A stretch of 64,000 nucleotides of DNA from Diprion similis (lineage: Eukaryota > Arthropoda > Insecta > Hymenoptera > Diprionidae). Made by a program: the position numbers and the translations under genes. The DNA lies in contig NC_060114.1 of assembly GCF_021155765.1 (NCBI RefSeq), positions 22,240,501 through 22,304,500 on the forward strand. Direction: 5' to 3'. This document shows, in pieces, positions 1-64,000 of this stretch. Each line of letters opens with the position of its first letter. Within the stretch, counting starts at the first letter, position 1. A model generated the notes under the pieces. The model was not told the DNA's origin. It searched no databases and saw only the letters and a program-made list of their open reading frames with translations.

Positions 1-2922
1 TCGCTCTTTTCCGAGATTCTTATGCCTATTCACTAAAAATGACCTCACGCGAAAGGACTGGATTGGAAATTTTTTTTACTATACTCCCTCGACGTCGTTG
101 AAATTTTGATTTCATTTATTTCTTTTTAGTACCGAAAAGTCTGTGTTGAAATTCGTTAAAACTAATAAATCTTTCAATTTTCGAATACTAAAATATTTCA
201 CTGCTACTTAATTTTCTCCTTGCTTTATAGCAAACAAAACCTCAAGCGAAACTGGAGGAGTGCGAGACAACATTGAGTACTGCCTCATCGAATCATTAAT
301 TATTTTTTTTTTTTTTCAAGACTATAATTTAAAAAAATTAATCTCATGTAATGTCAGAACTATCGAAGGTCGATAGTAATTTTTTGTAATGATGGCGAAT
401 AGAATTCAGAATAATCGTATCGGTTTAAGATTTAAAAAAAAGTCGAAGAAATATCAATACTTTCACAACACCATTTTGCGCAACACCATTTTGTAAAAAT
501 TGCTACACGCGTCATCGGTTGAAACAACTACAAGTTCTACGACTGCTGCACAACGACTCCTTGGATGCATAAAACCGTTGAACTTTTATCAGCATATTAT
601 ATCGTAGAAGTTTGATTTTACTTTCTATTTTAATTACCCGTGTATGAGCGGTTATTGCAACAACGGAGGGTAGAAAGAAGGAGGCCTCACAGCCGAAATT
701 TCGGCAAATAATAGTTTTGATTCTTGCCAATGACGGCGCTGGCGCAGATTATTCTTGGATTTGTAGTTCGGAGTGGGGGAAACATTGTGTTTTACTTTCA
801 TATACAGACATATATATGTATCGAGAAAAAGCGTTGTGGGCGCCACGTAACCGCGCAAAGAGGAGTTACTATTTTCTTGAGTTTTGGCACCACGTGTAGC
901 GCCGAGTTAGGCCTCCCCTCTATATACTCTCCATAATTGCAACGGAAGATCACGGGTAGGTACATACATACATAAGTTCTGACGCTGAGGAAAAACACAA
1001 TCAGACGTGAATGCGATTGGCGATGAAGTGATATGTGCAAGACGTACTATACTTATGGCGATGGTGAAAAATAGCGAAAGACCACTAACGACGAGTAATG
1101 GTTACGGTAGTATTGATTTACGTATGCGGCTTTCTTGTCAATGTGGTTATACTTTTTTCCGTATACCTTCGAAAAAGTAATGGAAATTAAAACTAAGAAT
1201 TCCAGATCAGAAGTTGTACAGCCAAATTTAGGGGCTAAAACAGATAACATCGTCTAAAATAAAATTGGGTACAGTAAGAATCACGTTCTTCAAAATTTGT
1301 CAAGAAACTGAAAACCCTCGTTAAAGGATCTGACTATACCCTTGCATTAAACACAATTACTCTACATTCAAAACATTTATCAGCTCGAAAATATGAAACA
1401 AAACTTTTTCATTTTTATATATAGCTACAAGATAATTCTACTTCCGAACTGGTCAACAATAAATCTCGGAAAGCAGGGAAGCGATTGATTTGAAATTTGG
1501 ACACAATATATACTTACAAGTGCAGTATCTAAAACGTAGCGTAATATTTTTGTGATAAGTTGATTATTACCGTAATTGAACATTTCTTCGTGAAAATTTT
1601 GCAAGAAATGTTTCTTTTCTGTTTTGTGTTCACCATTTTCACGACTTCAAACAAAAAAAGACGTGCACTACCTCGTAAGCACACTATATTCACGAGAGAA
1701 AGAATCATTGGTCTTTTTCAGATGCGCTATTCTGCAATTTTTCTATCGACTAACAGTTCAGTTTATAATTTTTTAAACCCGTTAATTGCGTTAATTTTTT
1801 TTATCCTACTTGCGGGTTTACAGTTTCATGAAATAAGTGCAACCTCGGAAGATAGCTGTATAGTTATAGTTTTAATATCCTGGAAAAAATCTTGTCTGAT
1901 TTTCTCAACTCGTAGTAAAATAAAATTTGGCAAATTGTGATAATACCAAAGGATCGTCAAAAAAGTAGCCCAGCTGTCACAGAAATTCCGGTATATGCTT
2001 TTTACAAAGAAAAATTAGAAAATATAGGCATTGGTTCATAGAACGATAGCTTAACACGTCAAATGTATCAAACATTCGTTTACAGAGTCTGTATCTTAAA
2101 CCTATAAATTCATTCCCATGTTCTGCATACAAAAATTAATCAAGTGATTTTCAGTACATCTGACGTGCGACGCTTTGCGCAAACGTATACATATACCAAT
2201 ACTTCGTAGCTATAACTCGTGACCACCGATCGGCTGTAATATGTTATGCCTGCGTGTGCTGATAAACGTAAAAATTATACTACACATATTATACAGAGGC
2301 ATATATATGTATGTATTATATGGTCTATATAGATCGGTGACAACAGTGATGCAACTCTGAAAATACAGTTTTTCGGTACTAAACTGTTCAAGATTGATCC
2401 ATTTCGAAACTCTCGACCAGCGATAATTACACTAATCTCAAATCTGATATCTGGCAGTGGGTTTCGCAAGTAAAGAAATGACCCTTTGTTCCTTGATATA
2501 TCTCAGGCTGGTCCTTATTTAGGGTGTTGAAAAAATTTTTCGCCTCAACCCCTCAAATCAACTTCAAATAATTCAAAAACAATTGCCTAAGTTTTTCAGA
2601 TTTTTACCTTAACTCTAAGATAGTCTGAATAAAAATTTGTCAACACTCTAAATACGGACCAGCCTAATATACCTTGTATGATATAGATGTAGATTCGAAC
2701 CTCGCACATCCAAGTATGGTACCTATTCATTCGAAAACGCCATTCTTTACTAATTGTAAATGCGTCACTGTTATCACCGACGCGCGATTATATACCGTGA
2801 CATACAATATATATACGACCTGCAGTCATCGAATCATGACTCCGACGACGATTCGCTTTCCTCTCGTTTTCATTAAATGATATAAAAACCGGAAGGATTG
2901 ATTAGTGTCAAGCATGACTTAC
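1..2922. other. Non-coding stretch at the left edge
   Basis: No open reading frame here has a recognisable domain, sensible composition or a consistent splice context. The stretch is AT-rich, with short poly-A and poly-T runs and one palindromic element at 2505-2665. If the minus-strand exon at 2923-3092 is real, this stretch is its first intron, continuing off the window. I saw no RNA gene. Confidence 0.5.
2505..2665. mobile_element. Short palindromic element (MITE-like)
   Basis: The left end reads aggctggtccttatttaggg and the reverse complement of the right end reads aggctggtccgtatttagag, followed on both sides by tgttga. This gives terminal inverted repeats of about 26 bp with two mismatches on a 161-bp element. 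The AT-rich interior has no ORF. No clear target-site duplication could be fixed, so the superfamily is undetermined. Confidence 0.65.
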
Positions 2923-3092
2923 TGGACGCTGGAGCCGGCTGCGGTGATCGCCGTACGACCGTGTGCTGATCCTGGTGGGGTCCGGTATACTCGTGCCATG
3001 TGTACGTGCTCCGATACTCCGAATGGAGCTGCTGAAACGTACGAACATTGACCCGTCAGCCGTTCACTTTTATGTTGAGCAGTAGTACTCAT
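2923..3092 (-). CDS. Probable first coding exon of an unrecognised minus-strand gene (partial)
   Basis: On the minus strand an ATG at 3092-3090 opens 56 codons plus two bases and ends at a strong donor, gtaagt, at 2922. The peptide starts MSTTAQHKSERLTG and ends near GRTAITAAGSSV. It is rich in Ser, Thr, Ala and Gly, and the DNA is clearly more GC-rich than its surroundings, as expected of a coding exon. A possible acceptor (ttatag on the minus strand) lies about 40 bases upstream of the ATG, so a 5' leader exon could be spliced on. A candidate leader is the minus-strand block at about 5768-5930, which ends in a gtgaga donor. I do not recognise the family. Downstream exons would lie below 2900 or outside the window. 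The call rests on composition and splice signals only. Confidence 0.45.
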
Positions 3093-6000
3093 TGTCAATT
3101 GTATTTTGTTCACACTTTTCAATATACCTATAAGTACATACAACCTGGCAGAAGAACGACGTTACACTGGTGTCGATTGACTCTCTATCTATACCAAATA
3201 TTTTCGTGAGATTGAAGTTACTAACGTTAGCATACCAATGAATGTTTGAGAAAAATAGTTTTTTCGCAACTTCAGGATTGTCTGAAAAAATTGTATAAAC
3301 CGTAATGAGACAAAAACGTTCTCATATTTTTAAAACTCAACTCTTTCAAAATTATTCTAAAATTGCAAAGTGATGATTTTTTCCCTACCGTTCCTCCTTG
3401 TATGTTTCACTATTTCAGATTGTCACCACGAATTGAGTTGGTCAACGAGCCGACAAATGACTAAATGTCTAAATGATAGTGGGAATGCAAAAACACCAAC
3501 TCAACTTCTATCATCCGATTGTAACTTAGTGCGCATACCTTTGATGTGACTTTTATTACTAGACTTCTATGTGAGCTCGCCCGATTCATTCAATAGAATT
3601 GCAATTTCAGATTATTATTATATGAGAATATAGCTTTATAATCATCCCAAGGTTTTGAACGTGAGCATTTGCATTTTATAACATTTGTAGGCCCTCGGAT
3701 CATTTATAGATTGCGCATAGTCGAATCGCCGTTAGGGACCACGAGTTTGTGACGCAATGGTGCCGCAGCCCGCAGAACTGCAGTTTCTTGCGTCCTGCAC
3801 TGCGGGACACACACTTGGACTTCAGGGGCTCGGTCGATCCTGTAACTTTAATTTTCTGCAAGCTCGTATTTTACTATATGTGTCTAGCTCTCTGGTTGGT
3901 CGAGGAATGATTTGGATTAGTCACGGGGTGGTGAAACGTTAAGAATGTGAAAGAAAAGAATTACGATAACAGAATTAAGGAGCTAAAACATATTAAGTAC
4001 AGGAGTGACTCTAGGTGCATAAATTCTAGATTTAGTGGCAACAATAACAATTAGTTGCACCACAATGTCAATAAAATACCAAAGTAATAAAATTTTTTCA
4101 TTTAGATAGCTCTTGGCGTATGGATAACCATTGCTGGAATGATTCAAGACTCTGCAATACAATGATGGGAGCATCTGGTTCAAATCCCGTCATGTAAAAT
4201 ATCATCATAGATGTAAATTCTAAAGATGGTTGAAAATTGGCAATAAGTTTACGAAGTTTCTGAAAATTCCTAAAATCGAACAACGAGCCTGATATACAAT
4301 ACAGTATTAACGGGCGTAAAATTAAAGTAAAACACTGCAGTTGCCCATAGAACAACGTGATTTAATCCGCGGAGCCGATTATATTTGCTTTTCTTTTCTT
4401 CCTTCTCAATTTTCTACTCATATGCCTGTTAAACCCAATTACTATTATAACATTACCGATACTATAGTGTTTGATTATATAGATATGTAGATAGATATCA
4501 GTGGTATTTTTAGTCACGGTTAAAAACGTCGCGTGGTGACCACTGAGCTATACCCTAACTAACAATAAAACGTACTCCCCTACAAGCTGCTGCCGTAGCA
4601 AAGCGTACCAGGGATATAAGGTATTATAGGTACCACAAGTATTGCGGACACAGGTCTCGATAAGAATTCGAACTATTTATGTAATTAGGTATATTAGAAG
4701 TAATAAGTACAGAGATATTGATACCCAGTGGCGGCCGTTAGGCCCATCTCCCACCGCACGGCCAGCTCACATTCTAGCACCTAAACGTAAAATTCAGGAA
4801 AAGTAACCCGTTCGATGTCTCTACGAGGTCAGTTCAACTACATTTAAACCACAAAAACACCGCCTGACAGGACTTCGCACGATAAAACGGGAAAATCTCA
4901 CAAATGTCTAGATCATCTATCGCGAATATCCAATAGCATATCATCGATTGGGATTATTTCTATACTGATGTACGGGGAAGTATAAAAACAGTTATAAGTA
5001 TAGGTCAATGCGTGAAATAGATTGTAAACGACACATACTGCAAAAACGAGGCAGTGGTAGGGGTTGCACATCGGTAGGATACAAACGAGCTAATCGTTCA
5101 AAAGATGTCCTATTTACCGGTACATCCATATGCCTGTAAACTTTTCTATTCAAACTAAATCTCACGCACCTGCATGCTTATGATCATAGTGTACGTTGCC
5201 TACGACGTGCAACGAGGGGAAATAATACGCAATTCGTTGTTCATTCGAATTCGACACCGGGATATTCTAAGAACAGCATACACTGGAAACACAATCAGTG
5301 CTAAATTTCCGCCTGAAGTTGGTCACAGCCGCCATTGTAAATGTCAAACGAATTTGAAAGCGCGCCGTAAAGTCAGCTCGATTAAAACCATGAATATGAA
5401 CTCTGACTGTTTCGTTTTTCACGTGTGATTTAAACGTTTTCGCAACTAGTATGTTAATTTGTCATCATATCTACCTGTAATTAATTCCATTTTCAGTATC
5501 TGTTCGTCTGCGCAAAACCAATGACGAATCCGGAGCGAATTCAACGACACCCAAGCATATTATACGTATATGTATAGATATACTCGCTACACGATATATC
5601 ATTATAGATACACAATTGAAATTTCGAAGTGTAAAATTGCAATGACGTAATAAGATATGCATATTTCCAAACATGTAGGAAGCATCTTATATTCATCTGA
5701 ACATGATATGATACTAATAAATAATCAAATTATACAAGGATAAACAGGGATAATATTATTCTCACCTTGTCTATAGGCATTGAAGGACACGCACGACACA
5801 AGTTCCAAAATGAACCAATCATGAGGTCGGAGTATGTGAGGCAGTAGAACGGTGTGATACGATGCGACTGACGGACAGACGCTAGCGAGCTGCTGACACG
5901 GCAGTCGGTCGGTCTGTCAGTCAAAAGACGACCGCCTTCGCTACGGCGTGAATTTAACCCCGGCTGGACTCCAGGTCCTTGAATTAAACGTTCTACCTCA

Positions 6001-9000
6001 TTTTCTTATTACAAGAAAAAAAAAAAAAAAAATATATATACATATATACATATAGCAAAAAGAAGAACGTAAAACAAGAAACTATTGACTTCCTCTCTCG
6101 CTCTCTCTCACTCTCTCTCCCTCTCTCGCCCCCTCTCTTTCGCTCCCTCACTCGCTCGCTCTCTCTCTCTCTCGTTCTTACTTGCTCTCTTTTTCTCTTG
6201 CTTCCTCCCACTTTCTCCCCGCAATCACTAACTACATACTTCTTTCGTTCGTAGGACAAGAGAGTAGCAGAAAAATTATGTCTAGTTAAAACTATATGGC
6301 ACAAGTGTTCCAACGAATCGTAAAAGTAATCAAGTGAAAAATGGTATAATTTTCAAGTCGAATTATCTAACAATCTAGCTGTGTCACACCTATAACGTGA
6401 TAGGAGAACCCTTACTCCTTGACTAGGAAATATTCACGAGCACAACGTCCTACGTATCCAGGGAGACACTGCCGTCTTTTTCCGGCAAAATGCGCCGACG
6501 GCGTCCGCGTCGCGCGGGTGGAGATCGCTTAGGCGCAGGCGTCCGGCCGCCGGTCGATACTGCCGCAACGCGCTGTGCGCTATGTCTAACACAGCACACG
6601 ATCCTGCTATATAGATGTATGACATACCTGGCGCCACTTTGGCGGATGGTTACCTAGCGTACCCTGCAGGCGTGCCCGACGTCTCTCGATGTACATACAT
6701 ACGTACTAGCAAATAAAATAATTTCGATTCCTTGCAATTTCTGAACAGCATCCCACCCCGCCCCATCTTCCTTGCCTTCTTTCCTGCTCGCGGTTATGAA
6801 TTTTATATTTAATTTTTGCTTTTAAATCGAAATCGAACTCTCCGTTACGTCATCCACTGCATATTACCACTTGTTTCCGAAAAGGATTTTTTCTTTCTAT
6901 CTTCCACTGCTTTTGTTCCCCCAGTTGTTAATTTTTTTCAATATTGTCGGTCGACGGCGCACCCATGCTGGCTTGCAATTATCGCTTTCTTTAAACGGTT
7001 ACATAAGTCGCACGGTGATCCTCCATCCATTCGCGGACTAACGTATGTACTATATGTGTATGCTATGCTATGCTTCCTATAAACGGATGCTACGCCAAGT
7101 TACATGCAGGTAAGGAATTATTACCATTAATGGATCAATGGCATAATTGCAAATATAAATTTCCAAGATCAATGAAGCTCGAGATAACTTATACTGCAGA
7201 TTATTCTCTGCAGGCTGCAGAGAGAGTACGTCGTTGCTGTTTTGTAAAATTTATACACGCAACCGTAAAGATTCGTCCACATTTGAAACTCAGAAATATG
7301 AAAGGAGTGAATGTCCCCCAAGTTCTTCAAAAGCACATTTCAAGTATACCGAATAAAGCAACGTGAAACGTAAATCTAAACTTGCAACTAACAAAACTTC
7401 CAAGGTGTGCCATACACTTGAGAATTTCAGAACTTGACTTTAACCATATTGTTTTAGCCTGCAATGCATTGGTTTGAAATGTTGTAAAATCATACATGTT
7501 TGCATCAACTTTTAGAACTCACGAGATTATTATTCAAATATGGTAAAAGTGTTTCTATTAGACTATAAATATTATAGGATCAATATACAGGATTTTTACC
7601 AATATCAGATGCAACATTTTTCATACGTTGCGAAAGAAATCTTATCTGTACAAAATTGCGTACATAGTACAAAAATGTTGCATACAGTACGTTTGAAATA
7701 TTTCATAAAATTGTACAACCGAAATATTCTCGCGGTCATTGAATTATTTTGATTTATTTGATGCTGCGTGGAGCGTACCGAACATCTGCTTAGACTAGCC
7801 AAGTGGGACCTTATAGGTCTAAAGACGACATTCTGAATGGAGTACTTATTCACAATAGAATGTCACAATTATTGACTCAGATCTCAAACCGTTTTGTGAA
7901 CTGCGACTGTGACGAAACTTATTTTGTAGTGACGTAATTGTAGTTCACACAACCTAGCTCTCTGCATCGTCTACTAATTTATAATGCTTGATACATTTTA
8001 TACGTTTGTAGAAATATTGTATTCAATTATTTTCTAGGGTAACGGGATCGTTTTAAATTTTGGACAATGATAGTATTTGAAACTGTGCTCGTACGTTAGT
8101 TCGAAAAAAATCAGAAAATTGATGTAAAAACGCGGAAAGCATGGGATTTAAGAATTGATAGCATACCACAACCTCAAAGTAAGTGGAAATCTATCCATAG
8201 TATCTTTATTAGTGTTTTCATCCATTTTTCGAACTTGCTTGGGCCTATTCATAAGCACAATTGCAAACACTATTATCTCGCGAAGATTCAAACAGTTTCG
8301 TTCCTCTAGAGATAAAAACACTGTAAAACACGATTTGCTAACCTTCATGATGGTATATTTAACATCTCATTTGTCCCTTTTACGCAACTAGGTAACTATA
8401 TCTGGATAAATGTATGTACAATCTCACTCTAATTCAGTGAGTTGATAATGTAACTTAGACAAGATCCGATGCAATCATCTAACCTGCACCACTGTCTTTA
8501 CAAGTCAAATGAGACTTCAGTTCTGACAGTGCAATGATCTTATACCGTGGAATAATGGAATGTTCTTCATCATATGGAACGAAGATTGGAAAAACATTTT
8601 AAGCTTCGTTCAGATCGCGTTTTAACCAAGTAAGTCGAGTTGAAAATGAAACCGTGGTCGCGAAACCGGGCCAGAGACACTCAAGTAGAAACTGGTCAAC
8701 ATATAAAAAAAAGCTTACCGTCGGAATGGTATATGTGTATACACAGCGGAAAGCTATCGATTGGCGAGTTTCAATCGTCCATATTATATAATGCTATGTT
8801 ATGTAGTGTATAAGAAACGATTTCCTCACCTCTGAAATCATTTCTGTAATTAACACGTTCTACATTGCGGTACGGCTCATTATTCATGGTTGTTCTGCGA
8901 TTATTATACGTACCCTTTGAGGCTTCGAACAATATTTTTATTGGCATATTGGCAATAAATGATGTTTTTGAATAGATACATATCATTACTTCACCTGAAA

Positions 9001-9862
9001 ACTTGCTATGCCTGTGTAAACTAATTTGTTTACAATACTGTGCTTTGCTTCATATTCTTAGAATGCCTTCCAGGCTGCAACTTTGCGGCTTTCTTCTTTC
9101 TGGTGCTAACTTTGAGGTTTTGGATGTATATATATGCTCTAAGCTTTGAAGATTACTAAAGACAACCAGTTATGAGTATCCGTGATATTATCATTAAATA
9201 ACCATATCCTATGAGGAACGGTCAGACCTTTGTCAAATAAGAAAAATCTTATTTTACAATGCCTACTTTTTCTGAGTTATGAAATCCATTCAAACATTGG
9301 CAAATGACAGAACTCATGATTCTAGTACAAGCATTGCACTTATGGATTGACTAAGAAATGTTCGGAGAGATCGTGATAAAATACAAAAAAATACCTGATT
9401 CAGCTGGAGTAGCTGGTCAATTTTGCGAACCTTTCTTATCGTTAGTCAAACTACAAATACACAATCAAGCCATCATTTCCCTAAGTTTAAAGAGGTTTCA
9501 TTACTTGAGAAAAGATAGAATTGTAAAATACAATTTACCGTATTTGACGGAGGTCGACATCACTTTAAAAAGAGCGAGCCTTATGGGGATTTTTCTGCCA
9601 CAAAAAGTCACTAGATCAGCAGATCACTCACGACAGATAGCCTGCGCGCGCTGTGAGAAATGTTGAAGCCGACATTGAAAAGAGAACAATATAGGAGAGT
9701 AAGTTTTCGTCCTTCTAATGAGTGAGTTGGAGGGGGTACGGCAGAGAGCGGTAGTGGGGAGGCTTTGCATCTCTTTGCTTTGCATAATAAACTCACATTT
9801 CTGTTTATCTCGAAATTTTTACCCATCGATCTCTCTTTCTCTCTCTCTCTCTATCTCTCCTT
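3093..9862. other. Long region without a supported gene
   Basis: Only short, unremarkable ORFs occur here. The notable parts are two GC-richer blocks. One at about 5768-5935 could be a minus-strand leader exon ending in the donor gtgaga. The other, at about 6434-6660, is CpG-rich and promoter-like, and a minus-strand ORF crosses it. A CT-rich microsatellite lies at 6094-6200 and poly-A next to TA-type repeats at about 6014-6055. An isolated tRNA-type A-box lies on the minus strand near 4540-4556 without a matching B-box. No transposase or other protein domain was found. Confidence 0.4.
6094..6200. repeat. CT-rich microsatellite
   Basis: An imperfect run of ctctct and ctcgct units lies directly after a poly-A tract and an AT/ACAT-type tract. 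The purine-rich complement produces an artificial Arg/Glu-rich ORF on the minus strand, which should not be read as a protein. Confidence 0.9.
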
Positions 9863-10325
9863 ACCTTGTTTTCGATCTGAAACGAAATGCGAGTTCGATT
9901 CTATACGAATCATCATATGACGTGAGCTTTGTCACATTCAGGAAGGAAGAGGGAAGGAGTCATATCTTCGCCTTACAAAAGTGGGCCACATTCTGATAGG
10001 AAGTTTGTCGTTCCAATAGCGCCGTTCACAACACCGGTTTCGTCTGTTGCAGTGCGCCTGATGGCTGACGATATGAAATAAACTCTCAAGCCCCAATTCT
10101 TTAATTAAAAATTATGCGCCCATGTAGCGCGTTCAAATTTCCGAAGCAACAGACGAAACCAGCGCTGCGAGCGGTGCTATCGGTACTATAAACTCCCGAT
10201 CAGAATGTGTTCCACCTTTGCCATCGGAAAGAGTTCGGAGTTACGTCTTCTCCCCTCTTCCTTCCTGGTCACATAATTTGTATAGAATCAAGCTCGCATT
10301 TTGGTTCGGACCGAAAATGAGTTAG
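9863..10325. mobile_element. Long-arm foldback element
   Basis: The segment is a large imperfect palindrome with arms of about 190 bp. Paired landmarks are gcgagttcgattctatac (left) against gtatagaatcaagctcgc (right), caggaaggaagaggg against ccctcttccttcctgg, cacattctgat against atcagaatgtg, and accggtttcgtctgttgc against gcaacagacgaaaccagc. The middle is AT-rich and no transposase is present. The outermost part matches the ends of the element at 60638-61034, so the two share a terminal-repeat family. It lies about 500 bp upstream of the FCHO TATA box. Confidence 0.75.
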
Positions 10326-10498
10326 ACAGAAGCCCAAGGCATTAATGAACATTGCTGTACATACATTCATACGGTGTCATCAAGCGGGCAGATTTGATGA
10401 TATCGTAAGAGTTTCGCAGCATGCTGTGACTGTATACGGGAATGCGTTTGCAGTGCTGTCAGTATTGGCAGTGAAAAGAGGAACATACCCAAAACCAC

Positions 10499-10696
10499 GG
10501 TGTAAGGAAACAGGCGGCTTCTTGCGCATCACTGCCACATCGGCCATTGAGAACGTGCCCCCACATGACGTCATTCACCATTACCATATAGTTGTCGTGA
10601 CGGTCGTGACGTTATGTGAGGAGTGGTGGGGTGGAGCTATCACGTGACTTTGCTACTGCGCATCACCGTTTAGAGCACACCTCGTTTCCTTACACC
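10499..10696. mobile_element. Short inverted-repeat element upstream of FCHO
   Basis: The element is bounded by a perfect 13-bp inverted repeat, ggtgtaaggaaac and gtttccttacacc. Inside are stretches shared with the inner module at 60729-60901, for example gactttgctactgcgcatc near the right end and a gcgcatcactgcc-type stretch near the left. It has no coding capacity. It ends about 120 bp before the presumed FCHO TATA box, so it could contribute promoter-proximal sequence; that is inference. Confidence 0.7.
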
Positions 10697-10816
10697 ATGC
10701 CCAAAGCCAAAACTACAGCACGACGCTATTTCTCTCGGCTCGCTGCCTCTCTATGCCGTCGAATAGCAAGCGCACGTTCCAGCGCTGTCATCTCCTCTAT
10801 CTCCTACTTCCTGTTG

Positions 10817-10850
10817 TATATAAAAATAAGATAAAAATTATCTCTACGAC
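10817..10850 (+). promoter_or_regulatory. Probable FCHO core promoter (TATA box and start region)
   Basis: A good TATA-type motif, tatataaaaa, lies at 10817-10826. A pyrimidine-flanked start region (around tctctacgac) follows about 25-30 bases downstream. The first FCHO ATG is at 11201, so transcription from here would give a 5' leader of about 350 bases with no intron. That leader contains several upstream ATG codons. No transcript evidence is available. Confidence 0.5.
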
Positions 10851-11200
10851 ACAAGACGGCGGTGCTTGCCATCGCTGCCGTAGTGCCGTCCAGTGCCGTC
10901 TGTGCTATGCGCCTGTGCTCCTGCGGAGCGGAAAGTTGTATAAAGTTGAAGCCGGAACCGTGGGTCAGACAGAGGCGGGTAGTTGTGTAGTGTCAACTGT
11001 CGTGACGCAGGTTCTGCGAATCGTCGGTGGTTGGGGGTGGTTAACTGTATTCATATCGTGAGCGTAACACAAATTGGATTACATTTAGTGTTCATCAGTT
11101 GACGGCAAGAGGCGTGGCAAGAAGTGCAGCATAGCGTGGTGCGAAAGTGGGCGACGGGAGGTTCAGAGTGCATAACATGACGGCCTGACATCCACTCACC

Positions 11201-14200
11201 ATGACCGTGGACTTTGCTGATTATTTCTGGGTAAGTGGTTGTGCTTTTGCAAACGTAAACGAGATTTTTCCAGCTCAACTCCGCCCATCAGGTTATGTGT
11301 GGACACCTACAGCGTCACTGGGAAGATGCATTGTTCTTTGTTTCCATTTTCTCGTCCAATTCACACTACTTTCGACGAGCTCAGATTTATGTCAATCACT
11401 TTCCTGTCGTTTGTCTTGAATTCCCTCGCCTGCCGCTCGGCCCTTCCCATCCGTTTATATACATTATCAACTATACGGTCTACTATCATACGTTTACGAA
11501 TCACAACATCGTCGTATGGATTCTTGACGTTACGAACGGTATAAATACCGGAAGTATACAGACAGACGAAGACGTAGTCCCCAATGTGTCCCCATGACGG
11601 ATCATTAGCGATTTACGCCGGGCTTACGAGTTACGCGATATACTACGCGTGGCTCGAATACTCACTCTATCTATCTTTCCCTTTCACTCTTCTTCTTCGC
11701 TCTCTTCCTCTTGCTCTTTCCTCCTCCTACAACTTAAGGTTCACTTGATTTGGTAATTCGGAGTGACTGGGAGTAGTCTCAGGCAGTGACTCTTGACTGA
11801 AATAAAATGCCATTCTGAATTAACCTATGGCAGTGCCATACTTTTGCCTGAGAGTTACTAACCGAGGCTACTCAAAGTCATTCCGAATTGACAAAACAAC
11901 CTAGGAGTAATCCAACTCTTGTCGCAGCTTTCATGTGTACGCAATGTTGCCATGTATATGGGTGTACGTACAATGAGACGCCAGCCCTTTATTACCAACG
12001 TTATTTCTGTAATTGCCTATTTAGCTTACATCAAACTATAAAGGTCTCGGCCTTTTGTCTTCTACTTTTGCTTCTCTAGGCTGTTTCATACAATGGTGGT
12101 TGAGCAATCGATGTCAGGCAAGGTTGGGCACAAGAATTTTTTTTGCAATAATATTGGAAACCTGTCATCTTTCCTAATATTCGCCCTTCCTACATCATTT
12201 ATCATGATAAAAATTAGTGCAGGTATTGCTCTGATTTTAGCTACAATATGGAAGCCCCACATAAAATGTACCTTAGGGATTCTTAATTGTATAAGATAAT
12301 GAGATAATATACAATAATAATATAATATATGTACTGAAATAAAACTATATGATAATAATAGTATATCAACCATTTGACGAGGGTCAATAAGCCAGTTGAT
12401 CCAAATTATTCGCAGGTTTTGTATTCTTTATTGTTCGGAGTTCATGGTGACTAACTGCACCATGCACCTATTGCTCAGAAATGCTTGACAATTGACGTAC
12501 ATAATGAAAATTCATCAAATAGTTCCTATTGTCTCTGCAACCAGGATAGAATAACTTGTTGGAACGTCCACCTTTCATGTAGACCACAATTTTCTATCAA
12601 AAATATTGTTGCCTCTCTGTTCATCACATTGTATATGTGCTATAGGAATGTATATACTCGTTAATCCTCCAAATCACACGCGAGAGGTGTGTCAATTAAA
12701 TCAGACATGTGTCGTTAGAATAATGAAATTTCTCTGAATCCATAGGGTGAAAAGAATAATGGGTTTGATGTACTGTACCATAATATGAAGCATGGGGCAA
12801 TCGCCAGTAAAGAACTGGCAGACTTTCTGCGCGAGAGATCAGCAATTGAAGAAAGTAATTACAAGCTTCTAAGCAAAGTTGCCAAGCAAGCGAGCGGTAC
12901 TGGCGGTAGTCATGGAACTTTTGCCCCTGTCTGGGCGGCACTGCGAGGTGCTGCTGAAAAATTAGCTGGCCTCCATTTACAGATGGCACAGAAAGTTGGG
13001 GAACTGATTAAAGATGTTTCCAAATATGCAGATGAGCTTCATAAAAAGCACAAAGTGGTGAGACTTGCATTATTATCGCAAATTCGGAGTTAAACTGGTT
13101 TATTGATTATTTATTGGTACCAAATATTTAGATTTGAAATAAACTATACTTTAATGAATTAACATCGTTAAATTCGTTTAACTGCTCTGTGTCACGACTT
13201 ACATCGTCATACTTATGTAGCTGCACTGTTGAGATTCGGTCGTTCATAATTCCAAATAGCCACACAGAAAGGAAAAGTCCATGGCAATTAGTGTGGCTCG
13301 GATATGGTTTTTGCCTTTCCTCAACAGTCGAGTCACTTCCTGAGTAAAAATTATCTGGCAACAAAGCAGATGCCCTTCGTTTTGTATCTGCTCAGTTCAG
13401 TTCACATTTTTTTATCTCAGCAGTAGAAGCTTATCAATTGCCGCCCACTGTTCAGCCCCCAGACTACCGTTGGTCGATTTATCAAATTTTCAGGCCAAGG
13501 TTCTCCTGCAAATGAATACAATTCTGATACTTGAAAAATTACATATCCAAATTGTTTTTCGCTCAAGTGATTTAAATTGATCAACAATCAAATTTAATGC
13601 TTAGGTGAAGGAAGAAGAATCTAGCACTTTAGATGTCGTACAAAGTATCCAAAATACAACAGTTACGTTACAAAAAGCCAAGGATATGTGCGTCCAGAAA
13701 GGTTTAGAATTGGAGAAATTGAAAAAAGACAATGCCAGTCAACGAGAGCTGGAAAAAGCTGATGCAAAATTCAAGAAATCTCAAGACGATTACAAAGCAC
13801 TGGTGGAAAAGTATAATGCAATCCGCAACGATTTTGAGTCCAAAATGACTCAGGCCTGCAAGGTATTCGCACCGTTACATATGTCTAGAAACAATTGATA
13901 CCTAGTAACAAATAACTGAAATCTCTCTTCCTAATCTGTATCACTGACAAATTAAGTTTTATTTTTAGCGATTTCAAGACATCGAGGAAACTCATTTAAA
14001 GCACATGAAGGAATTTTTGAACACTTACGCCGATGTTCTGCAGAGTAATCATGAGCAAGTTGGTCAAGTTCATATAGACTTCAAAAGACAGTGTCTGGAT
14101 ATGACTGTGGACAAACTGTTGGAACAATTTGTTCAAAGCAAATATACGGGGTTTGAAAAGCCAGGTGAGAAATTGCTTATTTTTCTCGAAAAATATAGTA

Positions 14201-17200
14201 TAAACATGTAAGGATTGTAAATAGTGTAGAAAATGTGAATTACCTTTATTTGACGCAACTACGTTGATTCTGACCTAAGTTTTGTTCACACATATCGATA
14301 TGCCACTAATTCAGATTACTATTTGTTTACCGTCCGTCTAGGTGTCATCGAGTACGAAGAGGTAATGCTGAGCTTGAGTGCGACGACTATGACACAACCA
14401 GCCCAGCAGGAAGGTAGTGCGGATGTCTCCAAGGCTGCTAATGGTGAAACAGGGGTTGCTGGTAAAAAACTAAATTCAACAAAAAGTTGGGGAGCTAAGG
14501 GGCAAGGTAATTTGGTGGGCGGAAAGGATCGCGTAAGTCCTGAAAAAAATAAGGAAAATATGAAAAATAAGGAACACGAGATAGAACGGCAGCTGCATCA
14601 GGAACAAGAACAACAACCACAGCCACCGACCAAGGCATCGCGTCGTACCACTTCGCTCCTTAATCTTTTCATGTCCAACTCCCAGGGTAGGTTCTTTACA
14701 TCGATTCAAGCCGGTATTACACTTTCATGTTTTATATAAACTTTTTTTTTTTCCATGTCAAGCCTGCCTCAATATCGAGCAGCAAAGTAGGGATCAATAT
14801 ATGCTTCTCACTTCGTGAGAAGCAACTGTGCAATCGGTGAATGTTTGAATCATTTTTGAAGCAGGTTTGATCCTTCCTCAGTAGCGTGAGTACCGAGTAC
14901 ATAGGGTATAATAGCTCACTTCGATTCTTAATTACAATACTCATCACGCTAGGAATCTAGTCGAAGCACACATAATCACGAATGCGTTGACCATCGCTAG
15001 ACGTAACATTTTTTTTGCAATCTCGTGCCCTGCACGTTAAGCTTATATGCGATTGCCATTGCCGTTACATTGTGACGCTTTTCCAACATCCTTTAACCGG
15101 TGACGGAAGCTGGTGCTGACCATATTTTAATTCATTAATTGCAATCCAGCGACGGATATATTTTCAATAAGAAACAGCTCCAGTTTGAGGCTAACACCTT
15201 GAGCTCATTGAAGTAGCGTTGAAAGCGACAAGTATTGTTTCAGAACGACAGAAGAACGCAGGGTCTGTCGGTACAGCCCTGGCCAATTTCCAGCGGAACA
15301 ATCCACCTTCCACAGTATCACCTTCCAGCATCTCCAGGAACCCTCTAAGAGGATCCAAATGTAACTGCTTAACATTGTGTTGTTACCTAACTCTCATTTA
15401 TGGTGTGCACATTGTCACCAGACTTTACTCTTCCCTTACTCATTCTTTGCCCTCTAATTAACAAAGTTCAAAAGATGAAATTCAATTTTGTCAAATTTAT
15501 TTTAAACTATAAACTTAGTTCATAACCCGCTCAATTCTGTTATTTCTCTATTTGAGACTGTTGTTTAAGCAAAATGATTGCAGGTCAATGCTTGATCGAA
15601 CTTTGATTACTGGTTAAGCTATTTATCTGGAGAATAGAACAAACCCATCCGTTAGAGGAATTTGGAGTAGTTCTGAGTCTAGCTCACATTCGCCAGTGCT
15701 ACTGCTTATCGAGAATAGTTTACTTTTCTGATAACAAGCGAACAGCAAAAATTGTAAAATATATGCCAATTTTTCCTACATATTTTACACAATTTAGTTA
15801 TCGATACACAACGAAACCAGTTTTACATGAGATTACGTAGCAATCGTTATCGAAGTTGTGATATTTTCTTATTAATATAAGAATTGGTAATTGCGGAAAT
15901 TCCAACGCTGCCAAGATGAATGGGTGATTTTACATCAAGTGATATTTCTGTTTTTGTAAGAAACGTGGTCTTTTATTTTGATTGAGAGTGAATACTTACG
16001 GAGCGGATCGCTACTGGAAACAACCCGGACATATCGAATACGAATTCTCTGTAAATTTTAGAAAATTTTGTGCGACTTCTGAAATATCCAAACTTTTCAT
16101 ACATTTGATACAATTATTTACTCTCGCAACGTTAATACATTGTATCCACAATATTTCATTCGATGTGTCTTTCATTTAGCAGCGGTTACAGCTGTGCTTT
16201 ACAAACCGATGACTCTGAGAAATATAGCATATTCACTCGACGCTGTTAGGGCTCTGTTTACTCATCTTTATGACACAATCCATTAATTCAAGCAGCCAAA
16301 ATAATATTTTAAATGAAGGGAAAATTTTTATTCAATTTCATCTAGAGTTCTATCAAAACTCCAAGTTCCTCTTACTATCGACACGCACAATTAATACCTT
16401 CATTTTCACAATAAACTATTATTGTTGTCTCTTAACAAACTTGCCTATGTTTAAACATGAAAGTAACTCTTGGAGTAATTCCAGATCAAATCACAGTTTT
16501 ATGAAACTATCTAAGAAACTGTTTTTTTGTCAAGTCACAAATTCTTTACATCCTTCAAAATAAATTTTATCGCATGCCTTTTACAAAAAAATTTAGTGTC
16601 GTTACATTCAAAGTGGTACAAGGCAAAGATTTGAAAAAAAGGAAAAGAAAAATCGTTCATAGTGAGCTTCAAATCTTACGTCTCCGAACCTATTCACAGG
16701 ATAAACCTGAAGTTTACAACCCATCGGTATACTTGACATTTGGGTTTTCTTGCAAAATGGATTCTTCTCTCTTCCTTTTCCGTCAAGGTTTTTAGAGTAT
16801 GAAAAACGATATCGTCTGCATTACGAAATTCTTGAAAAACTCTGAGATATTGTCTCTTTTGAAACTTGCACTCGATTTTCCACAGGATTGTTGAAAAGTT
16901 GAAGGATTTGAAAGATGTTTTGCGTATTTACATGGAATTACTCGCGTGTTAAATAATTTCTCAGTTTATAGCTATGCACTGCTTTCAAATTTTTAGACGA
17001 GGAAGCTAATACCTACATCAGTAAAAAGCAAATCACGAGTGCTTTTAAATCTTCTCCTGGTTGCGGTGATATTTATATGTTTCTTTTTGCTATTCTGTAC
17101 ATATTACCTGAAACAAATAAGAAGCGGCATGTACAAAATTGTCCAACTAAAGGACAATACTTACAAATTGTAGTTATACGTAACAAATCCACATAAATTT

Positions 17201-17851
17201 GACACTAAAAAATACATAATTAACCATCAAAAAGTAGCGTAAATTGAGAAGAAAAACATGACAGGAAAGTTGATCCATTCTCTAGCTACAGACTTGAGTT
17301 GCTAACTTTTTCGTGCTTTTCTTCAGGTAGCACGTGCCAATTGTTTTTCTAACAATCGTTTGGGTGTTGCTGCACAAAGACGATATCACTTTATCAAAGT
17401 ATTTCGGTTGCAATGTGATATACCGATGACGCAAGAACAAAAATATGCAGCGCACGGAAATTGATGGGTATATGTCCGTATATATAAATACACAAGAAGT
17501 TTCTAGATTTTATCTGTGCAGTAGCGATTAAGACAGTAAATATTGTATAGAATTGGGAATTGGACTTGGATAGCGTCAAGGAGATGGGGTGGGGCGACGT
17601 TGCCGTGGCTTCAGGTGAGCCGTTCCTCATAAAGTAATTAATGCATGGCGCTCATTCTGATTTCAACTATTTATTTTCCAAGTGACGAGAAGTTGTAGTC
17701 CAGACACGCGTATCAGATCCGCGTTTACCATTCAAACATCTAATTTCCAACTTATCATTTCTACCATTAGTATTACGTTTTCACGTCAGTTTACGAGTCG
17801 TTATTACCATAAATTTCTCATCGTAAAATACTTTACAATTGCCGGGGCTCA

Positions 17852-17891
<40 letters not shown>

Positions 17892-20800
17892 TATCTGGAA
17901 ATTTATCAACACTAGAAGTTGTTAGAAAAACAATTTTTATAGTGGTTGAACTTGCTGGGTATTCAATGCAGCGGTGGCGGAGGTTTCTTAGACAGTACAA
18001 GATATACATTACACTATTCTAAAAATTCGTTTGAGGTGGAAGAAAAACATTACTTACGTATGAAATCAAAGAAAAACCATATCATCCTCGCCTTATTTAC
18101 ATAACTCCCGACATTTTAGTAATAAAATCATATAACTAACTATTACAAAAGTCCTTACTCGCCTTGTCAAGTTGAGGCAAACGATTCATGTGATTGTATT
18201 TGTTTTGCGTTTCGGGTTCAACGAGTAGTTGGCTCTTATGTCTACAATTGTTCACTGTGTTACAGAGAGCTAACTTTATGCTACTATTATTTCTCCATCT
18301 TGCGTTTCTGTATAGTATGAATTTTTGAGTCAAGTCATTTCATATCAAGTATCAATATTCAACCACCAATTTATGCTAACGGTAGGCAAACAAGGCTGAC
18401 CCGACGTGAAGTGGCTTCTACGCCATCCTTTAGGGTGTCTTGTCGAATCCACCGTGTGGCTTGTAGGACTCATGAAAATGCACGTACACCTTCTAAACGC
18501 AAAATCTATTTGCATGCTATTATGTACACGCAGGCTTAGTATAGTTGTCGTGATGCACATGGCGCTAAACACAGCATTAACTTGAACCTCTCATTGTCTG
18601 AACATTTATTACCTACTCTACTATGGGCACTTGCTCCGATTTCACTTTGTGCTACAATTTTTACACTTGGAAAGTAAATCTCTCTTTACCTTAGCCCTTA
18701 GCTACCATTGTAATCTAATTAAAGTATACCGGTTAGGCATGTGCGGGTTTTCAAATTTTTCCAAATCCCCAGGTATTTGACTTTGCTCGAATACATATAT
18801 GCAAGCACATCTGAAGCTTACCTCCCGAAGTGGATTCTGACCGATTGAAGGCCTCCCACGTCACCTGCTATGCCAGTCGAATAGATGGCAACGGACGACA
18901 CTGGTGGCCTCGAATCATTCAGCATCCATCCACCTCTGGAGGTGGACCTGCTTTCAACCGGAAATATTCGCTGTATATGCCCGATGTTACGACACTTAGG
19001 TTTTGATGAAGCTTGATACTGCCGCGAAATCCCATGATGCTTGTGATTGGTTGCTGGACTGAGCGAATTTCGCAGTGCTAAAAGGATATGAACTACATGG
19101 TATATCTGTATTTATCGCTGTGCAACTCGGCACAGTTCAGCTACATAATAGCACGCCTTGTTAAGAGGAAGGTGCCGCACAGTGGTAACGTCGGTACGTG
19201 CCTGATGGCCAAGTCGCACACGAGCTTGGCTCTCGTGCACTATCCACCAAAACCACAGTTGAGTCCAGCTAATGTACGTTTTCAGTATTACCGACTGATT
19301 GAGTTGACATTCACCCAGGTTCAATATTTTATTTGGTAATCCGCATATGCCTAATGGCAATAAACATTTACATGGTCTATTCGATACATGAACCACACCG
19401 CGACTGTGGCGAGAAAATGAAGAATTGTCAATCATTTGAGACAAACTTGATATACTCGGCACAGTGGGAAATCCGGAAAGGAAGCGTTAGTGATCACGAT
19501 TGGGACAGATGTATGTAAATTGTTGAGAAATTGGACATACACGTTGGTTGCTGATCTTTTCGCTTACCGTTATTCCCGATACAATCGTATTCACAAACGT
19601 TCACCTTTTCTATTTGTATGAAATTTTACCACAGTCACAGTGACCAACCTTGACCGTCTACAGGGTTCCTGCGAAGTAGGAGAGAAAAACGAAAAGAGAA
19701 AAAGGCGAAGAAGAAAAAAGACACAGTGGAGACTAGCAGCAACAAAGAAGAGAAGTCCGACCCGTCAGTATATGCATGCTCGGCAGACCTAGTGCACGCT
19801 ATGTTGTCCTGAATGTAATTAAAGTTATCTGGGCTGATGACATCTGGTCTTTTGCAAGCCATACCGTACCTTGGATTTGTGTAGGTTTTTTACTGCCACA
19901 ATCTGAGGAAACGACTTGTGCGGTTTCCCGCATTTTTCATTATGCAAACAGTCGAAAGTATGAAATGATTGCACTGGGGCTGCCGAAAACAATTTATCTA
20001 CTCGAAGATCAAAGGTGCAAATTTTCACGTTGCATGACTATTTAAGGGAGGAGAAAGACGACGGTCGTAAATCTGGAACACCGACGCCTGAGGTCGACGA
20101 AGATGGATTCTGTATAAAACCGAAAGTTGACCCTTGGGAAAACGAAAGAGGGTTTTACTCAAGCTCGGACAGTGACTCCGAAGATGAAAGAGAGCGTAAA
20201 ATTCGTGTCGAAATCAAACCTTTGAGCAACGGCAGTGCTCCGATGAGTGCTAGTGTCGACGAGCTCCGAGCAACAGTGGAAAACCTCTCTTTGTCTCCTG
20301 TAGGCACAATCGCGGTAAGCTGGAGTACCCTTCGCTTAGGGATTATTGACATTATACGCTTATACCGTTCAACCTCGCAATTCCAATGAAAATATGACAC
20401 TCAACCAGGGTCGTAGAGGGTCCAACGCCGATACAGATCACCACATGAAGAGGTCACAGTCTGTCTCTCAGCAGCTCGGAGGAAAGCCCAGTTCTGACCT
20501 CCTCGGCTTGAACCTCTTCAATCCCAGCAGTACACCGTCCAGTGCCTCAACGCCGACAAGCGGTCACCCTTACGCACCACTTCAAAGCCCGCCACCTCTA
20601 TCCTCTCCGCCCACGATTTCTCAACCCTCGCCACATACGCATGCCCCAGCCACAGCTCACCCCAACCCACGATTCCAAGGTAAACTCAGATCTTGATTTT
20701 TGAGGACAGAGGAAGGTAGAATATGGAAAAGTCGGGAGAATTTGTGCAGTGGGTGGGTCACGCGTGCAGATGAGAAATTAACGATGCAAAATGTTATCAG

Positions 20801-22182
20801 CACTCTTCGCTAAGAGATCTTTCGATATTTCAGATAGCGATCTATTTTCCGAGGTAGGGGAAATCAGTGTGGCTCTACCGCCGAAGCAGTCACCTAGTGC
20901 CTCCATAGCGATTCCAAGGCCACCTTCGAGACGAGGTGACGGGATGAGTGCGGCGACGTCTCGTGGTCGAGTTTCGCCGGCAACATTATCTCGAGCCGAC
21001 AGTGTGGCCAGTCTGGAGTTTCGAACGTCCGGTGTGGCGGTCGGATCATCGAGGGGACCCTCGCCCCTAACAATCGGTCTGGCTGATACAATACCTTTAG
21101 CTGTCGCGTTCCATGAAATAGTTCACTCTTACTTTCGGGGCACAGATGAAACTCGATGTCAGGTGAAGCTCAGCGGAGATATGATGCTATCCTTTCCAGC
21201 TGGCATCGTTGCCGTCCTGGCCAATAATCCAAATCCTGCTAAGCTAGTTTTTCGTGTTAAAAATAGCAACAGACTCGAAAAGTTACTGCCAAACAGTCAG
21301 CTGATCAGCTTGTAAGTTTTGACACTACGAAAGAATCCTTTATCGAACTACAATATCACTCATGAATCTGTATATTCGTTGAAGGGATGCTACGCAAGCA
21401 ACGGCTGACAGTACAGTATTCGACTTCAATATGAGTGCCTTAACCACCCTACTTCGACGGCAGGCGGAACAAAATCCTTCAGCTTCCTACTTTAATGTGG
21501 ATATACTCAAGTACCAAATAAAGAACAAGGAGGGTGCAGGATCGTGCCCCTTTCAACTCGTCGCATATTGGAAATGCGAAACAACGCATACCGACTTGAA
21601 AGTATGTAGCTACCGATACACTCTACTGATAATCTCAAAGACCGTGATCTATTCATAATCAGTTTCATCCCATCCATAGATTGATTACAAGTACAACAGT
21701 CGTGCAATGGCATTACCAAGCCCGCTTCTGAATGTTCACATAGCTTCGCTGATTGACGGAGGTTTCAAGAGCCTGCACAGTAAGCCACTCGCTCAGTGGC
21801 TTCCTGATTCTAATCGAATATTGTGGAAATTCACTGAACTCTCGCAGCATAGCGAAGGTGGTGGTGTCGGATCTCTTAAAGCAAGGATTGAGCTGGATCA
21901 AGGGCCAGGATCACAAGGAACAATATTCACGCAATTCAATTGCGAAGGCACTACCCTGTCCGGGGTTGAGTTTGAACTCGTCGGTGTTGGGTATAGGCTC
22001 AGTTTAGTGAAGCGGAGATTCGTCTCCGGTGAGTCACCTGATGTTTTCTTCGAGCTATAAAGAAAATTTAAGAAAAGAAACTTTCAAATAACATGAGCTA
22101 ACGATTTCCAGGGCGGTACATGTGCGACGGTGATTCAGATCTAAGACCTCGTTACGCAGCGCCACCATCCACGATAAACTGA
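11201..22182 (+). CDS. FCHO: FCHO, F-BAR and mu-homology domain endocytic adaptor (13 coding exons)
   Basis: Exons: 11201-11230, 12746-13057, 13605-13862, 13969-14164, 14342-14686, 15244-15360, 19664-19763, 20047-20314, 20409-20679, 20834-21311, 21385-21601, 21680-22028, 22112-22182. Phases agree throughout and give 1003 aa. The start [20 protein letters not shown] is the hallmark N-terminus of FCHO proteins. Residues 1 to about 265 form the F-BAR domain, which binds and bends plasma membrane as a dimer. A Ser/Pro-rich linker follows, with an acidic stretch and a DPW motif at 481-483, the type that binds the AP-2 appendage. Residues about 717-1003 form the mu-homology domain, which binds cargo and adaptors such as Eps15. 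Muniscins act early in clathrin-coated pit formation. Exon 7 encodes a very Lys/Arg-rich segment and may be optional. A large intron (15361-19663) holds repeats. Confidence 0.93.
11750..11893. mobile_element. Palindromic MITE-like element in FCHO intron 1
   Basis: The left part (ggtaattcggagtgac, then gagtagtctcaggcagt) is matched in inverse by the right part, whose complement reads gtcaattcggaatgac followed by gagtagcctcgg. The element is about 144 bp, non-coding, and lies well away from the splice sites. Confidence 0.6.
17853..17892. repeat. (TTA)n microsatellite
   Basis: About 13 uninterrupted tta units lie within the large FCHO intron. Confidence 0.95.
18817..18948. mobile_element. Foldback element family A, copy 1 (FCHO intron 6)
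   Basis: The left end cctcccgaagtggattctga is answered by an inverted right end around atccacctctggaggt, and the inner parts around gaaggcctccca and tggtggcctcgaa also pair. The same layout occurs at 29942-30066 and 60487-60610. It has no coding capacity. Confidence 0.65.
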
Positions 22183-24326
22183 TGTCTGGTAAATTGGGAA
22201 ATGCGTTAACATACAGGAGAGGAATCAGTTTCCTCTTCCACTCTCCCACCCTCCGCCTCCAGTCATCCTCTTCACTGTCTTGGAATGCTGCTGTAACCTG
22301 AATATGTATCCTGGATACCAAAGAAACAAGTATAAGAGTTGTGCGTGTATAGCTTTACTCGCAATTCAAGTTTACCTTATATATCTCATGAGAGTTTATC
22401 TGCTAAAATATTACAGTTCCGGTATATTTTGTTAGTAGTACTCTCCTTGGTGTCCAGTAAGTACATTGAATGCAGTCGTGTCTATAAACTGTAATTAGGA
22501 TAATTTTCAAACGGAATGGAACAGACTAGATTTGACATATTTTTTACTCTCTACACACAAACACACGCACTTGAAGTAGATCACTTTATCATCTATCACT
22601 ACGTTAATTGTGGTATTTTTTTAAATTGTCATTAATATTATTAATTATTGTTATTATTACTATTAACATCATTACTGTTGTTGTTATTATCATTGTCATC
22701 ATAATCATCATAATCTTCATCGTCATGGACAATGTTATAATTCGATTATCTCGACTATTGTCATTGTTTGTTCATTGCGCTCTATCACCGATAGCCAAAC
22801 CTTCCAAGTTAATCATTCTAACTTTATAGAAATTTTATGTATGCATTGGTAGGGCCTAGAATTATCATCATACTGCAATAATTTAGCCAGAATGATGATA
22901 TGCCGGGTTCATGTAAATCATTTATCGAGCAAATATTTATGTAGGCTCCCTATAACATCCTCTGTACCCGAGTTCGTTAGACTCAAACCAAGTATCAGTT
23001 CGTGCCTCGCATACTTGCGTATTGATTCAACGCAATCTGAGAATAATTGCGATATCAACTAAATGATTTCAATATTGTAAATAATTGACTACTTATAATA
23101 CGTGTATACACATGCTAATACATACGTACATATGTATGTACATCAATTCAATAATATTAAAACTTCTAATTAGTAGTTTCATTTCACAGGGTGCCCAATA
23201 ATTTAGAAGTTCGGGAAATTTCAGGAATGTATATTCCACAGAGAAAAATCGAAACAATCTCCAGAAATTTTATAAAAGTGAAGAACCCCCCCGGCTTTGA
23301 AACGAAATCTGAATTACACGCGTACCGATCTGGGTAAAACTATTCATTAGTAAAACTTTGATTAATCAGGGCAATGACAGACTGGGTAAACCGGGAACTG
23401 TCGGAGAACTTCATCAATTGGGATAAGTTGGGGTTACGTTGCTGCACCGGGAAATGCATTTTTTTTCCTCAAATCATTTTCAACTTTCAACTGTGCGTCA
23501 TAAATTCGGTCAAATTCGATTTTGAAAATATTCAATTTTCATGTCTTCTCGCTCCTCCCCACCATTGTAGACGATTTTTTAGCACTGTGGTCGTAAAAAA
23601 AATCGAAGCTTTATTTCGGCAAAATGTCCAGCAGTGTAATAGAATTGTCTCTAACAAAATGAGTTTAGCATATAAGTCATTTTGCATCAAACCCAATATT
23701 CTCGAAATATATCGCCATTTTTAGTTTATCTAAATGTTTTTAAGTGGATTTGACGAACGAAAAAATAGATACGTGTTTGGCCGAACAAATTTAGTATCTA
23801 TATCAAGATTTTAGAATGTAATTTCAAATAATGCATACACGCTCTCCTTTTAGTGTCCATATTTTCAAAAGTACCGAAGAAAACAGTATGCATTTCGGTA
23901 TACATTTCTTTATTTCTGCGTCAAAAGGAAAATATATTGCAGTGTTTTTGTTCAGAATTGTGTATACATAGAATGGGGGCGAGGGCACCCCCTAAAGAAT
24001 AATTGCAGATGTCATAACTGCACACTTGTCGAATTAGAACTTCGAAGATCAAGTTTTTACACATTAAATTTTCATTTACCAATCTGCTGCATTAAAAGTA
24101 GGATAGATATCATTTTCTACTCCTAATCGGTTTTAAATCTAGATATCTTACATTCAAATATGTCACGTGAAGTTCATTGTAATAGTACATTACGCACCAT
24201 GGTAGGGAAAGTAAGCTATTCCAAACTGCGTGCAAGATTAACACCCGAGCGATCCGAGCCGAAGATTAGTGTGGCAAGAACGCAGTTTGGGACGTCTTTT
24301 TCACTCCCGTGTTACGTATACTATTT

Positions 24327-24412
24327 TTCACCACCCCCTGCATCGGAAAGTACAACTTCGCGTTATGCGAGGGGCAGAAAGTTGTACTTTCCGCGCAGAT
24401 GTGGTGAAAAGA
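24327..24412. repeat. Long near-perfect hairpin (about 86 bases)
   Basis: The left arm, ttttcaccaccccctgc followed by atcggaaagtacaactt, pairs with the right arm, aagttgtactttccg followed by cgcagatgtggtgaaaa. The 15-bp core is perfect, the whole stem is about 34 bp with few mismatches, and the loop is about 18 bases. The size fits a microRNA precursor or a very short palindromic element. The sequence alone does not decide between them. Confidence 0.6.
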
Positions 24413-24983
24413 AACTTACGATTAGTTAGCTCTTTCTTTCTTCTGCACGGCCTTTCACGTCGTAAAAATTGAGGATTGGTCTTGAACCTAGAATCCTAAA
24501 TTGCCCAGTTGCTGGACAACTTGTTAAACTTCGTATTTCAATTTTATATTAGCTCTTTGGAAATCTGTTAAATATTCATATAAAAATCTCAACCATTGCA
24601 GTTGTACTGTACGTACATTTAACCGTCTTAATTCTTGCCAAAGTTCTTACCCACACGAGAGAAACGAAATTCCCTTTTCCCAAAATCGAATTCTGTTAGT
24701 CGTTCAAATTACGTATTTTTCACTGATAATGAGTGCGGCTCCGTAATAGGGGAAATTATAGTTTCACGTTTACGGCACGGAAGGATCGAAATTAAGTACA
24801 GTGTCCTCAACTTACCGACTCGGTCCTTAGATCACAATCGAGTGCTCTTGCGGTGCAACATGGAGTGAAAATTGCCAGACAACCAGCCATCGGTATTATT
24901 CTTTTCAAGCAAGGAAAAGAGGACGACGAGACTGGGGTAACGGCAGTGCCCTACACTTACCACCTCGCCAATGTCAATTGAGG

Positions 24984-25330
24984 GTGCGTTTCCGATATGA
25001 GCTTCCAATGCTGTCAGCAATCTTTGAGCTCTGAGGAATAAATTCGGATAAAAGTATAGAATCGATCGAAATCGACAAAATTTTACGTCGTGTGAATTGC
25101 AAAATGTAAGTGCGTCACTTGTGTCGGTTAAAATCCGAGCCTAGACAACTTTTATAATAAAAAAGGGCATAAGAGCGTGATTTTATATGCAATCTGAACA
25201 GTTAGACTCCAAAACATGTCTTTCACCAGAGACTACTCATCTCTGAAGTCAGTGTTCTGAAACAACTGCCTGGCTACTTGCCATAAAAACTCCCTAGAAG
25301 ACAGGCAGAACCACAGGGCAGAACTCGCAG
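24984..25330. repeat. Diverged pieces of the Harbinger-like MITE family
   Basis: The sequence gagggtgcgtttccgatatg at about 24983 resembles the left end of the MITE at 32508. The segment at 25260-25330, read in reverse complement, resembles its right half (ctagggagtttttgg preceded by a ctctgcct-like stretch). Together they look like an old, rearranged copy. The borders are uncertain. Confidence 0.4.
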
Positions 25331-26139
25331 AACTAGTCGTTAACTCGATAGCGCAAAAGCGAAAGATCAGCAACAGCATTGAAAGGTGCAGTGCCAGTAA
25401 TCGAATTGTATGATGGAAGGAGATAGACAATTGGAAGAAGAAGAAAAAGAATCCATGTGATGTGATAATCGGACAAGGCCTAACATACCTATTTTTTTAC
25501 TCGCCTAGTTTGTGGTGTAATCTGTAAGTCGTGCAGTGCACGTATTGCAAACGTTGGTACTATGCGGTAAGCTTGTGTGTACTTGCATATAAATGTGCTT
25601 GAATGCGTGCATGCATGCATGCATCGAAAGCAAGTATAAGCAGGAGAAGTTGCTAGTGCAGTGTTGATTATTGCAGTATTTGAAAGAAAGACAGACAATC
25701 AGCCAATAGACATTTTATCATCATGAAGTGTCCAGAGATACGACGGATAACGTTCGCGCATCACCTGTTGTGAATCACAGTGAAGATATAAGTACTGGCT
25801 ACTAAACTACAATGTACGTATGGTATGTATGTGTGTACGTCCATACATGCATACATGCTGGCATGTGCTGAAGTAGAGAAGTGACAAAGTAGGACTGGAA
25901 AACACGCCGTACGCGTACGGCGTGCCTGTAGTAGGTAGGCACCTTGCGAACGTCGCCTACCACTCACTCGCCAGTCGCCCCAGCCTGCTGCCTCTCGTCG
26001 TCAGTCTTCAGTCTATCTACTAGATCCGAGTTTGGATTTGATCGCGTCCACCCTAAATCCGAGTCCGCGCCCTCACCAGCGATCGTCCGACGCCACGATG
26101 CCGTTCCCATCCCCGTCGTCTTCGCTCTCCTTGTCAGTG

Positions 26140-26210
26140 TCAATAATATCGTCAGTTTCGTTGTCGTCGTCGTCGTCATCGTCATCGTTATCATCATCGT
26201 CGTCGTCGCC

Positions 26211-26242
<32 letters not shown>

Positions 26243-26320
26243 CATCATCATCATTGCCGTCGTCGTTGCCGTCGCCGTTGTCGCTGTTATTGTCGTCGCA
26301 GCTTCCGTTGCCGTTGCCAC
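26140..26320. repeat. Triplet-repeat tract (TCG/TCA/GTC) upstream of sina
   Basis: The imperfect run of tcg, tca and gtt units stays open in several frames on both strands and so gives artificial Ser-, Val/Ile-, Asp- and Met/Thr-rich ORFs. It lies 550-730 bases before the sina start codon and may be in the sina 5' leader or promoter. It is not a coding region. Confidence 0.85.
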
Positions 26321-26875
26321 CGCCCGTACACAGCACCACCACAGCAGAGCAAATTGTCGACGCGCCTCGATCGCGCTACATCGCGATGTAGCTTTCCCGT
26401 CGATTCGGTTTATTTTTTTATTATCAAGTGTCCGTAAACGTTGACACTATCCGTACCACAGAAGGAAGGGGTTAGTTTCCATGTCGGAAGACTCGGGCTT
26501 GTTTGCGTCCAACGATAATCTTCGTTCAAGTGCCTTTTTTTAATCTTATCATTACTACTATAAGCAAGACCTATACCAAAACCAATACCAAAATAAGAAT
26601 ATCCAATGAATAATACCGGAACGTTGTGACAGGCTGACTTGCATCCTTTTCTTGTGGAACCTCACTGGTGCGGAAAATTCATAATGAAATCGTTAACAAG
26701 TTGACGAGAGTTAACGAGATAGACCAGCCCACCAGGTACACCTCGGATATCAGGGGCAGCTGATCAGATATAAAACGAAACCAGGGACGTTCTTTCGCAC
26801 GGAAAATTAGATTTAGATAAGACCAGTGACCGAGGAAGGAAGCGTCTCGATACAGTCTACGGTCTGCTCGGCACA

Positions 26876-28863
26876 ATGTCACAATTGAATATAAGCTCGG
26901 GGAAGCGAGGTCGTGGAGTACCGGGCACTTCGGCGTCGGCAGCCTCGGCATTAAGTAGTTCTGCGGATCTAGCCAGCCTCTTCGAGTGTCCTGTGTGCTT
27001 TGACTACGTCCTGCCACCTATACTGCAATGCCAGAGCGGTCATCTAGTATGCAGCAACTGTCGCCCTAAGCTCAACTGTTGTCCCACTTGTCGGGGCCCC
27101 CTAGGTTAGTATATGCATTATTTACCATCATTGTACCATTTACCTACACTTTTGTAGTATCTACCTATGTTTGACGGTGATGAGTACCGATGCTGTTATC
27201 TTGTCATCCGGTTTACCTTGAATTAAAAAAAAAAACAAAAACAAACAGGTAACATCAGAAACCTGGCAATGGAGAAAGTAGCGAGCAATGTAATGTTCCC
27301 CTGCAAGTATTCGACAAGCGGTTGCACTGTATCTCTTGTTCATACGGAGAAAGCTGATCACGAGGATGCTTGTGAGTTTCGCCCTTACAGTTGTCCTTGC
27401 CCCGGTGCCTCTTGCAAGTGGCAGGGATCCCTCGAACAAGTCATGCCTCACCTTGTTATGAGCCATAAGAGCATTACCACCCTTCAAGGTAATCTGATAA
27501 TATTAGTATTAGCTTACAACTATTTGCAACAATTCATGCAACAGACTAATCATTGCGAAAGACAGTGATTTTTTTATCACTGCAACTGGTGATATGCTAT
27601 AATTTGAAACACATTCTACAGCAACCCTATTCCCTTCTAGGTGAAGACATCGTGTTTTTAGCAACAGATATCAATCTTTCCGGAGCAGTAGATTGGGTAA
27701 TGATGCAGTCATGTTTTGGTCATCACTTTATGCTCGTCTTGGAGAAACAAGAAAAGTACGACGGACATCAGCAATTCTTTGCCATTGTTCAACTAATTGG
27801 TTCAAGGAAACAAGCTGAAAACTTCGCGTACAGGTAGCCATATCATTTTTTTATAATCTCATGACTATATATTATTCGCTACTGAGGTCACGACAGGCAG
27901 GTCCTGGGATAAAAAGTAGGGGGCAATTGGCTTTTATCATACTGTTAATTACATACGTGAATGCATTAATATCAACATATCAATTTTTCAAAAAATTAAT
28001 AGTTAATTTATTCACTTGAAATATATTTGTCCGCAAAATCGGGGACTCGAAAATATATTAAAGAAATGTAATTTAACTGATGTAAATTTTTTTATTTTCC
28101 TATTCTATTCGTATTCAGATATTCCTAGTAATGGATTAGAATTTATTTTGTATACATATAAAGAATTCCGTTTATACTCTTCTTAACAGTATCGCACGTG
28201 TTCCTACTTTTTGTCATTTATCATAGATAAATATCGTTTGGATTATTTATTGTTTGTGTGAAAATGTTTTATCACAACGGACAATTATATCCGATATCTA
28301 TTCCATGACATAAACATTTTCCCTTCACTTTTGAAGATTGACGTAAATATCAGGTAGAGCCTGCATTATTATAATTGGTATCGAGAATATGATATGGTTA
28401 ATGTTCTGTTACATTATTATAGGTATAGTACATGGTTCTATATAAATAATATATAACCAGGTTTATAGTCAGGATCAAGTTCACGGACTTCAATCATAGA
28501 TGGATTGAACATACATGTGCAACCCATACTAAGCGCTGTACATGTTTTCATGCATATTTATGAATATATAATTGTATATACAGTATAGAATAATGAGGAC
28601 AAGATGAGTCGTGTAAGTTCAAAGTTTGGTTGTGAAACTAACGATGGCATCTAAGTCTCTGGTTTTTTCTTTCTCTTTATTCCAGATTGGAATTAAATGG
28701 TCATAGACGACGGCTGACGTGGGAAGCTATGCCAAGATCTATCCACGAAGGTGTGTCTTCTGCTATTCTTAATTCCGATTGTTTAGTGTTTGATACGTCG
28801 ATGGCACAATTATTTGCCGATAATGGAAACCTTGGGATCAACGTGACCATTTCTATGGCTTGA
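26876..28863 (+). CDS. sina: Seven in absentia (SIAH-type RING E3 ubiquitin ligase), 4 exons
   Basis: Exons: 26876-27104, 27249-27488, 27641-27833, 28686-28863. Frame is kept throughout and gives 279 aa, close to the usual SIAH length of about 280. The N-terminus is Ser/Ala-rich. The C3HC4 RING starts at C38/C41 (ECPVCFDY), continues through C52, H56, C59 and C62, and ends with C69/C72; it recruits the E2 enzyme. Two SIAH zinc fingers follow in exon 2 (CKYSTSGC through HLVMSH). The substrate-binding domain contains family blocks such as [20 protein letters not shown] and [19 protein letters not shown] proteins are cytosolic or nuclear and mark substrates for the proteasome; in flies sina acts in R7 photoreceptor fate by degrading Tramtrack. 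The start is the only ATG giving the expected N-terminal length. The C-terminus ends TISMA, slightly different from vertebrate forms. Confidence 0.97.
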
Positions 28864-29145
28864 AATGAACAAATGATCAGATAGGAAGCAAATGAACAAT
28901 GCTGGACAATGAAAATCGTGCACGGCGTCACATATACAGTGGAGATGTCTTCATTCGATAAGGTCGACCTTACATGACTTCCCGTTCCTACCGCCTTGAT
29001 ATACTTGGAACTAAGGTAGAGCATTTTTCCGTCTCTAGCGAAATCATCACTGTATACAAGATGACAGATATAATTTATCCAACATTAGGTTCGCGATTAA
29101 TTTCTAACTATTCGCTAGTAGTTACCATACCGATTATCTAATGAT

Positions 29146-29507
29146 CCTGATTTACATTAGTCGGTTTAATAGTAGAGTTCTGTACAATAACATACTTTTT
29201 ACATAAATAATTCTACTCTACTAATTTTGGTATAGTTACTGTCTACACAAAACCAGTAATTAAGTAGAGAATAGTTGACAATTGCAATAGCTGACGATTA
29301 AAAACACATTCTGTAGATTCACACGTTTCGGACCCGACTACTCGGCTCTATCGCAATAAACTACTACTTCACGTGTACTATTCGCTCTACTTTGCCCGCT
29401 GCTATGTTTAGTGCCCTACTTTCATTGTGATAAGTAAGGTGTAGAAACGAAATAGTACATACCATACCTCTTTACTCTACTACTAAACCCACCAATGTAA
29501 ACCAGGC
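29146..29507. mobile_element. Inverted-repeat element, about 360 bp
   Basis: The left end, cctgatttacattagtcggt followed by ttaatagtagag, is matched by the reverse complement of the right end, cctggtttacattggtgggt followed by ttagtagtagag. That is about 32 bp with five mismatches. The interior has several ctact/agtag motifs and no ORF. Confidence 0.6.
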
Positions 29508-29941
29508 AGTAGGATTGGGACTAAATTGACATTTCCTAAGTAATGTTTTTATTGCATACAGAAGTTTTATTTTATTTCGTCAGACCAAGTAATCAATTAT
29601 ATGAACAGCTATTAAGGGTCAGTATTTTATTTCAGCTGATTTTCGTTATTTTACTAGCAATGATTGTAGCGAATAATTAAAAAATTTGCAAGTGAATCTC
29701 ATCAACTCGTCAGTTAGATGTTGGAAAAACTATTTTTTAAAGTTCTCAGAATCATTGACATTTTAAATTTGATGATATTGGGGACATTGAATGAAATTCT
29801 TTAAAAAAAAAGAAATGGAAATCGTCGAGACTTTGCGCATATGCATCATATTCATATATTTATTAAGAGCTAGGGTAAGTTCAACACGATCTAAGAGTGA
29901 CATGATTATGTATAATTTTTTTTCTCGTTCTCACATATACG

Positions 29942-30066
29942 CACACCGTCCGAGGTAGACTCTGACTGATTCAATGCCACGTGTATCGTCTGCTGCCATC
30001 TATTCAACCTGCAGAGCAGACAACACCAGTGGCCTTGAATCGGTCAGAATCCACCTCGGAAGGTGT
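29942..30066. mobile_element. Foldback element family A, copy 2
   Basis: The left end caccgtccgaggtagactct and the right end agaatccacctcggaaggtg are inverted repeats. The inner segment includes attcaacctgcagagcagac, which is nearly shared with copy 3 near 60543-60562. Confidence 0.7.
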
Positions 30067-32507
30067 ACATGTTAGAGTGGCCTTTAAAATTGGTTTGGGT
30101 GGACATTAACTGAGTCACCCCCCAACCTGGCTCGAACGAATAAATAAAAATCTGGACTTAAGCACAACTCTGTATCTCAATGGCAAATTGTGCCTATTAG
30201 ATGAATACCATTAATTTTTATACACTTTTAAAGTGCGTTGTCAGAACAAGTGCCAAAAAATTTTAGGTACTTCTGATGTTCCGCAGCTGTATGAAATATC
30301 ACATCGGGGATTGTTGAACTTTGATTCATATGGATTTTGAATTTTTCAAATGTTTGACTATTTATGGCGGAAAATCATAACTCGAAAATCCCAGAAAGTT
30401 AATGTTATCTGAATGAACAACAAAACGTCCCTACAGGCACCATTTGTATTTGGAATATCAAGTTGCGCAATAACACCGAGTTTTGTTCGGGAATGGTTCA
30501 GTTAAAATTCAGTGAAGACCATCTTCTAAGGGCCAACCTAATATATATACACACAATATCACATGTATACCTATAAAATCGAATAAAATGAGCGATTACA
30601 GATTAGTGTACAATTATAGAATTGAAGGCTTTATGGACTTCGGTCAACATCCAGCCACGTACCTTCGACGAACATTAAAATGCGAATCCCAAGTTTAATA
30701 TTGAGCGAGCTCGGTGTTGTCAATTCCCAGTCAGACTGCGCTCCCGAAAAAAACCGAGCTCATTGATTTGAAATAAATCAGAAATCAATTCAAGTATCAC
30801 GTTGTGTCTGAGGTGAATTTTTCGATGATCCAAGTAACTCTGAAAAACTTCGTTATCATGTTCTCACAATAAACTTATTGAATTTTTGCAGACCAAAGAA
30901 CAAATACCCCAGTTCTCGCATAACTACTGATTCTTTTTTGGGGCCCAGAGATCACTAAAGAACTCGAGATTGAAAATTATGAAATATTGGGTATGCCTAC
31001 GTCTATCAGTTGGCACTGCTACTCCACTGATGATCCTAGGCAGTATATTTGTACACAGAAAATATGAGGTGAAGTTGAGTTACTCAAGATGACTGTGCCC
31101 TACGCTAGCCACTATGGGATGGCCCCACTATGACTATTAGCAGGCCGATTCAGTAAATGTTTTTTGTATAGAAATTGCGCCTGCTTCTACCTGTTCATTA
31201 AATGGAGCTAATATGCACCATCCAGGTCCTAAAAATGAACAAAAGTAAGTGCCGGTTCTTAAACCACATGTGTATACAACATATGTGCCCCCAATTAAGT
31301 TTACTTTATTATTGGTGTACCAATCATTTTATCAGGGCTTTCTTCATCCCCATCCTATAGATTCAACTTGAACTAAAACTTATAATTTTCAGCATTTTCA
31401 CTTTTATCGTTAATCATGACACCCAGTCTGTGGCTTTGAATATGAACACATTTTTATTCCGTACTTGAAATTTCAGAACAAGCCCGCATTGTATTGTATT
31501 TATTCTTAGATAGTTTCTGTATCCTAGGAAAACTAACTGCTGTTCATCTTTACATTAGAGTCGCTCATCCATTTTTACGTTTCTGAATGTATGCAATATT
31601 CGGACTTGCAATTTTCTAATATTTATTTAATCAAAGTGTCGTCTGTCGGGTATAGAATAATACAAAAGTAACTGACGATTCAAAATACATTATTCATGAT
31701 AAAATTTTTGGTTAGTATTTAGAGTAATGTTAATAAGCTTAAGATTCAGAATTAGTAATTTCAAGACAGCGTAATTAGTATTTTAATTATTAATTTTCTG
31801 CCCGTGAGACATTAAACTCACAGCGTTAATCGAAAAATAATCTTCAGTCAATATCACAGTTTTGAACCAATAGCAGAATAAAAAACAAAAACGCTGAGAA
31901 TCAAACTTTCCCTCAAAGTGAGTAATTTCAGTCCCATATTAAATTATCATCCTTCGTTTCAATTTTCTTGTTGATAATGTCGCTTTGGTCCACTATTGAA
32001 TGTCTTGCACCAAAAGAGATGTCAACCGGCATGTCACTTTTCTTCTCATTTTTTCACGGTGCTTTGCATACTTTCAATGCCTTTCCACTCCTTTCTTTTA
32101 TGAAATAACGAAAACGAAATAACGTTGAACGAAATTAAAAATTCTCGAAAATTCTGTAATTTTTTGTCACAGCATTTCTGTAGATATATTCGGAAACGCA
32201 ATTGAATCAAACTGTATTTATTTTATACCTAAAATGATTCGATATATGCACCGAGTTGAAGCCATAATTAGAGAGTGAGAGCAACAGCTGGAGTCGGATC
32301 TCTCACTCTCGTCTATATGGGATTTTCACGGGTAGGAAAATACTGCTGCCAAGTTTGTGACCAATAGGAATGCCAATAAAGCAGGAAATTGCTGCCTAGA
32401 GTACCTACAAAACACGCTCTAGCACTACCTGATCCACGCTGTATGCGAGTTGCCTATTTCCTTGACATTCCTATCAGCAAAGAACTAGACATAAATACTG
32501 CGCCTTA

Positions 32508-32638
32508 GGGTGCGTTCCGATATTGGCTCCCGGTGCTGTCAACAATCTTTTATCCCTTTTGCGCTCCCAAGTTTGTGGGTAGCTCTGCCTCTGTCCTAGG
32601 GAATTTTAAGCGCTGCCAGCTAATTTCGGAACGCACCC
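32508..32638. mobile_element. Harbinger-like MITE with TTA target duplication
   Basis: The element starts gggtgcgttccga and ends tcggaacgcaccc, perfect 13-bp terminal inverted repeats with similarity continuing inward (tattggct against aattagct). It is flanked on both sides by TTA (32505-32507 and 32639-32641). A 3-bp TWA target duplication with G-rich ends is the mark of PIF/Harbinger elements. At 131 bp it is non-autonomous. Confidence 0.75.
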
Positions 32639-32698
32639 TTAGTCCGCCTTACTGCGGCAGAATTTTGCTGCCCATGAAAATTCAGACTCGAGCGACTC

Positions 32699-32822
32699 TT
32701 GGGGTGCTTTCCGATATTAGCTCCCATTGGTGTCAACGATCTTTTATCTCTTTTGCGCTGCCGATTTCGTGGGTAGCTCTGCCTCTGTCCTAGGGAGTTT
32801 TTGGCGCTGCCAGCTAATTGTA
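32699..32822. mobile_element. Truncated second copy of the Harbinger-like MITE
   Basis: From ggggtgctttccgatattag the sequence follows the neighbouring copy closely, sharing gggtagctctgcctctgtcc and gcgctgccagctaatt. It then loses the right terminal repeat, because gtacat follows instead of tcggaacg. The two copies lie 60 bp apart in the same orientation. Confidence 0.65.
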
Positions 32823-33539
32823 CATAGTCGTAGAGCCAGAATATAATTGGCTGGCATCGACGCTACCACCAATGACATGTGTGCATTACGGTATGGAACT
32901 TTAACCTATGTATAGCATATTTGTATCGAAACTATACGTGCATTTTATTTTTAACAAGGATTAGGAGGAACTCGGGTATAGTTCTGAGAGTTTCAAATGA
33001 AGATTAAAACTGAAACGCTTCCCAGTGCCTCGGGCAATTCCGATAATGCCGAGTTCGTCCGCCTCTGGGCCAGCGCTGTCCGTTCCACAAGTCCTTGCTA
33101 TTTCCAAGAAAGTGGCGTTGCGCGTTAGAAAGTGACGTCAATGATTCAGATGGCGAGTTAAGCAATCGCTAGGTTCAAATGTCACCAAACTATACTTCCG
33201 ATATCTATTGATTCGCCAACATTCTTGACCTCCACGGTATTTATCAGAGTCCAGAATTGATAAAAATCCACTACAGCGTATTTCTCCATCATTCGGCCAC
33301 AAATAAGATTATCATAGCGAAGGTCATTTTAAGGACGCTTCGGGTTGACGTTGGCAGCACTGCTTTAAAATTGATCGGCCGTATCTATTACCCGGAAAAT
33401 ATTATATTCTTTCTGGGACTCGGGTGAGCGAATGTAAACAGGATTGGAGCAAAGACGTAATGGCACAAATAAGACGAGTGAACGATAGTGGCACCAGATA
33501 GTGAATATTTATTGTGCCATAATCGAAGTCCGTTCCAGT

Positions 33540-33771
33540 GCGGGTGGTTATGATAATCGATTGTTACCGCAGTGAGGTGTGTTTAATAATTCTCGCGAGG
33601 GACCGAGCAAGCGAGGAGAGGAACGCGGACATTTAGACTCAGTCGTACATCGTGCGCTGTGCGGGGAGCGGGGAGGGATAAGGATAACTGGCATCTGCAA
33701 GGCAGAAAGAGTAACGGAGCAACGGAAGTTTCGCCTAAGCAGCGGGAATTATCGCGAGGGGTTCGTCAAGG
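33540..33771 (+). other. Probable 5' untranslated exon of dome
   Basis: This GC-richer block ends at the donor gtaaga (33772). Joining it to the acceptor cgtttcag before 34219 makes a leader that enters the dome coding exon. An upstream ATG at 33551 opens a short ORF within this exon. The exon's 5' end is not determined. Confidence 0.5.
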
Positions 33772-34220
33772 GTAAGAATTCCACCTTGCGTACCATCCAC
33801 TTACACCTACATATACTCATAACCTACCCACCCTTCCGTCGCGCAACTCCCCTTTCCCCCCCAGACCCCACATTCTCCCACCCGTCACCCGATCTCCGAA
33901 TAGTTATAACGTCAAATACCCACGCATACCCTCAGAAAATAATCCCGAATCCGTATATTTTACTCATCATAATTATCATAGCGTATCCTCACAAATGTGC
34001 CATCTTATCGGAGGATATCCATAAGTTTGTTTGCCTGTTGAGTCTAACCCCAACTTCCTTATACATTATCCATTGTTGTCAATCCAACCCGCAATCTCAT
34101 CTACTAATCGACCGAACCTTCCTCTTGACTTGGGTTTACGATGTGGATTTATCTTACCGAGCCCATCTTCCCAACAGCTGGTAGCAAGTATTATCAATGT
34201 ATATTATTGTCGTTTCAGTA

Positions 34221-34313
34221 ATGGGCACGCAATATTGTCCAAAGACCTGTCTTTGCAAAGGTTATCCGTTGGAAAGATGCATATGTCCCGGCGCTCATTT
34301 ATCCATTCAATGA
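34221..34313 (+). other. Upstream ORF in the dome leader, overlapping the main ORF
   Basis: An ATG two bases after the acceptor of the second exon opens a 30-codon ORF in a different frame from dome. The peptide starts MGTQYCPKTCLCKGYP and has five cysteines. Its stop TGA (34311-34313) overlaps an in-frame dome ATG at 34310-34312 in the arrangement ATGA, which would allow reinitiation. Two other in-frame dome ATGs (34277 and 34283) lie inside it. Whether it is translated is unknown. Confidence 0.4.
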
Positions 34314-37300
34314 GTAACAGTCTTAATTTGGCTTCTATGGATGAAGAAGCTTCCAATTTACATGTGCGACCTCTGAATAAAATTATTCGAAAAAGAGTAT
34401 TCTTTTTCAAAAATACATCCGGTAAACAGAGAAGAGGGACAAAGTTCCTTGATTACCACAGGCCTGTGGTTAATCAGAATGAAAGCTCCAAATTTGCAAA
34501 GCTACCCATGACAAACACTCGGAGAGATGACGAAAAATATACCAATCGAGTTGAAGGTGGACCAAAAGTACAAAATTGGGGAAACTATAGATGGAGCGGT
34601 CATAGTTTTTGGGTATTCTCCTTCCTGCTCCTTTTGTTTCCATTCGATATCTGCGCAACTGATCCAAATCAGTGTAGCCCTGGACTAAATACACCAGGAA
34701 GTAAGTTTGAACATATTACAGAGATCAGTGGTCTTTGAAAATACATTACATACCGCGAGTTTCACTCATCTTGTTTCTGAAGATAGCAAATATCTACTTT
34801 CAAATTAGCATTGTGGGCTTGGTCAAGGCATACCAAGCCTAACTGCCTGTCTTCGTCGGAAGATGAACTGGTTAATTAGGCTCGATGAAACCTTTTGAAT
34901 AACGTTTTGCATTTGTATATTAGGAACATCGCCGCTGGGTGATATAGTCAAAGAATATGGACAGTCCTTGAAGATATACTGTATACTGAATGAGACTCTA
35001 AAGGAACCAAAATTTCACGGTAAAAACTCCTCGGACTTGGTATTTTATCGAAATGACAGAGAAATGGAACCGGAGTATGTGACTGTTATCAACAAAACAA
35101 CAATCGCAATGTACGTCGATAAACCAGAACCATCAAGCGACATGTACTACTGCAAACTCAGATTGGGTAATGGTTCTGACCCGTCGTACGAGGCTGTCTG
35201 TCTGAACAAAGTTGTTATCGGGTGTAAGTAGAGATGATTATTTTTCTAAGCGGATGTAATACATGTGGAGAAGTCTATGTGAAATCGACAAATTTTTTTT
35301 CTTCGTTTTTCTATCTGTGGCTAACTTTGTTACGTTGGGCCTTCCACAGCAATAGAAACTCTTTGTAATTTCACAAAAATTTGGTTGGTCCTCTGAACTG
35401 TTCTTGGTCCATCTATCGGTGGTCAAAAATTTATTCGTAGTATAAAATGTTGTGCAAAGTGTCATTGCTAAAAACTGAAGAGATCTACGTGATGCGAAGC
35501 GAGCCAATAGTTGAAAAGAGTTTCGATGCATATTATTTAAAATACATCCTCTGGTAGTATTGATTGAGTCTGGTGGTTTTATGGTACCACAGTTCACAAA
35601 GATAAGGTTTGGTTTTCCTGCCGAATTCGCAGTACTCAGTAGTAAAACCTAGTTCGTTTAAACTTCCCGCAATAAGTTTATTGATTCCTTGATAGTATTA
35701 GCAGGATGATAATCGACCTAGTCCAGATCATAGTTCAAGTATCAGTCAAAACAAAGAATACCCGAAGAAGTTACTCTTCAAAACCGTTCCATTCATGCAC
35801 GTAATTAGTTGTACTTTTTATAGACAGACTCAGAGATGTGTTGAGCAATTTGCAATGTGATCAGGGAAAGCGGAGGAGAAAATATGTCAACTTCATACAA
35901 ACATTATCCTCGAATTATCAGCCTAAAAAAGGCTTGAATGATAGCTTTTTTTCACTTATGTAACGATACCTCGTAAATATAACTTGTATTCTGAAACTAT
36001 ATTGTTGAAATTTGTTTGTATTTTACAGTCAAGCCTAAGGAACCGTTAAACTTCTCTTGCATATCGCAAAACTGGGAGAATCTTACTTGTACGTGGGTGC
36101 CAGCACCCAATTATGTCGCAACTAAATTCTCTCTGGGTTACAAGCTACCTGGTAGAGCCGGTGGAAGGACAACTTTCAACTGCCCGGAAACAAAGAATGA
36201 CCCAAAGTTTCCGCCAAATACTTGTACATGGGATGCTACTACGGACCCGCCATACAGAATGGTCCATGAAAACTTCAAATTTGTATTAACTGCTGAAAAC
36301 GTTTTGGGAATCAACCATTTTATTTATCAATTTCATCACTGGGCGCATGGTAAGCATTGAGCATGTGGCAGCAAATTACCTACTTAAGAAATAATTATGT
36401 GGTTTCAAATACTCTGTTTATTCCAAAATTGCAAACTCCTGGAATATTGTGCGTCAAATTAACTGGAAGTCCTGTTATTCTTTCGTTACTCATTCTTGTG
36501 TATCAGGGCATCGACTACTCACTATATGAGAACCTTGATTGTCCAAATCAATTGAGGCCGAGCCTGGGTAACGAAACATTAATATTGGATGAAACGATGA
36601 TGCGTAATGAAGAATATTAGAAACATAAGGCGCATATTGTTATGTCACTTTCACAAATGCCGCGCCTTGCTTTAACGCACGCAAAGTGATTTTAACTACC
36701 TTGACGTGTGAATTTGATCAGGATATTGCTAATATTAGCACAAGACTTGCAGCAATGAACTTTCTCTGATACCTTTCTTTGCTGAGAGCATGTTTATTTA
36801 TTCCAAAATTCAGCTTTTATTCGGATAAAGTAAGACATGCATCAGATAGTAGAGGGTGCGGATAATGGAAACTTGGATAATCAAGGCTCTACTCTATAGT
36901 TGTTTGCTAAACAAAACAGATTCGTGTGTCTGAATCAGATCATTGAGCTCACTTATTTAGTTATCTATTTATTTATATTTCCACGGGCAAAAATAAAAGT
37001 TGAAATGAAGAAATTTCCAATTCGCAAATACTGTTTTATCATACATGAATCCACGGGTATGTGGGTGTATAACTTGTGGATCATGATTTGAATTGTTTAG
37101 GCAAATGGTGAAAAAAAATTGAAACCTGTTTACAGTGATTCCTGCTAAACCTGTTGGTTTGTCTGTCGTCAACAAAACATTCTCCAGTGCTTTGCTCCAT
37201 TGGAATGTACCGTATCCGATGGGTACCTTTCCGCCAGGCCTCCATCATAAGATTTCCTACCAGAGTCTTTGGGATGGTGAAAATTCTTGGAAGGTAATAA

Positions 37301-40300
37301 ATACATTGGAGTGCTGCAAAGAAAATTGTTTTTTCTTCTTCATTCAGCCACTTCGTGAAACTGTAGTGAATAACAACATAATAGTAGCGAATGACATAAT
37401 ATTGAACCTCCCGAGGTCGCGCAAACCGACATTTTGTATTTGCCATCTGATTAATATGTAAGAAATCCAATTCCGATGGTGTCCTTCAAATCCAGACATC
37501 TTAGTACATTTGCAGTTCCACGATCTTCAACATATTCAACATAGTGTAAACCACAGTTTTTTACCTTTCGAAAAATCGGTACCTAGGATAAACTCCCTTC
37601 CATGTATTTGACGGATATCATTCAACATTCTACTATGGCCCAGTCAAGAGAGACGGAAGTTTATTCTGGGTACTGATTTTTTAAAAGCTAAAATACTACG
37701 TCTTACACTATATTAAATGACTCGACGATGGTAGAACTTCAAATGTTCTTGGATTTCTCACATGTTTTCGAGACGGCGAATACAAAATGTCGATACGCCT
37801 ACTCTGAAAAGAATTGGACAGTGTATCCCTTTCGGGAGATTTAATATTATGTTATCACCTATGGTTTCGAGACTTCACCGATCGAAATGAAATATGGTGG
37901 TTTTTTTTTTGTTTTTTTTTTTTCATCCTAATATATATGGAAAAATAACGATATTCCTGACAGTAGTAAGAAATCAAAAATATGTGAAAAAGTATGCAGT
38001 CTTAATCGATCCTAATGTTGGTAATTTCAGACGGAACATATAAGGAGCGCACCTCGTCAGGATGAAAAATATTTCAATCTTACCAATTTGCAATATGCAA
38101 ATACACCTTATGACGTTAGAATTTTCAGCAAAAGTGCACTAGCAGTCGGAGAAGATAGTTGGAGTCTGTTCAGTGACATTAACTTCAGAACCGCAGCTAC
38201 ACGTAAGTCCTCTTTGCACATTCCCAGGAGCATAAGTTATTTTTACATAATGCTTGATATACACATGGTGGCACCTCACGAGAATGCACTCATCATCCGC
38301 ACATCGTTGCTCACAGCCGTGGTAGCGAGCAACAATGTAGCTTTCGCGCCAATGTTCGGGTAATTGAGTGTTCGGACGATCGAGGATCGGATAATCGAGG
38401 TTCTACTGTATTGACAAAAATTTAAGCTATTTGAAATGTCTTGGCAAAATCCGTCGCTGGCTCTCCGTCTATTAGGGCCCAGCCGCCTTCTTCCGTCTCC
38501 CTCCACTGCCAAACAACATCGACAACTGAATCCCACGTCCACTTAAATTCCCAATCTAAGTAGACACATTTAGTAGAGTAACGAGATTTAGCTGGAACCT
38601 GAAAGAAGAATAAACGTCTTTGAAGGCTAAATTTCCTTTCGTATGATCTTGATCGTTTAAAACTGTCTCGTCATTCTCTACTAAAGAGACCGAGGAGTGA
38701 GGTAATCTCTGATAATATCTTCTGCCTAAAGGCTCGTGTGAATATCAGAAAATTTTAGCGATCCGGGTGTAAATAGTCAGAGGACGTTAAATTTTTTTAT
38801 AAAAATGTGAAATTGCGCTTACATCGGATGTAGTATGAACCATTATACGGTGTGGAATGATTCAGGTCCAGTTTGAAGATAAAGTTCCTCGTGCAAATGC
38901 GAATAATTCGAATGAAATGCCCCGCAACAAAGTCGGTATAGTCCTAGGTTCTTGAACGGTCACCGAGTTTTCATAGAAATTGCAACCGTCCCAGCAATTA
39001 TAGGCAATGCATTGAACTAACATAACTCTGATATTTTGATGCATAGTGCCAGGACTACCAGTAAAGACAGATATTGGAAGTTTCGAGATTGTCGCAAAGA
39101 CTGCAAACAGGGATGTGTACATATACTGGCAATCGATTCCGGCATACTTGGAAAACGGAGACAACTTCACGTACAAAATTGTTAGTGTGGAAGAAAATGG
39201 CAAAAAGGTGAATCTGCAGCCACAGGAAAAAACCAAAACTTATGCAAAGTTCAAAGGAATCGGTGTTCACAGTTTTAGATTTGAAATTGTAACTGCCAAC
39301 TGTAAAGGGGAAAATGAACATAAAGCTGTGGTACATGTACCGAGTAAACTCGAAAGTAAGTTATGGGATCTCGCTGACAATGAATTTCCAACTAAATGCC
39401 AGAACGGTTGTTCAGTGTGAATGTACAATTTGAATTGTTTCAGTGCCACGAGAACCAGATGTGTTTACGAAAATCGCATTCGACGCCGGTCTCTATGAGC
39501 TGTCCTGGAATCCACCGCGTAATTCGAACGTTGTGAATTACACAATATTTTGGTGCGAAAACGATCGTGACAGACCATATCAATGCACTGTGAGTAGACA
39601 ATTTATCTATTTGTTACGCGTTACGTCTGTAAGTCAACTGCTGATATTATATCCCTTTCTTATCGGTAAACCCTACAAATCGAACGGAATGTTCAGTCAT
39701 CTTGGAAATAGTACAATATTCTTAAAATATTAACAGTCGACGAATCCTTGGATTTCTTTAATTTTCATCAATTACTTTCATTATTCCCAAAAATTCTGCT
39801 CCTACTTTTCACCAGGCCAATTTGATCTCTCGGCACTTTCAAAGTACCAAACTTAGCCAAGTTCCCGTCTCGCCCGTCTTAATACCATTATCTTGGCACA
39901 CCGATTCTATTGGAGTTTGCCGTCTTTCGTAAAGTCTCCTTAGGATACCGTCGTTGCTTTGAACGGTTATTGACGGTTTTTCCTGCTAATATCATTGTTC
40001 TCTATCCCGCTATGCGCAGGGGTACCTTGACTGGGTTCACGTAAATCGGACTGTAACCGTACACAACATCACGGTGCCTGACGCGAGAAAAGTCTACCAA
40101 TTTGCGATAGCAGCGAATACAGATCGAGCCAGCAGCGGTATGGTATGGGCCTCGTGTACGGCCATCCACAACAACACTATTGGGAAGATGAAGTCTGTGT
40201 GGATAAATCGTCCCGAATCGTACCAGATTGAGATTGGTTGGAAGCTGGAGTGCTCCGACCGCATAGGCATTGTCGAAGGTTTTAGAATATATTATTGCCC

Positions 40301-43300
40301 CATTGTGGCGCCGCAGAACCTCAACTGCAAGGGTGAGAAATTAAACAGAACAGTGAAGGCTGACCCTCAGACAATGCGCGGCATTGTGACCGATTTGAAG
40401 CCCTATACCACCTACATGCTATCCGTAGCAGTATTGACAAAGAACGGCGAGGGACCCGCAAGTGACCCACAGTATAGCACGACGCTCGAGGGAGCACCCA
40501 GTGTGCCCCTCAACGTTATGGTTAAAAACGTAACTAACACAAGCATGGCGGTTCAATGGGAAGCCCCAGTTGCTATGAACGGTGTGTTACGATATTACCA
40601 TGTTCATTACAACCAAAACAAGACAAGAGTCGAAGGCGCCCAGGGCAATGCTACCCAAGTAGTGATTGAAGGCCTCAAACCGCACACGCGTTATAACATC
40701 AGCGTCTCGGCATGTACCGTTACATGCGGCAATCTCTCCTCACCGATAGATCTTTGGACGGACATCGGAGTTCCAGGAAAAATGGAAGTACCTGCCATAC
40801 GATTTATGAATACCAGCCAGATTCAAATTGTCTGGAACCCACCAAGAGAACCGGCAGGGCTTACAGACTTTTATGAGATAGAAACTGAGGACAAGATCTA
40901 TACCAACATAACTAATCATGGTCAGTTACATGTATACTTTGGATTTTGAAAACTTGTAGCGTTTAATTACAGGATCGGTTTGAGTAAAGGTATCGAATTC
41001 CTGTGCTGTAATTCAAAAGTCCACTTCTCGTATCTACTCGAATCACATCAATTTGCACGCACCAGCGAGTTCCTTATCTTTCATCGAAACTGGTTCGCTC
41101 TCGTTTAGGGTATAAATATCCAAGTTTTGACACAATATAAGATGACGTTTTGAAATTTTGGTTTACCACACCTTTGGCAAAGATTTCCTCCGTTAATAAA
41201 TCAATTCTTAATAAATCAAACAAAGCTAGCCTAATCTGGTTTGTGTACTAATGATGCATACAATATTACTATTGATCATATTCGTTAGAAAGTCAAAGGA
41301 TAGTATAAATTAATTTTGAATATTGATATTTACTTCTGATACAGAAAAGTATCTGGATATTGCCGACTGCCAGACAAATCGTAATAGAGCGCATCTATTC
41401 CGTGTAAGGGCTATCAACTTTGGGCCTAAAAAAACACGCCTGGAAGGGCCTTGGTCCGAAGCTGGAGAAGGGACCTGTTACAACAGCGGTGAGTACATTT
41501 GAGATACCAAAGACTTGAAACAAGATCCTCAGAGCTATAAATTTTCCTCGCCACAGAATGTGTATATTTTTTGTGAAATCTTCGTCTCAATATATTTTTA
41601 TGCGAATATGTTCTGCTTACCATTCGCCACTGTTTCTACCTATCGTTAATCTGCATAGTGGTCTCCCTGGATTTTTCACACTTGATGCATACTCCCACGA
41701 ACTACCGTGCCATCGTCATTACACCGATATCCCATTGCACCATGTCGAAGATTTAGACAGTATTCGTACAAATATGTAACCATACCTGTATTTCTGTTTG
41801 CCTACTATAGGACCACCTGACGTGACTTGGATGTTAGTATGGATTTTCGGAAGTCTCATCGGCGTAGCTGTCCTACTGTTTATAGCATACTCTTCAAAGA
41901 GGTGATTTGACTTCAAGTATTGATCTTAGAAATATCATTTGGCAAGAAAAAACAAATGATGCGAAAAAAGGAATACCTGTTCTAAAATAGGAGCTAGACG
42001 CGTGTTTTAACTAATTTTATCACGGTTACAGATTGTGGACGAAATGTAAGGCTATGCAGGATGTGGAAGTAAAATTACCACCTGGTCTGGCGTCCAACAC
42101 GGTATTTGGAATATATATTTTATAACTTTGCTTTTCAGTGGTGGGAGCAATTATTGAAACACATGTACTAATATGATCAAATTTTTCTATTTACAGCAGA
42201 AATTGTTGGGACCACCCAACGAACAGCACCTACCGCCACGTTCTGTAGATTCAAGCGGTTGCTCGAGCGGACAAGAGTCTGTTACATCGTCTCTCACCTC
42301 GGAGTCTCACGTGTCAACGGATAGTGGGGCCGATCTAGATCCCTTACCAATGTCGCCGACGAAACTACTCGAATCACCCCCTACCTGGGAATCGTCAAGG
42401 TTACGACAACGTATTGTTGCTGGTACCAAACCAGAGTCATGTAACGACCACGAACAGTGGGACTCGTATGTTAAAGTCGCCAAGACTTTAGACACATCCG
42501 CGGGTGACGTTCTTTCTCTGGCAAAATCGACACCGAATCTCACGGCAGACATTACCGACGCAACCCCATCAGCTGGTCTCTATGGCGCGTCTCGGCAACA
42601 TGCCTGGTCCTCGACTGGATATATAAGCATGCCTTCCTCCTCGTCTTCCACGGCCTCCTCTGAGGAAGAGTCGTCAAACAGTCCAAGTCCTTCGCCGCAT
42701 GGCCAAGGAAGTAATCAAGGAGTTTACAGCATAGTGGGCTTGGCACCTCCGCCCGCGTTTGCAACTAAAACAGGAGTCGGAGCAGCGGCAGAAACAAGCG
42801 GTGCGAACAGCAACCACCCGCAGGCTGTGAATCTTATACCTCTCGAGGCAGAACCAAGGTTGACGACTGCGGCCACGTCGAATCCATACGTCAGTCTCGC
42901 TTCCTTAGAAGAAAAAACGAAAAATACTAATATGCCGCATTTAACGTCCCTGGGAAACTTTGAAGAGATGAAGTTTGTTCACCCGATCCGAGAAGTAGAA
43001 CACAGCCAGTTACCAATGTCGGACAAATATTGCAAGCCGTATGTGCGGACGGGATTAAATGACACCATGATGAAATCATGCCCACCGAACGAGCTGGACG
43101 ACGAAGACGCGCTAAACGCTTGTTACGCTGTGACAGGAGAACCTTTCGGCCAATCGTTAATTCAGTTGCCGAAACATGCTTATGTACCTGTAGGTACGAG
43201 GCTTGGTGCGTTACCTGTGAGCAGCGCGAAGGACTCGCCGCAAACGCAAAGTCCTTACGTCTCGGTATCAACCATGATATCCATGCTGGAACCTTCATCT

Positions 43301-43660
43301 CACGGCAACCAAGAAAAAAGTGCCGGCGTTCACGACCACTTCGCGCCATCCTACCCCTTTTCCTCCGGAATTACTGAGTCATCGGCCGCAACGTTACAGA
43401 GCTTAGACGGCCATGGCGATCGTGTTATATCCGGTACGCCATCCGTATCCACATCTTTGCCAATAGTCAAACAAACATCTGGTTATGTGACTATAGCAGA
43501 AAATCCATCACGACCTATTGGGAATACGACGTTGGAAAGTTCAACGCTGTCGTACGTACCCCATCAACAAGTCGATCAAAAATCACCACTCTCTCAACAG
43601 AACGTTAATCGGGCTGACGAACAATACAGCAAAGTGACCGTTGTGCCGACAAGTACATAA
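34277..43660 (+). CDS. dome: Domeless, class I cytokine receptor of the JAK/STAT pathway (12 coding exons)
   Basis: Exons: 34277-34700, 34924-35223, 36029-36349, 37136-37293, 38031-38202, 39047-39355, 39444-39589, 40020-40920, 41345-41488, 41811-41901, 42032-42101, 42197-43660. Phases agree throughout; 1499 aa from the first in-frame ATG. A hydrophobic signal-like segment (FWVFSFLLLLFPF) comes only after about 110 residues, so the true start may be the ATG at 34310 or 34508. An Ig-like region is followed by a cytokine-receptor module with C252, C262, W264, C293 and C307, a degenerate WSXWS motif (WSLFS, 445-449), then fibronectin III repeats (about 520-950). One membrane span lies near 965-986. 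The cytoplasmic tail of about 510 residues is Ser/Pro-rich with many tyrosines. Dome binds Unpaired-type ligands and signals through Hopscotch and STAT. The layout is that of Domeless; tail identity is less certain than the ectodomain. Confidence 0.9.
36857..36897. repeat. Pogo/Tigger-like element end in a dome intron
   Basis: Read in reverse complement, the segment gives tagagccttgattatccaag, close to the typical cagtagaacctcgattatcc end of pogo/Tigger-type elements. No partner end or transposase is visible nearby. Confidence 0.4.
38353..38411. repeat. Pogo/Tigger-like element end in a dome intron
   Basis: The reverse complement reads acagtagaacctcgattatc and continues with repeated tccga/tcgtccga motifs, the usual terminal repeat of pogo/Tigger elements. 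It has the same orientation as the fragment at 36857-36897. It lies in the intron between 38202 and 39047. Confidence 0.5.
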
Positions 43661-44883
43661 ACATGATTAGCTGCTACGTGTAAAAATATCCGTATGCCGG
43701 TGCGTTGGGCAACGATGTACATACGCAATGTACGCAGACTGCGAATCTTCGATGAAGCGAGCCATGTACACTTCCGTTGTCGATCGATTCACAATGGCAA
43801 CTTGAAAAGTGCAAGGCATGGACGAAGCTTATGAAGCATGCTTCTCCGAATATTCTCAGTAAATATAGCTATTTCGAATGGTGCAAGTAAGGCAAAGCAT
43901 GATGCAGAGTGCAAAAGATGACGTCTCTGATTATCGTATTTTTCCGAATATAAGCAGAGGTTTTTTGCCACTGACAGTACCCGCAAAAATTGTCCTCGTC
44001 TTACACGCGGACCTGTCGAATGTGTGGGTAACTAGTAAAAACACTCTGGAATACCGTCTCAGAATTGGGGGTCAACTTATACTCGGAACAATACGGTATT
44101 TTAAGTTGAACGACCAGTGTGTCTTTCATATCCATTCGTGATTCATTGAATCCTGTATTAGTTGTTGATAGTGGATCTTGTACAACGAATTTGAATGGAG
44201 GAATATTAACCGACGATGCAAGGCAGTGGAATGAAGTGGAATAGGTCTGTATGTTTTGTACAATCAGGTATGGTGGTATTATAATGAATAAGTGATGAAT
44301 TATCGATGAATTATTAGTAATTTTATGAGAGTGCACGAGCGCGGTGAACTCAGCAGAATTTTGACAGAGAAAAAAATCTGCAAGCTTGTTGAGATATAAT
44401 TTTAACTATTATAGATCATATTCCTACATAATATTGTATATTTTAAGATTAATTGTAGACCACGGGGGTGTTTATTATTAATTTTTCCCATCGGTCGACA
44501 GAATTTGTACAAAATGGCCGTTTCTGACGTACGAATTAGGATACGATAATCGCAGCTTAAAAGTTGGCTGCATAAATAATATGCGTTGCAATTGTATTAC
44601 ACCGCAGACTGACGTTTTACATGTACATACGTCTATAATCGAGTTATTATAAAATATAATCATATGTGTCTGAGTGTATCAGTGGTTGGGTTTAAGCTGT
44701 GTCGATAATTTCATTCAATGGATTATTTTCGCTTTCTCTTCTTTGTGCATCTCACCTGACATACGTATTCTACAATGACATACGATAATCGACGTGACTA
44801 CATTTTTACATTGCTTTAATATCCATGCAATTCGTATATGAAGGTTTACACAAGGAACTGGCAATTAAACGAACTAACCACTT

Positions 44884-45031
44884 TTAACCTTTAGAGGGCC
44901 GGTATCGCTCATTTTCGAGTCTGCAGATAACTCGGAAATTCCACCGGAAGTGTTGACTATTTATATTCATAAATCGTACCTCTAACAAATATCAAATTTC
45001 AAGGACAAAATAGCGGCCCTCTAAAGGTTAA
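44884..45031. mobile_element. piggyBac-like MITE flanked by TTAA
   Basis: The perfect inverted repeats ttaacctttagagggccg and cggccctctaaaggttaa close the element, and the outermost four bases on each side are TTAA, the invariant piggyBac target. Excluding TTAA the terminal repeat is 14 bp (cctttagagggccg). At 148 bp with no ORF it is non-autonomous. Confidence 0.75.
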
Positions 45032-48000
45032 TATTCCAAAGTTCGGATATTTTTTTACACCGTGTATAACAGACTTGACAGTTGACGGGGTTGTTATGCA
45101 TTATACATCCACGTTGATGGATTACGGAAATCATGTTCAACCGTTGAAACTGCTGATCGCACGGAATATTAATTTCTCGAAAAAATTTTCGTTGATTGTA
45201 CAACGATGCAAGACTTGGCCAAAATTCAGTCATTTAATTTCGCCTAACATGACGCATCTATGATCTTGCTGTGCTTCCAATGCTAATGCTGTTTTTCTAT
45301 GCAGTCAGTGAAGTCTGCGCCGTGCTACGTTAGTTCAAAATCAGTTGGTGTAAATTCTGGTCAAAGGCACACACGACCGACTATATTATCTCTATCAGAA
45401 GTATTATACGGATCAAAATTCGACCAAACCTATTGCGTAAAAAAGTCAAAGCTTATCAAGAAACATTCGAGTCGTGCCTCTCCTCTAGTAGAACATCGTG
45501 AAGTGTAAACACAAATATCCGAATGAATCGAAGCATTTCATAGCCATTCATGGCAATATCGAGGTCATTTTCTACATCTTGTGCTATTAGCCCACAGAGA
45601 TGCTCCGTATTTACCTTCTCATTCGATCAACCTGGATAAGACAGTGTCGGTATCTTCGTCTCATTTTCAAGCCGAAAGATGAATCTGTGTCATGGCTTTG
45701 GTCAAATTTGCAAATTTTGTCTGTATTTTTAACAAAATAGTGGAATATGGCCATTATTTGCCTCTTGTTCGTAAGGAAAAGAAATCATTTTATTTCAAAA
45801 TTTCTAAATATCCATTCAACATACCTCTTTAGCATTAACTTGAAACCGAAATAAACTGAATCGAAATAGATACCGACAAGTTGAACACGAAAACAAATGC
45901 AGCCAATTTAATGCTCGTTCCAATACGGTTCTGACACTCGTTGGGTTTCAGATTTACAAACTTGCAAAATCGACTATCAAAGGGAGTAAATGCCGCACGG
46001 TCGCTAATGGAGGAAGGTAAAATTTACAGAAGTGAAAGTTTTTAATCAACTCAACTCTCCTCAATACACGTTGCCCAATAAGTTTGAGTGAAAATTCATA
46101 GAGTCGGTATACAATATACCGGATGATCAACAATGACCGTCGATCCTTGAATTCGTCGAAACCTTGCAGGAGCAAAAAAGTACGAGGTACAAGTAGTTTT
46201 CAAGCTCTTGTTCACAAATGAGGTGCGATTAGAATCTTTACACCTGCACACGCAGGTAGCTTAGGTGCACGACACTGGCTAATTTCTGAAAGACGGCTCT
46301 CATTTTTGAACATGAACAACTTTGAACGTTTTGAATCACAACATTTCTTTCTTCTTCCAAGGAAGCGACTTATTCAAAGATTGCCGGCTGACGTTGATGA
46401 TCCTGCATGTACGCATAAATGGTCTAAACCGCTAACAGATTATGATGCCGCTTGTATCAAGTTTTGTATTTATTTTCGAATATCTTACTTCATTGAATCT
46501 CAGATTTTTTAATCAAATGAAATGAACGCATATTTTATTTTGCAAAAAACGACTGTTTTGTGCATAGACTGGTTACTTCTCGTTCGCAAGATGAACGGAA
46601 ATCAAACGGAACAAATGAAAACACACCTGTTGAGAGAACATTTTCTGGAACAGAATATATAAAATCAATCAGTCACGATACGTATATAAGTAATTGGAAT
46701 AAAAATTATGCAACCATGTTAAATAGGAGTTTGATGCATCATATTTAAAACTAGTCATTGTTGGTTATGTGGAATTATTATAGTGCAAAGACCTTCTTCA
46801 CGTACACTACATTTATGAAATATTATGTCAGCCGTCGTTGACGGTTCAACTTGGGTATTTTAGTGGGGCGGTAACGCGGCAACCACCTGTACCTATATCA
46901 TTCGCTTAAACGATCAACAATGCTGTTGTACCAAAACTTTAAATCAATATTTCGTACATGTCCTTTGCAATCGGATGAGAAAAATCAGTCATATCTCAAA
47001 CAGAGTCTTCAGAAAGTTGGACTTTTCCATGGAACAGCCGTTCCAATTGTTGGAACTTCAGTGGACCATCAGCAGAGTGAATTTTCTGCAAGTTTTTGTT
47101 TGTTTTAATGTGAAAGACTTCATTCACAAGTAAAAAAAACTGTCCATTCTTTGCCAGATATAATGAATAATTATCGTATTTGATCACTTCGTAAATATAC
47201 GGATAACGGCTTGAGTATGACTACGAATCAAAGCAAATTCGTACCGATTGGCGAATTCAATTTCGGCTTACTGTTGATCTGTTACTGTTTAAACTGTAAA
47301 TGCTGCACCGTGTTTTTTTTCATAGAATGCCCTTACCATCGCTGGACCATCGACTTTAACTTTTTTACCTTGGTTTTAATTAGCCTGTATTTATGGTACC
47401 AAATTTCTCGTAATGATCACATTCGGAGTAGGTAATTTTAAAAGAAGTAGCTCGCTTGACAAAAAATATTTCATACCATGCATAGATCCTCAAGTCGGCT
47501 ATTTATTCATTACGGGGGTAGTCTCAAGTGTTGCAACCAGTCATCTTTCGGAGATATTCATGGCGAGTATTCTATGATTATGATCATCTTCAATATTATC
47601 TCAACATATCTGTCTTGCAATGTAAATAGACTTTTATTATGATAACAGTTCTTTTCAATCAACGTTTTATGCATACATGTGTACATGTACATGTAGGTAT
47701 GTATACATATATACATACATATATATTTTAAAAAGTTTATTGGATGCGAAAGTGCGCAGTTTCAAAGTTTGAAACGAAAATGAAATCAATCGAAAAATGT
47801 AATTGTCATTACCGATAAGTAACATTACAACACTGCAGTGCATTGTATCATCTATTCGTCCTTGCATCTATCTCTGTGCACAGGCAATTTGACAATGAAT
47901 TTTTTTTTTTGCCTGGTAACAAGGCAACTGGTGTTAATATACGTATAAGTACGTTTTGTATCTATATATCATCCGTGTTTCTGTATGCATATACCACATA

Positions 48001-50182
48001 CATCGATACTATTACGTGTATAGATATTTCTGCATTTAAGTTTTTTTATTTTAATAATCGTACGGTAAAATGAACTTTGGTCAAGTCTGGCTGGTTCTCC
48101 GATACAGTGGTTTAAATTTAAATATTAAAAATTAGGCTTACATTGTCGTGTAGAGTAAACACACGAAATGTGGTTCCTAACGACAATAATTATGCAACGA
48201 AATCTGTTGATTATAGTTATACTTGTGGTTTGCTGATTTTTTCTTTATCGGTTTGCAACAACTTAATTGTTTATTCAATGCAGTGTAATTATTTGTCACA
48301 AAAGTAGGAAAGATAAGAACAAAGGGCAATATCGGACCCATTTTGTATGTATGATAGGTCTGTTCGTTTTTCTGACGCGCAGAGCAGTTCCCTGTGTTAC
48401 ACCCGTTGTCATTGACCAAGAATCTGCCCCACAGCATCCAGCGTCAAACCGAATGATACTATTACGCATGCAAGCGTATGTGCTTGGGCACGTAACTTAA
48501 TTTTAATTATACTGTATGTTTCTTAAATTATATTTGCATCTGCTGGGGAAACTACAATTATCACAAAAAAATTGTATCACTCGCCAGCTTCCGCAGCAGC
48601 TGACACGGAGGTGTTTTTTTTTTTTTGGGTGACTTTTCATTCTAGTTGTCGATTCGTAATCGAATTGATGAATATACTGTATACTACAAATTGGTGACGC
48701 CGTACGATAATATTTACATAAATCGTAATATCTGTTGATTTACAATCGTGGAAAAGTCACCTCGATAATATAATATGATATAATATTTAATACGTTATGT
48801 ATGGACATGCATGAAAATACTAATTTTTAATGATCTTTGTACAGAATATTGTAAAATATATTTTTAGTACTTGTTTTGGTTTCACTAAATTACTCTTTGT
48901 CTTTTTCACATTTCAAACCGAACGAGGAGTTACGTTTCAATTATTGCGGTTTAAGCTGTACCCATTTGCTACAAGTTGGATGCGTAGTGGATCGTCATTA
49001 GTGAATTGGGTACTATTGGAACTGGAACTGGCGTTACATCAACCGGTAAGGGGACAGCGTCTCAAAATGCGTTCGATTATAATTTATTAGCTAGCTCTGA
49101 GCATTTTCAGATCGCCCTAACTGCTGAAAGTGCGTTCATTTTTTTAGTCCCTTTTTTCTCGCTATTTATTTATTTATTTTTTTGTACGGAAAGGCACACT
49201 TATACGTTTCCTATATATTTTTGGACACTGAATCCAAATTTGATGTAAAAAATTTAATACAACTATAAAAAACCCCTTGAAATGGGCTGAAAACGGGGTC
49301 GTTTGTTGTTTCAGACGCAGTGTTCTTGAATGAGGTTTATATGAATATTTATTTTGAGACAGTACAATTTTAGACCGAAAATAGGTGCATCCCCCAATAC
49401 TCTACAGTATACTATATGCACCCTTAAGGATGGCGAAAACCACCTCTATGCATTGAATTTTGGAAATTTGAAGGCCATCCTAAGATCTCTGTTTGTCAAT
49501 CAATGAATTCCAAGCGTTTTTAGTATACGTTTATTACCAAATTTCTCCGCTAACTAATTACATTCACAAAGACACGTTTTTTTTTGCATATATTAATTCA
49601 TAACAATTATAAACTATTGTGGATTCACGAAAAATCCTAATAATCCCAAAGTTTAGGTATTTTGTTATCTGAAAATGCAAAAAAATTCGAGATTTTGCAT
49701 GAAGTATAAAAAAATGCGAGAAAGAAGACCAAGAAGGGTGCCACTATAGTGGTTTCTGTGACTGAAAGGGTTAAGAAATCGCGATAAAATCAACTAATTT
49801 ATCCATGTACCGTATACAATAGCGTTGGGAAGTATCTATACAGATACAAGTATCTAAGACACATTGTCTTGATACTTTTTCCCACTGCCTTTCCCGTACA
49901 TTATATCTGCATTTAGGTACCTTTTAATTGCAGCATCTCGTGTCTGTGTCGAGATTTCGTTTTTATTTGTTCTTGTATGTAACACAAATCAGCAGATACA
50001 CATGCATTGTTACGTAGGGTTCGATCAATTATTGTTTTTAGACTGCCTATCAGCCGATCGTTATGCAGCAAAGTTGTCTTATACGGAATAACGATGTATG
50101 TGCAAAAAAAATATGGCTTATCAAAGCCCTGCTTCAGGAGACGGATTTTGATTCTGGTTCCAGTGATGAAAAGGAAATCAAA

Positions 50183-50400
50183 AATTTCCGATCTCTGAGA
50201 ATCGCAAAAAAGCAAGGCTAACCCCTTTGGGTTTTTTCAGTCGAAATCTGAGCAACTTTGAGAAATATTTAAAGTAATTCCTTGATGCGCTATATCGACG
50301 TAGTTTTGCGAGAGGAATCGATTGTGTGCAGTCCGAATACGCTATCAGCTGCTGCATCTCGCTTTTGCATTTCCTCCATTTTTTCGCACTTTTAATAATC
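50183..50400. repeat. Solitary diverged copy of the 312-bp satellite monomer
   Basis: Several blocks match the array at 61268-64000 in the same order and orientation: aaaagcaaggctaacccctttgg, then attttgcgagaggaatcgat with one change, then cgcagtcc-aatacgct-type sequence. The copy is clearly more diverged than array monomers and is not tandem. Confidence 0.7.
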
Positions 50401-50949
50401 AATCCTGGATTTGTAAATTCTTCGAACAAAAATGTAATTGAGATCCATTGACCTAATCACATGGGTTTCGAAGCGGAGCATCATTCCGTTTGGTCAGTAC
50501 CCATTTTCGTAATCCGAACGACTTTTCCCGCCGACGGCGTGGTGTTACAGCTTCAGAAATAATATATTTCCATATAATCTGTGGTATTCGGAGTAAGATA
50601 ATCATCACAATTCCTGTGATCTCAATCGATACGATAAACGAATTTGTAGATTAAAAGCATGTTTAAGTCTGCACTCGTTTCGATTGTTCATTCTGCCATA
50701 AAAGTTCGCCATTAGTATCGAATTCGAGCAGCCAATGAAAATAGGTCACGCGGTGGCAAGACTCTGGTCAAAGGGACTCTATTCCTCACTGCCATGATGA
50801 AAGAAGATGAGACTTGTTGTTGCGGTAGACACATGTTGGTTCATAGTGTTCATTCCGTTCTGAGCAGACCATATTTGGCTGTGAGTCCAATAGAAACCAT
50901 CTTGAAAATGTGCGACTCTACGCAACCGAACCACTGAAATGGCTAGCTC

Positions 50950-51064
50950 ACAAACGCGCGGCAGCACGGAGTGCGGTCGAGCGGCAACAAATTAAAAGCC
51001 TGAAGAATAGTGTTCGCTAGATTTCTTGCATTTTGATTGGTTACCGCTCGACCGCGCTTGCGTG
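50950..51064. mobile_element. Palindromic GC-rich short element
   Basis: The arms gcggtcgagcggcaac (50973-50988) and ttaccgctcgaccgcgc (about 51041-51057) are inverted repeats about 50 bp apart, with weaker pairing outside. Probably a short non-autonomous element; its borders are uncertain. Confidence 0.5.
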
Positions 51065-51807
51065 ATATGCTCTAAGGTGTGAGCCCACCGTTATCTAGAC
51101 TGGAACTAGTAGCTACTGCACATGCGCTGCACCATTGAAGAAAAAATGTTATCCACCGTGATATAGTATTATACTACCGAAGGGAGATACTCATCCCATC
51201 GACCCCGCGTAAAATGTAGCCGATGTGATGAGACAATAGAATAGAATAGTATATTTACTTATCCATAGCAATATTGGATAATGTTACAAACTAAATGAAT
51301 AGAGGAAAGAAACACGGAACAGCTGTATATAGGTGTAAATATATGCATACATACATACACACATACATACAAAGATGGTATACGTGCATGTAACGTGCAA
51401 GCCATATATACACATCCGTGTCAGAAGTAGTACAAAGAGCAAATTTATGAAGGAAGCAAATGATAGAAAAAAAGGTAGCGACATGCATGCACATTAAAAG
51501 TGAACTCATAACGAGAACTAAGACCACACTAATTGTAAAGCGAACTACGCCTAGACCACGTCTACAACGCTCTTAGGGAGTTAAGAGTTCTGTAACGAAC
51601 GATCGAGTTCTGTCTGAAACAAGTATCAGAGACATGATCTCTACCTATAGATATTTAGGGCTACTCTGTCTCTCTCACGCTGCACTTGATTGGCTAGGAG
51701 GAAACATATCGGCCAATCAAGAATAGAGGATACACTTGTTAGTTTTGACTGGAGATACCAGAGTATAGGGGTATACGCCAGAGGTTATGTAACACATAAC
51801 CCATGCA

Positions 51808-51834
51808 TACATACACACACACACACACACACAC
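51808..51834. repeat. (AC)n microsatellite
   Basis: A perfect ac run of about 13 units upstream of cdc14, preceded by catacatac-type sequence. Confidence 0.95.
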
Positions 51835-52366
51835 GCTCTGGGTGCAAAGGCTGCAAAGCACTCTGCCTGCTTCGGGAACCAGTCTCGCCCTGGCGGTTAC
51901 CGTCGTAACCACAAGCTTCTCCCGCCCACACCACTCGACTCCGCTGCCTTCCTACTCTACATTCCCTTCTCTCTCTCTCTTTCAGTTTCTCCTTCTTTCT
52001 CTCTTATCCTGTCACTGCGGTGTTTATATTTACACTCGCGGTCGGCGATTAGTAAACTAAGTGAGTGAAAATCAATGATTAAAAATTAGAGCCACTAACG
52101 GAGGCGTTTGTTTCGACACGCAAATCTTCCGCGATAAATTCGAATTCACGTACGACACCCGTGACAATCGTCATTGGCGTGGGTAACGGAATCCAGCTTA
52201 CCTCCAGTTTCTGCCCACAACCTCGACTTTTCAGAAATGAATTCCACTTTATAATTACTTCTCATCCTAATACCAATTATATGTATATGGGGATAGGAGT
52301 ATCGAGTTATATTTCATTCCCCCACACCTAACTTAAAGTTTCTTCGTTGCAGGTTGACAGCAAAAA

Positions 52367-54693
52367 ATGGAGGATTCCAATGAGGTGCTAGTCTGTGCAG
52401 CAGAGTTCTTGAAGGGTATCTCGAATTCCTTAACACCAATTCTCTTCTCCCCCTTTTACAGGCTAAAGAGATCCGTGTTGCAGATCGGTTATACTTTGTT
52501 ACGCTGAGGACAACGGTGAAACCTCGAAGCACCTCTAACACCCACTACTTCAGTATCGATGACGAACTCATCTACGAGAACTTCTACGCTGACTTTGGAC
52601 CCTTGAATCTTGCAATGCTTCATCGTTATTGTCAGAAAGTGAACAAGAAACTGAAGGCGATCACTCTAAGCAAGAAGAAAATTGTCCACTACACTGTGAT
52701 GGACCCTCAGAAGCGAGTAAACGCTGCATTTCTTATCGCTAGCTATGTGGTCAGTTACCTTATATTCTAGCCGACGAGGTATTTTGCTCATTCCTACTAA
52801 TTTGAAATAACTTTTTACGATACGTGTATTGCCATTCTCCAGATAATATATTGGAAACGTACCGCTGAAGAAGCCTATGACATTTTGATAGCCAGCCCGA
52901 CGAGTCCGCCATTCATAATGTTTCGAGATGCCTCTCTGGGTCCACCTTGCTACCAGATATCGTTGAAAGAATGCCTCCGTGCCATCCACAAGTGCTACTC
53001 TTTGGGATTTTTCAATTTTCGTGATTTTCACCGGGAGGAGTACGAGTACTTTGAACGCGTAGAAAACGGTGACATGAATTGGATAGTTCCAGGAAAGTTT
53101 ATCGCGTTTTGCGGACCCCATGCTAAAACGAAAATTGAAAACGGTTAGTTTTCACTCGTAACCTTGAGCTTCCCTACATCCCAAATGGAAAATTAACTAA
53201 TTCTGCGTCTGCTACAGGGTATCCCCTACATGCTCCGGAATCTTACTTTGCATACTTTCGTCGTAACAACGTTTCGACGATCGTTCGGCTCAATAAGAAA
53301 ATTTACGAAGCCTCTAGATTTGTCGAAGCTGGATTCGACCACAAGGAGCTGTTCTTCATAGATGGTTCGACGCCCACTAATTCTATAATGCAACAGTTTC
53401 TGAAAATAGCTGAAACTGCACCTGGTGCTGTCGCGGTACACTGCAAGGCTGGTCTTGGTAGAACAGGATCCCTTATCGGCTGCTATATCATGAAACATTA
53501 CCATCTTACAGCTCGGGAAACCATTGCATGGATCAGAATATGTAGACCTGGTTCAGTGATCGGCCACCAGCAACACTGGCTCGAGGAGTGAGTTCCTCCT
53601 GATATATTTTATATTTTCAGGAGAACCTGTAATTCAAGACAAATATTTTAATACTCTAGAAAAGAAGCCTACCTTCATTCCTTACTGAAGGTACCGCTGC
53701 ATCCTGAGAACGGAAATCCGGTACATCAGTTTGGGATATATTCAGTGGCTGGAAGACCCGGTGGATTGTCCTTATCTGGCCTGCGAAATTCGCGTTTAGT
53801 TCAAGACAATGTCTCAGGCATCATGCACCGAGTCGACGGTATAAAACTTGACGATCCTGGGCCGCTTCCAGGCATCGTTGTACCAAAAATCTCAGTTTTG
53901 ACTCAAGGCGACAAGTTGAATCAGATAAAAGCATCACGACGCAGCATCATACCTTCTTGTCAATCGTCTCTGGGCGGTATATCGAGCCCCTCGACTGTTG
54001 CACAGTAAGTACCATTTTGCCAAAGATCGCTACTTACAACTCACACGGTTATCCTCCCTATTAGTCCTTACCTGGGACCTTTGCTTCAAACAAGGAGTCA
54101 GAAGGGAACCGCCGGCTTGGTTAGTAACAAGGACAAAGAAGTACCCAAGCGGCTCCTCGGCCGTGCGACTACCACAACGATTGTAAAGAGGTTCGTATTT
54201 CAAAGATACCTTTTTTTATAACTTCTCTGGTAACAAGGTGGTCCTTCCTATGGCACTTGAATCTTTGTGGGAATTTACTATGCAGGACGTTTAGGATGCT
54301 AAATAGAGATTTATATTAGAAAGACGATTTTTCATCTTCTTGGGTTATTGTAGAAATAGTTGGCTGGTCACTAACAACTGCGAATCAAGTGTACGCCGTA
54401 TCAATTCAAAAGCAACGACACAGATTCGTAGTATGAACAACAATCGAAATCACATCAACAACAACAACAACAGCAACAATGTCAACAACGACGTGGATTC
54501 AACGAGTCCAGTAACTTCCAGTTCTGTATCAAAGCCAGTTACAAGGTCCAGTGTCAGGGCTTCGTGTGTTACCGAAGCTCGCGCTGCTGTTGCAACTACA
54601 AACCGCGGGGCTCTGCAGCCCCAACAACCGGGCATGAATATGATTCTGCGATCAGCGGATCGTGTCACACGATATCATTCTCTGAGACAGTAA
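52367..54693 (+). CDS. cdc14: CDC14 dual-specificity phosphatase (7 coding exons)
   Basis: Exons: 52367-52415, 52484-52749, 52843-53143, 53218-53587, 53660-54004, 54065-54190, 54354-54693. Phases agree; 598 aa. The start [20 protein letters not shown] aligns with the known N-terminus of CDC14. The N-terminal A-domain includes [20 protein letters not shown] and FGPLNLAM. The catalytic B-domain has the loop [10 protein letters not shown] with the nucleophile C281 and R287, and D254 in FFIDGSTP is the likely general acid. The tail is Ser-rich with an Asn run and is poorly conserved, as usual. CDC14 removes phosphate from Ser-Pro sites of CDK substrates and works in mitotic exit, centrosomes or cilia. 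A leader exon probably ends at 52059, and the exon with the ATG begins at 52353. The donor after codon 597 could also splice to an alternative last exon at 55113-55155. Confidence 0.95.
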
Positions 54694-55402
54694 GTGCGAC
54701 GCTTTAACGTCCAGACATATTTGTCCTTCCTGTTCGTTTCTTTGCACATTCGATTATTATTTCTACCAAATGTTGTTTGTCATACTGCAGATGATGATAG
54801 CTTTGCCAGGGACATCGATTTTGTTGTTTTATTAGTTATCTTGACTTTTTTTTAACCATTAACGCTTTAGCTTCTGTGCTGCAAAGAACACAAGTATGTC
54901 CAACTAACAGTGTTAGAGACGTAGTCGTAACATGACTCGATTGCCCTTCATATGATTCAATTAACACCTCTGCACATTCACCATTTGGTAACATTTCACC
55001 TACCGGCAACATTACCGTTGATGTCTAAAAAAAAAACTAAAACACCATAAATCGCTCACTGTCATGTCCGGTGGCTAACAGACAAATTCCCGTTTCTTTC
55101 TGTGTCTTACAGCGCGCGCACAACAAAAAGTTACAAAACAGCATTTGTCAGATGACTAACCGATATTCTCAGAGATGTCAGAGACGATAGGGCGGACATC
55201 CATATATCTCGCCAACGTAGGAGATCTCGCCGCCTAAATCCCATCGTCCAGTGAGATAAGTATCACCACGTCGACAATGTAACCGAGGTTCAAGCATCAA
55301 ACGAAGAACACAGATCTCATCGTGCTGAGGTTCCGATGTCCCGTGCGTATGGTGTAGTAACCAACGATTCACGACCATCATGCTCTTATCACGACCGGTT
55401 TG

Positions 55403-55422
55403 CCCCCCCCCCCCCCCCCCCC
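55403..55422. repeat. Poly-C homopolymer
   Basis: Twenty uninterrupted C. Long G/C homopolymers are rare in an AT-rich genome and are prone to sequencing and assembly error, so the length is approximate. Confidence 0.9.
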
Positions 55423-56081
55423 ACAACTGGATCTCGCGGTTTGGTCATGGTTTTCATCCTTGTGACTAATCTCTTATCTGTAATTTTATCTCCTAGCTTC
55501 TCATTTTTATTACGTATAACAATTTTAATCCGCTTCAGTCAGCTAATTGTTACAATCTCTTCACGCGAATGACACGCGAACACTAGATTGAGCCTACCAT
55601 CCATTAGTATGTGTAGTATATTAAATGACAAAACACGGCATTTTGTCACATCATGAATATTGTTTTGGAGCTGGCCATTCGCAATTAAGGTAGAGGCAAA
55701 CTTACAGTGAATAATACAAGACTCGGTGAATTGGTCTGCTTCGGAGATAGTCCTACATACATATATGTATACAATGTACGTATGTAAGGTGATTTTTCAA
55801 ACATGGTTTCGCAGGCGGGGATGTTTCTTAGAAAACTGCACATCCAAGATGTGAAGCTTATTACTCCGACTTGCGATACCATTCTTAAACCCAAGAATAG
55901 TCGTAATTAAACATAGATTACTGACGGCAATCTATATTCAATTTACTAACAATTTTACACAAGAATGAGAACAACAATTATTCACTGCTCGCTTACTTAT
56001 AGTTATATTCACACTGTCCGTACATTTCGATGACCCGTGCTGTAATAAATTTGATTGTTAATTATTATTGAAATACTGAGC

Positions 56082-56126
56082 TATTATATTATATTATATT
56101 ATATTATATTATATTATATTATATTA
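56082..56126. repeat. (ATATT)n microsatellite
   Basis: About nine pentamer units without interruption. Confidence 0.95.
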
Positions 56127-57911
56127 GAGTCGCGGTCATTGTACGAATGTACTGAGAATCATATTAACCGTTTTAAAATAGATTTAATAAGAGTTGAAAC
56201 AATTGAGAGCTCTATGACAGGCGTTGGCCCGTCTTTTATCATAGCTGAGTACAAGAAACTTCATCATCCTAGTGCCAACAAGGAGAGGGAGGAAGAAAGA
56301 TAGATAAGTAGATACATATAGAGGGTGGAAAGTGCTAACTTTACGGTGAAACGAAATTATTCTACAAATGTACGAGCTCAGAGTCACGACGCAGGCTACG
56401 AGTGTACGAACAACTGAAAATATAAGTTGACTGACATATTCGTCTTTGAAAATGGCTAGGTATTTTATATATACTTACAAGGAACCAACCAATAGTTTTA
56501 TCCTTGATGTAACATTGAAAAAATCCTTCTGTAGAGAATTGTACAATTGATATCATAATTACAGTTAAACAAATTAATAGTAGGTTTGATACATCAACAC
56601 TTGCTGAACGCAGTAAAGTTTATCGATTTTATAGTAACACAAAGACTTATTTTACTAATGTAGGTTTACTCTTTTATTTTATTTTATTTTTTTCACCCTC
56701 TAATTATGTGTAACATTTTCAAGAATTTTGTCAATGATTTTTAAATTAATTATAAACTGGAAACTTACTTCTTTGCTCGACATACTACGATCTTTTTTCT
56801 GGTGAGATGCAAATGTTAAATCAGTCGTACTATCATTTCATCCTGAACTACTTATTGACGACTTTCACCAATCACAGTGCACTGACCTTGTTTCAAATTA
56901 TTCTCTGTTCCAATTTGAATCGCATGTATTTTCCTATTGTGGAAGATGACCGAAATATAACTAAGGTAGTTTTAAAGTGAGTGGACCCCAAGTGCAACAC
57001 TGAATCAGAATAGGTATGTTCTGCAACAGTGTCATTGCATCATAGTCAGCATGAAGTTAATACTCTAGGAAACATGAAGGATTCAAATTCATAAATTTCA
57101 TCGATCCCAATAGTTTCATCATGAGAAACTGATCGATTTAAAAAATAATCAATTCCCAGTAGTTTTTTTTTTCAAACTACTGTTCCATTTTACCCTAGTA
57201 GCGACATTTTCATTTCACGTCGTACTACTTCTTATATATAAGTACAAAGCACCCAAATGTATTGGACCTCGAAATTTAGTTAACGCTAAACATTTACCTG
57301 CTGTATTATTATTCATAACAATCGGAAAGTGTGTTTTTTTTATCAATTAGGGATCACATTGTAGTGAATTCTTTGTAGAGATCCGTCATTTTAGTTCTGC
57401 AAGGTATAATTGAAAAAATACGTCACATGAAATGGGATGACATAAGTATAGTTCATTTTTTATTTTATTGTAAAAGCGTAAAAATTTATTTACGAATATA
57501 AAATACAAACTGTCAGATAGAGTATGGCTATTTTAGAAAATATAAAATCCAAGGTCGGTGGCATCTTCACAATTACTTGATCAATGTTGTGTTGTTCGCG
57601 CAGCTGCAATATTTACAGCTACAGCGTTAACTTATGAGTAACGATAAGATATTTGTAATTACAAATATGAATAAATCATCGCAATGATTATTTTTCTGAA
57701 ATTAAGGAATTTAAAAACCGTATTTACTCCCTGATACATTGGATCTTTGCTTTGTAATAACAGGTTGTAAGTGCTTGAAATGGTAAGTACGTATGGACAC
57801 ACACACATAGTGCTAACAATGGCAAAAACGTTACATTCAGCAACCTTGAAGGGATAAGTTGTTCCCGCTCTCTCGAAAGTTGATGCACAAATAAAATAGA
57901 GGTATCATTCA

Positions 57912-59756
57912 TTATTTAATCATAAAATAGGCGAAATATGTGGCAAGTACGACCCAGTGGCTAGCAAAGCTGAGACTGGACCACTTCTCCATTGCATGCG
58001 AGTAACTATATCCCGTCTCTTGTTGTTCAGATGTATCGAACATCAGTCCCAAGTAAGCCAGATGGAACATGGCCAATGCAGAGAATAAAATATTTATCAC
58101 CAAAACCCACCAACAGTTGGCTGTGGTTCGTTTGTGTATACATTTGTGGCCGCTGCAACGTCTAGCGGCAATGCAAGCATCGAAAGTACGAGCAAGTTCC
58201 TGCCTTAACTGGTATTCGACATATGTGTAGAACCCAAGGCTTAGAAGGACGGCGGCTAGCTGGAAGTTGAAACCATGGAGAAGAGAACTGACTGCGTAGG
58301 TGAGGAAGACTGCTCCGAACTGACCAAAATGTTCACGGCTGTGTCGAAATACATCTAAATCATGAATGATATGCAAATTAATTATCTGCTCTGGCGATCG
58401 AAAGTGTTGACGAAAACTGATTTCATCGTCGCTCACATGTTTTCAGCCAATTATGCATGGGGATATTCCAATGAACAACGACTTGGACAAGAGAGTGCGG
58501 TAGCTCGACTGATCTGGGTTTTGTTACAGTAGCTGTGGTCGAGGAGAATCCTCCTAGCAAAGCCAAGCCCCCGGATGTATAGGATATGAAGTAGTGCGAA
58601 GATCGGAAGCACAATGCCTCTCTGTATGCCACAATCCATCTAAAACACATTTCTTTCAATGAGCATTGGTATCAAACAAAGGGGAAGAAGTTGTTTCATC
58701 TGAGTTGTGACTCAGCGCTGACCTCCATACGGAATCCGGAAAAATCCATTCAGCCCAGCAATTCGATATGCTTAGAAATGCAAATGCGAGCGTCAAATAT
58801 CCAAGAGCTATGAGAATCCTTCGTAAACTCTGCAACAAATGCATAAGCATTGACATACCGATATGCACCTTCAAAACTAGTACATAAGTAAAACAGATAA
58901 TGTACCTTACCCACTGGTTAACACGATACAGGGTGGCATAATCTTTGTAGGAAACCCAGGGCCCGAAAAGGCAGGTGGGTGGGCACAGCATATATCCTGT
59001 GTATTCCAGGAGACTAGGTGATGGAGAAATGTCAGATTCCATTGCGACGCTCACCGCCTTCATAGAAGCAATCATGGTAACGCCACGTATTTTGTGCCAG
59101 AATGCTGGTTTCATCCATCTTTCGCTGCGTCAAATGGTTAAAAAGCATGTCAAACCCCTCCTACAATCACATGTGTCCAACTTGAATGATTCCAGTTAAC
59201 ATGTTCTATCCATTTCACCTACCCGTACAATATTACACCAAAGCATAGCAAACTGATAGTTAGCCTTCTCTCATACCGACCAGGCAAACAAAAAACCAGG
59301 TACGATAAGGTAATCAGGGTAATCAACAAGTACAAACATTCAGCGGCATACAGTTGTACAACGTAGAATCCAATGACTGCAGAAATTAGATGAAAGCCTC
59401 GTTGCGGTGTGTAGCCTATAATAATAAACCAAAATTGGACTATCAATACGATTTTCATTCGAGTTGTATAACAATATTTGATACTTACTAGATTGGGTTA
59501 TACTCTTGAATATGATGGAAGCTATCACCAGTGGAATTAAGTAATTGCAAGCATCAAATACTGTAGGGTATACACAGCGGTTGTAAATATTTCTCAGGCT
59601 CTGGTCGTCGTTTACTTGATGGTCGTATTCATCTTCATACTCGTAGTCCGCATTTTCGTAAGAAACGAATAAATCTTGTTCTTGATTGCGTGACTGATAT
59701 TCGTAGTCCAGGTTATCGTCATAATGCAATAATCCCAAGTCTTGGTAATCGCCCAT
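57912..59756 (-). CDS. por: Porcupine, Wnt O-acyltransferase of the MBOAT family (6 coding exons)
   Basis: Exons on the minus strand, 5' to 3': 59756-59489, 59415-59223, 59124-58911, 58829-58723, 58639-58437, 58354-57912. Phases agree; 475 aa, near the 460-525 aa usual for the family. Porcupine is a multi-pass endoplasmic-reticulum enzyme that attaches palmitoleate to Wnt ligands, which is needed for their release. Family blocks are visible: LCPPTCLFGPWVSYKDY, VVHWNIPMHNWLKTYVF and SSLLHGFNFQLAAVLLSLGF. H355 in LLHG is the likely catalytic histidine of the MBOAT fold, and many hydrophobic segments fit 8-11 membrane spans. The first about 65 residues are hydrophilic and very rich in Asp, Glu, Tyr and Gln, ahead of the first membrane segment. 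The gene is convergent with cdc14. Confidence 0.95.
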
Positions 59757-60486
59757 ACCTCTTTATCCTAAAAGAAACTTGTTGAATAGTAGCAAGTGGT
59801 GCGCATGGATGGAGTAAGTAGGAAATTCAATATGCTCGTACGATTCTATACCTCGGTTTGTATGCACTTCAGATTCAGTTCGTAATGCAGCATTGATAAG
59901 ATATATTATATTTGAATATAGAATGCATATTTTAGAGAATTTTTGTCAACGTAATATATAAGCTCGTGTGAACGTGAACAGTGTTATTTCAGGTTTCGTA
60001 TAATAATTGAAATTTGCTGCGCATAGATTGTAATATCGTTTTCATCGTTTTGAAAAGTTATTTAAGAAAATGGTACCTTTGTATGTTCACTGCACACGCT
60101 CTTTTTAATCTTGATTAATCACCAACCCGACATGAGCATAGAATCAACTTAGATAGAGGTAATCTGATCTCACTTCGAAATATTGATCAGGATCCATTAT
60201 TCTTTGCATGGTAGAAGGAACGACATGTATTACCTCCTATGTTCACCATGCATTCGTTGTGTGCACCCCGAGGAACAGCTATGAACCTAAAACTTTTTCC
60301 CGCCAAAGTCAACTGAATGGCGGCGACGAGTCTCTACAGGTTCAGTACTACAGGCCTGATTGATGTGTTCATGGCACTTCCACGATCTACACCTGAAACA
60401 TAAACATGAGATGTTGCCAAGAGAGGGCCGTCCGGTAGAGTTCAATATTTCTCTCATACACCTAGATGAAAAAATATTGTATTGCG

Positions 60487-60610
60487 TGTATACCTCCCGA
60501 AGTAGATTCTGACCAAGGCCACCGGTTTCGTCAGCCACCATTTATTCAACCTGCGTAGCAGACGCCATCGGTGGCCTTGAACGATCAGAATCCACCTCGA
60601 GGGGTGTACG
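60487..60610. mobile_element. Foldback element family A, copy 3
   Basis: The left end tacctcccgaagtagattct pairs with the right end agaatccacctcgaggggtg, and the inner segments accaaggccaccgg and cggtggccttgaac pair as well. It is related to the copies at 18817-18948 and 29942-30066. Confidence 0.7.
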
Positions 60611-60637
60611 GTAATGATCATCAATGGCTTAACTTTT

Positions 60638-61034
60638 CGGCTAACTTGTTTGCGGTCCGAAACTAAATGCTAACTCGATTCTATAGGAACTATGTGAAAA
60701 TGACTGGCAATGAAGCCGACGTAGGCATGTGTAAGGAAACAAGGTCTGATATCGCGCATCCACTGCCGCTTCGGCTATTAAGAATGTGCCTGCACGTGAA
60801 AGACATTTATATTCAACTATAGTTGTGTGACGTCAGGTGCGAGCATCACTTGACTTTGCTACTGCGCATCTCCATTTAGAACACACCTTGTTTCCTTACA
60901 CACTGATCTGTGTATAGGTATAGAGATCAGTGTCTTACACCATGGATGCAAGGGAATGGGAGTCATTTTCACATATTATAGTTCATATGAAATCGAACTG
61001 ACATTTTGTTTTGGACTGAAAACAAGTTAGCCGG
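60638..61034. mobile_element. Composite terminal-inverted-repeat element
   Basis: The outer ends cggctaacttgtttgcggtc and, in reverse complement, cggctaacttgttttcagtc form terminal inverted repeats that continue inward for about 70 bp, through the tcgattctatagg and atgtgaaaatgact segments. They match the outer ends of the element at 9863-10325. Inside, a module at 60729-60901 has its own inverted ends (gtgtaaggaaac and gtttccttacac) and matches the solo element at 10499-10696. A small hairpin, cactgatct to agatcagtg, follows at 60900-60932. This looks like one element carrying another. Confidence 0.65.
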
Positions 61035-61267
61035 GAAGGAAAGGCATGATTGAATATCACGCAAAAGTGTTCACATCAAAATTAATTCATAGGACCCTTT
61101 TTCACTATGTGGAATCTGGGGTATTTGAAAACGGCATTTGGAGTATCGTATGAGGATACCAACCACAAAAGTACGACAAATCCTTTTTGTCAGTGGGCTG
61201 CAATTTTTTAGGATGAAATCGCAGTGACTTTGAACTGAGTCTGATCGCTTTCCCCTACAAAATACGC

Positions 61268-64000
61268 CGACAATTCTTTGGGGCACTATTCCGACGTAAT
61301 TTTGCGAGAGGAATCGATTAAGCGCAGTCCCAATACGCTGCGATTGATAGCTGAAAAGTTACGGCCGGTAAACTGAAAATTTTCATCGTCATTTCTCTGC
61401 CGCTGGTCCTACGCTGTTTTTGATGTGTTTTCTGAGTTCCTGGGGGTCGAATTAATCTAGAAATGGTCATACAAATCGATTCCGAGACGAGAAATTTTCG
61501 GCTCCGAGAATGAAGAAAAAAGTAAGGCTTACCCCTTTGGATTTTTGGCGAAAATTTCGACGACTTCGAAAAATGCTGCAATTAATTCTTTGAGGCACTA
61601 TTCCGACGTAATTTTGCGAGAGAAATCGATTAAGCGAAGTCCCAATACGCTGCGATTGATAGCTGAAAAGTTACAGCCGAAAAACTGCGAATTTTCATCG
61701 TCATTTCTCTGCTGCTGGTCCTACGCTGTTTTTGATGTGTTTTCTGAGTTCCTGGGGGTCGAATTACTCTAGAAATGGTCATACAAATCGATTCCAAAAC
61801 GAGAAATTTTCGGCTGCGAAAATGACCAAAAAAGTAAGGCATACCCCTTTGGATTTTTGACGAAAATTTCGACGACTTTGAAAAGTGCTGCAATTAATTC
61901 TTTGAGGCACTATCCCAACGTAATTTTGCGAGAGGAATCGATTGAGCGCAGTCCCGATACGCTGCGATTGATAGCTGAAAAGTTACGGCCGAAAAACTGG
62001 AAATTTTCATCGTCATTTCTCTGCTGCTGGTTCTACGCTATTTTTGATGTGTTTCCTGAGTTCCTGTGGGTCGAATTACTCTAGAAATGGTCATACAAAT
62101 CGATTCCGCGACGAGAAATTTTCGGCTGCGAAAATGACCTAAAAAGTAAGGCATACCCCTTTGGATTTGTGACGAAAATTTCGACGACTTTGAAAAGTGC
62201 TGCAATAAATTCTTTGAGGCACTATTCCGACGTAATTTTGCGAGAGGAATCGATTAAGCGCAGTCCCAATACGCTGCGATTGATAGCTGAAAAGTTACGG
62301 CCGAAAAACTGCAAATTTCCATCGTCATTTCTCTGCTGCTGGTCCTACGCTGTTTTTGATGTGTTTTCTGAGTTCCTGGGGGTCGAATTACTCTAGAAAT
62401 GGTCATACAAATCGATTCCGAGACGCGAAATTTTCGGCTCCGAAAATGACCAAAAAAGTAAGGCTTACCCCTTTGGATTTTTGGCGAAAATTTCGACGAC
62501 TTTGGAAAGTGCTGCAATAAATTCTTTGAGGCACTATTCCGACGTAATTTTGCGAGAGGAATCGATTAAGCGCAGTCCCAATACGCTGCGATTGATAGCT
62601 GAAAAGTTACGGCCGAAAAACTGCAAATTTCCATCGTCATTTCTCTGCTGCTGGTCCGACGCTGTTTTTGATGTGTTTTCTGAGTTCCTGGGGGTCGAAT
62701 TACTCTAGAAATGGTCATACAAATCGATTCCGAGACGCGAAATTTTCGGCTCCGAAAATGACCAAAAAAGTAAGGCTTACCCGTTTGGATTTTTGGCGAA
62801 AATTTCGACGACTTCGAAAAATGCTGCAATTATTTCTTTGAGGCACTATTCCGACGTAATTTTGCGAGAGAAATCGATTAAGCGAAGTCCCAATACGCTG
62901 CGATTGATAGCTGAAAAGTTACAGCCGAAAAACTGCGAATTTTCATCGTCATTTCTCTGCTGCTGGTCCTACGCTGTTTTTGATGTGTTTTCTGAGTTCC
63001 TGGGGGTCGAATTACTCTAGAAATGGTCATACAAATCGATTCCAAAACGAGAAATTTTCGGCTGCGAAAATGACCAGAAAAGTAAGGCATACCCCTTTGG
63101 ATTTTTGACGAAAATTTCGACGACTTTGAAAAGTGCTGCAATTAATTCTTTGAGGCACTATCCCAACGTAATTTTGCGAGAGGAATCGATTGAGCGCAGT
63201 CCCGATACGCTGCGATTGATAGCTGAAAAGTTACGGCCGAAAAACTGGAAATTTTCATCGTCATTTCTCTGCTGCTGGTTCTACGCTATTTTTGATGTGT
63301 TTCCTGAGTTCCTGTGGGTCGAATTACTCTAGAAATGGTCATACAAATCGATTCCGCGACGAGAAATTTTCGGCTGCGAAAATGACCTAAAAAGTAAGGC
63401 ATACCCCTTTGGATTTGTGACGAAAATTTCGACGACTTTGAAAAGTGCTGCAATAAATTCTTTGAGGCACTATTCCGACGTAATTTTGCGAGAGGAATCG
63501 ATTAAGCGCAGTCCCAATACGCTGCGATTGATAGCTGAAAAGTTACGGCCGAAAAACTGCAAATTTCCATCGTCATTTCTCTGCTGCTGGTCCTACGCTG
63601 TTTTTGATGTGTTTTCTGAGTTCCTGGGGGTCGAATTACTCTAGAAATGGTCATACAAATCGATTCCGAGACGCGAAATTTTCGGCTCCGAAAATGACCA
63701 AAAAAGTAAGGCTTACCCCTTTGGATTTTTGGCGAAAATTTCGACGACTTTGGAAAGTGCTGCAATAAATTCTTTGAGGCACTATTCCGACGTAATTTTG
63801 CGAGAGGAATCGATTAAGCGCAGTCCCAATACGCTGCGATTGATAGCTGAAAAGTTACGGCCGAAAAACTGCAAATTTCCATCGTCATTTCTCTGCTGCT
63901 GGTCCGACGCTGTTTTTGATGTGTTTTCTGAGTTCCTGGGGGTCGAATTACTCTAGAAATGGTCATACAAATCGATTCCGAGACGCGAAATTTTCGGCTC
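61268..64000. repeat. Tandem satellite, 312-bp monomer in four-monomer higher-order units
   Basis: About 8.75 monomers run to the window edge, so the full length is unknown. A fixed landmark, attttgcgagaggaatcgat or a close variant, recurs every 312 bp. Monomers 1248 bp apart are nearly identical: those containing 61545 and 62793, 61857 and 63105, 62169 and 63417, and 62481 and 63729. Adjacent monomers differ at more sites. Diagnostic variants repeat in step, such as cgattgagcgcagtcccgat in the second monomer and ctgctggtccgacgctg in the fourth. Each monomer keeps an ORF open on both strands (75 codons on plus, 87 on minus), but substitutions change residues freely, so coding is doubtful. No B-box-type centromere motif was recognised. 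Confidence 0.95.

Follow-up and report, generated by a model that had tools for sequence, protein, structure and literature searches.

Does the four-monomer periodicity of a 312-bp tandem array at the edge of this Diprion similis locus represent the organization of a whole satellite, as the preliminary description proposed in calling it a satellite with a four-monomer higher-order repeat, or the outcome of local events in one array? The window, meaning the whole stretch of 64,000 nucleotides that was analysed, corresponds to C10:22240501-22304500 in an assembly of 269 Mb in 60 contigs. TRF, run on the window, placed a forward-strand tandem array of period 312 and 8.7 copies at 61272-64000, so that the start given earlier as 61268 moves to 61272, while the statement that the array runs off the window edge was correct. 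The contig sequence was read past that edge to follow the array to its end, giving 49 monomers in 15,288 bp, with the last base at C10:22317059 and an anchor spacing of 312 bp in 48 of 48 intervals. By its many head-to-tail copies of one unit, the array is satellite DNA. No open reading frame longer than 103 amino acids occurs in 61272-64000, and no Rfam family reached the gathering score in 60000-64000.

At a lag of 1248 bp, two mismatches (61585 and 61829) were found over 2495 bp (61536-64030), including an exact run of 2201 bp (61830-64030), which bears out the period-four similarity described for the window edge; the two example differences cited at that time, near 61581/62829 and 61824/63072, are these same two mismatches. 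Because 2495 is 2 × 1248 less one, the tract consists of three copies of one tetramer, spanning 61536-65278, or 3.74 of 15.29 kb and the first quarter or so of the array (positions above 64000 continue the window numbering along the contig). Copy 1 lies at 61536-62783 on the forward strand, with limits given to the nearest variant site, and differs from copy 2 at the two positions 61585 and 61829. By the lag-1248 comparison, copy 2 occupies 62784-64000 on the same strand, where the window edge cuts it, with a projected end at 64031; copy 3 follows, with its last base at 65278 (C10:22305778), and matches copy 2 without a difference over 1247 bp. The first monomer of the array (61272-61583, forward strand) carries 14 differences from the array consensus and contributes its last 48 bp or so alone to the tetramer, the lag-1248 mismatches being dense up to 61535, within this monomer.

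For the nine monomers starting in the window, of which the ninth was extended with contig sequence to full length, 15.6, 19.3, 15.3 and 3.0 differences per 312 bp were counted on average at lags 1, 2, 3 and 4; monomers four apart are thus far closer than adjacent ones (3.0 vs 15.6), a comparison on which the preliminary description had let its own reading depend. In monomers 2-12, identity was 99.91% at lag 4 against 94.84% between neighbours, so that inside the tract the close resemblance of monomers n apart that defines a higher-order repeat is present. With all 49 monomers included, the mean difference at lag 4 was 10.98, versus 13.51 ± 0.57 in shuffled monomer order (0 of 5000 shuffles as low), and the longest exact run in shuffled order reached 762 bp in one set of 60 shuffles and 772 bp in a further 20, against the 2201 bp observed. 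Since both the lag-4 mean and the exact run lie beyond all shuffles, the tetramer is not a product of chance.

The claim of a four-monomer higher-order repeat holds for 61536-65278, but neither for monomers 13-49 nor for the other arrays compared. In monomers 13-49, identity was 95.73% at lag 4 and 95.74% at lag 1, that is, without a period of four; past 65278 the tetramer is absent through to C10:22317059, and the period is therefore not kept along the whole array. Other block repeats occur there, chiefly at lags of 3, 5 and 8 monomers. Lag 3 includes an 858-bp exact run in monomers 36-43, and lags 5 and 8 fall within monomers 13-28, where, for example, a single difference separates monomers 14 and 22, and likewise 15 and 23, at lag 8, and 0-2 differences separate the pairs 13/18, 14/19 and 15/20 at lag 5. 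The lag-5 exact run of 513 bp is inside the shuffle range; support for a repeat at lag 5 comes from the mean difference at this lag across all 49 monomers, 11.98 against 13.51 ± 0.59 in shuffled order, where 0.8% of the shuffles reached so low a value.

A 23-mer of the unit had 1045 matches in the genome (control 0), and among the matches listed the 312-bp family was found on at least eight contigs (C1, C2, C4, C6, C7, C8, C10 and C13). Contigs C1, C2, C8 and C10 carry several sites each, megabases apart, with some of the C2 sites as little as 0.5 Mb apart; on C1, the matches listed include those at 0.13, 1.66, 4.5, 5.6, 7.1, 10.35 and 11.4 Mb. Scaling the 1045 23-mers by the 106 of 352 sampled monomers that hold the 23-mer gives about 3,500 monomers or 1.1 Mb, an order-of-magnitude estimate given that the share of monomers with the 23-mer ranged from 0 to 88% between arrays. 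A sister family with a spacing of 314 bp and a consensus identity of 76% forms arrays on C3 and, judging from match spacing, on C10, and diverged single copies of the satellite superfamily are also present in the genome. The window itself holds a lone degenerate fragment of this superfamily at 50182-50343 (forward strand; nhmmer E 7.3e-26); the best of its listed genome matches are to diverged copies standing alone and to arrays with 314-bp spacing.

The variant combinations of monomers 2 and 3 are private to the window array. A 48-mer with the monomer-3 variants had 13 matches at up to 2 mismatches, 3 of them exact, and a 30-mer with the monomer-2 variants had 1467 matches at up to 1 mismatch, 3 of them exact among the matches listed, in which exact ones come first; all six exact matches sit in the tetramer copies of the porcupine-side array. 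Of the two variants that the 30-mer covers, one also occurs widely in other arrays, so that the combination alone is private. Among the 11 stretches of at least 10 monomers compared for similarity within and between stretches, the window array included, ten were closer internally than to any other stretch, the exception being C2:9.64, nearest to C2:9.60, and these two are probably one array, although they were counted separately.

Block repeats are widespread in the family, with differing block sizes. The longest exact block repeat exceeded that of every monomer-order shuffle (60 shuffles each for eleven stretches, 20 each for three) in 11 of 14 stretches of at least 10 monomers, the window array included, a proportion biased upward by three stretches chosen for regular match spacing (8 of 11 without them). 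Eight further arrays came from scored candidates (9 of 2279 candidates were scored), C2:9.60 and C2:9.64 from the first 100 of the 1045 places of the 23-mer, and the C3 stretch from the genome matches of the satellite superfamily; the five-monomer array C1:10.35 was excluded from the counts, and the stretches on C6, C2, C8, C1 and C3 may be clipped at the ends of the fetched sequence. With positions in Mb, the longest run lay at a lag of 4 monomers in the window array, 7 in C10:18.67, 9 in C6:7.92, 7 in C7:0.39, 2 in C10:13.05, 10 in C8:25.58, 12 in C2:10.14, 5 in C2:9.60, 19 in C1:7.19, 7 in C2:13.74 and 11 in C1:0.13. Three of the 14 stretches (C8:14.82, C2:9.64 and C3:0.78 Mb) had no block repeat beyond that of shuffled order. 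The stretches compared thus do not have one period in common, the lags elsewhere being 2, 5, 7, 9, 10, 11, 12 and 19.

The clearest regular period among the stretches compared is that of C1:126-136 kb, with a period of 11, matches 3427 bp apart and 27 of 31 monomers nearest to one at a multiple of 11. Its contig opens with telomere repeats, about 126 kb away from the array at C1:126001-136000, and matches reach 153.9 kb. C1:7184001-7204000 is a piece of a large array or cluster with matches from 7.131 to 7.199 Mb; similarity in it is raised at lags 3, 6 and 9, and long exact copies of blocks lie 19 and 9 monomers apart.

We consider it highly probable that the 312-bp family is a dispersed, medium-copy satellite and that in-register unequal exchange reshapes its arrays. 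Such exchange within each array would copy blocks of varying size: near the left edge of the porcupine-side array, two successive four-monomer duplications would have generated three tandem tetramer copies, and elsewhere in this array blocks at lags of 3, 5 and 8 monomers would have been copied. A 2495-bp tract one base short of 2 × 1248 fits two exact four-monomer duplications, which probably took place in succession. The number and order of events that we infer, one tetramer copy becoming two, two substitutions arising, and two copies then becoming three, follow from the identity of copies 2 and 3 and the two differences of copy 1. The earlier claim that a multi-monomer block was amplified, as unequal exchange predicts, is supported by the same pattern, and the amplification is probably recent. 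The molecular step is likewise inferred, crossing over, conversion, slippage and re-integration of a circle being inseparable from sequence alone. Mean divergence from the array consensus is 17.0 differences for the edge monomers, a set defined once the values were known (monomers 1 and 47-49), and 7.5 for monomers 2-46, as Smith-type exchange predicts.

Simulation of mutation with random duplication and deletion of 1-12 monomers, in 40 runs at each of four settings, indicated that a tetramer tract of this length needs no special cause, because random exchange often yields such runs. At the setting nearest in divergence (16.6 vs 13.5 differences), the median longest exact run was 2409 bp, and runs of at least 2201 bp arose in 25 of 40 (62.5%); the other settings gave 62.5%, 22.5% and 17.5%, the last two being those of higher divergence. 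Lags with exact runs above 762 bp averaged 6.6 at the nearest setting against 3 in the array (lags 4, 8 and 3), which suggests that exchange is rarer here or that block sizes are unlike those assumed.

An alternative route, which we regard as unlikely although it is the strongest of the competitors, is that a multi-monomer circle was excised, copied and re-integrated, adding whole copies in one step; the dispersed arrays, too, could have been seeded in this way. The tract falls just short of three whole copies and the array is a whole number of monomers (49), as a circle would leave, but ordinary exchange produces the whole-number signature equally well, and the two differences of copy 1 from copies 2 and 3 suggest two steps. 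Array ends bear on this route as well. The left end of the window array is sharp at the unit start, with identity in 40-bp steps of 0.97 inside and 0.43 outside, and the left ends of four of six arrays (the window array, C10:18.67, C7:0.39 and C1:10.35) lie within about 40 bp of one monomer position, whereas those of C10:13.05 and C8:14.82 fade gradually and right ends fall at various monomer phases. This clustering slightly favours circle integration or a mobile carrier, the count being small, made after the fact and in part a consequence of the one-monomer query, from which some of the left ends at position 1 stem. Insertion of extrachromosomal circles has been proposed for Tribolium satellites in the part of PMC5844308 available to us.

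The left ends near one monomer position in four of six arrays would also suit monomers that belong to a transposable element spreading the arrays, a possibility to which the degenerate solo copies, the dispersed arrays and the MITE-like repeat adjoining this array could likewise be referred. Nevertheless, the common sequence in the flanks of the 12 stretches compared, four of them with less than 2 kb of flank, amounts to two short matches of 60 and 81 bp; a common mobile carrier was rejected on this ground, and we hold the transposable-element reading to be improbable. Slightly more improbable still is an assembly artefact in which the assembler duplicated the 1248-bp copy. The identity of copies 2 and 3 over 1247 bp is what an assembler might produce; against this, copies 1 and 2 differ at two sites, other arrays contain block repeats of other periods, and both the 3.7-kb tract and the 15.3-kb array are short enough to be spanned by typical long reads, in an assembly with 60 contigs for 269 Mb.

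On the reverse strand, porcupine (MBOAT family) occupies 57912-59762 in several frames, as assigned from structure and Pfam matches: the exon 57912-58442 has hits to porcupine structures (7ura and others) with E 5.6e-36, the frame 58656-59129 has one to Pfam MBOAT with E 2.5e-7, and the likely ATG, read from the frame, is at 59756-59754. The distance from this putative start codon to the array is 1516 bp, so the preliminary description was right to put the array about 1.5 kb upstream of porcupine, and an influence of the array on porcupine expression is possible. To the telomeric contig end, the distance is about 244 kb. In the assembled contigs, the one main block per chromosome that is typical of a centromeric satellite is not seen, and nothing in the sequence was found in support of a centromeric role for the 312-bp array. 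That the tetramer belongs to a higher-order repeat extending along the whole array, in a satellite that is centromeric or pericentromeric and alpha-satellite-like in role, is hardly credible: although monomers 2-12 are 99.91% identical at lag 4 against 94.84% between neighbours and some arrays, such as that with the 11-monomer period at C1:126-136 kb, are more regular, the tetramer is confined to about a quarter of its array with monomers 13-49 lacking a period of four, family matches are scattered along whole contigs (on C1 from 0.13 to 11.4 Mb), and the array lies 1.5 kb from a gene and some 244 kb from an end with telomere repeats.

The comparison with primate alpha satellite drawn in the preliminary description thus applies to the process and not to the role, considering a 15-kb array 1.5 kb from a gene in a scattered family. 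As in alpha satellite higher-order repeats, multi-monomer blocks of the tetramer tract are far closer than adjacent monomers; in contrast, the monomer is 312 rather than about 171 bp, three copies extend over 3.7 kb instead of megabases, and the family is dispersed and gene-near with a period that varies between arrays. Dispersed euchromatic satellites have been described in Tribolium and Drosophila, according to the portions available of PMC5844308, PMC7919458 and the review PMC10048060, and the present family is a further case of these, of mild interest in that block size varies between the arrays of one genome. In the available portion of PMC5844308, Tribolium castaneum resembles this family in having satellite arrays in chromosome arms, some of them beside genes, and higher-order repeats in both heterochromatic and euchromatic families (TCAST families and euchromatic repeats) are mentioned there with reference to Vlahovic et al. 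2017; the likeness is by description, and the difference is that several block sizes are documented here for one family in one genome. The euchromatic arrays of the Drosophila 1.688 (359-bp) satellite, again likened by description from the available part of PMC7919458, have a monomer length of similar order and are short and dispersed. The satellite of Diprion pini (Rouleux-Bonnin et al. 1996), likewise hymenopteran, comprises related subfamilies, as far as its title conveys.

Our results raise the possibility, which we judge about as probable as its opposite, that higher-order periods, differing from array to array (from 2 to 12 or more monomers), arose repeatedly and independently in one family whose many small arrays are scattered and not gathered in one centromeric block. 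If so, the arrays would offer natural replicates of how higher-order repeats originate, for which centromere function and long arrays would both be unneeded. The tetramer by itself matters little, being a tandem four-monomer duplication in a small satellite array, and a period read from 2.7 kb at a window edge need not reflect satellite-wide organization; taken together, the arrays form a data set for exchange sizes and rates in short arrays.

For the monomer, an origin as a dimer of two 156-bp halves was rejected, since the half-to-half score of 19 compares with a shuffle mean of 17.3 and a maximum of 27. Monomer positions 219-288 (for example 62426-62495) form an imperfect inverted repeat of about 70 bp with a score of 53, where 200 dinucleotide shuffles reached 38 at most, and in single-strand folding the monomer outdoes all of 100 shuffles (z -2.94). 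As a functional feature this hairpin was rejected: the consensus sequences of 4 of 12 stretches scored above the maximum of 200 plain shuffles, and variability is equal inside and in the rest of the monomer (0.052 vs 0.054). At the chromosome scale, the 1800 bp read at the C10 end (22559069-22560868) consist entirely of TTAGG repeat, and no tandem repeat occurs in the first 1500 bp at the opposite end. Between porcupine and the array, 60611-61060 is a MITE-like repeat in which two inverted arms of 83 bp, 73% complementary, are separated by 284 bp, and its arms and core have dispersed copies on many contigs at about 74-90% identity. A short inverted repeat with 25-nt arms, 80% complementary and separated by a gap of 16 nt, lies at 60514-60579.
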